The notes: generated by a model not told the origin, from the sequence alone. A DNA stretch of 45,406 bases from Clostridia bacterium (GCA_017436645.1 JAFSCR010000005.1:1-45406), one strand, 5' to 3'; counted from the first letter of the stretch, positions 1-45,406 are shown. Numbers and translations are program-made.

Positions 1-257
1 AAAAATACAATAGGACTTTCAATGCCTTTTCTCCGGATTTCTCTTGCAAGTTCTGTCCCCATTTCATCACCGATATATACATCAAGCATAAATATATCAA
101 ACAAGGCACCGTTATCAATGCTATTCAAAAGCGAACTTGCAGAGTTAAACGGAAAAACTTCAAGCTCCGACTTTCCGCATAGCTTAGAATATTTTTTTAT
201 ATAGGATGAAACCTCGTCCAAGATTATTGTTTCATCATCGCATATCGCTATTCTCAT
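1..257 (-). CDS. LytTR/AgrA-type response regulator, N-terminal part (cut by window edge)
   Basis: The translation begins MRIAICDDE and about 85 residues are visible. It is the start of a CheY-like receiver domain: the acidic pair D8-D9 near the N-terminus and the phosphoacceptor aspartate in the strand IFMLDVYIG are present. The wording (ICDDE, LDVYIGDEMGTELAREIR) is typical of the receiver of LytTR response regulators, which act with a membrane histidine kinase, but the output domain lies outside the window, so that subtype is inferred. The ATG at 257 is preceded by AGGGTGG. A truncated TetR gene ends 9 bases upstream in the same direction. The AT-rich composition resembles the rest of the accessory segment to 6450. 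Confidence 0.7.
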   Translation of the reverse strand, partial: MRIAICDDETIILDEVSSYIKKYSKLCGKSELEVFPFNSASSLLNSIDNGALFDIFMLDVYIGDEMGTELAREIRRKGIESPIVF

Positions 258-266
258 GTTTCCACC

Positions 267-692
267 CTACTTTCTTACCAAACTTAAAAACCATTCATCT
301 TCCGGCAGAGCAATATTGTTTTTATTACATGATACAATTATATTGCAGGCTGTACGGAAGAATAGCGCATAAAGAATACCGGGATGTCCGTCTTTAACCT
401 CACCATTTTTCTGTCCGATGCGAAGTGCATCTGCAACAGGTGTTTTTTCAAGTTCTTTCACCGATTCTTCCAAATAGCAAGGTGGAGTATCCTTACTGTT
501 TGCAATAGTGGAGGTAAAAGCTATTCGTTTTTTTCTTCCCTCATCATTCATAGATGATTTGAAATGTTGAATCAATCCGATTAAGTATTCTTCCCACGAT
601 TTATTTTCGCCTATGTCATTAAAAATCTTATGCAGGTTATCATACCCATCACGAACAACAGACAGAAAAAGTTCCTGCTTGCTGCCGAAATT
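267..692 (-). pseudogene. TetR-family regulator, 5'-truncated (DNA-binding domain lost)
   Basis: The open frame runs from an in-frame TAG at 693-695 to the stop at 267. It begins NFGSKQELFLSVVRDGYDN, the classic junction between the TetR helix-turn-helix (usually YxYFGSKxELF) and the ligand-binding domain, and continues through about 140 residues typical of a TetR C-terminal domain. The roughly 45 N-terminal residues with the helix-turn-helix are missing: upstream of the TAG there is only about 45 bases before a promoter. The first usable Met is at 575, inside the ligand domain. I infer an internal deletion that joined the old promoter region to the second half of the gene, so the product, if made, should not bind DNA. 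Confidence 0.7.
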
Positions 693-741
693 CTAACCAA
701 TAAGTCCAATGGATATAATGAGGTTTACCAAACTGTGTTTT

Positions 742-770
742 AGTATATTACATAATTTGCCTTTTGTCAA
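742..770 (-). promoter_or_regulatory. Sigma-A-type promoter ahead of the truncated TetR gene
   Basis: On the minus strand TTGACA (770-765) is separated by 17 bases from TATACT (747-742), near-consensus for the main sigma factor. It reads towards the truncated TetR gene and the response regulator and has probably survived the deletion that removed the TetR N-terminus. Confidence 0.65.
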
Positions 771-796
771 TGGAATATGAGCTTATTTGAAACAAC

Positions 797-828
797 AGAA
801 AGGTGTAACCTTAAGGCTACACCTTTCT
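797..828. terminator. Stem-loop between mobilisation fragment and TetR remnant
   Basis: A perfect 11-base inverted repeat, AGAAAGGTGTA (797-807) and TACACCTTTCT (818-828), encloses a loop containing the palindrome CCTTAAGG. Both sides are followed by only moderately T-rich sequence, so it could be a terminator for either strand or simply a stable hairpin. It lies 20 bases past the 3' end of the relaxase fragment. Confidence 0.45.
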
Positions 829-848
829 GCGCTATTTACTTTCCAATA

Positions 849-1126
849 TCAGTTTTCTCGCAAGAATAAACAAGCTATTGTCAACTGACGGAATATCTCT
901 TGAATTACTACCTCAAAGCTATCGCCCCACATTTCTTTTGCAAGTCTTTTCCCGATTTCATGAGCCATTTCAGGTGTAACCTCTCCCGGTTTGAAACTCT
1001 GTATGGCGTGAAATGCCACAATTCCATCCGTCTTACCATAACGGAGCTTTGTTTGGTTGTGATATGATATAAATTCCTCTTCTCTTGTCGTAAGACACAT
1101 ATCGTATCCGTAGGATATTGCATTTT
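849..1126 (-). pseudogene. Relaxase (MobA/VirD2-type) fragment
   Basis: The frame reads NAISYGYDMCLTTREEEF, then about 60 more residues including IQSFKPGEVTPEMAHEIG and LAKEMWGDSFEVVI. This is a well-conserved stretch of relaxases of Firmicute conjugative and mobilisable elements, where it is normally preceded by the catalytic-tyrosine region and followed by a histidine-rich ATHxDxxHxHxH metal site. Both are missing: the frame opens directly at the stop codon of the GH30 gene (1127), and after FEVV it runs into unrelated sequence. It is therefore a fragment cut at both ends. Its orientation away from the MobC-like fragment at 6012-6311 means the two are not simply one operon interrupted by an insertion. 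Confidence 0.75.
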
Positions 1127-2446
1127 TTAATTTTCAAAAATATACGTTGCTATTGAATGAGGCTCAATTTTCGTTTCAACCATGTTGTTTTCAATATAAA
1201 GTACAAAAGAGATTTCTTCCTCTGTTGTATTGAGTACAACGGTAACAACTGAACCATCAGGGTTTTTAAATGAAACTGTATCAAGCTTTGATGACCACTT
1301 ACTGCTTCCTATTCTCTTTGCTCCTTTTTGAACATATTTACTGAAATGACCTATGTAGTAATAGGAATTATGAATACAAAACTTATCGTTTTGGATATCT
1401 GCCATAATAGGTGCGTCACAGAAGTTGCAAACATGGTTAGGACCTCCTTCATCATTCAAAACAAGGTTCCAATCGCAGAATATATTACATCCGTTATTGA
1501 AGTTGCCTATTATATCATGGGCATATCTTTCTGCTGTTTTAACGGCATCGGCAGCACCCAGGCTGTATTCCTGGCATCCTTCTGAAAATACTATATCCTT
1601 ATCGGGATAGAGCTTTTTGAACATATCAAGCTGTTCAAAGTGATCTCCGCTGTACCAGTGAATTGCAATACCGCTGATGTATTTATCGGTTTCTTTATCA
1701 ATAGTTACTTTGGCTCTTTCAATTATGCGCTCTTTATTGTGATCCCAGAAAAGAATTTTCACGCCAATATCTGCCATTTTCTTGCCAAGATAGTTTTTTA
1801 TAAAATCTCTTTCTTCTTCGGCTGTATATATGCATGAATCCCATCTTTGAACAGCTTTTGGCTCATTTTGAACAGAGATTACGCTGATATCAAGCCCTCT
1901 TTTTTTGTATTCTTCTATAAATTTTACATAGTAGTCTGACCAAAGTTCAAAATATTCTTCCTTAAGTTTTCCTCCTTTGTTCATCTGAGCGTTTGTCTTC
2001 ATATATGCAGGAGGACTCCATGGAGATGCGAACAAGGTTATATCTCCGTATTTTTTTGCATCCTGTATCATCGGTATAATGGAAGCTTCATCTCTAGTTA
2101 CATCAAATGTTTCCAATGTATTGTCATTTTCTTCCACATAAGTATAATTCCCCATTGAAAAATCACAACTGTTTATATGAACTCTACCGAAATTATACCC
2201 AATTCCTTCGTTTTTATCGAAATATAGCTTTATGATTTTGTCTCTGTTTTCTTTGCTTAATTTATCAATTGTTGTAGATGCAGCCTCTGTAAATGCACCA
2301 CCAAAGCCTTTTATTTCCTGATATTCAATATCAGGAAATATACATATCAGCTCTCTTTCCCTTTCAGTATCTATTGAAAAGGAAAAATCAAAAGCCTCCT
2401 GCATTGGATTGCTGCCCTTCACTGTTTTAATCGCTTTTATATTCAT
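1127..2446 (-). CDS. Glycoside hydrolase family 30, probably intracellular
   Basis: This 439-residue protein belongs to GH30 (glucosylceramidase / beta-1,6-glucanase / beta-xylosidase type retaining glycosidases). The N-terminal signature EIKGFGGAFTEAA (44-56) is present. The catalytic acid/base is E195 in SVQNEP, the nucleophile is E289 in IVFSEGCQEY, and a small beta domain closes the C-terminus. There is no signal peptide, so it probably works in the cytoplasm on an imported glycoside. The start is preceded by AAAGGAG. It is the last gene of the SDR / dehydroquinase-like / reductase / GH30 group and lies 122 bases after the reductase gene, so it may also have its own promoter. The aglycone or sugar cannot be read from the sequence. 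The family assignment is firm. Confidence 0.9.
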   Translation of the reverse strand: MNIKAIKTVKGSNPMQEAFDFSFSIDTERERELICIFPDIEYQEIKGFGGAFTEAASTTIDKLSKENRDKIIKLYFDKNEGIGYNFGRVHINSCDFSMGNYTYVEENDNTLETFDVTRDEASIIPMIQDAKKYGDITLFASPWSPPAYMKTNAQMNKGGKLKEEYFELWSDYYVKFIEEYKKRGLDISVISVQNEPKAVQRWDSCIYTAEEERDFIKNYLGKKMADIGVKILFWDHNKERIIERAKVTIDKETDKYISGIAIHWYSGDHFEQLDMFKKLYPDKDIVFSEGCQEYSLGAADAVKTAERYAHDIIGNFNNGCNIFCDWNLVLNDEGGPNHVCNFCDAPIMADIQNDKFCIHNSYYYIGHFSKYVQKGAKRIGSSKWSSKLDTVSFKNPDGSVVTVVLNTTEEEISFVLYIENNMVETKIEPHSIATYIFEN

Positions 2447-2513
2447 ATCTTTTAATCTCCTTTAAAAACACCCAAAACTTTGTTACCATTTCCAAAGACA
2501 TAACCATATTTTT

Positions 2514-2545
2514 GTCAAGCAAAAAAACATAAAATTTTCCTTGAC
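2514..2545. promoter_or_regulatory. Weak inverted repeat upstream of GH30 gene
   Basis: GTCAAG (2514-2519) and CTTGAC (2540-2545) form an inverted repeat in the 122-base gap between the reductase and GH30 genes. The CCTTGA half-site is shared with the palindrome at 5188-5225 in front of the AraC gene, so it might bind the same regulator. On the minus strand a TTGACA (2518-2513) is present but without a good -10 at 17 bases. Speculative. Confidence 0.25.
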
Positions 2546-2568
2546 TTAATTTGTCGTGTGCTTACATT

Positions 2569-3552
2569 TTATTTTACTTTCAAAACTACCTTACCAACAT
2601 TTTGACCTTTATAAAGAATATCATGTGCCTTTTCGGCCTCTGTTATAGGAAGCACAGCGTGAATAGTAGGTTTTATTTCTCCCGTTTCTATTTTGGGAAA
2701 CACATTTTCCACAAGCTTTGAAAGAATTTGAGCTTTTGTTTGAGGAGTTCTTGAACGAAGGGTACTGCCTATTATTCTTACGTTTCTAACATAAATATTT
2801 TTAAGGTCAATTTCTGTTTTCTGACCTGCCAATGCGGCAATCATAATCCATCTTGCACCATGGGTTAAATAATGAATACACTTGCCCATTATTTCTCCGC
2901 CCAGACAGTCTATTGCTACATCAACACTATGACCGTTCTCAAGTTCTTGTTTTAAGACTTCTGCTATATCTTCTTTTGTTGTTACCACAACTCTGTCTGC
3001 ATTTAAATGTTTTATGGAATCTGCTTTTTCATCATCCAAAACTGTAGTTATAACCCTTATACCAAATGCTTTTGCCATAGGTATTATAACACTTGCAAGA
3101 CCAGATGCTCCGGCGTTCATTAAAAGAGTATTGCCTGCCTTTATATTTCCCTCCACAAATAAATTAAGGTAAGCGGTTGCAAAGGCTTCGGGGATTGCAG
3201 CAGCTTCTATCATAGAACAATTTTCAGGTACCGGCATTAGCATATCGTATTTAACTGCCACATACTCAGCATATCCTCCGCCGCCAAGAAGTGCACATAC
3301 TTTATCACCGATTTTGTAATTTGATTTTTCTTTTACCCCCTCTGTCATTTCAACAATTTCGCCTGAAACTTCAAGTCCCATCCATTCAGGACAGCCTTCG
3401 GGCGGAGGATAGTCACCCTCTCTTTGCATAAGGTCTGCACGATTCAGAGCTGCATATTCAACCTTTATCAAAACTTCATCTTCTTTAAGAACAGGATTCA
3501 GAACCTCATCCCACCTTAAGCTCTTATCGTTATTTACAAGTATAGCTTTCAT
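2569..3552 (-). CDS. Zinc-independent MDR oxidoreductase, PIG3-like quinone reductase
   Basis: This 327-residue medium-chain dehydrogenase/reductase lacks zinc ligands. The stretch LNRADLMQREGDYPPP (36-51), followed by GLEVSGEI, is diagnostic of the PIG3 (TP53I3-like) NAD(P)H:quinone oxidoreductase branch. The nucleotide-binding loop AGASGLAS (147-154) replaces the usual GGxSGVG. Members reduce quinones or activated C=C bonds. The gene follows the dehydroquinase-like gene by 17 bases and starts after AAAGGA. In this operon it could reduce an enone made by dehydration; that role is inferred from context only. Confidence 0.87.
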   Translation of the reverse strand: MKAILVNNDKSLRWDEVLNPVLKEDEVLIKVEYAALNRADLMQREGDYPPPEGCPEWMGLEVSGEIVEMTEGVKEKSNYKIGDKVCALLGGGGYAEYVAVKYDMLMPVPENCSMIEAAAIPEAFATAYLNLFVEGNIKAGNTLLMNAGASGLASVIIPMAKAFGIRVITTVLDDEKADSIKHLNADRVVVTTKEDIAEVLKQELENGHSVDVAIDCLGGEIMGKCIHYLTHGARWIMIAALAGQKTEIDLKNIYVRNVRIIGSTLRSRTPQTKAQILSKLVENVFPKIETGEIKPTIHAVLPITEAEKAHDILYKGQNVGKVVLKVK

Positions 3553-3569
3553 TTTATTTCCTTTCCTAA

Positions 3570-4322
3570 TTACATATTATTCCTTATTTCTCTTACGTTC
3601 TTCAAAAGCGGTTGCGAAGCTGTGGATAGCTCATCATATTCATAAACACACAGATACATACAGCACCCCAGTTCCCCACCTATTTTTCTTAATATTGTGC
3701 TCTCACCACTTGATGAAAACAAAAACGGAATCTTTAAATTTTCTTTGAGCATATTAATTATTTTAAGATTTTCCAACTGTTCTTCCATCGTATCTGCCCC
3801 AGTAACGATTTTGCATATATCTGCTCCGCGCCTTTGATGTTCCAACGCTATTTCCAGAACTCTTTTTGCAGGAGTATATTTAAAAATATGGGAAGACATA
3901 AGAACCTGAGTACCTTTTTTATGGAGTTTATCTATAATTTCTTCTTGTTTTCTGATTGCATTTTTATCGATTGACACTTCATCATCTTGTTTATCAAACA
4001 AATCTCCCATTACATCACATAGGGTTGCGCCGCAATCTGCAATTTCAAGTATTTCTGCCGCTATTTCTTCATCTGTTTTCCCTTCATTATTTCCGTAGCG
4101 GTAATTGGTTACATAAACAGGTTTACCGCCTGTATAAGAAAACAAATCCTTATATGTTTGTTTATTTCTGTATTCATCCTTCATTCTGCAAAACTGCATT
4201 CCAAAAGCTTCGGCTCCCTCAGGCAGTGACTTATCTATAAGTTCTTTTATTCTGTCAGGGTTATCCGCCTGCACCATAACTGTGAGAAGAGATTTGTCAT
4301 ATTTTAAAAATGTTGGGTTCAT
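3570..4322 (-). CDS. Divergent type I 3-dehydroquinate dehydratase-family protein
   Basis: This 250-residue protein has the full length of an AroD (class I DHQase) barrel. Family landmarks are visible: R75 and E80 in VTNYRYGNNEG, H145 in SSHIFKYTP, the Schiff-base lysine K171 in DICKIVTGAD, R212 in STILRK, and S233/Q237 in ELSTASQP. They fall close to the catalytic positions of the Salmonella enzyme (R82, E86, H143, K170, R213, S232, Q236). Two conserved acidic positions differ: the usual EWR near residue 43 is MQFCR and the usual DVE near 103 is DVM. It lies in a putative catabolic operon under an AraC regulator, not among shikimate genes, and its ATG directly follows the SDR stop codon. A dehydratase on a related keto-polyol is likely; a biosynthetic AroD role is less likely. 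Confidence 0.75.
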   Translation of the reverse strand: MNPTFLKYDKSLLTVMVQADNPDRIKELIDKSLPEGAEAFGMQFCRMKDEYRNKQTYKDLFSYTGGKPVYVTNYRYGNNEGKTDEEIAAEILEIADCGATLCDVMGDLFDKQDDEVSIDKNAIRKQEEIIDKLHKKGTQVLMSSHIFKYTPAKRVLEIALEHQRRGADICKIVTGADTMEEQLENLKIINMLKENLKIPFLFSSSGESTILRKIGGELGCCMYLCVYEYDELSTASQPLLKNVREIRNNM

Positions 4323-5087
4323 TTACTTCCACCTTCCCATAGCATTTCTGCCACCATCTATCATTATGTTTTCACCATTTATAAACTGTCCTTTATCTGA
4401 CGCAACAAAAAGACACAAATCAATAATTTCCTGAGGATCTGCAGCTCTTCCAACAAGAGTTTTCATATTTGCCATATTAGTTCTTGTGAGAACAGGTCCG
4501 GGGGATATGCAAACACATCTTATGTTATAAGGCGAGCCAAACTGTGCAATGGATTTGGTGAGGCCAAACATGAGACCTGCTTTTGATGTGGGATAGTCAA
4601 TACCATAGCCGTCTCCTTCTTGTCCTGTTATAGAGCCTATATTAATAATAAGACCGCTTTTTTGTTTTCGCATTTGTTTTAAAACAGCATGAGCAAAGTA
4701 AAAGGGGCCTTTAAGATTAACATCTATTCCCCAGTCATACACATCAATCGGAACATCCGGAAACTCCGGATACTCACTTCTATCAACCTTTCTCATTCTT
4801 ACAGCTGTTCCGCCCGCAAAATTTGCTACAATGTCAATTCTGCCGAAAACTTCAACAGCCTTATCTCTGGCTGCGCAAACCTGTGCATACTCACGTACAT
4901 CACATACAACGCCTATTGCTCTGCCTTTATTAAGAATGTTTATCTCTGCAACTTTCTCATTTAAAACTTCTTCATTAACATCACACATAACAACATTTCC
5001 GCCAAGGGAAGCAAAGCTTTGTGCAAACAAAAGCCCCATTCCGGAAGCAGCTCCTGTTGATATTGCGGTTTTTCCTGTGAAATTCAT
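4323..5087 (-). CDS. Short-chain dehydrogenase/reductase (classical SDR)
   Basis: This 254-residue protein has the classical SDR layout: cofactor motif TGAASGMG (11-18), the NxAGG-like NFAGG (89-93), catalytic S152 in NIGSITG, and Y165/K169 in YPTSK. The C-terminus FINGENIMIDGGR is typical of the FabG/sugar-alcohol dehydrogenase type. An insertion around residues 95-120 separates it from plain FabG. Aspartate at the end of beta-2 (MCDVN) suggests NAD rather than NADP. It is the first gene of the minus-strand group, with GAGGAG before the ATG and a leader of about 100 bases from the divergent promoter. It probably oxidises a hydroxyl of the ring that the next gene product dehydrates; that order is inferred. 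Confidence 0.85.
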   Translation of the reverse strand: MNFTGKTAISTGAASGMGLLFAQSFASLGGNVVMCDVNEEVLNEKVAEINILNKGRAIGVVCDVREYAQVCAARDKAVEVFGRIDIVANFAGGTAVRMRKVDRSEYPEFPDVPIDVYDWGIDVNLKGPFYFAHAVLKQMRKQKSGLIINIGSITGQEGDGYGIDYPTSKAGLMFGLTKSIAQFGSPYNIRCVCISPGPVLTRTNMANMKTLVGRAADPQEIIDLCLFVASDKGQFINGENIMIDGGRNAMGRWK

Positions 5088-5187
5088 AATTACACTCCTC
5101 TCTTGTATTATTATATTAAAAAATCAACTTGCATTCAATGAAAAAAACGATACAATATTAACATTTCCGATATAAAATAAATTAAAA

Positions 5188-5225
5188 ACCTTGATTTATA
5201 TTATCAAAAACAATATAATCAAGGT
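5188..5225. promoter_or_regulatory. Palindrome carrying two overlapping divergent promoters
   Basis: ACCTTGATTTATATT (5188-5202) and AATATAATCAAGGT (5212-5225) form an inverted repeat with one unpaired base. On the plus strand it contains TTGATT (5191-5196), 17 bases, TATAAT (5214-5219), reading to the AraC gene. On the minus strand TTGATT (5222-5217), 16 bases, TATAAA (5200-5195) reads to the SDR gene. RNA polymerase could occupy only one direction at a time, and a dimeric regulator on the palindrome would cover both. Confidence 0.6.
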
Positions 5226-5244
5226 ATATGGAGTGTGATTTGAA

Positions 5245-6006
5245 ATGGAAATAGCAAATAAAATTATTATTACAGACATTGAGGATATAGCTACTATCTC
5301 ATATCCCAAAAGAAAACGCGTAAAAATAAATAACAGAAAATGCTATGGTCTATCGTTTTGCATAGAGGGACAAATAACTTATACATGCCTTGGCAAAAAA
5401 TACATATCCGACCCACATCACGCAATTATTCTGCCCCAGGGACAAAGCTATAGCATATATGGTGACAAACAAGGTACTTTCCCGCTTATCAACTTTAAAT
5501 GTATGAGCCAATTGTGTGACACAATGATAGTATTGCCTATTGAAAACCCAAGCACATATATAAAAGAATTTGAGTATATGAAGGCACTATCTATTTTTGA
5601 AAGAAATAACCCAAAGGTTATGAGTATCTTTTATGATATTATTTACAGGTTATTATCAAAGGATGGCAAAAATTCCAACATTTTGCTTAATGCAGAAAAA
5701 TTTTTGGAAAATAATTTTGACAATCCAAAAATCACAAATGAAATGCTTGCAAAACAATGCGGAATAAGTGAAATATATTTTCGCAAACTTTTTTCAAAAC
5801 AATATGGCATAACTCCACATCAATATATTATAAACATACGCGTAAATAAAGCCAAGCAGCTATTAACAGATGGAGTATTAAAAGTTAATGCAATTTCTGA
5901 AAAATGTGGATTTTCAAATTCAAACCATTTTTGCCGCATTTTCAAAGAGAAAACAGGTCTAACACCAATGGAATATATGAACAGAAATTATATATCTAAA
6001 ATTTAA
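5245..6006 (+). CDS. AraC-family transcriptional regulator
   Basis: This 253-residue protein has an N-terminal cupin-like sensor (about 1-110, including ISDPHHAIILPQGQSYSIYG) and a C-terminal double helix-turn-helix (about 150-250). The latter contains MLAKQCGISEIYFRKLFSKQ and the AraC signature CGFSNSNHFCRIFKEKTGLTP, the latter near residues 218-238. The cupin-type sensor is usual for regulators of sugar and glycoside catabolism. The gene is divergent from the SDR/dehydroquinase-like/reductase/GH30 genes and shares their promoter palindrome, so it most likely controls them and itself. Its stop codon sits at the right border of the cassette, immediately before the MobC-like fragment. Confidence 0.9.
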   Translation: MEIANKIIITDIEDIATISYPKRKRVKINNRKCYGLSFCIEGQITYTCLGKKYISDPHHAIILPQGQSYSIYGDKQGTFPLINFKCMSQLCDTMIVLPIENPSTYIKEFEYMKALSIFERNNPKVMSIFYDIIYRLLSKDGKNSNILLNAEKFLENNFDNPKITNEMLAKQCGISEIYFRKLFSKQYGITPHQYIINIRVNKAKQLLTDGVLKVNAISEKCGFSNSNHFCRIFKEKTGLTPMEYMNRNYISKI

Positions 6007-6011
6007 TTTAC

Positions 6012-6311
6012 CTTATTAAGGGCAGGTTTAGAAGTGTTACAATAGGTTTTCGTGTATCACCTGAAGAAGCTTATGCACTTGATTTGAAGGTAAATACTTC
6101 GGGAATGACCAAGCAGGACTATTGTACCAAAAAGGTCTTGGACGAAGAAATCACTGTGCATCCTAATATCAGGGTGCAAACTTATATATGCCGATACCTG
6201 ACTGAACTAACAGAGCAGTTAAAAAGACTTGGAAGCATTGAGAAGAATAATGATGTGCTTGAGAATATAAAATATCTGCTGGAACTTATTGATAAAATGG
6301 GCGAAAACTAA
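6012..6311 (+). pseudogene. MobC-like mobilisation accessory protein, 5'-truncated
   Basis: The frame reads GRFRSVTIGFRVSPEEAYAL, then DLKVNTSGMTKQDYCTKKVL, which is the ribbon-helix-helix-like N-terminal region of small plasmid mobilisation (MobC-type) proteins. It continues in a helical C-terminus to the stop at 6311. No start codon with a ribosome site exists before the motif; the first Met is at 6084, after it, so translation from there would miss the conserved region. The frame runs back into the AraC 3' end, where the cassette border lies. In intact elements MobC helps the relaxase at oriT. Here it is a remnant lying about 140 bases from the guaA attachment site. Confidence 0.7.
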
Positions 6312-6316
6312 TAAAA

Positions 6317-6342
6317 GAGACTCCTCAAAATTGGGGAGTCTC
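6317..6342. terminator. Hairpin after MobC-like gene
   Basis: GAGACTCC (6317-6324) pairs with GGAGTCTC (6335-6342). On the minus strand it is followed by TTTTATT and on the plus strand by TCTGATT, so it works best as a second terminator for guaA transcription but may also end the MobC-like gene. Confidence 0.55.
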
Positions 6343-6361
6343 TCTGATTACATAGTATAAT

Positions 6362-6404
6362 CACTTTAAAAAAGTGTTGTCAAAGTGTTGTCAGAAGCAC
6401 TTTG
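6362..6404. repeat. Tandem 11-base repeat with inverted copies, integrase arm-site-like
   Basis: AAAGTGTTGTC occurs twice in perfect tandem (6371-6381 and 6382-6392). The inverse motif CACTTT flanks it on both sides (6362-6367 and 6398-6403). Such short repeats 50-90 bases inside an attachment site are the usual layout of tyrosine-integrase arm-type sites. No integrase gene is in the window. Confidence 0.5.
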
Positions 6405-6410
6405 TGTTTT

Positions 6411-6442
6411 GAAAAAGCCTTGATTTTAGGGGCTTTTCAAGG
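6411..6442 (-). terminator. Terminator of guaA
   Basis: On the minus strand CCTTGA (6442-6437) pairs with TCAAGG (6423-6418) and is followed by CTTTTTC. A competing stem GAAAAGCC/GGCTTTTTC is also possible. It lies 9 bases after the guaA stop codon. Confidence 0.6.
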
Positions 6443-6450
6443 TTTTTGGC

Positions 6451-6462
6451 TTATTCCCACTC
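6451..6462 (-). other. Attachment-site core at guaA 3' end (att)
   Basis: The last 12 bases of guaA, read with the gene, are GAGTGGGAATAA, the sequence known as the target core of genomic islands that integrate at the guaA locus and restore the gene end. Accessory, mobilisation-derived genes begin immediately beyond it. No second copy of the 12-mer is visible between positions 1 and 6450, so the other end of the element would be left of the window. Confidence 0.6.
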
Positions 6463-7428
6463 AATCGTGCCGACGGGTTTCGGTGTAAGGTCAAGGAGGA
6501 CGCGGTTAATGCCTTCAACTTCGCGTGTGATGCGGTCGGTAATTTTATGGAGAACTGCATAGGGGATTTCTTCAATGGTTGCAGTCATGGCGTCAGAAGT
6601 GTTAACGGCACGGATAATTGCCGGCCAACCTTCATAACGTTTATCGTTTCGAACGCCTACGCTCTTAAAATCAGGCACGGCGATGAAATACTGCCATACC
6701 TTTTCGGCAAGGCCGCACTTGTCAAATTCTTCACGGAGAATTGCATCGGCTTCACGAAGCGCATGGAGGCGGTCACGAGTAATAGCGCCGAGGCAACGGA
6801 CACCAAGGCCCGGGCCGGGGAACGGCTGACGGTAAACCATACCGTGGGGAAGGCCGAGGGCTTCACCCACAACGCGAACTTCGTCTTTATAAAGAAGGCG
6901 AACAGGTTCCACAAGTTCAAACTGCATATCTTCGGGAAGACCGCCTACGTTATGGTGTGCCTTAACGCCGTCACTTTCCAAAATATCGGGATAAATTGTG
7001 CCCTGTGCAAGGAAGGAGATGCCTTCGAGTTTGGAAGCTTCTTCGTCAAACACTTTAATGAATTCGCCTCCGATGATTTTGCGTTTCTTTTCAGGCTCAG
7101 CAACATCTTTCAGTAAATCGAGGAAGCGGTCAGTAGCATCAATATAAATAAGGTTTGCATCCAGTTCTTTACCGAACACTTCAATTACCTGCTCGCTTTC
7201 GCCTTTGCGCATAAGGCCGTGATTTACGTGCACACACACGAGCTGTTTGCCGATGGCTTTGATAAGGAGCGCCGCAACAACGGAGGAATCCACACCGCCG
7301 GAAAGCGCAAGAAGAACCTTCTTATCGCCAACCTGGGCACGAATTGCCGCAACCTGTTCTTCAATAAAAGCATCTGCAAGTGCTTTTGTTGTGATTCTTT
7401 CCATGGAATCGGGTCTTTTGTCTAACAT
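6451..7428 (-). CDS. guaA: GMP synthase, ATP-pyrophosphatase subunit only
   Basis: The enzyme converts XMP to GMP with ATP and ammonia. The PP-loop SGGVDSS lies near residues 43-49, and the C-terminal dimerisation domain ends with the conserved PKPVGTIEWE. At about 325 residues it is some 190 shorter than usual bacterial GuaA (about 510-525): the N-terminal class I glutaminase domain is absent, and no free glutaminase gene is adjacent. It is thus like the archaeal GuaAb subunit and must use free ammonia or a glutaminase encoded elsewhere. I prefer the ATG at 7428 (MLDKRPDS): AGAGG lies 9 bases before it, whereas it directly abuts the ATG at 7437. The gene has its own promoter and its 3' end is an island attachment site. 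Confidence 0.9.
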   Translation of the reverse strand: MLDKRPDSMERITTKALADAFIEEQVAAIRAQVGDKKVLLALSGGVDSSVVAALLIKAIGKQLVCVHVNHGLMRKGESEQVIEVFGKELDANLIYIDATDRFLDLLKDVAEPEKKRKIIGGEFIKVFDEEASKLEGISFLAQGTIYPDILESDGVKAHHNVGGLPEDMQFELVEPVRLLYKDEVRVVGEALGLPHGMVYRQPFPGPGLGVRCLGAITRDRLHALREADAILREEFDKCGLAEKVWQYFIAVPDFKSVGVRNDKRYEGWPAIIRAVNTSDAMTATIEEIPYAVLHKITDRITREVEGINRVLLDLTPKPVGTIEWE

Positions 7429-7474
7429 TCCGCTCATCCTCTCTTAATAGTAATGGTAAATTTTGAATGGTATA

Positions 7475-7503
7475 ATTATAACACCAATTGCAGAAAATAG
7501 CAA
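7475..7503 (-). promoter_or_regulatory. Promoter of guaA
   Basis: On the minus strand TTGCTA (7503-7498), 17 bases, TATAAT (7480-7475), about 45 bases before the start. The same AT-rich block has TATAAT on the plus strand (7471-7476), a possible -10 for yitT but without a recognisable -35. Confidence 0.55.
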
Positions 7504-7547
7504 GAAAAAAATATGAATCTATCAAGTTTTTTAGGAGGCAGACAAGC

Positions 7548-8444
7548 TTGACGATTGCAAACCGAATAAAACCGTATTTATTTATTCTTTTGGGAACGCT
7601 GGCACTTTGTATAGGCCTTCGCCTCTTTTTGGTACCATTTAAGCTTTCTCCGGGTGGCGTCAGCACAGTTTCTACCGTATTATTTTATCTTTTTCGAGTG
7701 CCGCTTTCTTTTACAAACCTATTTGTAAACGGCGTATTATTTCTTTTTGGATACAAGTATTTAGGAAAAGACGGAATACTGAAAACTGCCTGTGGCGTAA
7801 TATTTACTTCCCTTTTCCTTGCGGTTTTAGACAACATTTCTTTGGAACAAGGGGATGTTTTTGCCGCAAGTGTTTTCGGCGGCATACTGATGGGTCTTGG
7901 CGTCGGGCTTGCCGTAAGGCAAGAAGCCTCCACCGGCGGCAGTGATTTCGCGGCGCTGATTTTGCACCGCTTTTTTCCCCACATTTCCGTTTCCCTATTT
8001 ATTCTGCTCATTGACCTTATCATCATTTTCCTTTCGGGACTTATATTTAAAAGCTTTTCCACTTCGTTTTATTCCGCTCTCGCCCTTGCCGTTTCCATGA
8101 AAACAACGGACCTTATTTTAGCCTTTGGCGATGCAGCAAAATCTGTATATATCCTATCAGACAAAACCGAGGAAATCTCTACCGCCATCGGTGAGGTTTT
8201 CTCCCGTGGCACAACGGGAATTCCTGCCAGAGGTATGTACCGAAAGACAGAAGGGCTGATGCTTCTTTCCGTGGTAAGTCCAAAAGAATTACCGAGTCTT
8301 ATTCACTTAATACGCCGAATGGACCCCTCTGCCTTCCTGATTATTTCCGATGCCCGTGAAGTTCTTGGGGAAGGCTTTAAATCCGGCACCGGATACGACA
8401 AAATGATGATAAATAAAAAACTCAACCGCCGCTATGACGGTTGA
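7548..8444 (+). CDS. YitT family membrane protein (DUF161 + DUF2179)
   Basis: This protein of about 298 residues has five or so hydrophobic segments in its first 190 residues (for example LFILLGTLALCIGLRLFLV and FILLIDLIIIFLSGLIF) and the family motif EASTGGSDFAALIL. The C-terminal soluble DUF2179 domain has the pattern RGTTGIPARGMY and ends near residue 285. The molecular function of the family is unknown. I choose TTG at 7548 because AGGAGG (7533-7538) lies 9 bases before it; the frame is open upstream but without a ribosome site. It is divergent from guaA, and its stop codon lies inside the bidirectional terminator it shares with gatB. Confidence 0.88.
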   Translation: MTIANRIKPYLFILLGTLALCIGLRLFLVPFKLSPGGVSTVSTVLFYLFRVPLSFTNLFVNGVLFLFGYKYLGKDGILKTACGVIFTSLFLAVLDNISLEQGDVFAASVFGGILMGLGVGLAVRQEASTGGSDFAALILHRFFPHISVSLFILLIDLIIIFLSGLIFKSFSTSFYSALALAVSMKTTDLILAFGDAAKSVYILSDKTEEISTAIGEVFSRGTTGIPARGMYRKTEGLMLLSVVSPKELPSLIHLIRRMDPSAFLIISDAREVLGEGFKSGTGYDKMMINKKLNRRYDG

Positions 8445-8455
8445 GTCCCTTTTTT
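8420..8455. terminator. Bidirectional terminator between yitT and gatB
   Basis: ACTCAACCG (8420-8428) pairs with CGGTTGAGT (8438-8446). It is followed by TTTTTT on the plus strand and preceded by AAAAAA, giving TTTTTT on the minus strand. The hairpin contains the last codons and TGA stop of yitT, and the T-run touches the gatB stop. Confidence 0.85.
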
Positions 8456-9890
8456 ACTTTAATGCCTCGAGTGCTTCACGAAGTTTTGCCTGAATAACGC
8501 CCGGGTTTGCCTTGCCTTTGGAGGCACGCATAACCTGACCGGTTAAAAAGCCGATGGCTTTATCTTTACCTGCCTTAAAGTCATTAACGGCAGCTTCATT
8601 CTGCGAGAGCACCCCGTGAATGATTTCCATAATGGCGCCTTCGTCACTAATCTGTGCAAGACCTTTTTCTTCCACAATTTGTTTCGGGTTCTTATCACTA
8701 TTGAACATTTCGGGGAGAACCTGCTTTGCAATGGTGCCGGAAATGGTGCCGCTTTCAATCATAGAAATCAGTTCTGCAAGTGCCTTGCCGCCAAAGGGAA
8801 TATCCTCCGCTTCCATAAGGGTTTCGTTTAAAATCTTGCTGATTTCACCGAGGAGCCAGTTGGAAACGGTTTTCGGCTTAGCGCCTTCGCCTACGGCTTC
8901 CTCAAAAAGCTTGGAAAGGCCGAGAGAGGCACTTAAAAGGCCTGCATCATATTTTGGCAAATCGTAATTTTCCACATACCGCTTTTTCTTTTCGGAGGGA
9001 AGCTCGGGAAGAGAATTTCTAAGGTTTTCTTTCCATGCCTCATCCACGAAAATGGGCATAAGGTCGGGTTCGGGGAAATAGCGATAGTCGTGGGCTTCTT
9101 CTTTGGTTCGCATAACAAAGCTTTCGCCCTTTGTATCGTCCCATCTTCTCGTTTCCTGTTCTACCGTGCCCCCTGCCTCGAGGATTGCAATCTGGCGGTC
9201 ACGCTCATAACGGATTGCACGGGCGGCCGCATGGAAGGAGTTGACGTTCTTGCACTCGGAACGGACGCCGAATTCCTTCTGCCCTTCGGGGCGGACGGAA
9301 ACGTTCACGTCACAGCGCAGAGAGCCTTCCTGCATCTTACAGTCGGAAACACCGATGGCCTGCAGGGTAGATTTGATAGCCTCTAAAAAGGCAAGTGCTT
9401 CTTCGGGAGAGCGAAGGTCCGGCTCGCTGACAATTTCGATAAGGGGTACACCGCCACGGTTATAGTCTACAAGAGAGAAGTTTGCGCCCTCTGCATGGAG
9501 AAGCTTGCCGGCATCCTCTTCGATATGAATACGGGTTATGCCAATTTTTTTCATGCCCTCATCCGTATCAATTTCAACAAAGCCATGCTCACATAAAGGC
9601 AAGTCAAACTGGGAAATCTGATAGGCCTTGGGAAGGTCAGGATAAAAATAATTCTTTCTGTCCTGCTTACAGTAGGATGCGATATCACAATGCATGCTGA
9701 GGCCTGCTTTAATGCCGTAGTCCACAACCGTTTTATTTAAAACGGGCAGTGCACCGGGCAAACCGATACAAACGGGACAGCAGCGGGTATTTGTGTCACC
9801 GCCGAAGCTGTTTTCACAAGAGCAGTATATTTTTGTTTTGGTGCTGAGTTCTGCATGGACCTCAAGACCGATGACAGTTTCATACTTCAT
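8454..9890 (-). CDS. gatB: Asp/Glu-tRNA amidotransferase subunit B
   Basis: GatB (about 478 residues) activates the mischarged Glu-tRNA(Gln) or Asp-tRNA(Asn) with ATP so that ammonia from GatA can amidate it. The protein starts MKYETVIGLEVHAELST, the conserved N-terminus. The cradle domain runs to about 290 with zinc-site cysteines (CSCENSFGG, CCPVC), followed by the helical and YqeY-like tail ending in the tRNA-binding region. The start at 9890 is set by GGGAGGT, which lies in the end of gatA; the frame is open 9 codons further but without a better site. It is the last gene of gatC-gatA-gatB, and its presence implies that Gln-tRNA and/or Asn-tRNA is made indirectly. Confidence 0.97.
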   Translation of the reverse strand: MKYETVIGLEVHAELSTKTKIYCSCENSFGGDTNTRCCPVCIGLPGALPVLNKTVVDYGIKAGLSMHCDIASYCKQDRKNYFYPDLPKAYQISQFDLPLCEHGFVEIDTDEGMKKIGITRIHIEEDAGKLLHAEGANFSLVDYNRGGVPLIEIVSEPDLRSPEEALAFLEAIKSTLQAIGVSDCKMQEGSLRCDVNVSVRPEGQKEFGVRSECKNVNSFHAAARAIRYERDRQIAILEAGGTVEQETRRWDDTKGESFVMRTKEEAHDYRYFPEPDLMPIFVDEAWKENLRNSLPELPSEKKKRYVENYDLPKYDAGLLSASLGLSKLFEEAVGEGAKPKTVSNWLLGEISKILNETLMEAEDIPFGGKALAELISMIESGTISGTIAKQVLPEMFNSDKNPKQIVEEKGLAQISDEGAIMEIIHGVLSQNEAAVNDFKAGKDKAIGFLTGQVMRASKGKANPGVIQAKLREALEALK

Positions 9891-9891
9891 G

Positions 9892-11331
9892 TTATCTACC
9901 TCCCTTTTCCAGCGCATAAGCCGCCTTCAGAATTTTCGCATCGCCAAGGCGGGGCCCGATGAGCTGAACGCCGATGGGAAGGCCTTCTCCATCGGTACCG
10001 TACGGCATGCTGAGTGCGGGCAGGCCTGCAATATTAATGGAAACTGTGCAGATATCTGCAAGATACATCTGCACGGGATCTGCGCTTTTTGCACCAAATT
10101 TCCAAGCCGTGCAAGGCGAGGTGGGTGTTAAAATACAATCCACAGTTTCAAAAACACGGGCGAAATCCTGACAGATAAGTGTACGTGTTTTCTGTGCTTT
10201 TTTATAATATGCATCATAATAGCCGCTGGATAAAACGAAGGTGCCGAGCATAATGCGGCGTTTAACTTCTTTGCCGAAACCTTCACTTCTTGTCTTTAAG
10301 AACAGGCTGTCAAGGTCCTCGCAGCCCTCTGCACGAAAGCCATAGCGAACGCCATCGTATCTTGCAAGGTTGGAGCTTGCTTCTGCGGAGGAAATAAGGT
10401 AATAGGTTTCCAGAGCATAATCCAGCATGGGGAGAGAACATTCCACAATTTCAGCACCCATACTCTCATAGGCTTTTGCCGCAGAAAGAACAGCTTCACG
10501 AACAGCCGGATCCACGGCATCACTTAAATATTCTTTGGGAAGACCAACGCGCATCCCCTTGCATTCTCCGGTAAGCGCGCCGAGAAAATCGGGCGTGGAG
10601 ACATGCAGGGAGGTGGAATCCTTTTCATCCTTTCCGCAAATGGCGGATAAAACGGTGGCACAGTCACGAACGTCTTTTGTGATGGGCCCAATCTGGTCAA
10701 GAGAAGATGCAAATGCAATCAGGCCATAGCGGGAAACGAGGCCATATGTAGGCTTCATACCCACAACGCCGCAGAAAGATGCAGGCTGACGAATAGAACC
10801 GCCCGTATCGGAACCGAGGGCAAACACAGCTTCATCTGCTGCAACTGCCGCAGCACTACCGCCGGAGGAGCCGCCGGGTACACATGCTGTATTTCTCGGG
10901 TTTTTGGTTTTCTTGAAATAAGAGTTTTCCGTGGAGGAGCCCATGGCAAATTCGTCCATATTGGCCTTCCCTACCATGACTGCATCCTGCCCCAGAAGTC
11001 GCTCGTAGGCATCTGCAGAATACGGAGGCACATAGTTATAAAGCATTTTGGAGGCACAAGTCGTCAAAACGCCTTTTGTGGAAATATTATCTTTAATGGC
11101 CACAGGAATGCCTGCAAGAGGAGAAATTTCTTCTCCTGCCGCAATTTTTTTGTCTACTTCCTCCGCCTTTTTGAGAGCTGACGCACTCGTTACGGTAATA
11201 TAGCTTTCAATTTCGGCTTCCGTTTCTTCTATATGGGCAAGCTGGGCACGTGTCAGCTCTAAAGCTGAAACTTCACGGTTTACAAGTTTATCATGCAGCT
11301 CGTGGGCCGTCATGGAAACAAGTGCTTTCAT
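9892..11331 (-). CDS. gatA: Asp/Glu-tRNA amidotransferase subunit A
   Basis: GatA is the glutaminase of GatCAB, releasing ammonia from glutamine for transfer to GatB. The 479-residue amidase-signature protein has the catalytic triad: lysine in [10 protein letters not shown] (about 80), cis-serine in [14 protein letters not shown] (about 172-185), and the nucleophile region in [13 protein letters not shown] (about 150-162). The length is normal for the family. The start is preceded by AGAAAGGA, and the stop is one base before gatB. It is translated with gatC and gatB. Confidence 0.97.
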
Positions 11332-11346
11332 ATTGATTCGTCCTTT

Positions 11347-11631
11347 CTATTCAACGGTTTTCGGTACAACAAAGCATTCCATATCTGCCTGCGGGGCATT
11401 TTGCAGAATTTCCGAAGGGGAAAGCGAAGGTTTCACTTCGTCCTTGCGGAAAACATTTTTCCCGTCTGCCGCAAACATGGTGGGGTCTGCTTCCGTTTCA
11501 AGGGACGAAAGCTTGTCCGCAAATGCAAGAATGCTTTGCATTTCACCTGTCAGTCGCTCTTTTTCTTCATTGGAAAGGGCAAGCCTTGAAAGCTTTGCGA
11601 GATGCTCTATTTCCTTCATTGTAATTGCCAT
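11347..11631 (-). CDS. gatC: Asp/Glu-tRNA amidotransferase subunit C
   Basis: GatC is the small subunit that wraps around GatA and GatB. About 94 residues begin MAITMKEIEHLAKLSRLALS, the conserved N-terminus, and the C-terminal half has the family's VFRKDEVKPSLSPSEILQNAP. I choose ATG at 11631 because GGAG lies 7 bases before it; the ATG two codons upstream nearly abuts that site. It is the first gat gene, 14 bases after the metallophosphoesterase gene. Confidence 0.95.
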   Translation of the reverse strand: MAITMKEIEHLAKLSRLALSNEEKERLTGEMQSILAFADKLSSLETEADPTMFAADGKNVFRKDEVKPSLSPSEILQNAPQADMECFVVPKTVE

Positions 11632-11645
11632 ATCCATTCTCCTCT

Positions 11646-12317
11646 CTATACAATCCGTTTCGGCACAAACCCTAAATAATCTGCCGAAACAAGCAAATCT
11701 CTTTCACTTTGCATAAATTTATTCCACGCATTTTTGCCGTGCAAATGTCCGTACACGCAAAATTCTACGTTATATTCCATAAGTATTTCTTGAAAACCAA
11801 CGTCCGGCGGATAGTGCATCATGACGATTCTTTTTTCGGAAAGTGCTGCGCCTTCCTTTAGAGAAAGCTCCAACCGCACCATTTCACGCTCATAAATTTT
11901 TCGGTCTTCGCCGGAAAAATCCGATTCAAACGGGGATTTCCACCCTCTGCAGGCACATACCGCATACCCGTCCGCCATCGCACTGTTATTGTGCAGGAAG
12001 GTAATGGTTTCAAGGCTGTTTTCCGAAAGAAACTTCTGGAGTTTTGCGGCGGTTGTCCACCAATAATCGTGGTTTCCCTTCGATATAAATTTACGACCCG
12101 GAAGTGCCTCAATAAACTGAAAGTCAGGAAGAGATTCTTCAAGGTACGTAGCCCACGAAACATCGCCACCGATAAGCACCGTATCATTCTCCCCTACTGT
12201 TTTCTTCCAGTTTTCGGAAATTCTTTCAACATAATTTTCCCATCCGCCGCCAAAAACATCCATGGGCTTATCTATGCCGAGGGGCAGATGCAAGTCACTC
12301 ATGGCAAATATCGCCAT
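11646..12317 (-). CDS. Metallophosphoesterase (calcineurin-like)
   Basis: This 223-residue cytoplasmic phosphoesterase shows every metal-site motif of the family in order: DLHL (8-11), GGDVSWA (about 50-56), KGNHDYWW (about 79-86), MHYPP (about 166-170) and YGHLHG (about 188-193). Relatives in Clostridia are annotated as serine/threonine phosphatase-like or YkuE-like proteins of unknown substrate. It starts after AAGGGAG and precedes gatC by 14 bases, so it is likely cotranscribed with gatCAB. It is divergent from the DUF1540 gene. Confidence 0.88.
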   Translation of the reverse strand: MAIFAMSDLHLPLGIDKPMDVFGGGWENYVERISENWKKTVGENDTVLIGGDVSWATYLEESLPDFQFIEALPGRKFISKGNHDYWWTTAAKLQKFLSENSLETITFLHNNSAMADGYAVCACRGWKSPFESDFSGEDRKIYEREMVRLELSLKEGAALSEKRIVMMHYPPDVGFQEILMEYNVEFCVYGHLHGKNAWNKFMQSERDLLVSADYLGFVPKRIV

Positions 12318-12393
12318 ATAAATTCTCCCTTAGTATACAATTTGATTTTTTGCGCATGCTAATAGAGACATACGCTTTAAGGAGGTTTAAAAA

Positions 12394-12582
12394 ATGAAAC
12401 CCTATGAAAACAAAGACGTCATCCATGACGTAAAATGCAGCGTGGAAAGCTGCCACTTTAACGACCATGACGGAAACTGTACCGCAGAGGAAATCGAAGT
12501 AAGTCCCTGCTCGGGTACAGGCTGTGAAGGTACACTTTGTGCCACCTTCATTGACCGTGACAAGTGTCAGGGTTGTTTCTAG
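12394..12582 (+). CDS. DUF1540 cysteine-rich small protein
   Basis: This 62-residue protein has eight cysteines, in CSVESC, NCTAEEIEV, PCSGTGCEGTLC and DKCQGCF. It matches DUF1540, a small domain usual in Clostridia and thought to bind metal through cysteine; the function is unknown. There is a clear AAGGAGG before the ATG. It is a single-gene unit between the metallophosphoesterase (divergent) and thrC (convergent), closed by the hairpin at 12596-12621. Confidence 0.88.
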   Translation: MKPYENKDVIHDVKCSVESCHFNDHDGNCTAEEIEVSPCSGTGCEGTLCATFIDRDKCQGCF

Positions 12583-12595
12583 AAAAACCCAAGTT

Positions 12596-12621
12596 CGCCC
12601 TGCAGGAATTCCCGCAGGGCG
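12596..12621. terminator. Hairpin between DUF1540 gene and thrC
   Basis: CGCCCTGC (12596-12603) pairs with GCAGGGCG (12614-12621), a GC-rich stem between convergent genes. The T-runs are weak and offset (GGGTTTTTC further along on the minus strand, ACCTTT on the plus strand), so termination is likely but not textbook. Confidence 0.6.
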
Positions 12622-12627
12622 ATACCT

Positions 12628-14109
12628 TTATAAAAGCAGAAGTTCTTTTACAGCTTCACGCATTTTTTCAGGCGCACATGCCTTTTCAAAACGAGAAGCT
12701 TTGTTTTGAAGCGAAGAAAGTGCTTCAGGAATTGCCAGACCGCTCTTTTTATTAAGGGCGGAAAGGATTTCAAAATCATCAATATCTGTAGATTCGCCGA
12801 GTGCATCTAAAACGCTCTGCCCGAATTTATAGGGGTTTGCAGTAGAGGCAATCACGGTTTTCCTTGTATCCCCCGTCTTCTCTACATAATTATCGTACAC
12901 CCGAAGGGCCACTGCCGTGTGGGTGTCCGCAAGATAGCCGTGCTTTTCAAAGACGGAGCGAATTGTTTCTTTCGTTTCCGCATCGTCACAGCTGCCTGCC
13001 CAGAGAATTTCCTGCATTTTTTCGAGCATATCATCTTCAATCCAATATTCACCGTTTTCTTTAAGGTCACGCATCCAGTCAGAAACCTTCTCGGCATCCT
13101 CTCCCGAAAGGTCATATAAGAACCGTTCGAGGTTACTGGAGATGAGAATGTCCATCGACGGGGAAATGGTAAGATGGAAGTTACGCTTTTTGTTATACAC
13201 GCCGGTGCAAATAAATTCAGTAAGAACGTCATTTGCATTGGATGCACAAATAAGCTTATGAATGGGCACGCCCATTTTCTTTGCATAATACGCCGCCAAA
13301 ATGTTGCCGAAGTTGCCTGTGGGAACGACCACATTGAAGGTATCCCCTTCGCCCAGTTCGCCCTTTTTCAAAAGGTCAAGATAGGCGGAAACGTAATATA
13401 CAATCTGCGGCACAAGACGGCCCCAGTTAATGGAGTTTGCAGAAGACAGAGAAATGCCATTTTCTTTCAGGAATGCGCCGTAAGCTTCATCGGTAAAAAT
13501 AGCTTTTACACCGTTTTGGGCATCGTCAAAGTTGCCTTCGACAGCCATGACGCCGACGTTCTTTCCTTCCTGCGTGACCATCTGTTTTTTCTGGATATTA
13601 CTTACACCGTCACGGGGGAAGAAAACAAGTACCCTTGTGCCGTCTACATCCTTAAAGCCTTCCAGGGCAGCTTTTCCTGTGTCCCCGCTTGTAGCTACAA
13701 GAATGCAAACTTCGTCCCGAATACCACATTTTTGCATAGATGTCGTTAACAGATGGGGCAAAATCTGCAGCGCCATATCCTTAAATGCACATGTGGGGCC
13801 ATGCCAAAGCTCCAGTACATAGGCATGATCTGTGAGCTTTTTTAAGGGTGCAATTTCTTCACTGCCGAATTTTTCGGCCGTGTAAGCGGCTTCTACACAT
13901 GCATCAACTTCTTCAGCCGTAAAATCCGTTAAATAGCGGGATAATACGTACTTTGCCCGTTCCTTATAGGAAAGCGGCAGCAGTGCCTCCATATTGTCTA
14001 TTTTCGGAAAAGATTCCGGCACATACAGGCCGCCGTCCGGCGCCAGACCCTTAACAATGGCTCTGGATGCCGAAACCGCCGCATCGCCGCGGGTACTCCT
14101 AAAATTCAT
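12628..14109 (-). CDS. thrC: Threonine synthase
   Basis: ThrC makes threonine from O-phosphohomoserine using pyridoxal phosphate. The 493-residue length fits the longer (yeast / E. coli type) subgroup. It starts MNFRSTRGDAAVSASRAIVK, the PLP lysine is in WHGPTCAFKDMALQ (about 101-114), and the phosphate-binding loops ATSGDTGKAA and VPTGNFGNILA are present. It is the last gene of the carD-ispD-ispF-pgi-ATPase-thrC run, 23 bases after the P-loop gene, with GAAAGGA before the start. Confidence 0.96.
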   Translation of the reverse strand: MNFRSTRGDAAVSASRAIVKGLAPDGGLYVPESFPKIDNMEALLPLSYKERAKYVLSRYLTDFTAEEVDACVEAAYTAEKFGSEEIAPLKKLTDHAYVLELWHGPTCAFKDMALQILPHLLTTSMQKCGIRDEVCILVATSGDTGKAALEGFKDVDGTRVLVFFPRDGVSNIQKKQMVTQEGKNVGVMAVEGNFDDAQNGVKAIFTDEAYGAFLKENGISLSSANSINWGRLVPQIVYYVSAYLDLLKKGELGEGDTFNVVVPTGNFGNILAAYYAKKMGVPIHKLICASNANDVLTEFICTGVYNKKRNFHLTISPSMDILISSNLERFLYDLSGEDAEKVSDWMRDLKENGEYWIEDDMLEKMQEILWAGSCDDAETKETIRSVFEKHGYLADTHTAVALRVYDNYVEKTGDTRKTVIASTANPYKFGQSVLDALGESTDIDDFEILSALNKKSGLAIPEALSSLQNKASRFEKACAPEKMREAVKELLLL

Positions 14110-14132
14110 AGCTAAAAACGATCCTTTCTGTC

Positions 14133-14540
14133 TTATGCAAATGCGCGGATTTTTTCACTTGCATCCGAAGCGGCAAGGCTGATGGTCATGAGCATCTGTG
14201 TTTCAAACTTTTCGCACAGTGCGGAAAGTTTTTCAAGAAGCTTTTCAAGTTCTTCTGCCTCACCTTTGGCAATCTTTGTGATGCTGTCTACAAAAATGTA
14301 GGAAACATCAAAGTTCTGTGCCAGAATGCCGCATACAAGACCGTAAAATTCGTCATATGTACCAACGGAAAATTCAGAGGTATCAACAAGACGGATCTTA
14401 TGTGTTACGTCGGTTGTATGCTGAGAACCATTATTAATAAATACAACATTACCCTTTTCGCTTTCAACAGCCTTGTGCATGCTGTCAAGAAGCATTTTGG
14501 TTTTACCTGTACCTTTTTCGCCAAGAATTACTCTAATCAT
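14133..14540 (-). CDS. Small P-loop ATP-binding protein of unknown function
   Basis: About 135 residues with a Walker A motif GEKGTGKTK right at the N-terminus and a Walker B-like strand SYIFVDSITK around 85-95. An acidic coiled-coil-like helix (GEAEELEKLLEKLSALCEKF) follows. Similar Clostridial proteins are loosely named twitching-motility or PilT-like ATPases, but there is no pilus gene here and it is far shorter than PilT. I use the ATG at 14540 (MIRVILG), which is 12 bases after AAAGG; a TTG four codons earlier directly abuts that site. Function not recognised. Confidence 0.75.
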   Translation of the reverse strand: MIRVILGEKGTGKTKMLLDSMHKAVESEKGNVVFINNGSQHTTDVTHKIRLVDTSEFSVGTYDEFYGLVCGILAQNFDVSYIFVDSITKIAKGEAEELEKLLEKLSALCEKFETQMLMTISLAASDASEKIRAFA

Positions 14541-14601
14541 ATTTTTCGCCAACCTTTCAATGTTTATTTAAACAGATGCTTTCGCAATCTGCTTTTCACA
14601 A

Positions 14602-15948
14602 TTATAAGTTTTTGATTCTTTCCCGAAGCTTGACGCCTTCTTCTTCATAACCGGGCTTGCCGAGGAGCGCAAACATATTTTTCTTATAAGCTTCCACGCC
14701 CGGCTGATCAAAGGGATTTACCCCTAAAATGTAACCGCTTATGGCGCAGGCTTTTTCAAAGAAGTAAACCACTTTGCCGAAGTTATATGCATTAAGCTCT
14801 TCCATTTCGATAACAAGGCACGGCACGCCGCCATCCTTATGGGCCATAATGGCACCGAGGAATGCGTTCTCGTTTACCTCGGAAAGGTTTCTGCCCTCAA
14901 GGTACCGAAGACCGTCAATATTCCCTTCCATGCCGGGAATGGTCACATCGCCGTCCGGTGTTTTTACATAAATAACGGTTTCAAAAATATTGCGAAGCCC
15001 GTCCTGAATATACTGACCGACAGAGTGAAGGTCTGTAGAAAAGTTTACGGATGCGGGGAAAATCCCCTTGCCGTCCTTTCCTTCACTTTCGCCGTAGAGC
15101 TGTTTCCACCATTCTGCAAAATACTGGAGCCGTCCGTCAAAGTTTGCAAGAACCTCTGTTGTTTTACCCATGCGGTACAAAATATTTCTTGCCGCCGCAT
15201 ACTGATAACAAGGATTATGATCAAGATTCGGGTCAGAAGATGCAATCATTTCGTCTCTGGCGCCCCGAAGCATATCATCAATATCAATACCTGCTACTGC
15301 TATCGGCAATAGACCTACAGGCGTGAGAACGGAATATCTGCCGCCCACATTATCGGGGACAACAAACTTTTCATAGCCTTCCGCCTCTGCAAGGGAGAAA
15401 AGTGCGCCCTTTTCTTTATCGGTTGTAACGTAAATACGCTCCCGCGCACCTTCTTTGCCGTACTTTCTTTCCAGAAGGTCTTTGAAAAAGCGGAATGCAA
15501 TGGCCGGCTCAGTGGTTGTGCCGGATTTGGAAATTACGTTAATGGCAAAGTCGTTATTTTCCGCAATTTCCAAAACATCTTTTACATACGGGCCATTAAT
15601 ATTGTGGCCTGCAAAAAAGATTTTCGGGATTTTTTGTCCACCGCATTTGCAGAAGGGCCTAAGCGGTGAGGTGAGCATCCGGATTGCCGCTTTTGCGCCA
15701 AGATAAGAGCCACCAATGCCGATAACAATCAAAACATCTGCTTTTTCTCTGATTTCTTTTGCAGCAACTTTTATTCTTTCTACTTCTTCTCTATTGTATG
15801 TTTCGGGTAAATCAAGCCAACCTGTATAGTCACTACCTTCGCCGGTTCCGTCGTGCAAACGGTTATGTGCTTCCAAGACAAGGTCTTGGAGGTTTTCCAT
15901 CTCTTCGCGGCCGAAAAAACCGCCGGCATACCTACACGAAAAATTCAT
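14602..15948 (-). CDS. pgi: Glucose-6-phosphate isomerase
   Basis: Pgi interconverts glucose-6-phosphate and fructose-6-phosphate. The 448-residue protein is the normal Firmicute size. Seen: [12 protein letters not shown] (about 80-91), the sugar-phosphate loop [24 protein letters not shown], the catalytic glutamate in [13 protein letters not shown], and the C-terminal active-site lysine in [12 protein letters not shown]. It lies 18 bases after ispF. The gap of about 60 bases to the next gene holds no evident terminator, so read-through to the P-loop gene and thrC is expected. Confidence 0.97.
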
Positions 15949-15966
15949 AGCGATGATATTTCCCTT

Positions 15967-16440
15967 CTATTTTTTTAGTAAAAGACATACGGCTTCTGCC
16001 GCAATGCCTTCTCCCCGTCCCGTAAAACCCATTTTCTCGGTTGTTGTTGCCTTGACGTTAATTTCACAGGCGGAGACATGGAGTATCTTTGCCAGTTCGT
16101 GCCGCATTTCTTCCATAAAAGGAGAAAGGCGAGGTTTTTGTGCAATTATTGTAATGTCCGCATTGCCGAGGCGATAACCTTCTGCGGAGATTTTTTCATT
16201 TACGATTTCTAAAAGGCGTGTGCTTCTTATATCTTTAAACTGCATATCCGAGGGCGGAAAAAGTTTGCCGATATCACCAAGCGCTGCCGCACCAAGCATG
16301 GCATCCATAAGCGCATGAATGCAAACATCCGCATCCGAATGGCCTAAAAGCCCTTCTTCGTTTGGAATGAGAATGCCGCCTAAGTAAAGAGGTCTGTCCG
16401 GTGCAAATCGGTGGGCATCATACCCGTGACCTATACGCAT
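15967..16440 (-). CDS. ispF: 2-C-methyl-D-erythritol 2,4-cyclodiphosphate synthase
   Basis: IspF cyclises CDP-methylerythritol phosphate in the MEP isoprenoid pathway. The 157-residue protein has the zinc site in RIGHGYDAHRF (D8/H10) and GHSDADVCIHALMDA (H42), the flexible loop FPPSDMQFKDIRST, and the CDP-binding ATTTEKMGFTGRGEGIAAEA. Its start overlaps the end of ispD by 10 bases, so the two steps of the pathway are translationally coupled. Confidence 0.97.
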   Translation of the reverse strand: MRIGHGYDAHRFAPDRPLYLGGILIPNEEGLLGHSDADVCIHALMDAMLGAAALGDIGKLFPPSDMQFKDIRSTRLLEIVNEKISAEGYRLGNADITIIAQKPRLSPFMEEMRHELAKILHVSACEINVKATTTEKMGFTGRGEGIAAEAVCLLLKK

Positions 16441-17123
16441 CCTTCTTCACTCCTCTTTGTAAGCACCGCTTCCAAAACACAAATATCAAACGGTGTTGTA
16501 ATTTTAATATTCCGGTAACTTGTTTCAATAAGCTTTACCCGAATGCCGGCTTTTTCTGCCAAGGATGCATCGTCCGTTACGGTTTCATCCGCCTTTTCCA
16601 TGGCATCGAGTATGAGCTGTCTTTTAAAAACCTGCGGTGTCTGTGCCTGCCATAGGGTTTCCCTCGGCGGAGTTTCGGCAATAAATTCGCCTTCTGCCCT
16701 TTTAATAGTATCCACCGCAGGAACTGCCGCAATAGCGGCGCCCGTTTCCCCGACGCCTTCTATCACTTTCCGGATTTCATCCGGCGTTATAAGTGCCCGT
16801 GCGCCGTCATGAATACAGACTATGTCCGCATCCTCGGCCGCCAGAATGCCACGGCAAACGCTTTCAGCTCTTGTTTCTCCGCCACGAACGATGGCAGAAA
16901 CCTTACAAAAGCCTTCTTCGCAAATTAAATCTCTATATGAAAAGATGTCCTGTTCGTTTGCGACCAGTATAACTTCGTCAACAACGGGACAACTTTCAAA
17001 GGCCGAAAGCGTCCACGAAATAACGGGGCGCCCCACCGCTTCCAGTAATAGTTTGTTTTTTTCTGCCCCCATTCTCGTTCCGCGGCCTGCGGCCGGAATG
17101 ATGGCTACAACCTTTTCTTTCAT
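16431..17123 (-). CDS. ispD: 2-C-methyl-D-erythritol 4-phosphate cytidylyltransferase
   Basis: IspD transfers CMP to methylerythritol phosphate. About 230 residues: the nucleotide-binding signature IIPAAGRGTRMGAEKNKLLL near the N-terminus, VCIHDGARALITPDEI in the middle and TDDASLAEKAG near the end, all standard. I start at ATG 17123 (MKEKVVAIIPAAG). It has no good ribosome site: the nearest, AGAAAGGA, is about 37 bases upstream beside the carD stop, and the space between contains a repeated GCCGGGC. The frame stays open upstream into carD without a plausible start. Confidence 0.94.
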   Translation of the reverse strand: MKEKVVAIIPAAGRGTRMGAEKNKLLLEAVGRPVISWTLSAFESCPVVDEVILVANEQDIFSYRDLICEEGFCKVSAIVRGGETRAESVCRGILAAEDADIVCIHDGARALITPDEIRKVIEGVGETGAAIAAVPAVDTIKRAEGEFIAETPPRETLWQAQTPQVFKRQLILDAMEKADETVTDDASLAEKAGIRVKLIETSYRNIKITTPFDICVLEAVLTKRSEEGCV

Positions 17124-17172
17124 CTGAAACGGGACTGCCCGGCTACGCCGCCCGGCTTTCCTTTCTGATTTT

Positions 17173-17652
17173 TTATTCGCCAAGCGCCTCTTCAAACATG
17201 CGCTCAATTTCTTCCTGCGCCATATTTTTTGCAAGGACAAGCTCACTTACAAGTATCTGTTTCGCATTTGTCAGCATTTTCTTCTCGCCCGTGGAAAGGC
17301 CCTTGGACCGATCCCGGCACATCAGCATTTTCACAACACCTGCCACCTCATAAATATTGCCGCCTTTAATTTTCAGCATATTTTCACGATAGCGTTTGTT
17401 CCAGCTGAGCTCACATTCGGTTTCCAGCACTGCAAATTCGCCGAGTACTTTGTCTGCTTCTTTATCGTCAATCACGTCACGAATACCGATTCTTTCGGCA
17501 TTGAGCATGGGAATCATGACCTTCATGTCTCCCATGGGCATCTTCATAACATAATACTTATTTACTTCGCCCTGAAACTCCTGTTCTTCAATTGATTCGA
17601 TAATCCCTGCACCGTACATGGGGTAAACCACCTTGTCACCGATGCTGTACAT
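17173..17652 (-). CDS. CarD/CdnL-family RNA polymerase-binding regulator
   Basis: This 159-residue protein begins MYSIGDKVVYPMYGAGIIESI, the N-terminal Tudor-like RNA polymerase beta-binding domain shared with Mfd. A helical C-terminal DNA-binding domain (about 75-159) follows. CarD-type proteins stabilise the open promoter complex, often at rRNA and other growth-linked promoters. It is the first gene after a consensus promoter and heads the isoprenoid/pgi/thrC run. GGAGG precedes the start. Confidence 0.92.
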   Translation of the reverse strand: MYSIGDKVVYPMYGAGIIESIEEQEFQGEVNKYYVMKMPMGDMKVMIPMLNAERIGIRDVIDDKEADKVLGEFAVLETECELSWNKRYRENMLKIKGGNIYEVAGVVKMLMCRDRSKGLSTGEKKMLTNAKQILVSELVLAKNMAQEEIERMFEEALGE

Positions 17653-17698
17653 ATCTTATTACGCCTCCCACCTAGTCTACGCGACTCTGTATGGTATT

Positions 17699-17727
17699 AT
17701 TATACTACACTCTCAGCATTTTGTCAA
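17699..17727 (-). promoter_or_regulatory. Consensus promoter of carD operon
   Basis: On the minus strand TTGACA (17727-17722), exactly 17 bases, TATAAT (17704-17699), a perfect sigma-A consensus. It lies in the 106-base gap between ung and carD; transcription should start about 40 bases before the carD ATG. Confidence 0.85.
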
Positions 17728-17758
17728 ACATCTATTTCACTTTTTTACAGTTTTTGTC

Positions 17759-18436
17759 CTATTCCAAATTCGGGATTTGCCAATCAATTGGGGTCTGGAT
17801 TGTTTCGATTAAAAACTCGTTTGCTTTTTCAAAATGCCCACATCCGAAAAAGCCGTTATACGCCGACAGAGGGCTTGGGTGCGGTGCGGAAAGAATGAGG
17901 TGTTTTTCTCGGTTTACACGTGCTGCTTTTTGCCTTGCATTTGCTCCCCAGAGCAGAAACACCATGGGTTTTTCCCGCCGGTCAAGCGCATCAATGACTG
18001 CATCGGTAAATGTTTCCCAGCCTTTGCCCTTATGGGAATTCGGCTCCCCTTCCCGAACGGACAAAACCGTGTTCAGAAGAAGCACCCCTTGCTCTGCCCA
18101 AGGCATAAGATACCCTGTGTTTGGTATAAAGCCGCCAACTTCGCTTACAATCTCTTTATAAATATTCACAAGGGAAGGCGGTGCAGGAACACCGGGCCGC
18201 ACGGAAAAACACATGCCATGGGCCTGTCCCTCCCCGTGATAAGGGTCCTGCCCCAAAATCACAACCTTAACCTTTTCGTAAGGCGTGACCTTAAGGGCCG
18301 AAAACAGATCATACATATCGGGGTAAACCGTATGGTTTTCGTATTCTTCTTTTAAAAATGCACGAAGGGATGCATAGTATGGTTTTTTGAATTCACCGCC
18401 AATCATATCGTCCCAGTCGTTACCGATTTTAGGCAT
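17759..18436 (-). CDS. ung: Uracil-DNA glycosylase, family 1
   Basis: Ung removes uracil from DNA. The 225-residue protein has the water-activating motif GQDPYHGEGQAHG (about 61-73), the uracil-binding LLWGANA region and the DNA-intercalating motif SAPHPSPLSAY with the catalytic histidine. AGGAGG stands before the ATG. It is the last gene of the trxA-prmA-rsmE-phosphatase-ung series, 11 bases after the phosphatase gene. Confidence 0.97.
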   Translation of the reverse strand: MPKIGNDWDDMIGGEFKKPYYASLRAFLKEEYENHTVYPDMYDLFSALKVTPYEKVKVVILGQDPYHGEGQAHGMCFSVRPGVPAPPSLVNIYKEIVSEVGGFIPNTGYLMPWAEQGVLLLNTVLSVREGEPNSHKGKGWETFTDAVIDALDRREKPMVFLLWGANARQKAARVNREKHLILSAPHPSPLSAYNGFFGCGHFEKANEFLIETIQTPIDWQIPNLE

Positions 18437-18447
18437 AGCTTAACCTC

Positions 18448-19101
18448 CTAAAAAAGTGTGAGAATTTCCTCCGGCGCTGACACGATTTTATCTGCCCCGC
18501 CATTTTCAAGTTCTTCTCTGTCACGAAATCCCCATAAAACACCTACTGTATAAAAGCCGGCACTTTTGCCTGTTTCCATGTCAACAGCCGTGTCACCCAC
18601 ATAGACACATTCCGATTGCCGAATTCCCATTTTTTCGGCAATATCAAGTGCCGCAGTCGGGTCCGGCTTTATGGGGACGCCTTCCATGGCGCCTCGCATA
18701 TCCGTAAAAATTTCTTCGCCGAAAAAGCTTTTTAAAATGGGAACGGTTGCCTCGTGGGGTTTATTGGACAAAACGGCAATTTTTACCCTTTTTCCCGAAA
18801 GGCCCTTCAAAAGTGCACTTACGCCGGGGTAAATTTCCGTTTTATAAAGCGAATTGGCGTGATACGCCTCTATGTATGCAGGATAAGCCTTTTCAAACAT
18901 TTCTTCCGTATCGCACCCTCTGCCCTCCAGCATTCTGTGCACGAGTGTTTTGGCACCGTTGCCGATCATAAAGCGGTATGCATCCTTTTCGTAGGGTGCA
19001 AGGCCGAATTTCCCAAGTGTTGCATTGCAGTAATACGCCAGCGTTTCCAAAGTGTCTAAAAGTGTCCCGTCCAGGTCAAATATAATTCCTTTATACTGCA
19101 T
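18448..19101 (-). CDS. HAD-family hydrolase, phosphoglycolate phosphatase-like
   Basis: About 218 residues: HAD motif I DLDGTLLDT (8-16), a helical cap domain (about 18-85), motif II serine in AVLSNKPHE, the motif III lysine in IKPDPTAA, and motif IV GDTAVDMETG. It resembles Gph/PGP phosphatases; the actual substrate may be phosphoglycolate, pyrophosphate or another small phosphate ester. I choose ATG at 19101 because GAGGG lies 5 bases before it; the rsmE stop is next to it. Confidence 0.88.
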   Translation of the reverse strand: MQYKGIIFDLDGTLLDTLETLAYYCNATLGKFGLAPYEKDAYRFMIGNGAKTLVHRMLEGRGCDTEEMFEKAYPAYIEAYHANSLYKTEIYPGVSALLKGLSGKRVKIAVLSNKPHEATVPILKSFFGEEIFTDMRGAMEGVPIKPDPTAALDIAEKMGIRQSECVYVGDTAVDMETGKSAGFYTVGVLWGFRDREELENGGADKIVSAPEEILTLF

Positions 19102-19102
19102 A

Positions 19103-19819
19103 TTATCCCTCGATTTCATATAGAATATTGCCCACTGTCACGGGGCCTGCCGTTTCCGTCCGCAATATGCGGCTGCCGAGGGTTACGACCAGAAGGCCTC
19201 CTTCCTCCGCCATGGCCCGCTCCCCGTCGGAGAATCCGCCCTCAGGGCCGATAAGCACCGAAACCGTTTTCGGCGTTTTCCCCCGAAGGGCATTTTTTAA
19301 AGAATTTTCTTTTTCGCATTCATAGGGAAAAAGCGCCATATCCGCTTCTGCCGCTTTTTTCACAGCTTCGGAAAAGGGCAAAGTTTCCCCGATTTCGGGC
19401 ACGATGCCACGACCCGACTGTTTCGCCGCTTCCAGCGCAATTTTAGAAAGGCGTTCTCTTTTTGCATCGCCGCCTTTAACGACTCGTTCCGTTACCATGG
19501 GTACAATGCGGCAAACACCGATTTCAACACATTTTTGCACAATATAGTCCAGTTTTGACCCTTTGGGCATCCCCTGATAAAGTGTAATTTCGCACGGCGG
19601 TTCCGAACCGTTTTCGGTTTTTTCTAAAATTTCCGCTATAACTTCCTTTTTATCCAGAGATACTAACTTACAAAAATAATCACCACGGCATCCGTCGCAC
19701 ACGGTGAGGGTATCCCCCTCCCGCATGCGCAGAACCTTGGTGATATGATTTACATCTTCGCCGCAAATATGAATACGATTGCCGCAAACAGCTTCTTGCG
19801 GTACAAAAAATCTCGCCAT
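19103..19819 (-). CDS. rsmE: 16S rRNA m3U1498 methyltransferase
   Basis: RsmE N3-methylates U1498 of 16S rRNA in the 30S subunit. The 238-residue protein has the N-terminal PUA-like domain (HITKVLRMREGD) and the SPOUT methyltransferase knot: LIGPEGGFSDGERA (about 193-206) and LGSRILRTETAGPVT (about 216-230). It follows prmA by 9 bases; this pairing of prmA and rsmE is a common Firmicute arrangement. Confidence 0.96.
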   Translation of the reverse strand: MARFFVPQEAVCGNRIHICGEDVNHITKVLRMREGDTLTVCDGCRGDYFCKLVSLDKKEVIAEILEKTENGSEPPCEITLYQGMPKGSKLDYIVQKCVEIGVCRIVPMVTERVVKGGDAKRERLSKIALEAAKQSGRGIVPEIGETLPFSEAVKKAAEADMALFPYECEKENSLKNALRGKTPKTVSVLIGPEGGFSDGERAMAEEGGLLVVTLGSRILRTETAGPVTVGNILYEIEG

Positions 19820-19828
19820 ACTTTTCCC

Positions 19829-20779
19829 TTACTTTCTTGCCAGGATGGCCCACCATTCGCCGTCCTGTCTTTTTTCTAAAACTGTAAAACCGTTTTCAGA
19901 AAGTGCGGAGAGAACGTCCTCCACTCTGTCATTAATAATGCCGGAGCAAAGGAACAGACCGTCTTCTTTCAGATAGCGGCTTACTTTTCCCGAAAGAGGA
20001 ATGATAACATCTGCCACAATATTGGCAACGACAACGTCAAAGGTTTTATCCGTCACATCGCTTTCCAAAACGTTGCCGCATATTACCGTGTATGTATCTT
20101 CGCATATGCCGGAAAGGGCAGCATTTTCGTATGCAATACGGGGTGCCGCCGCATCAATATCACATGCCACAGCATGTTTTGCCCCCAAAAGAAGGGACAA
20201 TATGGATAAGATACCGCTGCCACAGCCCACGTCAAACACTTCCATGCCTTCTCTTACGATTTTCTCAAGCATAGTGATGCAAAGACGTGTAGTATTATGG
20301 CTACCCGTGCCAAACAGCATGCCGGGATTTATGCGAAGGACTGTCCCTTCGCCCTCATAATCCGTCCATGCGGGCACTACCGTGATAGCCTCCCCGACTG
20401 TAAAGGGTTTATAATACTGCTTCCATTTTTCGAACCAATCATTTTCGTCAATACTGTCAAGGGAAACGGCAAGCGAGCCGAGTGTTTCGTCCTCATTCCG
20501 AAGTCTTAAAAGGTTTTCTTTTAAAAGGAGCAGCGTATCTCTGCCGTTTTCGTCGTCCCGAAGGTAAATGCTGACACGGGTAGGGCCTTTTTTTGCCTCG
20601 AGAAGTTCTTCGTCCACATAGTCCCAGTACCGTTTATTATTTTCGAGAAAATTCTCAAAATCAGCTTCATCTTCAATTTCAGCGCCTTCAATTCCCATGG
20701 AAAGAAGCATGCCGTAAAGCGGCTCTATGCCTTCCGTGGTAGTTTCAATGCTGACTTTTATCCATTCTGTTCCTAGCAT
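19829..20779 (-). CDS. prmA: Ribosomal protein L11 methyltransferase
   Basis: PrmA methylates ribosomal protein L11. The 316-residue protein has an N-terminal substrate-binding domain (1-110), then PGMLFGTGSHNTT and a class I SAM-binding fold with VFDVGCGSGILSI (about 180-192), CDIDAAA and VVANIVADVI. Its start overlaps the trxA 3' end by 7 bases. Confidence 0.96.
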   Translation of the reverse strand: MLGTEWIKVSIETTTEGIEPLYGMLLSMGIEGAEIEDEADFENFLENNKRYWDYVDEELLEAKKGPTRVSIYLRDDENGRDTLLLLKENLLRLRNEDETLGSLAVSLDSIDENDWFEKWKQYYKPFTVGEAITVVPAWTDYEGEGTVLRINPGMLFGTGSHNTTRLCITMLEKIVREGMEVFDVGCGSGILSILSLLLGAKHAVACDIDAAAPRIAYENAALSGICEDTYTVICGNVLESDVTDKTFDVVVANIVADVIIPLSGKVSRYLKEDGLFLCSGIINDRVEDVLSALSENGFTVLEKRQDGEWWAILARK

Positions 20780-21090
20780 ACGGCATCCAGCTTTCCGCGA
20801 AGGGTGCTCTCGGGAACTGCACCGATAATTCTGTCTACTTCTTCGCCCCCGTTAAAAAGAATCATTGTGGGAATACTCATAATGCCGAGGCCTGCCGCAA
20901 GTGCTCCATCAGCATCCGTATTGATTTTATAGATATACGCCTTGCCGGCATATTCTGCCGCCAGCTTTTCTATAACCGGAAGCATCATTTTGCAAGGGCC
21001 GCACCAATCTGCATAAAAATCTACAAGGACAGGCTTGTCTGCATTTTTAACTTTTACTTCAAAATCTTGCGTTTTAATAATTTCTGCCAT
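20773..21090 (-). CDS. trxA: Thioredoxin
   Basis: A 105-residue thioredoxin with the redox site WCGPC (about 29-33), the conserved cis-proline in GIMSIPTMILF, and normal length. The start MAEIIKTQDF at 21090 is 6-7 bases after AAAGGTTGG, better than the upstream GTG-like alternatives. It is the first gene after a consensus promoter and overlaps prmA by 7 bases. Confidence 0.95.
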   Translation of the reverse strand: MAEIIKTQDFEVKVKNADKPVLVDFYADWCGPCKMMLPVIEKLAAEYAGKAYIYKINTDADGALAAGLGIMSIPTMILFNGGEEVDRIIGAVPESTLRGKLDAVC

Positions 21091-21120
21091 AATAACCAAC
21101 CTTTCTTTTTATATACTCTT

Positions 21121-21149
21121 ATTATATACATTTTTTATAGGTCTGTCAA
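21121..21149 (-). promoter_or_regulatory. Consensus promoter of trxA operon
   Basis: Minus strand TTGACA (21149-21144), 17 bases, TATAAT (21126-21121), a perfect match to consensus, about 30 bases upstream of the trxA start. Confidence 0.85.
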
Positions 21150-21233
21150 CATATTGTTTCCCCGCATCTGTGCGGCTTATACCGCCTTATCAACCAAAAT
21201 GTTTCTTTTTTAAAAGAAATTTTATAAAAAAAC

Positions 21234-21262
21234 TTGTAAAAATCATAAAATTGTGGTAAACT
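21234..21262 (+). promoter_or_regulatory. Promoter of secG
   Basis: Plus strand TTGTAA (21234-21239), 17 bases, TAAACT (21257-21262), preceded by an A/T-rich stretch that may act as an UP element. It is back-to-back with the trxA promoter. Confidence 0.6.
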
Positions 21263-21293
21263 ACTGTATATGAATTTTTTGGGAGGTGTTTTT

Positions 21294-21539
21294 ATGGCAA
21301 CCTTGAAAATGGTATGTACGATCGTACATATTATCGTAGCAGTTCTCCTTACCGTAGTTGTTTTAATGCAGGACGGCAAGGATGCAGGTCTTTCCGGCAC
21401 AATCGCCGGCGGTAATTCTGATAGTTTTTTTGGCAAGAACCGTGGCAGAACGCTTAATGGCATTCTGGAAAAATGGACCGCTATCTTAGCAGGACTTTTT
21501 ATCGTTCTTTCCGTAGTGCTTGCAGTAGTATTTAAATAA
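21294..21539 (+). CDS. secG: Preprotein translocase subunit SecG
   Basis: SecG is the small stimulatory subunit of the SecYEG channel. The 81-residue protein has two membrane helices (about 5-23 and 58-78) separated by a glycine/serine-rich cytoplasmic loop (GLSGTIAGGNSDSFFGKNRG), as expected. GGGAGGTG precedes the ATG at 21294. secG before rnr and smpB is a standard Firmicute order. Confidence 0.95.
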   Translation: MATLKMVCTIVHIIVAVLLTVVVLMQDGKDAGLSGTIAGGNSDSFFGKNRGRTLNGILEKWTAILAGLFIVLSVVLAVVFK

Positions 21540-21563
21540 TTTATTTGCAAACTAAAAAGACCG

Positions 21564-21618
21564 GGCTGCCGCATTTCTCTCAAGAGTACTATGTACTTTG
21601 TGACCTTTTGCGGCAGCC
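21564..21618 (+). ncRNA. Long intergenic hairpin between secG and rnr (structured leader or terminator)
   Basis: GGCTGCCGCA (21564-21573) pairs perfectly with TGCGGCAGCC (21609-21618). The 35-base loop contains a second small stem, AGTAC and GTACT around ATGTA. The structure lies 24 bases after secG and 12 bases before the rnr ribosome site. Only TCTGTAATTTTC follows, so it is a poor factor-independent terminator and may instead be an RNA processing or stability element. No known RNA family recognised. Confidence 0.45.
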
Positions 21619-21642
21619 TCTGTAATTTTCAGGAGGTTTCGT

Positions 21643-23376
21643 TTGAACAAAAAGGAAAAGGTTTATGCATTTTTATTAAGCGAGGCCCGTGTGCCGCTTT
21701 CCGAAGATGAAATTGCCGCAATCTTGGACGTTCCCGCTTTTGACAGGTTTGAACTTTCAATCATCTTAGAAGAACTGACCCTTTCAGGACTTATCACGTC
21801 CCACAAAGGCAGATTTGCGGCCAAGAAAACGCTTTCGGACGATGCTGTGATGCAAACCATCCTTTCATCCCACGGTTTTCCTCCCGAATTCCCGCAAGAG
21901 GTGCAAAAAGCAGCCGGAAGAATCCCTTCTTCGGTTCAAAACACGGAAGGCAGAGAGGATCTTCGTCATCTTTTAACCTTTACCATTGACGGTGCTGATG
22001 CCCGTGACTTTGACGACGCTATTTCGATTGATGAAACCGAAGATGGTTTTACGCTTTATGTGCATATTGCAGACGTTGCCCACTATGTAAAATATAACGG
22101 CGCAATAGACAAAGAAGCCGGCAAAAGAGGCACAAGCTGTTACCTGCCCTGTCGGAATGTGCCTATGCTCCCAAGAGAATTATCAAACGGCATTTGCAGT
22201 TTAAATCCAAACGTGGACAGACTCACACTTTCCACCGTAATTTTTCTTGACAAGCAAGGAAATGTTTTAGATTTTCGAATTACGGAAGCCGTGATTCGCT
22301 CTGACTATCGACTGATCTACGAAGAAGTCACAAAAGTGCTGGAAAACGGAAAGCCCGACAAAAAGCACGAAAGCGTCTTTCCTGCCTTACGGGCGCTGGA
22401 TGCACTTTCCGTTTTGCTCACGGCAAGACGAAAAGAAAAAGGCAGCATTGATTTTAACCTGCCGGAGGCAAAAATTATTTTTGACGGTAAGAAACCCGTT
22501 TCCATTGAAAAACGGGAAGAAGGCCGTGCAAACCGCATGATTGAAACGGCAATGGTTCTTTGTAACCGTATTATTGCCGAGTATATAAACAAAAAGGAAC
22601 TCCCGTTTGTCTACCGTGTTCACGAAAAGCCGGATCGTGACAAGCTGGAGCGTCTTTCTGCCGCGCTTGGCGTTTTGGGTCTTTCTATTCCGGGACGGTT
22701 TTCCGGAAAAAAGGCGGCAGAGTTACTTGAAAGTGAAAAAGGTAAGGACAGAGAATATATCGTCAGCACCATACTGCTCCGTGCCATGATGAAGGCAAAA
22801 TACAGTCCTGAAAATCTTGGTCATTTCGGTCTGGGGCTTTCTGATTACTGTCACTTCACCTCCCCCATCCGAAGATATCCGGACCTTTGCTGTCACAGAA
22901 TTGTGAAAGCGCTTATAAACGGTGAAGATACAAAGAAATTTCAAAACAAAGTTTCACGCTATGCACTCCACGCCTCAGAGCGTGAAGAAGCGGCGCAGGA
23001 AGCCGAGCGGGAAGCTGTGCGGTACTATATGTGCCGCTGTATGGAGGACAGAATCGGTGAGGAATTCGAGGCCGTCATTTCCTCCGTTTTGGATTTTGGC
23101 TTTTTTGTATCTCTCCCAAACCTTGCAGAAGGTCTTGTCCACGTGCGCACGCTCGGGGACGATTATTATATTTTTGACGAGACGACCCTTTCGCTTACCG
23201 GCAAGCGTAGCGGTGCGGTATACCGGCTTGGCGACAAAGTGGAGGTGCGGCTCCAGAGCGTGGATGCTGCAACTTCCCGCATTGATTTTGTACTGAAGGA
23301 GGCGCCCGAAAATGGAAAAAATCATCGCACAAAACAAAAAAGCAAGACACGATTACTTCGTGGAAGAAACCATTGA
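21643..23376 (+). CDS. rnr: RNase R-type exoribonuclease lacking cold-shock domains
   Basis: This is a 3'-5' exoribonuclease of the RNB (RNase II/R) family. The 577-residue protein has an N-terminal winged-helix (1-66). It then passes directly to the RNB domain (about 100-430), with the Mg-binding cluster [11 protein letters not shown] and [12 protein letters not shown], followed by an S1 domain (about 465-550) and a basic tail ending [12 protein letters not shown]. Typical RNase R is 700-800 residues with two cold-shock domains between helix domain and RNB; both are missing here. The start is TTG at 21643, six bases after AGGAGG. The 3' end overlaps smpB by 65 bases, so decay and trans-translation proteins are coupled. 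Confidence 0.93.
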
Positions 23377-23764
23377 AGCAGGAATTTCCCTGTCCGGCAC
23401 GGAAGTAAAATCCATTCGTGGCGGCAACGTTTCATTAAAAGACTCCTACGCCACCATAAGAGAAGGCGAAATGTTCGTCCTTGGCATGCATGTCAGTCCT
23501 TACGAACAAGGGAATATTTTTAATAAAGACCCGCTTCGTGAAAGAAAACTTCTTCTTCATAAAAACGAAATCCGGAAAATGCACGCATCCGTTATGCAGC
23601 AGGGATATTCTCTTATCCCGCTTGATTTACACTGGTCGGGCTCAAATGTGAAAATGAATCTCGGTCTTTGCCGTGGTAAAAAGCTTTACGACAAGCGTGA
23701 AAGCGCCGCCCAGCGGGATGCAGCCCGAAATATGGACAGGGTACTGAAGGAGCAGCGCAGATGA
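23312..23764 (+). CDS. smpB: SsrA-binding protein
   Basis: SmpB carries tmRNA to stalled ribosomes in trans-translation. The 150-residue protein has the oligonucleotide-binding barrel with [20 protein letters not shown] (about 25-44) and the basic C-terminal tail [25 protein letters not shown] before the ATG lies inside the rnr coding region. No tmRNA gene is visible in this window. It shares a 4-base ATGA overlap with the next gene. Confidence 0.97.
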
Positions 23765-25074
23765 AAAAAGCAGTTGTACACAGGGTTTTTCCCGATTCGG
23801 ATGCAGAGGCCGCCGGCATTTCTGCCGGTGACATTATTTTAGAAATCAACGGCCATGTGCCTGAGGATGAGTTGGATTTCCGTTTTTACGGCTGTGAAGA
23901 TACGGTTTTGTTAACTGTTCTGAAAAAGGACGGCACAGAGGAATGCATTGAATTTATAGAACCGGAATCGCCTGACCTTGGTATTCAGTTTGAAAGTGCC
24001 CTTTTCGGAAATGCCAAAAGGTGCTCTAATAACTGCATATTCTGTTTTATCGACCAGCTTCCGAAAGGCATGCGGGAAACCTTATATTTTAAAGATGACG
24101 ATGCCCGTCTTTCTTTCCTTACGGGGAATTACATAACGCTTACGAACGTCAGGGACGAGGAAATCGAAAAAGTGGTAAAGATGCGGCTTGAGCCTATTAA
24201 TATTTCCGTTCATGCCACAAACCCTGACCTTCGCATCAAAATGCTGAAAAACAGATTTGCAGGCGATGCGCTCCGCCATATTGAAACCATATATGACGGC
24301 GGCCTTCACATGAACGGCCAGATTGTGCTGGTGCCCGGTTATAATGACGGCCAAGAGCTTGACAGAACCATAAAAGATTTATCTGCCTATTCTCCTTACA
24401 TGACAAGCGTATCCGTAGTGCCCGTGGGCATTACAAAATACCGTGACGGACTTCCACATCTTGACGGGTTTACGAAAGAAAGCGCTTTGAAAGTGCTTTC
24501 CCAAGTGGAAGCATGGCAGGAAAAGCTCAAAAAAGAAATCGGCACACGGTTTATTTATGCCGCCGATGAATTTTATCTTCTTGCAGAAAAAGAGATTCCC
24601 TCGGCAGAAAACTATGAAGGATACGCCCAGATTGAAAACGGCGTGGGCCTTCTCAGAAGCCTGGAGGATGAATTTATGGAGGCTTTGGAAATGTATCCCA
24701 AAGCTATAGAGAGACACGTTTCCATTATTACAGGAAAAGCCGCCTTCCCTCTCCTACAAAAGCTTGCTGCACGCAGCATGGAAAAGTTTCCCACGCTTTC
24801 TATTGACGTCCACGCTATAAGGAACGATTTTTTCGGCGAAAAAATCACCGTGGCAGGGCTTATTACCGGCGGCGATATTGCCGCTCAGCTCCAAGGCAAA
24901 GATTTAGGCGAAGCCGCATTCATTCCTTCCGCCATGCTCAGAAGCGGAACGGATGTATTTTTAGATGATATGACCGTCCCCCAGCTTTCCGAAAAATTGG
25001 GCACCCCCATTTTTTCTACAGCTTGTGACGGGTTTGATTTATGGGATAAGCTCAGGGGTATCTCTGAGATTTAA
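23761..25074 (+). CDS. DUF512 radical-SAM protein with PDZ domain
   Basis: The 437-residue protein has an N-terminal PDZ-like domain (about 1-60, [20 protein letters not shown]) and a cysteine cluster CSNNCIFCF (C-x3-C-x2-C, about 88-96) for a [4Fe-4S] radical-SAM centre. A DUF512 C-terminal half (about 220-430) ends [16 protein letters not shown]. The family is widespread in Clostridia and Cyanobacteria; its reaction is unknown. It starts in the smpB stop codon and precedes der by 14 bases, a conserved neighbourhood suggesting a role linked to translation or ribosome assembly. Confidence 0.92.
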
Positions 25075-25088
25075 GAAAGGAAACCAAA

Positions 25089-26417
25089 ATGACGAAACCA
25101 ATTCTTGCGGTCATCGGCCGCCCGAATGTGGGCAAATCCACACTCTTCAATAAAATTATCGGCAAGCGTCTTTCCATCGTGGAGGATACGCCGGGCATTA
25201 CCCGTGACCGCATTTACTGCGACGCCGAATGGTTCGGCCGCCAGTTTTCTGTGGTGGATACGGGCGGTATTGAGCCTGCAGGCAAGGACGTAATTCTTAA
25301 GGAAATGCGCATGCAATGCGAGCTTGCCATGGACACGGCTGACGTAATTTTATTTATTACAAACCTACACGAGGGTGTAACGGCCAACGACATGGAAATT
25401 GCCACTATGCTCCAGAAATCGGGAAAACCCGTACTTCTTGTCGTAAATAAATGTGACGCACCGGGTGAGCCGCCTGTTGGCATTTACGAATTTTACTCTC
25501 TCGGCATTGGCGACCCCTACCCCGTTTCCTCCCTCCACGGCATGGGCGTGGGCGACGTACTGGAAAAGGCCATCGAGCTCTTCCCCGAAGAAAAAGACGG
25601 TGAAGAAGAGGACGATTCCATCAAAGTAGCCATTGTGGGCAAACCCAATGCAGGCAAAAGCTCCCTTGTAAACCATATTTTAGGTGAAACCCGTATGATT
25701 GTTAGTGACATTGCAGGAACAACCCGTGATGCCATTGACAGCCACGTGGAAAAGGATGGGCAGAAATTTACGCTCATTGACACTGCAGGCATGCGCCGTC
25801 ACAGCCGTGTGGACGACACGGTGGAGCGGTACAGCGTTATGCGTGCCCTTGCCGCTATTGAAAGATGCGATGTTGCCGTGATTGTAATTGATGCCTCCGC
25901 AGGGATCAGCGAACAGGATGCCAAAATTGCAGGCTATGTGCATGAGGCAGGAAAAGCATCTGTTATTCTTATTAACAAATGGGATTTAATTGAGAAAGAA
26001 ACGAAAACCATGCAGGTTTTCCAAAACAGCGTTTATGACACCTTAAGCTTTATGACCTATGCGCCGAACCTCTTTATTTCCGCAAAAACGGGGCAAAGAG
26101 TGGATAAACTGTTTCCCCTTATTGAGAGTGTATATAAACAAAACTCCATGCGAATCTCCACCGGCGTTCTCAATGATATTTTAACGGATGCTACGGAAAA
26201 GGTGCAGCCGCCTTCCGATAAGGGCAAACGCCTTAAAATCTATTACATGACACAGGCTTCCACGAATCCCCCCACCTTCGTTCTGTTTGTCAACGATAAA
26301 GAGCTTGCACATTTTTCTTATATTCGCTATCTCGAGAACAGAATTCGTGAAACCTTTGGTCTTACAGGCACGCCGCTTCGGTTTATTGTTCGTGAGCGGC
26401 AGGAAAATAAAAATTAG
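25089..26417 (+). CDS. der: Ribosome-assembly GTPase Der (EngA)
   Basis: Der is an essential 50S-assembly factor with two tandem GTPase domains and a KH-like domain. In the 442-residue protein, domain 1 has GRPNVGKSTLFNK (8-20) and DTGGIEP, with NKCD. Domain 2 has GKPNAGKSSLVNH (about 184-196), DTAGMRR, NKWD and SAKTG. The KH-like end runs from about 355. Length is normal. AGAAAGGA precedes the start. Confidence 0.98.
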   Translation: MTKPILAVIGRPNVGKSTLFNKIIGKRLSIVEDTPGITRDRIYCDAEWFGRQFSVVDTGGIEPAGKDVILKEMRMQCELAMDTADVILFITNLHEGVTANDMEIATMLQKSGKPVLLVVNKCDAPGEPPVGIYEFYSLGIGDPYPVSSLHGMGVGDVLEKAIELFPEEKDGEEEDDSIKVAIVGKPNAGKSSLVNHILGETRMIVSDIAGTTRDAIDSHVEKDGQKFTLIDTAGMRRHSRVDDTVERYSVMRALAAIERCDVAVIVIDASAGISEQDAKIAGYVHEAGKASVILINKWDLIEKETKTMQVFQNSVYDTLSFMTYAPNLFISAKTGQRVDKLFPLIESVYKQNSMRISTGVLNDILTDATEKVQPPSDKGKRLKIYYMTQASTNPPTFVLFVNDKELAHFSYIRYLENRIRETFGLTGTPLRFIVRERQENKN

Positions 26418-26431
26418 AAAGAGGAATAGAT

Positions 26432-27025
26432 ATGCCGGAAATACTAAAATATACACTCTGCGCTCTCATCGGGTATCTCCTTGGCAGTATTAATTCTGCC
26501 GTAATTGTTTCCAAACTTCGAGGCAAGGATATCCGCACCGTGGGAAGCGGCAATGCAGGTGCCACCAATATTCTCCGTACATTCGGAAAGGGTGCCGCCG
26601 GAATTGTTTTTCTTGTTGATATATTAAAAGGCGTTTTCGCCGCCATAATCGGCCGTCTTCTCGGCGGTGATATCGGTAGTTACCTCGGCGGTTTTCTGGC
26701 CATCATAGGGCATAACTTCCCCATATACTTTGGCTTTCGTGGCGGGAAAGGAATTGTCACAAGCCTTGCTGTGATGCTTACGGTTTCCCCCTCACTTGCG
26801 CTGATTGCTTTTGGCATTGGCATTATCATTATTGCCGCCACACGCTATGTTTCCCTCGGTTCTATTCTCGGCTCGCTTCTCTTTGGAGTTCTAGCTGTAA
26901 TCCGCCATACGGATAATATTCCGTTTTGCATTTTCGCAGTGCTTACGGCACTCCTCGCCACCATAAGGCATGCTGGCAACATTAAACGGCTTATGACCGG
27001 AACAGAAAGGAAGCTGGGAAAATGA
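26432..27025 (+). CDS. plsY: Acyl-phosphate glycerol-3-phosphate acyltransferase
   Basis: PlsY makes lysophosphatidic acid from acyl-phosphate and glycerol-3-phosphate at the membrane. The 197-residue protein has about five membrane helices. It shows the three conserved loops: SINSAVIVSKLRGKDIRTVGSGNAGATN (split over about 19-46), GHNFPIYFGFRGGKGI (about 90-105) and the glycine-rich VSLGSI. Its stop overlaps the gpsA start by 4 bases; gpsA supplies the glycerol-3-phosphate. Confidence 0.97.
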   Translation: MPEILKYTLCALIGYLLGSINSAVIVSKLRGKDIRTVGSGNAGATNILRTFGKGAAGIVFLVDILKGVFAAIIGRLLGGDIGSYLGGFLAIIGHNFPIYFGFRGGKGIVTSLAVMLTVSPSLALIAFGIGIIIIAATRYVSLGSILGSLLFGVLAVIRHTDNIPFCIFAVLTALLATIRHAGNIKRLMTGTERKLGK

Positions 27026-28017
27026 AAATAGCAGTAATCGGCAGCGGCGGCTGGGGTACGGCAATCGCTTCCCTTCTTGCAAAAAACGGGCACACCGTTA
27101 CCCTTTGGTCCTGGAAACAGGAAGAAAGTGACGCCATTCGTGAAAATAAAGAAAACAAAGAATTCTTACCCGGGGTATCGCTTCCTGATGGTATTCATTA
27201 CACAGCAAATCTGGAGGAGGCGGCAGGGGCAGAGCTGATTGTAATTGCCACCCCATCTGCTGTTCTTCCGAAAACAGTGGAAAACCTGGCACCCTTTGTG
27301 CCCACAGGTATTCCCATTGTAAACCTTACAAAAGGTCTCTGTGCTGAAACGAACCGTCGTTTTTCCGAGGTGATTGGCGCACTTTGTCCGCATAATCCCG
27401 TGGTAGTCCTGACCGGCCCTTCCCATGCGGAAGAAGTTGGCAAAGGGATTCCGACCACGGTCCTTGCCGCCTCCAAACAAGCAGATGCGGCAGAAATGGT
27501 GCAGGAAGCCTTTATGAGCCCGACGTTTCGTGTGTATACCTCATCGGACGTCATCGGCGCCGAGCTTGGCGGTGCCCTCAAAAACGTTATTGCTCTTTGT
27601 GCCGGCGTCATGGACGGTCTTGGGTTTGGAGATAACACAAAAGCCGCTCTTATGACCCGTGGGCTTGCGGAAATGTCCCGCCTTGGTATAAAAATGGGAG
27701 CCGCGCCGGAAACCTTTGCAGGCCTTTCGGGAATTGGTGACCTGATTGTTACCTGTACCAGTATGCACAGCAGAAACAGACGTGCCGGTATTCTGATAGG
27801 ACAAGGCAAGTCCGTAAAAGAAGCCCTCGAAGAAGTGCACATGGTGGTAGAAGGCGTATATGCGGCAGAAAGCGCCTATAAGCTCTCACAAAAATACGAT
27901 GTGGAAATGCCTATTGTTTCCGCCGCCTACCGTGTTCTTTTTGAAGATGCCTCTCCGAGAGAGGAAGTTTTAAAGCTGATGCAAAGAGAAAAGAAGGCAG
28001 AAAAAGATTTAATATAA
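27022..28017 (+). CDS. gpsA: NAD(P)-dependent glycerol-3-phosphate dehydrogenase
   Basis: GpsA reduces dihydroxyacetone phosphate to glycerol-3-phosphate for phospholipid synthesis. The 331-residue protein has the Rossmann motif GSGGWGTA (7-14), the LTKG loop, and the catalytic lysine region ALKNVIALCAGVMDGLGFGDN (K in ALKNV, about 187). SGIGDLIVTC follows. It is the last gene of the plus-strand run and ends at the bidirectional terminator. Confidence 0.98.
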   Translation: MKIAVIGSGGWGTAIASLLAKNGHTVTLWSWKQEESDAIRENKENKEFLPGVSLPDGIHYTANLEEAAGAELIVIATPSAVLPKTVENLAPFVPTGIPIVNLTKGLCAETNRRFSEVIGALCPHNPVVVLTGPSHAEEVGKGIPTTVLAASKQADAAEMVQEAFMSPTFRVYTSSDVIGAELGGALKNVIALCAGVMDGLGFGDNTKAALMTRGLAEMSRLGIKMGAAPETFAGLSGIGDLIVTCTSMHSRNRRAGILIGQGKSVKEALEEVHMVVEGVYAAESAYKLSQKYDVEMPIVSAAYRVLFEDASPREEVLKLMQREKKAEKDLI

Positions 28018-28023
28018 ACCGAA

Positions 28024-28051
28024 AAAGAGGTGCCAAATGCACCTCTTTCTT
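28024..28051. terminator. Bidirectional terminator between gpsA and DUF362 gene
   Basis: AAAGAGGTGC (28024-28033) pairs with GCACCTCTTT (28039-28048), a 10-base stem with 5-base loop. Plus strand tail CTTATTT; minus strand tail CGGTTTATATT. It sits between convergent genes. Confidence 0.8.
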
Positions 28052-29159
28052 ATTTGACTACAACCGCTTTCTGCGGACAAAGTTCCTGACAGCAGTAGCA
28101 TTTAATGCAGTTTTCCCTATGGATAACTGCTTTTTTATTGATAAGTCCCATGGTTTCCTGCGGACAGGAGCGGACACATTCGCCGCAGCCAATGCACTTC
28201 TTTTCCAAAATTACGGGCTTTTTTTCTTTTTTCAGCCTTGCCGCTACAGTTTTGGGAAGTAGTTTTAGTAGCCCTGCATCACGGCTTGCCTTGGGGCGTT
28301 TAAATTTTGTGGCGTATTCCGAAAGCCGTGCGCCGATTACATTAAGTTCACCCACCGTTTTCGGGCATAGTCCTTTTTCGATACTGAGCGCTACTGTTTC
28401 AACATCCCCCGGTGTAAATCCCATAAGATGGCACAGGAGAAGGTCCAGCGAAAAGGGGTTGGCGCTACCTGAAAGTGCACCCACACGTTTTAATGTGCCG
28501 CTTGCAGGTCCGTTCCCTTCCATACAGACAACGGCATCCATAATATTTACCTGCGGTGCATTCTCCATGCAAAGCCGCACAAGCATATCGCAAAAGTCCC
28601 TTTTATCCGGATACTTTGCATGGTATTCGGCTTTTTTTGCGCCGGGGATGGAGCCGAACAGGTTTTTTACCGCCGCCGTCATATTGGCAAGCATATGGGT
28701 TTTGAGTCTGCCGATGCTGACCACGAGGTCAGCCTCCAAAAGCGGTTTTATAATGGTAAACTCGCCGCTTTTTTCCGAGGTTATATCGAGATTCAGCCGA
28801 GCGCCGCTGTTTTCTGCTGCATGACGCATCCCTGTGGTTTCATAAAGCCGTTCCAGAAGTTTCGGGAGATATAACCCACCGGGGCTGTCCGCAATGGTTA
28901 CGTTTGCGCCACGTTTGACAAAGTAGGCGGCTGCGAGTTCCACAAGCAGCGGATTTGCCGTAATCGCCGCCTCGGGAGCACGCTTTGCAAGAAGATTCGG
29001 CTTTATGACTACGTTTTTCCCCTTCCAGTCGTCCGCAAAGCCGTTATCCTGAAGGATATTTTCAAGCATTGGAATCAGTGCTGATTCTACGTTTTCCCTT
29101 TTATAATTTTTACACGGCGATAAATACACCCTATCTGTAAGCGTTAACTTTCTTTCCAT
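28050..29159 (-). CDS. DUF362 protein with two [4Fe-4S] ferredoxin motifs
   Basis: This 369-residue protein has a DUF362 domain (about 1-290), with KPNLLAKR, the DSPGG loop and LKTHMLANMTAAVKNLFG. A C-terminal bacterial ferredoxin carries two clusters: CIGCGECVRSCP (about 324-335) and CIKCYCCQELCP (about 353-364). DUF362 iron-sulfur proteins are common in anaerobes; their reaction is not established. The gene directly follows the histidine-phosphatase stop codon, and GGAG precedes the ATG. It is the last gene of the minus-strand run. Confidence 0.9.
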   Translation of the reverse strand: MERKLTLTDRVYLSPCKNYKRENVESALIPMLENILQDNGFADDWKGKNVVIKPNLLAKRAPEAAITANPLLVELAAAYFVKRGANVTIADSPGGLYLPKLLERLYETTGMRHAAENSGARLNLDITSEKSGEFTIIKPLLEADLVVSIGRLKTHMLANMTAAVKNLFGSIPGAKKAEYHAKYPDKRDFCDMLVRLCMENAPQVNIMDAVVCMEGNGPASGTLKRVGALSGSANPFSLDLLLCHLMGFTPGDVETVALSIEKGLCPKTVGELNVIGARLSEYATKFKRPKASRDAGLLKLLPKTVAARLKKEKKPVILEKKCIGCGECVRSCPQETMGLINKKAVIHRENCIKCYCCQELCPQKAVVVK

Positions 29160-29822
29160 CTATTCTCCATCCTTTCCCCCACGCCACCATTTTTGCTTGG
29201 CAAGCGTGCTAATATCTGCAAGATGGCTGTTATCCCCGTCAAGTTCGATTTTTATGCCATCCTTCTCTGCTTTTAGCACTGTCACGGATGCATTGTCACA
29301 CCACTTTTCCCCCGGCATTTTGGAAAGAGGAACACCTTTGATTTTACAAAGGAGAACTTTAATTGCTGTGCCATGGGTGGCGATGAGAACATTTTTCCCT
29401 TCATTCGCCTTCGTGATTTCCAAAACCGCTTCATATACTCTATCCTGAAAATCCGTCATTTTCTCGCCGCCGGGCATTTCGAGTAAATGTGGTTTTTCCA
29501 GCCAATTGCCGTAGCTTTCAGGAAAACGGACGGGCAAATCATCCCAAGGAACATCTTCCCATTCGCCGCCGTGAATTTCACGAAGATTGGGCACTTCTAT
29601 AACGGAAAGTCCTTTTTCCTTTGCAACGATTTCTGCCGTCATACGAGTCCTTTTAAGGTCACTCGAGTATGCCGCATCAAGATGTATATTCTTAAAATAG
29701 GCAGGGAGGCGCCCGATTTGTGCAAGTCCGTTTTCTGTAAGGTCCGAATCATACCAGCCATGGAAATTTCGTTCCACGTTTCCTCTTGCTTCGCCGTGGC
29801 GCACAATATATATGGTTGTCAT
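29160..29822 (-). CDS. Histidine phosphatase family protein
   Basis: About 220 residues of the phosphoglycerate-mutase-like superfamily: the phosphohistidine motif IVRHGEARGN (5-14), the second catalytic region REIHGGEWEDVPW, and the C-terminal ATHGTAIKVL histidine. It is probably a small-molecule phosphatase (CobC/GpmB-like); no cobalamin genes are nearby. The start at 29822 follows GGAGGGAATGT. The gene begins just past the terminator at the end of the rluD-like gene, so it may depend on read-through or an unseen promoter. Confidence 0.88.
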   Translation of the reverse strand: MTTIYIVRHGEARGNVERNFHGWYDSDLTENGLAQIGRLPAYFKNIHLDAAYSSDLKRTRMTAEIVAKEKGLSVIEVPNLREIHGGEWEDVPWDDLPVRFPESYGNWLEKPHLLEMPGGEKMTDFQDRVYEAVLEITKANEGKNVLIATHGTAIKVLLCKIKGVPLSKMPGEKWCDNASVTVLKAEKDGIKIELDGDNSHLADISTLAKQKWWRGGKDGE

Positions 29823-29835
29823 ACATTCCCTCCTT

Positions 29836-29863
29836 AAAAACAAGGCGGATGATGTCATCCGCC
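29836..29863 (-). terminator. Terminator containing the rluD-like stop codon
   Basis: On the minus strand GGCGGATGA (29863-29855) pairs with TCATCCGCC (29852-29844), followed by TTGTTTTT. The left arm is the last two glycine codons plus TGA of the pseudouridine synthase gene, so the ribosome reaching the stop would cover the stem. Confidence 0.8.
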
Positions 29864-30766
29864 AAATGTGTTTTTATTTCTTAAGTTATCAAGTACACGT
29901 TCGAATACTTCCGGAAGTGGCGCAGAAAACGTCATTTCCGTCTCCGTTTCCGGATGGATAAACCCTATCTCACCGGCATGCAAAAGTTGGCCGGAAAGTG
30001 CGAACGGTTCTTTTTTAACGCCGTAGGTTTTATCTCCCACAATCGGGTGACCGATATGGCGCATATGGACACGAATCTGATGGGTTCTGCCTGTTTGCAG
30101 TTTGCATTTTACCAAGGTATACTGCCCAAATCGCTCCAGCACCGTAAAATGCGTAACCGCTTCTCTGCCGCCCTTTGTAACCGCCATTTTTTTGCGGTCA
30201 CGAGTGTCTCTCCCAAGGGGCGCATCCACAGTTCCTGTATCTTCTTTTACGTTGCCGTGCACAAGGGCAAAATATTTTCTGGAAAGCGTTCTTGTTTTCA
30301 ACTGGCCGGAAAGAGACTGGTGGGCTTTATCCCCTTTTGCTACAATCAAAAGACCTGTCGTGTCCTTATCAATGCGGTGGACAATGCCGGGGCGCATAAC
30401 GCCTCCGATTGCAGAGAGGGAATCTCCACAATGGTGCAGAAGGGCGTTGACAAGCGTATCTTCATAATTTCCTGCCGCAGGATGGACCACCATGCCGGCA
30501 GGTTTATTAATTACGAGAACGCTGTCATCCTCATACACTATGGAAAGCGGAATATCCTGTGCCACTGTTTCCAAAGTCTTAGGCGGCGGAATAATCACTT
30601 CCACCTTATCCCCTTTTCTTATCTTATAGCCGGGGCGTACCGTTTTCCCTGAAACAGTAACATTACCATCTTCAATCAGCTGTTTGATATAGGAACGGCT
30701 AAGCTCGGTGTGCACCGAGGCTACCGCTTTATCAATTCTTTCATCTACAAACGCTTCGTATTCCAT
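29855..30766 (-). CDS. RluA-family pseudouridine synthase (RluD-like)
   Basis: This 303-residue protein has an N-terminal S4 RNA-binding domain (about 12-60) and the RluA catalytic domain with the aspartate in HRIDKDTTGLLIVAK (about 131-145). The substrate-binding motifs INKPAGMVVHPA and LQTGRTHQIRVHM are also present. Members modify uridines of 23S rRNA; an S4 domain favours RluD-like specificity (U1911/1915/1917), but this is inference. Its ATG overlaps the lspA stop by one base (TGATG), so it is translated by coupling; no strong ribosome site is seen. Confidence 0.92.
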   Translation of the reverse strand: MEYEAFVDERIDKAVASVHTELSRSYIKQLIEDGNVTVSGKTVRPGYKIRKGDKVEVIIPPPKTLETVAQDIPLSIVYEDDSVLVINKPAGMVVHPAAGNYEDTLVNALLHHCGDSLSAIGGVMRPGIVHRIDKDTTGLLIVAKGDKAHQSLSGQLKTRTLSRKYFALVHGNVKEDTGTVDAPLGRDTRDRKKMAVTKGGREAVTHFTVLERFGQYTLVKCKLQTGRTHQIRVHMRHIGHPIVGDKTYGVKKEPFALSGQLLHAGEIGFIHPETETEMTFSAPLPEVFERVLDNLRNKNTFGG

Positions 30767-31218
30767 CAGTCAAAATCCGTACTTTTGAAAACATAAATAC
30801 AAAACAGCACCGCCCCGATGACAACACAGCAATCTGCTATATTGAATATGGGAAAATGGATGCATTTCGCATCCAGAAAATCAATGACTGACCCTAAAAA
30901 TATCCTGTCAGTAAGATTTCCGAGTGCACCGGCTAAAATGAGCGATACCGCAATACCGAAAATCTTGCTCTTCGGCTTTTTCACGATAATGAACACGGCG
31001 AGTGCGACAATGATGAGCACTGTGGCAATGATAAGAAACGGAACTTTGCCGCTTAAAATGCTGAATGCCGCACCGTCGTTTGTATTAAACGTGATATGAA
31101 ATATGTTTTCAATCACCGGTATGCTTTGTCCAAGGCGCATGTTGGCGGAAACATAAAGCTTCGATATTCTGTCCGCCGCAAACATGATAACCCCCACTAA
31201 ACAAGGAAGCCAAAGCAT
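30766..31218 (-). CDS. lspA: Lipoprotein signal peptidase (signal peptidase II)
   Basis: LspA is the membrane aspartyl protease that cuts lipoprotein signal peptides. The 150-residue protein has four membrane segments. The two catalytic aspartates lie in ALGNLTDRIFLG (about 99-110) and FPIFNIADCCVV (about 122-133). The substrate-side motif NTNDGAAFSI is present. It lies 11 bases after ileS, and the ileS-lspA-rluD order is common in bacteria. Confidence 0.96.
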   Translation of the reverse strand: MLWLPCLVGVIMFAADRISKLYVSANMRLGQSIPVIENIFHITFNTNDGAAFSILSGKVPFLIIATVLIIVALAVFIIVKKPKSKIFGIAVSLILAGALGNLTDRIFLGSVIDFLDAKCIHFPIFNIADCCVVIGAVLFCIYVFKSTDFD

Positions 31219-31229
31219 ATTATATTCTC

Positions 31230-34007
31230 CTACTCTTTAATAATTTCAGCACAGCGGCTGCAAAGTGTGGGATGATCTGCATCACTGCCAACGGTAGTGC
31301 TGTAAAGCCAGCATCTTTCACACTTTTCGCCTTCCGGTGCTACAATAGAAACCTTCAGTCCCTCTGTTTCGCCGCTATAAGCGCCTTCCGGTGCATCCTT
31401 TTCCAAAAGCTTTACGCCGGAAACGATAAAGAGGGTGGAAAGCGTATCACCAAAGGATTCTAAAAACGCTTTCATTTCTGCAGATACATAAAGTTCTACA
31501 CATGCACCGACAGAGTTACCGATTTTCTTTTCAGCACGTGCAATTTCAAGTGCCTTGGAAACATCGGCGCGGACTTTAATGAAGCGGTCCCACTTTTCCC
31601 CGAATGCGCTGTCGAATTTTGTATCAAAGGCAGGCATATCGTTATAAAGAACGCTTCTTTCGTCATCACCGTCACGGTGCGGCATAAACTGCCAAATTTC
31701 TTCGGAAGTATATACAAGCACAGGTGCCAGAAGACGTACAATTGTATCGAGAACCGTGTGCATAACCGTCTGTGCGGCACGACGCTGCATGCTTTCTGCC
31801 TTTTCAACATACAGGCGGTCTTTAATGATATCCAGATAGAAGTTACTCATATCTACAACGCAGAAGTTATGAATTGCGTGGTAGATGAGGTGGAAATCGT
31901 AGCTTTCGTAAGCGGCGAGAACCTTTTCCGTCATCTGGGAAAGGCGCATCATGGCCCACTTATCGAGTTCATTCATATTTTCAATAGCTACCGAATCCTT
32001 CTTCGGGTCGAAATCATGAATGTTACCGAGAATGTATCTTGCGGTATTTCTGATTTTTCTGTAAACTTCACTCATCTGCTTTAAGATTTCTTTGGAAATA
32101 CGCATATCCGTCTTAAAGTCAGCAGATACAACCCAAAGGCGAAGAATATCGGCGCCAAAGTCCTTAATAATATCCTGCGGGCTTACGCCGTTACCTTTGG
32201 ATTTGGACATTTTCTGCCCGTCAGAGTCTACAATCATGCCGTGGGTAATAACCGACTTATAGGGGGCCTCGCCACGGGCGGCAATGGAGGTAAGAAGTGA
32301 GGACTGGAACCAGCCTCTGTACTGGTCGTTCCCTTCAAGATATAAATCTGCAGGAAAACGAAGGCCTTCTTTTACATCTAAAACGCCTGCATGACTGGAA
32401 CCCGAGTCAAACCAAACGTCCATAATATCATTTTCTTTTGTAAATTCGGCGCAGCCGCATTTTGCACAGGCTGTGCCTTTCGGCAGAATTTCTTCTGCAG
32501 GAATTTCATACCATGCCCCGCTTCCCTTTTCTTTGAAGAGAGCAGCAACTGCACGGATAGATTCATCGGTGATAAGCGCTTCGCCGCAATCCTTACAGTA
32601 GAAAATGGGAATGGGAACACCCCATGTTCTCTGGCGGGAAATACACCAGTCCGTTCTGTCCATAACCATGCTGGTAATTCTTTCTTCGCCCCAACCGGGA
32701 ATCCAGCGAACCTTATGGATGGCCTCGCACGCTGCTTCTTTAATGCTGTCAACCGATGCAAACCACTGTTCCGTTGCACGGAATACAATGGGTTCGTGAC
32801 ATCTCCAGCAGTGAGGATACTGGTGAATAATTTCTTCAATGGCGTAAAGTGCCTTCACCTCGCGGAGTTTTTCTTCGATTGCCGGGTTTGCCTTGGAGTA
32901 ATGAAGACCGCAGAACTCGCCTGCCAGTTCATTTAAGTACCCCTTAGCATCTACGGGAACGAGAATAGGAATCTCTTTATAAGGACGGCATGCAACATAG
33001 TCTTCACCGCCATGGCCGGGCGCCGTATGAACACAGCCGGTACCGGCATCAAGTGTTACATGGTCACCAACAATAACGAGAGAAGTTCTGTCCATAAAGG
33101 GATGGTCACACTTAATATATTCAAGGTCGCTTCCCTTATATTCGCCGATTTTTTCATAATCGGAAATACCGCCGACACGCATTACGTTTTCGACAAGTTC
33201 TTCTGCGATTACATAGACTTCCTCCCCTGCACGTACAAGGCTATAGGTAAAATCAGGATTTACAGCAATAGCAACGTTACCGGGAAGCGTCCAGGTTGTC
33301 GTTGTCCAGATGACAAAGTATACGGGTGCGCCGATTTCTTTAAAGAGACCTTTATCTTCGGCAACACGGAATTTGACATAGATGGAGTTTGTTTTATCTT
33401 CTTCGTATTCAATTTCAGCCTCTGCCAGCGCCGTTTCACAATCCGGGCACCAGTAGATGGGCTTAAGGCCTTTATAAATATAGCCTTTTTTCGCCATTTC
33501 ACCGAAAATTTCAATCTGCTTTGCTTCAAATTCCGGTGCAAGCGTTAAATAAGAATTATCGTAGTCACCGAGTGAGCCGAGACGGCGAATCTGGCCTTTC
33601 TGGTTTTCAACGTATCCGAGTGCAAACTTTTTACATTCTTCACGGAAAGCGGAAACGGAAACTTCGCTTCTGTTAATGCCCAGCTTTTTAATAGCCTGAC
33701 GTTCAATGGGAAGACCGTGGGTATCCCAGCCGTGAATATAGGGCGCACGGTAGCCACTCATATTTTTATAACGGACAATAATATCCTTGAGCGTTTTGTT
33801 AAGGGCATGACCCATGTGCATATCGCCGTTTGCATACGGCGGACCGTCATGCAAGATAAAGAGAGGCTTTTCGGCATTTTTTGCCATAAGGCCTCCGTAT
33901 AAATCATTTTCTTCCCACTTTTTCAGTGTTTCAGGTTCCCTTGTAGGCAAATTACCGCGCATGGGGAACTCGGTTTCGGGCAAATTTAATGTTTTGCCAT
34001 AATCCAT
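31230..34007 (-). CDS. ileS: Isoleucyl-tRNA synthetase, bacterial type
   Basis: The 925-residue class Ia synthetase has the HIGH variant GPPYANGDMHMGHALN (about 56-71), the editing domain with WTTTTWTLPGN, the KMSKS loop KMSKSKGNG (about 594-602), the anticodon-binding domain, and a C-terminal zinc finger CERCW...CSRC (about 896-919). It is the eubacterial zinc-finger (non-mupirocin-resistant) form. The gap to divIVA is only 36 bases, so there is no T-box leader in front of it; control must come from upstream. Confidence 0.98.
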   Translation of the reverse strand: MDYGKTLNLPETEFPMRGNLPTREPETLKKWEENDLYGGLMAKNAEKPLFILHDGPPYANGDMHMGHALNKTLKDIIVRYKNMSGYRAPYIHGWDTHGLPIERQAIKKLGINRSEVSVSAFREECKKFALGYVENQKGQIRRLGSLGDYDNSYLTLAPEFEAKQIEIFGEMAKKGYIYKGLKPIYWCPDCETALAEAEIEYEEDKTNSIYVKFRVAEDKGLFKEIGAPVYFVIWTTTTWTLPGNVAIAVNPDFTYSLVRAGEEVYVIAEELVENVMRVGGISDYEKIGEYKGSDLEYIKCDHPFMDRTSLVIVGDHVTLDAGTGCVHTAPGHGGEDYVACRPYKEIPILVPVDAKGYLNELAGEFCGLHYSKANPAIEEKLREVKALYAIEEIIHQYPHCWRCHEPIVFRATEQWFASVDSIKEAACEAIHKVRWIPGWGEERITSMVMDRTDWCISRQRTWGVPIPIFYCKDCGEALITDESIRAVAALFKEKGSGAWYEIPAEEILPKGTACAKCGCAEFTKENDIMDVWFDSGSSHAGVLDVKEGLRFPADLYLEGNDQYRGWFQSSLLTSIAARGEAPYKSVITHGMIVDSDGQKMSKSKGNGVSPQDIIKDFGADILRLWVVSADFKTDMRISKEILKQMSEVYRKIRNTARYILGNIHDFDPKKDSVAIENMNELDKWAMMRLSQMTEKVLAAYESYDFHLIYHAIHNFCVVDMSNFYLDIIKDRLYVEKAESMQRRAAQTVMHTVLDTIVRLLAPVLVYTSEEIWQFMPHRDGDDERSVLYNDMPAFDTKFDSAFGEKWDRFIKVRADVSKALEIARAEKKIGNSVGACVELYVSAEMKAFLESFGDTLSTLFIVSGVKLLEKDAPEGAYSGETEGLKVSIVAPEGEKCERCWLYSTTVGSDADHPTLCSRCAEIIKE

Positions 34008-34043
34008 GCGATTTCAATCCTTTCCGCAAAATTTAGTCGTTAT

Positions 34044-34649
34044 TTATTCGTCGCCCTCTGCACCGGGTACAAGAGGTTTTGAAATTCTCGTCGCTTCCAT
34101 GGGCGACACATCAGGAATGGGTGCCGGCTCGGGCATGACAGCCTTCGGTGCTTCCGCCACTTTTACGGTGGGAATATAGGTGTTTACCGTATCGCCTGTT
34201 TCCTGCACAACCATACCATTTAAAATTTCAATCTGGGTTCGAAGCTGAGAAATGTTTCTCGTGGCAATTACGCTGATGTTACGTTTTAAATCCAGCTCTC
34301 TCTGCACGAGGGACTGTACGCTTTCCTCTGCTTCTCTTTTTATATAAGAAGCTCTGTCTTCCGCTTCCTTCACAATATTCTGTGCCTTTTCCTGTGCTGC
34401 ACGAATTGCTGCATCACTGGATGTCTGTGCAAGAAGAAGGGCATTTTGGAGTGCATCCTCCATGTTCTTGTATTTATCAACAAGGCTATCCAGCATCTGA
34501 ATCTTATCTTTCAGTGCGATGTTTTCTTTATAAAGGGTTTCGTAATCTGCAGTCAGTTCATTGAAGACTTCTTCAACATCCTGCCGCTTATAACCACCCA
34601 TAACGGCACTGCCGAATTCGATTTTTTCCAGTTCAAGCGGTGTAAACAT
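34044..34649 (-). CDS. divIVA: DivIVA family cell-division/polarity protein
   Basis: This 201-residue protein starts MFTPLELEKIEFGSAVMGGYKRQDVEEVFNE in two overlapping stretches, giving the conserved membrane-curvature-binding head (with FGxxxxGY and the valine/glutamate repeats). A long coiled coil (about 30-140) follows, then a proline-rich flexible tail. DivIVA marks cell poles and septa in Gram-positives. It follows sepF by 39 bases, an arrangement typical of the Firmicute dcw-ylm region. Confidence 0.95.
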   Translation of the reverse strand: MFTPLELEKIEFGSAVMGGYKRQDVEEVFNELTADYETLYKENIALKDKIQMLDSLVDKYKNMEDALQNALLLAQTSSDAAIRAAQEKAQNIVKEAEDRASYIKREAEESVQSLVQRELDLKRNISVIATRNISQLRTQIEILNGMVVQETGDTVNTYIPTVKVAEAPKAVMPEPAPIPDVSPMEATRISKPLVPGAEGDE

Positions 34650-34688
34650 AGCTTTTCATCCTTCTTTCGTAATTTCAGTTTTCCCGCA

Positions 34689-35147
34689 TTACAGCGTCCA
34701 CGGGAAGAAACCTTTGTTCTTCAGCTCATCACGGACATCGCCTGCGATGCTGACGTTATAGGGTGCAATCAGGAAAATGCCGCTGGATACCTTCTGAATA
34801 TTGCCTTCCAGTGCATATACAACACCGCTGACAAAATCCAGCACTTTGATTGCATCTTCTTTTGTGAGGTCTTCCAGGTTTACAACAACAGCTTTTTTGC
34901 ACTTGAGGCGGTCTGCAATATCGCTTGCATCTTCATAGGATGCAGGCTGAAGAACTGCCACTTCAAGCTGTGTGGTTGCAGTCATACTGACAACGCGGCC
35001 GGAGCCTGTGGGCGCACTTTTGCGGACTGTGCCGATGGGCTTTAAGTCCATTCTGCTTTTTTCTTCTTCCTCTACCTCAAATTCTTCAAAGTCATCTTCT
35101 TCGGTGCCAAAAATCATTTCGCCGAGTTTACCAAAAATCTTTGCCAT
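34689..35147 (-). CDS. sepF: Cell-division protein SepF
   Basis: SepF tethers FtsZ to the membrane. The 152-residue protein has an N-terminal amphipathic membrane helix (MAKIFGKLGEMIFG), an acidic linker (about 16-32), and the C-terminal SepF domain (about 62-152). The domain carries VLQPASYEDASDIADRL and VVVNLEDLTKEDAIKVLDFV across about 64-105. The ribosome site GGAGG overlaps the yggS stop region. Confidence 0.97.
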   Translation of the reverse strand: MAKIFGKLGEMIFGTEEDDFEEFEVEEEEKSRMDLKPIGTVRKSAPTGSGRVVSMTATTQLEVAVLQPASYEDASDIADRLKCKKAVVVNLEDLTKEDAIKVLDFVSGVVYALEGNIQKVSSGIFLIAPYNVSIAGDVRDELKNKGFFPWTL

Positions 35148-35153
35148 TCTCTT

Positions 35154-35843
35154 CTACCTCCATTTTCTATGTCCAAATATTGCGCTGCCAATCCGCACAA
35201 TATTTGCTCCCTCTTCAATTGCGACGGTATAATCGCCGCTCATCCCCATGGATAAATACTGCATCTTTGTGTTGTGATAGGATGAAACCCCTATTTTTTC
35301 ATAAAGGGCGTTCATATTTCGAAACGCCGTGCGGATTTCATCCGTATTATCGGTGTGAGGCCCTATTGTCATAAGCCCCGCAATCTGCACGTTTGTGTTT
35401 TTCTCATTCGCTTCGATAAGCGGAAGGACTGCATCAAAGCCGGTGCCGAATTTACTTTCCTCACCTGAAGCATTCACTTCAATCAGCACCCGGGAGACAA
35501 GGTTATGCTTTTTTGCCTGTTTTTCGATTTCATCCAGAAGATGCGCCGAATCCACGGCATGTATAAGCTCTGCTTTGTCAATAATATATTTTACTTTATT
35601 TGTCTGCAGATGGCCGATAAAGTGCCAATGGGCACGGTGTACCTTATCGTATTTATCGCATAATTCCTGCACACGGTTTTCACCGATATACGAAAGACCA
35701 CCGTCTACTGCTTTTTGAATAATTTCGGGGTCTACAGTTTTTGTGGCACCGAGCAATATAATATCTTTTGCATCTCTGCCTGCCCGCTTTGCCGCTACAC
35801 TGATTTCGTTTTGAATCTTCTCGAGATTATCTAAAATTTGCAC
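35154..35843 (-). CDS. YggS-family PLP homeostasis protein
   Basis: This 229-residue single-domain, alanine-racemase-fold protein binds pyridoxal phosphate: the PLP lysine is in ILLGATKTV (about 29-37), and IGENRVQEL, HFIGHLQTNKV and MGMSGDYTVAI are the family motifs. It keeps the free PLP pool balanced. It begins with GTG at 35843 after AGGAAGG. The yggS-sepF-divIVA neighbourhood is the usual ylmE-ylmF-divIVA order of Firmicutes. Confidence 0.95.
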   Translation of the reverse strand: MQILDNLEKIQNEISVAAKRAGRDAKDIILLGATKTVDPEIIQKAVDGGLSYIGENRVQELCDKYDKVHRAHWHFIGHLQTNKVKYIIDKAELIHAVDSAHLLDEIEKQAKKHNLVSRVLIEVNASGEESKFGTGFDAVLPLIEANEKNTNVQIAGLMTIGPHTDNTDEIRTAFRNMNALYEKIGVSSYHNTKMQYLSMGMSGDYTVAIEEGANIVRIGSAIFGHRKWR

Positions 35844-35858
35844 TAAGGATCCTTCCTT

Positions 35859-36998
35859 TTAGTAAATCACCGTATCATAAAGCTTCAGCTTTGTTTTCTC
35901 GCCCTCTTTTATGATGGCATAGCCTTCGCCAATATAAGAAACCTCTGCAGCTCTGAACACTTTATCCGTAATCGTCTGCACGTATACGCCCTGCACGCCT
36001 TCCTCTTCCGTAATGGCTTTTGCCGGGACTCTGAGGCCCTGATGGCGGTGCAGAATAACATCTACCGAAACCTTTCTTCGTTCAAGAAGTCCGTTTGCGG
36101 TTCTGTTAGAGGAAAAGACTACAACACAATTCCCGTCCTCCGCTTCGGAAATTTCGGAAACCGTTGCTTTTTCTTCCGCCTCGTCCGCATCATGGAACCG
36201 GAGATTTACAACCTGACCTACCTTGAGAAGCCCTGCCGTATGTTCATCTATGGTGCAGGCACCTTTCCAAGTGCTGTTATATAAAACTTTACAGCCTGCC
36301 GAAGCGGGCGAAATATTTTGGACAATCTCTGCAAGCGAAGACGGTGTGAGCTTTTCCGCCTTTTTTGTGCCCATATCGGTTTCCATACCGTCCGTATGCA
36401 AAAGAAGGGTACCGGCTTCAGGACTGTAAATTTCCTTCATGCTGTTTCCAATTCCGGTTGCAAGTGTTTTTTGCCTGTCTTGCAAAATACCGATGAGGGC
36501 ATTCGTCTGTCCGCCTGCGGCACTTTTTTCATCTTTTGCAATCAAAAGTTCATCCTTCAGGCGGCCGAGCTTTGCCATATCCCCTTTTTCCGTGGCAGTA
36601 GAAATCTGCAGCGAGAGAGACGAAATCTGCTCATCCGTTCGGACTGTATCTGCATAGCTCTCTTCATTTCCCGCCTCCGAAAGCCTAGTAATTCGGTCCT
36701 GAATCCGCAAATATTCGTGCAATGCCGCCTCATCTGTATCAGAAGACAGTACTGCACCGATTCTAGCGCCTCTGTACACACGCTCACCGTCCTTCGCCGT
36801 GGGACGGAGCACGCCGCCATCGGGTGTTGGAATAACAACCTCATCCTTGAAAAGATAAAGGGTTGTCCCAAACGCCTCCTCCATTGTGTCAAAATACACA
36901 ATCTCGGAGGATGTGCGAAAAACAAAAAAGAAAATCAAATTTATAAGGATAAACAGTGCGGTGCAAACGGCCACAATCAGTTTTATCTTTTTCTTCAC
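35859..36998 (-). CDS. HlyD-like membrane-anchored protein
   Basis: About 379 residues: a short basic N-terminus, one membrane helix (about 5-27, IKLIVAVCTALFILINLIFFFVF split by position), then an extracytoplasmic region. That region has a lipoyl-like half (VVIPTPDGGVLRPTAKDGERVYRGARIG), a helical hairpin (about 90-170), a beta barrel and a C-terminal adaptor-like part. This is the plan of HlyD/membrane-fusion proteins, yet no ABC transporter or permease is adjacent. The start is GTG at 36998, overlapping the miaA stop as GTGA and preceded by GGAGAGG. Sitting between miaA and yggS-sepF-divIVA suggests a division- or envelope-linked role; that is inference. Confidence 0.75.
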   Translation of the reverse strand: MKKKIKLIVAVCTALFILINLIFFFVFRTSSEIVYFDTMEEAFGTTLYLFKDEVVIPTPDGGVLRPTAKDGERVYRGARIGAVLSSDTDEAALHEYLRIQDRITRLSEAGNEESYADTVRTDEQISSLSLQISTATEKGDMAKLGRLKDELLIAKDEKSAAGGQTNALIGILQDRQKTLATGIGNSMKEIYSPEAGTLLLHTDGMETDMGTKKAEKLTPSSLAEIVQNISPASAGCKVLYNSTWKGACTIDEHTAGLLKVGQVVNLRFHDADEAEEKATVSEISEAEDGNCVVVFSSNRTANGLLERRKVSVDVILHRHQGLRVPAKAITEEEGVQGVYVQTITDKVFRAAEVSYIGEGYAIIKEGEKTKLKLYDTVIY

Positions 36999-37927
36999 TT
37001 TGCCTCTCCTTTTTGACGCATAAATCGGGCAATGCATTCATCCGCAAGCTTGTCCACTTTTTGCATGCCGTCAAGCCAGATGACGGAAGGATTTGCCCGA
37101 AACCACGTCATTTGCCGTTTCGCAAGCCGCCTTGTATTCCGCTTTAAAAGTTCGACAGCTTCGTCATAGCTTGCTTTTCCTTCAAGGTACCAGATAAGCT
37201 CTTTATACCCTACGCCTTGCAGTGCCGTCCGCTTTTTTCCGCGTAAATCATTATAAATTTTTTCCACTTCCGCAAGAAGGCCTGCCGAAAGCATGGCGTC
37301 AACACGCCTATTTATTCTATTATACAAAATTTCTCGCGGAAGTTCAAGAGCAAATACAAAATAATCGTAAATTTTTTCCGGTTTTTTTCTGAGATGTGCA
37401 CTTTTTGTTTCGCCGCTGGTATAATAAATTTCAAGTGCACGTAAAATACGACGTTTTTCGGCAGGATGAAGCTTTTCAGCAGCTTCCGGATCCAGGTCAA
37501 AGAGCATTTTGTGCATACTCTCCCCGCCTTTTTCCTCCCATTCCTTTTCAAGGCGCAGCCGCACTGCAGGATCAAAGGAATTTTCCGAAAGGGGGCGGTT
37601 CTCCATTACCGTATCCACATAGAGGCCTGTGCCGCCGGCCAAAATCGGCGTCTTGCCCCTGTCGTGAATGTCACGAATGGCTTTATGCGCCAAAGGCACG
37701 AAAGCGGCAAGCGAAAAGTTTTCATCCGGAGAAACCACGTCCAATAGATGATGCGGGATTCCCGCCATTTCTGCCTCGTCCGGCTTTGCGGTGCCGATAT
37801 TCATTTCTTTATAAACCTGCATGGAGTCCGCAGAAACCACCTCGCCGCCGATTCGTTTGGCAATTTCAATGGCGAGCGCTGTTTTCCCCGAGGCCGTCGG
37901 TCCGGTGATTACGAGTAAAGGAATCAT
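36995..37927 (-). CDS. miaA: tRNA dimethylallyltransferase
   Basis: MiaA adds the isopentenyl group to A37 of tRNAs reading UNN codons. The 310-residue protein has the P-loop GPTASGKTALA (9-19), SADSMQVYKEMNIGTAKP (about 33-50), DVVSP, AGGTGLYV and RRLAKRQMTWFRAN (about 276-289). The dimethylallyl donor comes from the MEP route encoded by ispD/ispF elsewhere in the window. GGAGCGG precedes the ATG; a 4-base overlap links it to the HlyD-like gene. Confidence 0.97.
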   Translation of the reverse strand: MIPLLVITGPTASGKTALAIEIAKRIGGEVVSADSMQVYKEMNIGTAKPDEAEMAGIPHHLLDVVSPDENFSLAAFVPLAHKAIRDIHDRGKTPILAGGTGLYVDTVMENRPLSENSFDPAVRLRLEKEWEEKGGESMHKMLFDLDPEAAEKLHPAEKRRILRALEIYYTSGETKSAHLRKKPEKIYDYFVFALELPREILYNRINRRVDAMLSAGLLAEVEKIYNDLRGKKRTALQGVGYKELIWYLEGKASYDEAVELLKRNTRRLAKRQMTWFRANPSVIWLDGMQKVDKLADECIARFMRQKGEAK

Positions 37928-37941
37928 ATTTCCGCTCCTTT

Positions 37942-38649
37942 TTAATGCGTAAATGGTGTTGCGGCAACTGTGGCCGCATATATTTCTTTTGCACCGGCAG
38001 CTTTCAGCTCTTTAGCGCAAACATTAAGGCTTGTGCCGGTGGTGGTTACATCATCAATCAGTAGCACAGTTTTACCTGAAAAATTCTCCGCCTGATGCGG
38101 TTTAATCGCACCCTCCAGATTTTCCTGTCTTGCTCGTCCGTTCAATTTGGATTGGGGCGAAGTGTGTTTTATTTTGCGAAGGGTTTTTACTACAGGAACA
38201 TTCATCATTTCACCGAGGGCTTTCGCCATCAGGTACGCCTGATTATACCCACGCTGTCCGAGACGGATAAAATGCATGGGAACATATGTAATCAAATCCG
38301 GCCTCGGTGCATTCTCTTCTTTGAGCTTTAAAAATATAAATGCGGCAAAAGTTACGCTTCTGCCTTTTTTGCCCCGAAACTTCATGCCGATAATCCCATC
38401 ACGCACAATTTCTTTATAGATAAGAGGTACATATACCTTTTTAAAGCGGCGCCGTTTTTTGCGGCACGAAAGGCACAGGAGATCGCCATACACCGTGTCA
38501 AGCGGTGTTCCGCACACCGAGCACGCCCGCAAGTTAAAGGGAAGGGCGGCAAGGCAATCATCGCAAACGGCAAACCGTTCATTTTCGACAATCTTTCCGC
38601 AAAATGCACATTTCGGCGGATAAAGCAACCGAAGAAACCCGTTTACCAT
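37942..38649 (-). CDS. ComF family phosphoribosyltransferase-like protein
   Basis: This 235-residue protein has two N-terminal zinc-binding cysteine clusters (CAFCG...CDDC and CSVCG...CLSC, about 15-62) and a C-terminal PRTase fold with the PRPP loop VLLIDDVTTTGTSL (about 194-207). ComF is needed for DNA uptake in competent bacteria; in Clostridia the role may relate to DNA repair. It overlaps recD2 by 7 bases, which suggests a joint DNA-processing function. Confidence 0.92.
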   Translation of the reverse strand: MVNGFLRLLYPPKCAFCGKIVENERFAVCDDCLAALPFNLRACSVCGTPLDTVYGDLLCLSCRKKRRRFKKVYVPLIYKEIVRDGIIGMKFRGKKGRSVTFAAFIFLKLKEENAPRPDLITYVPMHFIRLGQRGYNQAYLMAKALGEMMNVPVVKTLRKIKHTSPQSKLNGRARQENLEGAIKPHQAENFSGKTVLLIDDVTTTGTSLNVCAKELKAAGAKEIYAATVAATPFTH

Positions 38650-40853
38650 GCATGCATCCCCCGAATTTTCTCACAAAGGCCGGAGAACCGTTCCACCTGC
38701 CTGTTGTTTTCAATCATTTTGCACATAACCTCTTCTCTGCCAATGAGGACAACAAGCTTTTTGGCACGGGTTACGGCAGTATATAAAAGATTTCTGCACA
38801 TCAGCTGTGGGGCACAAGGGAACATGGGAATGATAACCGCATCAAACTCACTGCCTTGGCTTTTATGTACCGTTACAGCATAAGCCATTTCCAATTCTTC
38901 GAGTTCGGTAAAATCATAGCGGACACGGCGTTCATCGTCAAACACCACTTCCATATATTTCCCTTCGTGGGAAATCCGTTTGATGATGCCAACGTCACCG
39001 TTAAATACGCCGACGCCTTCTTCTCCGTCATCGGTTTTCCATGTCAGGTCGTAATTATTGCGGACCTGCATGACTTTATCGCCTTCCCGAAACGTCCATT
39101 CTCCGCTTATTTTTTCCTGCTTATGTGCATCCGGCGGATTCAGCCGTGCCTGCAGGGCACGGTTTATGGCATAAACGCCCAGCACCGATTTTCTGGAAGG
39201 GCTGATAACCTGAATCTGGCGGTGGGGTTCAAAGCCATAAGCTTTTGGAAGACGGGCGGCTGCAACATCACATATCGTTGCCAAAATACCGTCTGCATCT
39301 TCCCGATGCATCAGGAAAAAGTCCTTGTCCTTCCGGTTTGTCTCCGGCATTTCTCCACGATTAATACGATGGGCACCGACAACAATCATACTTTCTGCCG
39401 CTTGTCTGTAAATATCAGTAAGGCGGCATGCAGGAATAGCACCGCTCCGGAGAATATCCCGAAGCACATCACCGGCGCCAACACTTGTCAGCTGGTCCGC
39501 ATCACCTACCATGATAAGACGGGAGCCGGGGCGCATTGCTTTCAGAAGTGCATGCATAAGCAGCACGTCCACCATGCTCATTTCGTCAACAATAATCACA
39601 TCCTCATCGAGCGGCACTTCTTCATTTCTGCCGAAAACCTGCTTGTCCCCTTCGCCGGAAAAGTTCAGTTCCAAAAGGCGGTGAATGGTTTTTGCCTCCA
39701 TGCCGCAGGTTTCTGCCATACGTTTTGCCGCACGGCCCGTTGGTGCACAAAGGGCAACTGCCGCATCTTGTGCAGTCATCATTTCTATAATAGCATTAAT
39801 AACCGTCGTTTTCCCCGTTCCCGGTCCACCCGTGATAACCGAAACGCCGTTTTGCATAACCATATAAAGCGCTTCCCTCTGTTTTTCCGAAAGCGTAATG
39901 CCTGTTCGACGTTCTGCTTTAGCCACAGCCGCATCCATGGGGATGCCGAGTCCGGTCTGTGCATTGCGAAGCATGGTATAAAGCTTTCTGGCAATGCCCA
40001 TTTCTGCATGAAAAAATGCAGGCAGATAAATACGGCGTCCTTCTTCTGCCGTTTCCTGCAAAAGCATGCCGGACAGGAGCATTGCCGTGACGGCATTTTC
40101 AGCAGAAGGCATATCTGCGCCGAGAATCTCGGCTGACTCTTTTAAAAGCAGTTCAAGCGGCAAATACGTATGCCCGTTTTGCGCCGACTCCTGTAAAACA
40201 TATTTAACGCCGTTTTTCAGCCGTTCTTCGTTGGAAGGGTCTATTCCCATTTGCATGGCAAGCTTATCGGCCGTTTTAAAGCCGATGCCGTCCACTTCGC
40301 ACAGGCAATATGGGTTCTTTTTAATTTCTTCCACCGCCATAGGACCGAATTTTCTAAAAACTCGAACAGCGAAATTGGCTGTAACCCCGAAGGGCTGCAG
40401 GAACATAACTACATTTTGCACAGCCTGTTTTTCCAGCATGGAGGCTTGCATTTCCCCTGCCTTTTTCAGGCTGATCCCTTTGATTTTTGCAAGCCGGTCA
40501 GGATTATCACGAATTACATGCAGGCTATCTGCACCAAAACGCTCTACGATTTTTTGCGCCGTTGCAGGACCGATGCCCTTAATAATGCCCGAAGAGAGGT
40601 ACTGGAAAATCTGCGCCTCATTTGTAGGCAGAATTTTTTCACAAAATTCCACTTTAAACTGCTCGCCGTATTCAGGGTGGTTTCCCCATTTGCCGGTAAG
40701 GCGTACACCCTCCCCCGGCGCAATTCCCGGCATGATGCCGACTGCCGTAGAAAAAACCCCTTCCACGTCAATATCGCAAACGGTATACCCGTTTGCGATA
40801 TTCTGGTAAATTATTTCTTGTACGATGCCTTCTATGACGAGAAGTTCCGCCAT
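38643..40853 (-). CDS. recD2: RecD2-type 5'-3' DNA helicase
   Basis: About 736 residues of superfamily 1B helicase: N-terminal OB-like domain (5-90), helix-hairpin-helix repeats (about 95-200, GIIKGIGPATAQKIVERFG), Walker A in ITGGPGTGKTTVINAI (about 340-355), Walker B DEMSMVD, and motif VI region VTVHKSQGSEFDAV with YTAVTRAKKLVVLIG near the end. It is the stand-alone RecD without RecBC. I choose ATG at 40853 (MAELLVIEG), preceded by GAGAGGGATAAG; 15 codons upstream remain open but lack a site. Confidence 0.96.
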   Translation of the reverse strand: MAELLVIEGIVQEIIYQNIANGYTVCDIDVEGVFSTAVGIMPGIAPGEGVRLTGKWGNHPEYGEQFKVEFCEKILPTNEAQIFQYLSSGIIKGIGPATAQKIVERFGADSLHVIRDNPDRLAKIKGISLKKAGEMQASMLEKQAVQNVVMFLQPFGVTANFAVRVFRKFGPMAVEEIKKNPYCLCEVDGIGFKTADKLAMQMGIDPSNEERLKNGVKYVLQESAQNGHTYLPLELLLKESAEILGADMPSAENAVTAMLLSGMLLQETAEEGRRIYLPAFFHAEMGIARKLYTMLRNAQTGLGIPMDAAVAKAERRTGITLSEKQREALYMVMQNGVSVITGGPGTGKTTVINAIIEMMTAQDAAVALCAPTGRAAKRMAETCGMEAKTIHRLLELNFSGEGDKQVFGRNEEVPLDEDVIIVDEMSMVDVLLMHALLKAMRPGSRLIMVGDADQLTSVGAGDVLRDILRSGAIPACRLTDIYRQAAESMIVVGAHRINRGEMPETNRKDKDFFLMHREDADGILATICDVAAARLPKAYGFEPHRQIQVISPSRKSVLGVYAINRALQARLNPPDAHKQEKISGEWTFREGDKVMQVRNNYDLTWKTDDGEEGVGVFNGDVGIIKRISHEGKYMEVVFDDERRVRYDFTELEELEMAYAVTVHKSQGSEFDAVIIPMFPCAPQLMCRNLLYTAVTRAKKLVVLIGREEVMCKMIENNRQVERFSGLCEKIRGMHAW

Positions 40854-40864
40854 CTTATCCCTCT

Positions 40865-41137
40865 CTATTCTTTCCGCAAAACGTGATACCGTTGGCACAA
40901 AGCATCTATGTATGCACCTTCTCCGCCTCTTATATACACGCTTGCATTTTTAAAATACCGCTCGGCCGCTTGTTTAGCAATCATAACCGTATTTTCAAGT
41001 TGTTCCGCTCCCTCATCGCCGGAAATTATGATTTCTACCGACGCCTCTGTGCTTCCATGCAAACTCCTGAAAAGAAGCACCGCAAAAAGTGCAAGAAACC
41101 CCGTAATGAGGAGAGGAATTCCATACTGCATCAACAT
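40865..41137 (-). CDS. Small membrane protein of unknown function
   Basis: This 90-residue protein has one N-terminal membrane helix (about 6-24, GIPLLITGFLALFAVLLF) and a soluble region that looks alpha/beta (VEIIISGDEGAEQLENTVMI). The tail contains GGEGAYIDALCQRYHVL. It has AGGAGG 8 bases before the ATG. It sits between metK and recD2 in a continuous run. I do not recognise a family; relatives in Clostridia are simply hypothetical. Confidence 0.7.
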   Translation of the reverse strand: MLMQYGIPLLITGFLALFAVLLFRSLHGSTEASVEIIISGDEGAEQLENTVMIAKQAAERYFKNASVYIRGGEGAYIDALCQRYHVLRKE

Positions 41138-41188
41138 ACCTTTCGCCTCCTAGAACATAGTATGCTGCTACAGTTTTATATGTGCTTT

Positions 41189-42355
41189 TTAGCCGAGTAA
41201 TTCCTTTTTAAGGGCGTCTACCATATCTGTTTTTTCCCATGGGAATGCTTCATTTCCAAAATGACCATATGCCGCCGTCTGTGCATAAATAGGACGGAGA
41301 AGTCCCAGTGCTTCAATCATGCCGTCGGGACGGAGATCAAACAGTTTCTGCACTGCTTCTGCCATTTTATCTTCCGAGACCTTCCCCGTGCCGAACGTGT
41401 CTACACGAAGAGAAACGGGACGGGCAACCCCGATGGCATAAGCTGCCTGCAGTTCGCATTTATCTGCAAGGCCTGCGGCTACAATATTTTTAGCAATGTA
41501 GCGCATCATGTAGGAAGCTGTGCGGTCTACCTTTGTGGCGTCCTTACCGGAAAACGCACCGCCGCCGTGACGGGCATAGCCGCCGTATGTATCAACAATG
41601 ATTTTGCGACCTGTAAGGCCGGTGTCCCCGTGAGGACCGCCGATTACAAAGCGACCTGTGGGGTTAATAAAGACCTTTGTATTTTCATCGAGAAGTTCTT
41701 TCGGGATAACCGGAAGCACAACTTCTTCGTAAATTTCTTTTCTTAAGGTTTCAATGGTTACATCCGGATCATGCTGCGAAGAAATGACAACAGCCTCCAC
41801 ACGGACGGGCTTATCATCCTCATATTCAACCGTCACCTGACTCTTACCATCGGGACGGAGATAGGAAAGCGTGCCGTTTTTACGGACATCCGTAAGCTTT
41901 CTTGCAAGCGCATGTGCCAAAGAAATGGGAAGGGGCATCAGTTCCTCTGTTTCGTTACAGGCGTATCCGAACATGAGGCCCTGGTCACCTGCGCCATGCT
42001 CTTCTCTGCCTTCTGCTTTCGCCTCATAGGAACGGTCAACACCCATGGCAATATCAGGGGACTGCTCACGAATGCAGTTTAATACTGCACACGTCTCACA
42101 GTCAAATCCATAATCTGTTTTATCATAACCGATTTCACGGATTGTATCTCTTGCCACGGAAGAAATATCCACATAGCAGCTTGTTGTAATTTCGCCCATA
42201 ACCATAACAAGGCCTGTTGTTGCTGTTACTTCACATGCAACACGGGCTTTCGGGTCATTCTCCAGAATCTTATCCAGAATACTGTCAGAAATACGGTCAC
42301 ACAGCTTGTCCGGATGGCCTTCTGTTACAGATTCCGACGTAAAAAAGTGTCTCAT
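41189..42355 (-). CDS. metK: S-adenosylmethionine synthetase
   Basis: MetK makes SAM from methionine and ATP. The 388-residue protein has [16 protein letters not shown] (4-19), [12 protein letters not shown] (about 117-128) and the phosphate-binding [20 protein letters not shown] (about 255-274), all intact. AGAGGATATT precedes the ATG. There is no SAM riboswitch: only 16 bases separate it from the gene upstream. SAM made here feeds methylases such as PrmA and RsmE. Confidence 0.98.
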
Positions 42356-42371
42356 AATATCCTCTTCTTTC

Positions 42372-42872
42372 TTAAAATATCTGTATAATCCATTTCACAA
42401 ATTCAGTTCCAACGGTCATAATACAGCCTGCCGCCAGAACACCGCCAATAATACTCGGCAATGCAAAGCGGAACCGCATATCAAGCAGCGCCGCACAAAG
42501 TGCACCTGTCCAGGCGCCTGTGCCCGGCAAAGGTATGGCAACAAACAAGAATAACCCGAAGGCACTTCTCTTCATGATTTTATCTCTGTTTTTTTCCGTT
42601 TTCTTCTCCATCCAACGGGCAAACCAACCTAAAACTCTTGTTTTTTTAAGGTAATTGACGAGGGGACGCGCCAGAAGAATGATAAACGGAACAGGCAGGC
42701 AATTCCCGATAACAGCATAAACAAAGGTTGAAAATGTACTGAGTCCCAATGTGGCACCAACGGGGATTGCACCCCGCAATTCCACAACAGGAACCATTGA
42801 CATGAAAAGAACAATTATTTCTCGGGGTAAATTGCCTAGACTTTCAAAAAAGCTTAGAAAAAAGTCCTGCAT
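42372..42872 (-). CDS. Sm_multidrug_ex family membrane protein
   Basis: This 166-residue protein has about four membrane segments and the family pattern [19 protein letters not shown] (about 25-43) and [20 protein letters not shown] (about 111-130). It is known as small multi-drug export protein (COG2426), but transport has not been well proved; the fold resembles DedA/SNARE-associated proteins. It is the first gene after a consensus promoter and heads the metK run. Confidence 0.9.
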
Positions 42873-42895
42873 AGATTCACCTCATTCAATATTAT

Positions 42896-42924
42896 ATTAT
42901 ACATTTCTTTGTGCTGTTTGTCAA
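42896..42924 (-). promoter_or_regulatory. Consensus promoter of the metK-recD2-miaA-ileS run
   Basis: Minus strand TTGACA (42924-42919), 17 bases, TATAAT (42901-42896), a perfect sigma-A match, about 25 bases from the start of the first gene. It is the only strong promoter I see for the 13 kb minus-strand run down to the rluD-like gene. Confidence 0.85.
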
Positions 42925-43125
42925 TAATTTCTAAAGAATTGCATATATTAGCTCCTATTCGTTTCCAAAGTGTTTTTGCATATTAGGATGGCTCTTGTGA
43001 ATTTAGAATTTTTGCAATAATAGTTTCATGTAAGCAAAACTCCCACAATTATGAAGTATTCATTAAAATCCTGTCGCATTTAATGCATGATGATTATTGA
43101 ATAATGAAAAATGAATAATATAAAA
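42925..43125. other. AT-rich intergenic stretch, nothing recognised
   Basis: About 200 bases between the promoter at 42896-42924 and the tRNA terminator. It has no convincing reading frame, RNA or promoter; only scattered A/T-rich repeats such as TGAATAATGAAAAATGAATAAT. Confidence 0.5.
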
Positions 43126-43152
43126 CAAAAAAATCCTATCTTTCGACAGGAT
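43126..43152 (-). terminator. Terminator of tRNA-fMet
   Basis: On the minus strand ATCCTGTC (43152-43145), loop GAAA, GATAGGAT (43140-43133) with one G-T pair, then TTTTTTTG. Textbook factor-independent terminator, 8 bases after the encoded CCA end. Confidence 0.9.
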
Positions 43153-43160
43153 TTTTGTTT

Positions 43161-43237
<77 letters not shown>

Positions 43238-43266
43238 ATATTCACTTACTCTCTCGAGTATTGATA

Positions 43267-43295
43267 ATTATACTATAATATATGCAAATTGTCAA
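43267..43295 (-). promoter_or_regulatory. Consensus promoter of tRNA-fMet
   Basis: Minus strand TTGACA (43295-43290), 17 bases, TATAAT (43272-43267). The expected transcription start is about 23 bases before the mature tRNA 5' end. Perfect match at both boxes suits a highly expressed stable RNA. Confidence 0.88.
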
Positions 43296-43479
43296 GCTTT
43301 TTATGAAATATTTTTTGCATTTTTTCTGTGCCTTAATTCTGCACTTGTTAATTATGTGGAAATCATCTATGATGAATTTGTTGCAACAAGCAGAAGTGAT
43401 TCACGTCTTTGGCTTTGATTTCTCCCGTCAAAGTTGTTTTCCTCCCCTTCTGCAATTATATTATTTGGAGGAAATAAAT

Positions 43480-44274
43480 ATGATTAAAGTATTCGGTCGC
43501 TTATTGTGCGTCCCCGAAAACGAAAAAATGCTGGGATATGTGGATGACAACCTTGTAGAAACCCGTAAATTCAAGATTACAGACCCTGCCCTTCATTCGT
43601 TTTCTTTTAAACTTGAGCTTGAAAACGGCTCTTTTATAAACATCATGGATCTTCCCGGAGAAATGGAGGACGACGCCCTCATTCTCACCTGGCAGGTTCC
43701 TGCATCCTGTCTAAGATTTGCCGGCCCTCTTTTTGCACAGCTTCGTGCCTTTAATGATGAGGATATGGTCTGGCATAGTGATATTGCGGAATTCTCTGTC
43801 TGCCGGAGTCTTCAGGCTGAAAAACAGCTCCCCCATTTTGTGCCGACAGAATTTGCTGAAATGGAAAAAAGAATGACTGAAATTCTGCGTTCCGCAGAGG
43901 ATGCATCGCTTTCAACAGAGACTTTCTTAAATGCGGCCAAAGATGCCTCCCAATCGGCAGAAGCTGCCGCAGGCGAAGCTGCCTCCTTTTCGGAAACCTA
44001 TTTTGCCTCTGCCGCAGCCTGTAAAAACAGTGTTGCAAAAGCCGGCGAAATATTAGGGCAGATAAAGGTGCTTGAAAAAGCAATTAAAACCACACAGGAA
44101 AGCATTGAAAAAATGCAGGGGGACACCTACGACGCCTTAAGGGGTGCAGAAAAATTTGCGTTGGAAAGTCGAACACATTTCGAAAACATCAAAGCATCCT
44201 TAGGCGACTTGCATGAAGCCCTTGATGCCGTCCTCACACTTGAAAACGCTTATATGGGAGGTGCGGCTCTATGA
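43480..44274 (+). CDS. Phage tail-fibre/baseplate upper-protein-like protein
   Basis: This 264-residue protein has an N-terminal beta domain (about 1-105) with KITDPALHSFSFKLELENGS, ALILTWQVPASCLRFAGPLF and AQLRAFNDEDMVWHSDIAEF. The pattern resembles BppU/DUF2479-like N-terminal domains of Firmicute phage tail proteins. An alanine/serine-rich helical shaft (about 120-235) with AEAAAGEAASFSE and a coiled-coil end follows. I choose ATG at 43480: GGAGGA lies 7 bases before it, though the frame is open upstream to 43282. It overlaps the next gene by ATGA. No capsid, lysis, integrase or other tail gene is beside it. Confidence 0.65.
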   Translation: MIKVFGRLLCVPENEKMLGYVDDNLVETRKFKITDPALHSFSFKLELENGSFINIMDLPGEMEDDALILTWQVPASCLRFAGPLFAQLRAFNDEDMVWHSDIAEFSVCRSLQAEKQLPHFVPTEFAEMEKRMTEILRSAEDASLSTETFLNAAKDASQSAEAAAGEAASFSETYFASAAACKNSVAKAGEILGQIKVLEKAIKTTQESIEKMQGDTYDALRGAEKFALESRTHFENIKASLGDLHEALDAVLTLENAYMGGAAL

Positions 44275-44981
44275 CACCTTCTGAAAAACTGACACAAATT
44301 GCAGAGAATGTGCCGAAAGTATACGAAGCAGGAAAGAAATCGGAATATGATGCGTTTTGGGATTCCTACCAACAGAACGGAAACCGTAAACATTATGGCG
44401 TTGCTTTCGGTGGCAAAGGGTGGAACGAACATACGTTAAAGCCAAAGTATGACATTAAACCCACATCGGCATATATGATGTTTTATCAGTTGGAAGCCGG
44501 TGCAAACATAGACTTGGTAAAAATTGAAGAAGAGTGCGGTATCACATTTGATTTTAGCGAATGTACAGACTTCCAATATCTTGCATATACCTCTGGCGTT
44601 TTAAGGTTTGGCATAATAGACACACGAGCAAAAGGGGCGTTTGCACAGTTTTTGGGAAACAGCAGTACGCTACATACCGTAAAAAAATTGATTTTGAAGG
44701 ATGACGGCTCCCAGACAATATCAAATGCGAGTTGGTTTCTTCCAAACAGTTTGGTGAACATAGAAGTCGAAGGCAAACTCGGCTATAGTGTGAGGTGCGT
44801 TAGTGCAAATATGACAAAGGCAAGTATTGCAAGCCTTATAAATGCTTTATACGAAGGAAGTGCAGGACAAACACTAACACTTTCCAAATCAGCAGTAAAC
44901 AAAACCTTTGGCGGCGTAGACGATGAAGAATGGAAATCACTTGTTGACACAAAACCGAATTGGACCATATCGCTTATATAA
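44271..44981 (+). CDS. Phage-type tail protein with LRR-like (BspA-like) surface region
   Basis: This 236-residue protein has an N-terminal helix region with KSEYDAFWDSYQQNGNRKHY and FGGKGWNEHTLKPKYDIKPT, a pattern I associate with tail-associated proteins of Firmicute prophages. The middle (about 75-200) repeats motifs like TFDFSECTDFQYLAYTSGVL and SNASWFLPNSLVNIEVEG, resembling BspA-type leucine-rich repeats. This could form a receptor-binding or adhesive surface. The start overlaps the preceding stop by four bases, so the two are made together. Confidence 0.62.
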   Translation: MTPSEKLTQIAENVPKVYEAGKKSEYDAFWDSYQQNGNRKHYGVAFGGKGWNEHTLKPKYDIKPTSAYMMFYQLEAGANIDLVKIEEECGITFDFSECTDFQYLAYTSGVLRFGIIDTRAKGAFAQFLGNSSTLHTVKKLILKDDGSQTISNASWFLPNSLVNIEVEGKLGYSVRCVSANMTKASIASLINALYEGSAGQTLTLSKSAVNKTFGGVDDEEWKSLVDTKPNWTISLI

Positions 44982-44991
44982 GGAGGGTAAT

Positions 44992-45153
44992 ATGAGAGAA
45001 TATATTGACGCCCGTGAAGGGCATGTGATGACAAACGGCGAGATATTCGGCAAAAGAATCTATCTGGCCGAAGGCATGGATAAATTCGCTTTTTATGAAA
45101 TTAGCGATACAGAATATGAGGCTATTATGCAAAGCGAAGAGGAAGATCAATAA
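44992..45153 (+). CDS. Small tail-module protein of unknown function
   Basis: This 53-residue protein (MREYIDAREGHVMTNGEIFG and then KRIYLAEGMDKFAFYEISDT) ends in an acidic tail YEAIMQSEEEDQ. AAGGAGG precedes the ATG at 44992, which I prefer to the open frame upstream inside the previous gene. Similar short proteins follow tail-fibre genes in Clostridial phages; function not known. It is the last gene of the three-gene unit, ending at a strong terminator. Confidence 0.65.
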   Translation: MREYIDAREGHVMTNGEIFGKRIYLAEGMDKFAFYEISDTEYEAIMQSEEEDQ

Positions 45154-45179
45154 AAAGAGGGCATATGCCCTCTTTTTTA
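45152..45179. terminator. Bidirectional terminator after the tail-like module
   Basis: AAAAAGAGGGCATATGCCCTCTTTTT (split: AAAAAGAGGGCAT and ATGCCCTCTTTTT) is a perfect 26-base palindrome at 45152-45177, flanked by T-runs on each strand. It serves the tail-like unit and the convergent S4-protein gene. Confidence 0.9.
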
Positions 45180-45406
45180 GTTATCCTCTAAAATTTTGAA
45201 CATGGTAGCTGCGTTTTCTTTCGTGGCGTGCTCATTTAAGGAAAGCACCTCAGCACGTACCATTTTTTCACCAAAACCGATTTCGATGATGTCCCCCACC
45301 TTGACTTCTGCGCCGGGTTTTACCACCTTATCGCCGATTTTCACACGGCCTCCGCTGCAGGCCTCGCTGGCTACCGTCCGCCTTTTGATAAGACGGGACA
45401 CTTTTA
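45177..45406 (-). CDS. S4-domain RNA-binding protein, C-terminal part (cut by window edge)
   Basis: The visible frame reads KVSRLIKRRTVASEACSGGR and KIGDKVVKPGAEVKVGDIIE, then IGFGEKMVRAEVLSL. This is an S4 domain of the Hsp15/YabO-like group, small proteins that bind 50S ribosomes or stalled complexes. The expected start MRLDKFL lies just outside the window, since the frame is open to 45406; the GTG at 45401 falls inside the domain. About 76 of an expected 80-85 residues are seen. Confidence 0.87.
   Translation of the reverse strand, partial: KVSRLIKRRTVASEACSGGRVKIGDKVVKPGAEVKVGDIIEIGFGEKMVRAEVLSLNEHATKENAATMFKILEDN

Follow-up and report, generated by a model that had tools for sequence, protein, structure and literature searches.

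The four genes encoding an AraC-type regulator, an SDR oxidoreductase, a protein resembling type I 3-dehydroquinate dehydratase (AroD/DHQ1) and a PIG3-type reductase form a real, conserved and uncharacterised catabolic gene set. They were analysed in a stretch of 45,406 nucleotides from a Clostridia bacterium (GCA_017436645.1 JAFSCR010000005.1:1-45406), referred to here as the window. On balance we favour the reading that these genes entered by horizontal transfer and work under AraC control as a catabolic (or electron-sink) module, in which oxidation by the SDR would be followed by elimination by the DHQ1-like protein and reduction by the PIG3 enzyme. No description of a gene set combining SDR, DHQ1-like, PIG3 and AraC members was found in the open-access literature.

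Gene order and recurrence of the module

The first gene of the operon on the (-) strand encodes the SDR (SDR1, 4323-5087; Pfam adh_short/adh_short_C2), which is predicted to turn a hydroxyl group into a keto group. It is followed on the same strand by the genes for the DHQ1-like protein (3570-4322; Pfam DHquinase_I), a predicted Schiff-base beta-eliminase or dehydratase, the MDR/PIG3 reductase (2569-3552; Pfam ADH/MDR and TIGR02824), a predicted enone reductase, and a GH30 glycosidase ORF (1127-2446; Pfam GH30, E 1e-74), the successive intergenic distances being 0, 17 and 122 bases. The AraC gene (5245-6006, (+) strand; Pfam HTH_18) is divergent from the SDR operon across a gap of 157 bases. 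These five genes and their spacing had been called in an earlier note on this DNA; the ORFs lie where it had placed them, and their families were matched by Pfam and NCBIfam.

Counting the window's own genome, relatives of the DHQ1-like protein occurred in 20 of 291 genomes and 18 of 180 genera of a class-level sample, in 3 of 28 genomes of an order-level sample and in 3 of 398 genomes of a phylum-level sample, and a species-genome sample gave 19 loci with relatives at 53-74% identity. Judging from their titles, many of the source records come from MAGs of the ruminant gut. A blastp comparison of the neighbouring ORFs covered a set of 42 loci, which includes the window, counts one contig twice (L020 and L078) and leaves out L019, where an overlapping ORF was retained by the ORF caller at the DHQ1-like relative. 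The module recurs in about 40 loci besides the window, often in identical order. AraC was found at 33 of the 42 loci, the SDR at 30 and PIG3 at 26; further partners were a second SDR (SDR2, 19 loci), an extended SDR (14 loci), and MocA and MDR2 (12 loci each). About one-third of the loci, several of them truncated by contig ends, showed no PIG3 gene within 7.5 kb. The recurring order is AraC< SDR> DHQ> [SDR2] [MBL] [AraC2< MDR2> MocA> extended SDR>] PIG3>, an MBL-fold lactonase-like hydrolase being present in some loci. The window order, AraC< SDR> DHQ> PIG3>, is the same in L018 and L076 and also in L075, whose left end is cut off; in L086, L088 and L089 SDR1 is replaced by an extended SDR.

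The SDR, with its YxxxK motif visible as YPTSK, is 78-87% identical to its counterparts in most relative loci, and the PIG3 reductase is 63-86% identical; AraC relatives, at 41-57% identity, lie upstream of the SDR in many loci. Conservation is lower among the DHQ1-like proteins than in the SDR and PIG3, so they may not share a single substrate. Codon differences between the AraC, SDR, DHQ1-like and PIG3 genes and their relatives fall mostly at third positions, a purifying-selection pattern that shows the module genes to be maintained. Judged by this codon pattern and by an order that recurs in many genera, the grouping is more than chance.

Two loci carry variants of their own. At L080 (241-7279) the SDR/DHQ1-like pair is present in two copies, with one AraC for each, and L002 (17072-20748) contains a second, separate cluster of a DHQ1-like paralogue (33% like that of the window), MDR2, MocA and an amidohydrolase. 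Glycyl radical enzymes, considered as partners, were set aside: they lie near only 2 of the 42 loci, are 29% alike and were taken as chance neighbours.

The GH30 glycosidase

The GH30 protein contains two domains above cut-off, a PF02055 TIM barrel (252 bits) and a PF17189 beta-sandwich (64 bits), and no signal peptide was evident by eye. Its best PDB match was SrfJ (2wnw, E 8e-111), with human glucosylceramidase second. It thus most resembles the SrfJ/glucosylceramidase-type GH30 enzymes but lies outside the conserved module. SrfJ is reported to be a glucosylceramidase (PMC10179164), and its expression reportedly responds to myo-inositol (PMC5723671); for the GH30 here this inositol link is suggestive only.

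The earlier note had treated all five genes as one cassette, with GH30 as the committed first step that sets free the compound on which the other enzymes act. The position of the gene is compatible with this: it follows PIG3 on the same strand after 122 bases, no terminator-like site was found between the two on their strand, and it shares their low-GC island. However, a search for conserved neighbourhoods recovered AraC, SDR, DHQ1-like and PIG3 together in many genera and GH30 at the window only (1 of 42 loci), and its relatives in the order-level sample, at 70% and 65% identity, sit in other neighbourhoods. A route that starts with GH30 is therefore very unlikely, and GH30 was rejected as a core member. 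The window thus has a four-gene module with GH30 as its neighbour, for which 'five-gene cassette' is too wide a term; the glycosidase is a local addition that may provide substrate in this genome.

The DHQ1-like protein

The DHQ1-like protein scored 51.9 bits against Pfam DHquinase_I (cut-off 22.2). Its AlphaFold model (pLDDT 94.5) has the DHQ1 TIM-barrel fold, as all of the top 50 PDB matches were DHQ1, at 13-20% identity and TM scores of about 0.7-0.8 by query length. In DHQ1 enzymes a lysine forms the Schiff base, a histidine is catalytic, an arginine and a glutamine bind the carboxylate, and Glu46 and Arg48 are substrate residues. Alignment identified Lys171, His145, Arg212 and Gln237 as the equivalents of Lys170, His143, Arg213 and Gln236 of E. 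coli AroD. The first three, including the Schiff-base lysine and the catalytic histidine, were present in 40 of 40 aligned sequences (the window and its relatives), and Gln237 in 39. The two AroD substrate residues were altered, Glu46 to Gly41 in 37 of 40 sequences and Arg48 to Gln43 in 38 of 40, assignments that rest on sequence alignments other than that of hhalign, which placed the N-terminal half differently against E. coli AroD. The loop with the equivalent of Glu86, the partner of the histidine, aligned poorly in this family.

Against the NCBIfam aroD model the protein reached 42.4 bits, below the cut-off of 139.3. The genome encodes a type II dehydroquinase separately, and a second type I dehydroquinase match was not found in it. 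The DHQ1-like protein is probably not biosynthetic, because it lacks the Glu46/Arg48 pair, scores below the AroD cut-off and coexists with a separate type II enzyme; on the same grounds a role as AroD was rejected as unlikely. It also differs from AroD in its operon partners. Its chemistry is probably of the DHQ1 type, yet its membership as AroD fails. The glycine and glutamine in place of Glu46 and Arg48 argue against 3-dehydroquinate as the substrate, and the retained equivalents of Arg213 and Gln236 fit a ring carboxylate.

These residues bear on one specific form of the favoured reading, in which quinate- or shikimate-like acids would undergo oxidation, dehydration and hydrogenation in steps towards cyclohexane carboxylates. 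Rumen microbes have long been known to convert such acids towards cyclohexane carboxylates, and to our knowledge no genes have been assigned to this reduction. The DHQ1 fold with its carboxylate-binding pair is consistent with such a route, as are the many ruminant gut MAGs among the source records and the weak matches of the SDRs to hydroxycyclohexanecarboxylate dehydrogenase models. On the other hand, the Glu46 and Arg48 equivalents are changed, the SDR scores are far under the cut-offs and of a kind common to many families, and no paper tying such genes to the route was found in the open-access literature. We regard this hydroaromatic route as rather unlikely in its specific form.

Regulator and putative operator

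A predicted AraC operator, TATCGGAAATGTTAATATTGTATCGTTTT (5144-5172, (-) strand), has direct TATC half-sites 20 nucleotides apart. It ends 5 bases upstream of the -35-like box in the putative sigma-70 promoter from which the SDR operon would be transcribed (5110-5138, (-) strand; TTGAAT-17-TATAAT), located by a consensus scan. A search of the genome that allowed up to 3 mismatches gave no other operator site. Allowing up to 5 mismatches, the corresponding 29-base putative operator, TATCRNAAAYRTYAANNTANTATCRTTTT, was present 85-99 bases before the SDR start in each of the 14 loci with a divergent AraC, a count that is partly circular, as the consensus was drawn from these loci, and that includes L082, whose AraC would fall past the contig end. 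In loci without a divergent AraC, which are free of that circularity, it was present in 0 of 6 (10-12 mismatches). Shuffled sequences gave an average of 0.2 loci with a site at up to 6 mismatches. From these comparisons we infer that AraC binds the 29-base site. A near-palindrome, CCTTGATTTATATTATCAAAAACAATATAATCAAGG, at 5190-5226 overlaps the putative promoter of the AraC gene and is a possible autoregulation site.

The shared putative operator also bears on a reading as general detoxification, in which the SDR and PIG3 would act on quinones or reactive carbonyls, with the DHQ1-like protein only incidental. The PIG3-family enzymes do include quinone reductases. However, the adjacency of SDR and DHQ1-like genes and their common putative operator across genera argue against this reading, which we judge very unlikely.

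An acquired location

The GC content is 31-39% over positions 1-6000 and about 40-51% beyond, and the GC step is sharp at the 3' end of guaA (6451), beside which the island terminates. Remnants of mobilisation genes lie on both sides of the cassette: a relaxase (MobA/VirD2-like) fragment (849-1100, (-) strand; Pfam Relaxase E 1e-13, covering only profile positions 21-83 of 132) and a 5'-truncated NikA-like mobilisation protein (6000-6311, (+) strand; Pfam NikA-like E 9e-12, with no start codon before the match). The low GC, these remnants and the adjacent 3' end of guaA, a usual integration site, indicate that the cassette was acquired, and the island is probably the decayed remainder of a mobilisable element. 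The PIG3 tree places the window protein and that of its genus-mate G004 in different starred halves, which likewise argues for horizontal transfer; the placement of the window in the DHQ1-like tree was unresolved. A search for direct repeats bounding the island gave no convincing pair, and the contig begins inside the island. By eye, two further ORFs were seen at the start of the contig, a response-regulator-like ORF (3-266, (-) strand) that runs off its end and a TetR-like ORF (267-692, (-) strand) whose start seems lost.

Close relatives of the DHQ1-like protein were absent from the plasmid collection, in which identities were only 24-31%, and a search for phage carriage gave no match. The nearest relatives in the plasmid collection were on one Mesorhizobium plasmid and in three haloarchaea. 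The Mesorhizobium plasmid carries a looser version of the module, with 31% identity to the window for the DHQ1-like protein, 38% for the PIG3-family protein and 33% for the SDR. There (L093, 3580-18657) the DHQ1-like gene lies among genes for SDRs, a PIG3-like quinone oxidoreductase, a fumarylacetoacetate hydrolase family protein and an ABC importer, and its annotation as type I 3-dehydroquinate dehydratase is possibly wrong. On a Halobellus limi plasmid (L094, 7246-9876), two DHQ1-like genes flank an SDR gene in an apparent sugar-acid catabolic region.

Proposed route

Since the SDR, DHQ1-like protein, PIG3 and AraC belong together, a route of oxidation, dehydration and reduction is the natural reading of the set. 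This part of the earlier note stands, given that the four genes co-occur and that the Schiff-base lysine and the histidine are kept. In the presence of an inducer, AraC would activate the operon from the direct-repeat site abutting the -35 box. The substrate would be a polyhydroxylated ring or sugar acid, one hydroxyl of which the SDR would convert to a ketone. With this ketone Lys171 of the DHQ1-like protein would form a Schiff base; together with His145 it would then eliminate water or an O-linked group from the beta position, leaving an enone for the PIG3-type MDR to reduce. The net outcome would be that a hydroxyl group or a beta substituent is removed reductively. At other loci the oxidation step may be supplied or replaced by SDR2, the extended SDR or the MDR2 and MocA pair.

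The PIG3 reductase scored 351 bits against the TIGR02824 model of the NCBIfam PIG3 family (cut-off 296.8), as expected of a family member, and is the sole close copy in the genome (a single match at E<=1e-20). We infer the reactions, their order and the substrate, each reaction from the chemistry of its family; direction and order are guesses, because PIG3-family enzymes also reduce quinones and SDRs run both ways. The substrate may be a hydroaromatic acid, a cyclitol, a keto-sugar acid or a glycoside, classes that the evidence does not separate.

Bile-acid 7-dehydroxylation (bai) likewise combines oxidation, water elimination and enone reduction for net hydroxyl removal. The likeness is one of reaction logic alone; the module has no visible CoA ligase and its dehydratase has a different fold.

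The MocA and MDR2 partners at other loci point to keto-sugars as much as to ring acids. In this second specific form of the favoured reading, a sugar hydroxyl would be oxidised and the DHQ1-like protein would eliminate the aglycone or a ring substituent, in a Schiff-base version of what the levoglucosan and 3-keto-glycoside pathways do. MocA and MDR2 each occur in 12 of 42 loci, MDR2 is 24% identical to the E. coli guloside dehydrogenase YcjQ, and assorted glycosidases lie near some loci. Ketone formation followed by elimination or epimerisation is known from levoglucosan LgdA-B1-B2-C (PMC7676230) and E. coli ycjQRS. However, MocA and MDR2 are missing from the window, and MDR2 is without a match in its genome, although an empty search result says little. 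No recurrent glycosidase or dedicated transporter was found beside the module, where no family accounts for more than 2-4 of 90 flanking proteins, and the eliminated levoglucosan intermediate is hydrated (PMC7676230) rather than reduced by a PIG3 enzyme. We consider this route doubtful in its specific form, and its probability, like that of the hydroaromatic route, overlaps with that of the favoured reading.

Implications

The module is compact, recurring and apparently under regulation; it suggests a clear chemical hypothesis, and no pathway assigned to it was found. A bolder and rather unlikely reading is that the DHQ1-like family comprises a new class of Schiff-base beta-eliminases that act on keto-sugars or keto-cyclitols, not on dehydroquinate, and are coupled to PIG3. 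The set would then be a mobile, undescribed anaerobic route by which plant compounds lose hydroxyl groups or aglycones in the gut of herbivores, and a wider version of it would exist in Alphaproteobacteria and haloarchaea. The findings also suggest that, away from the shikimate pathway, a whole subfamily of proteins may be misannotated as 'type I 3-dehydroquinate dehydratase'. If the favoured reading holds, the dehydroquinase fold would have a new use, and the module may explain how clostridia of the herbivore gut reduce polyhydroxylated plant compounds.
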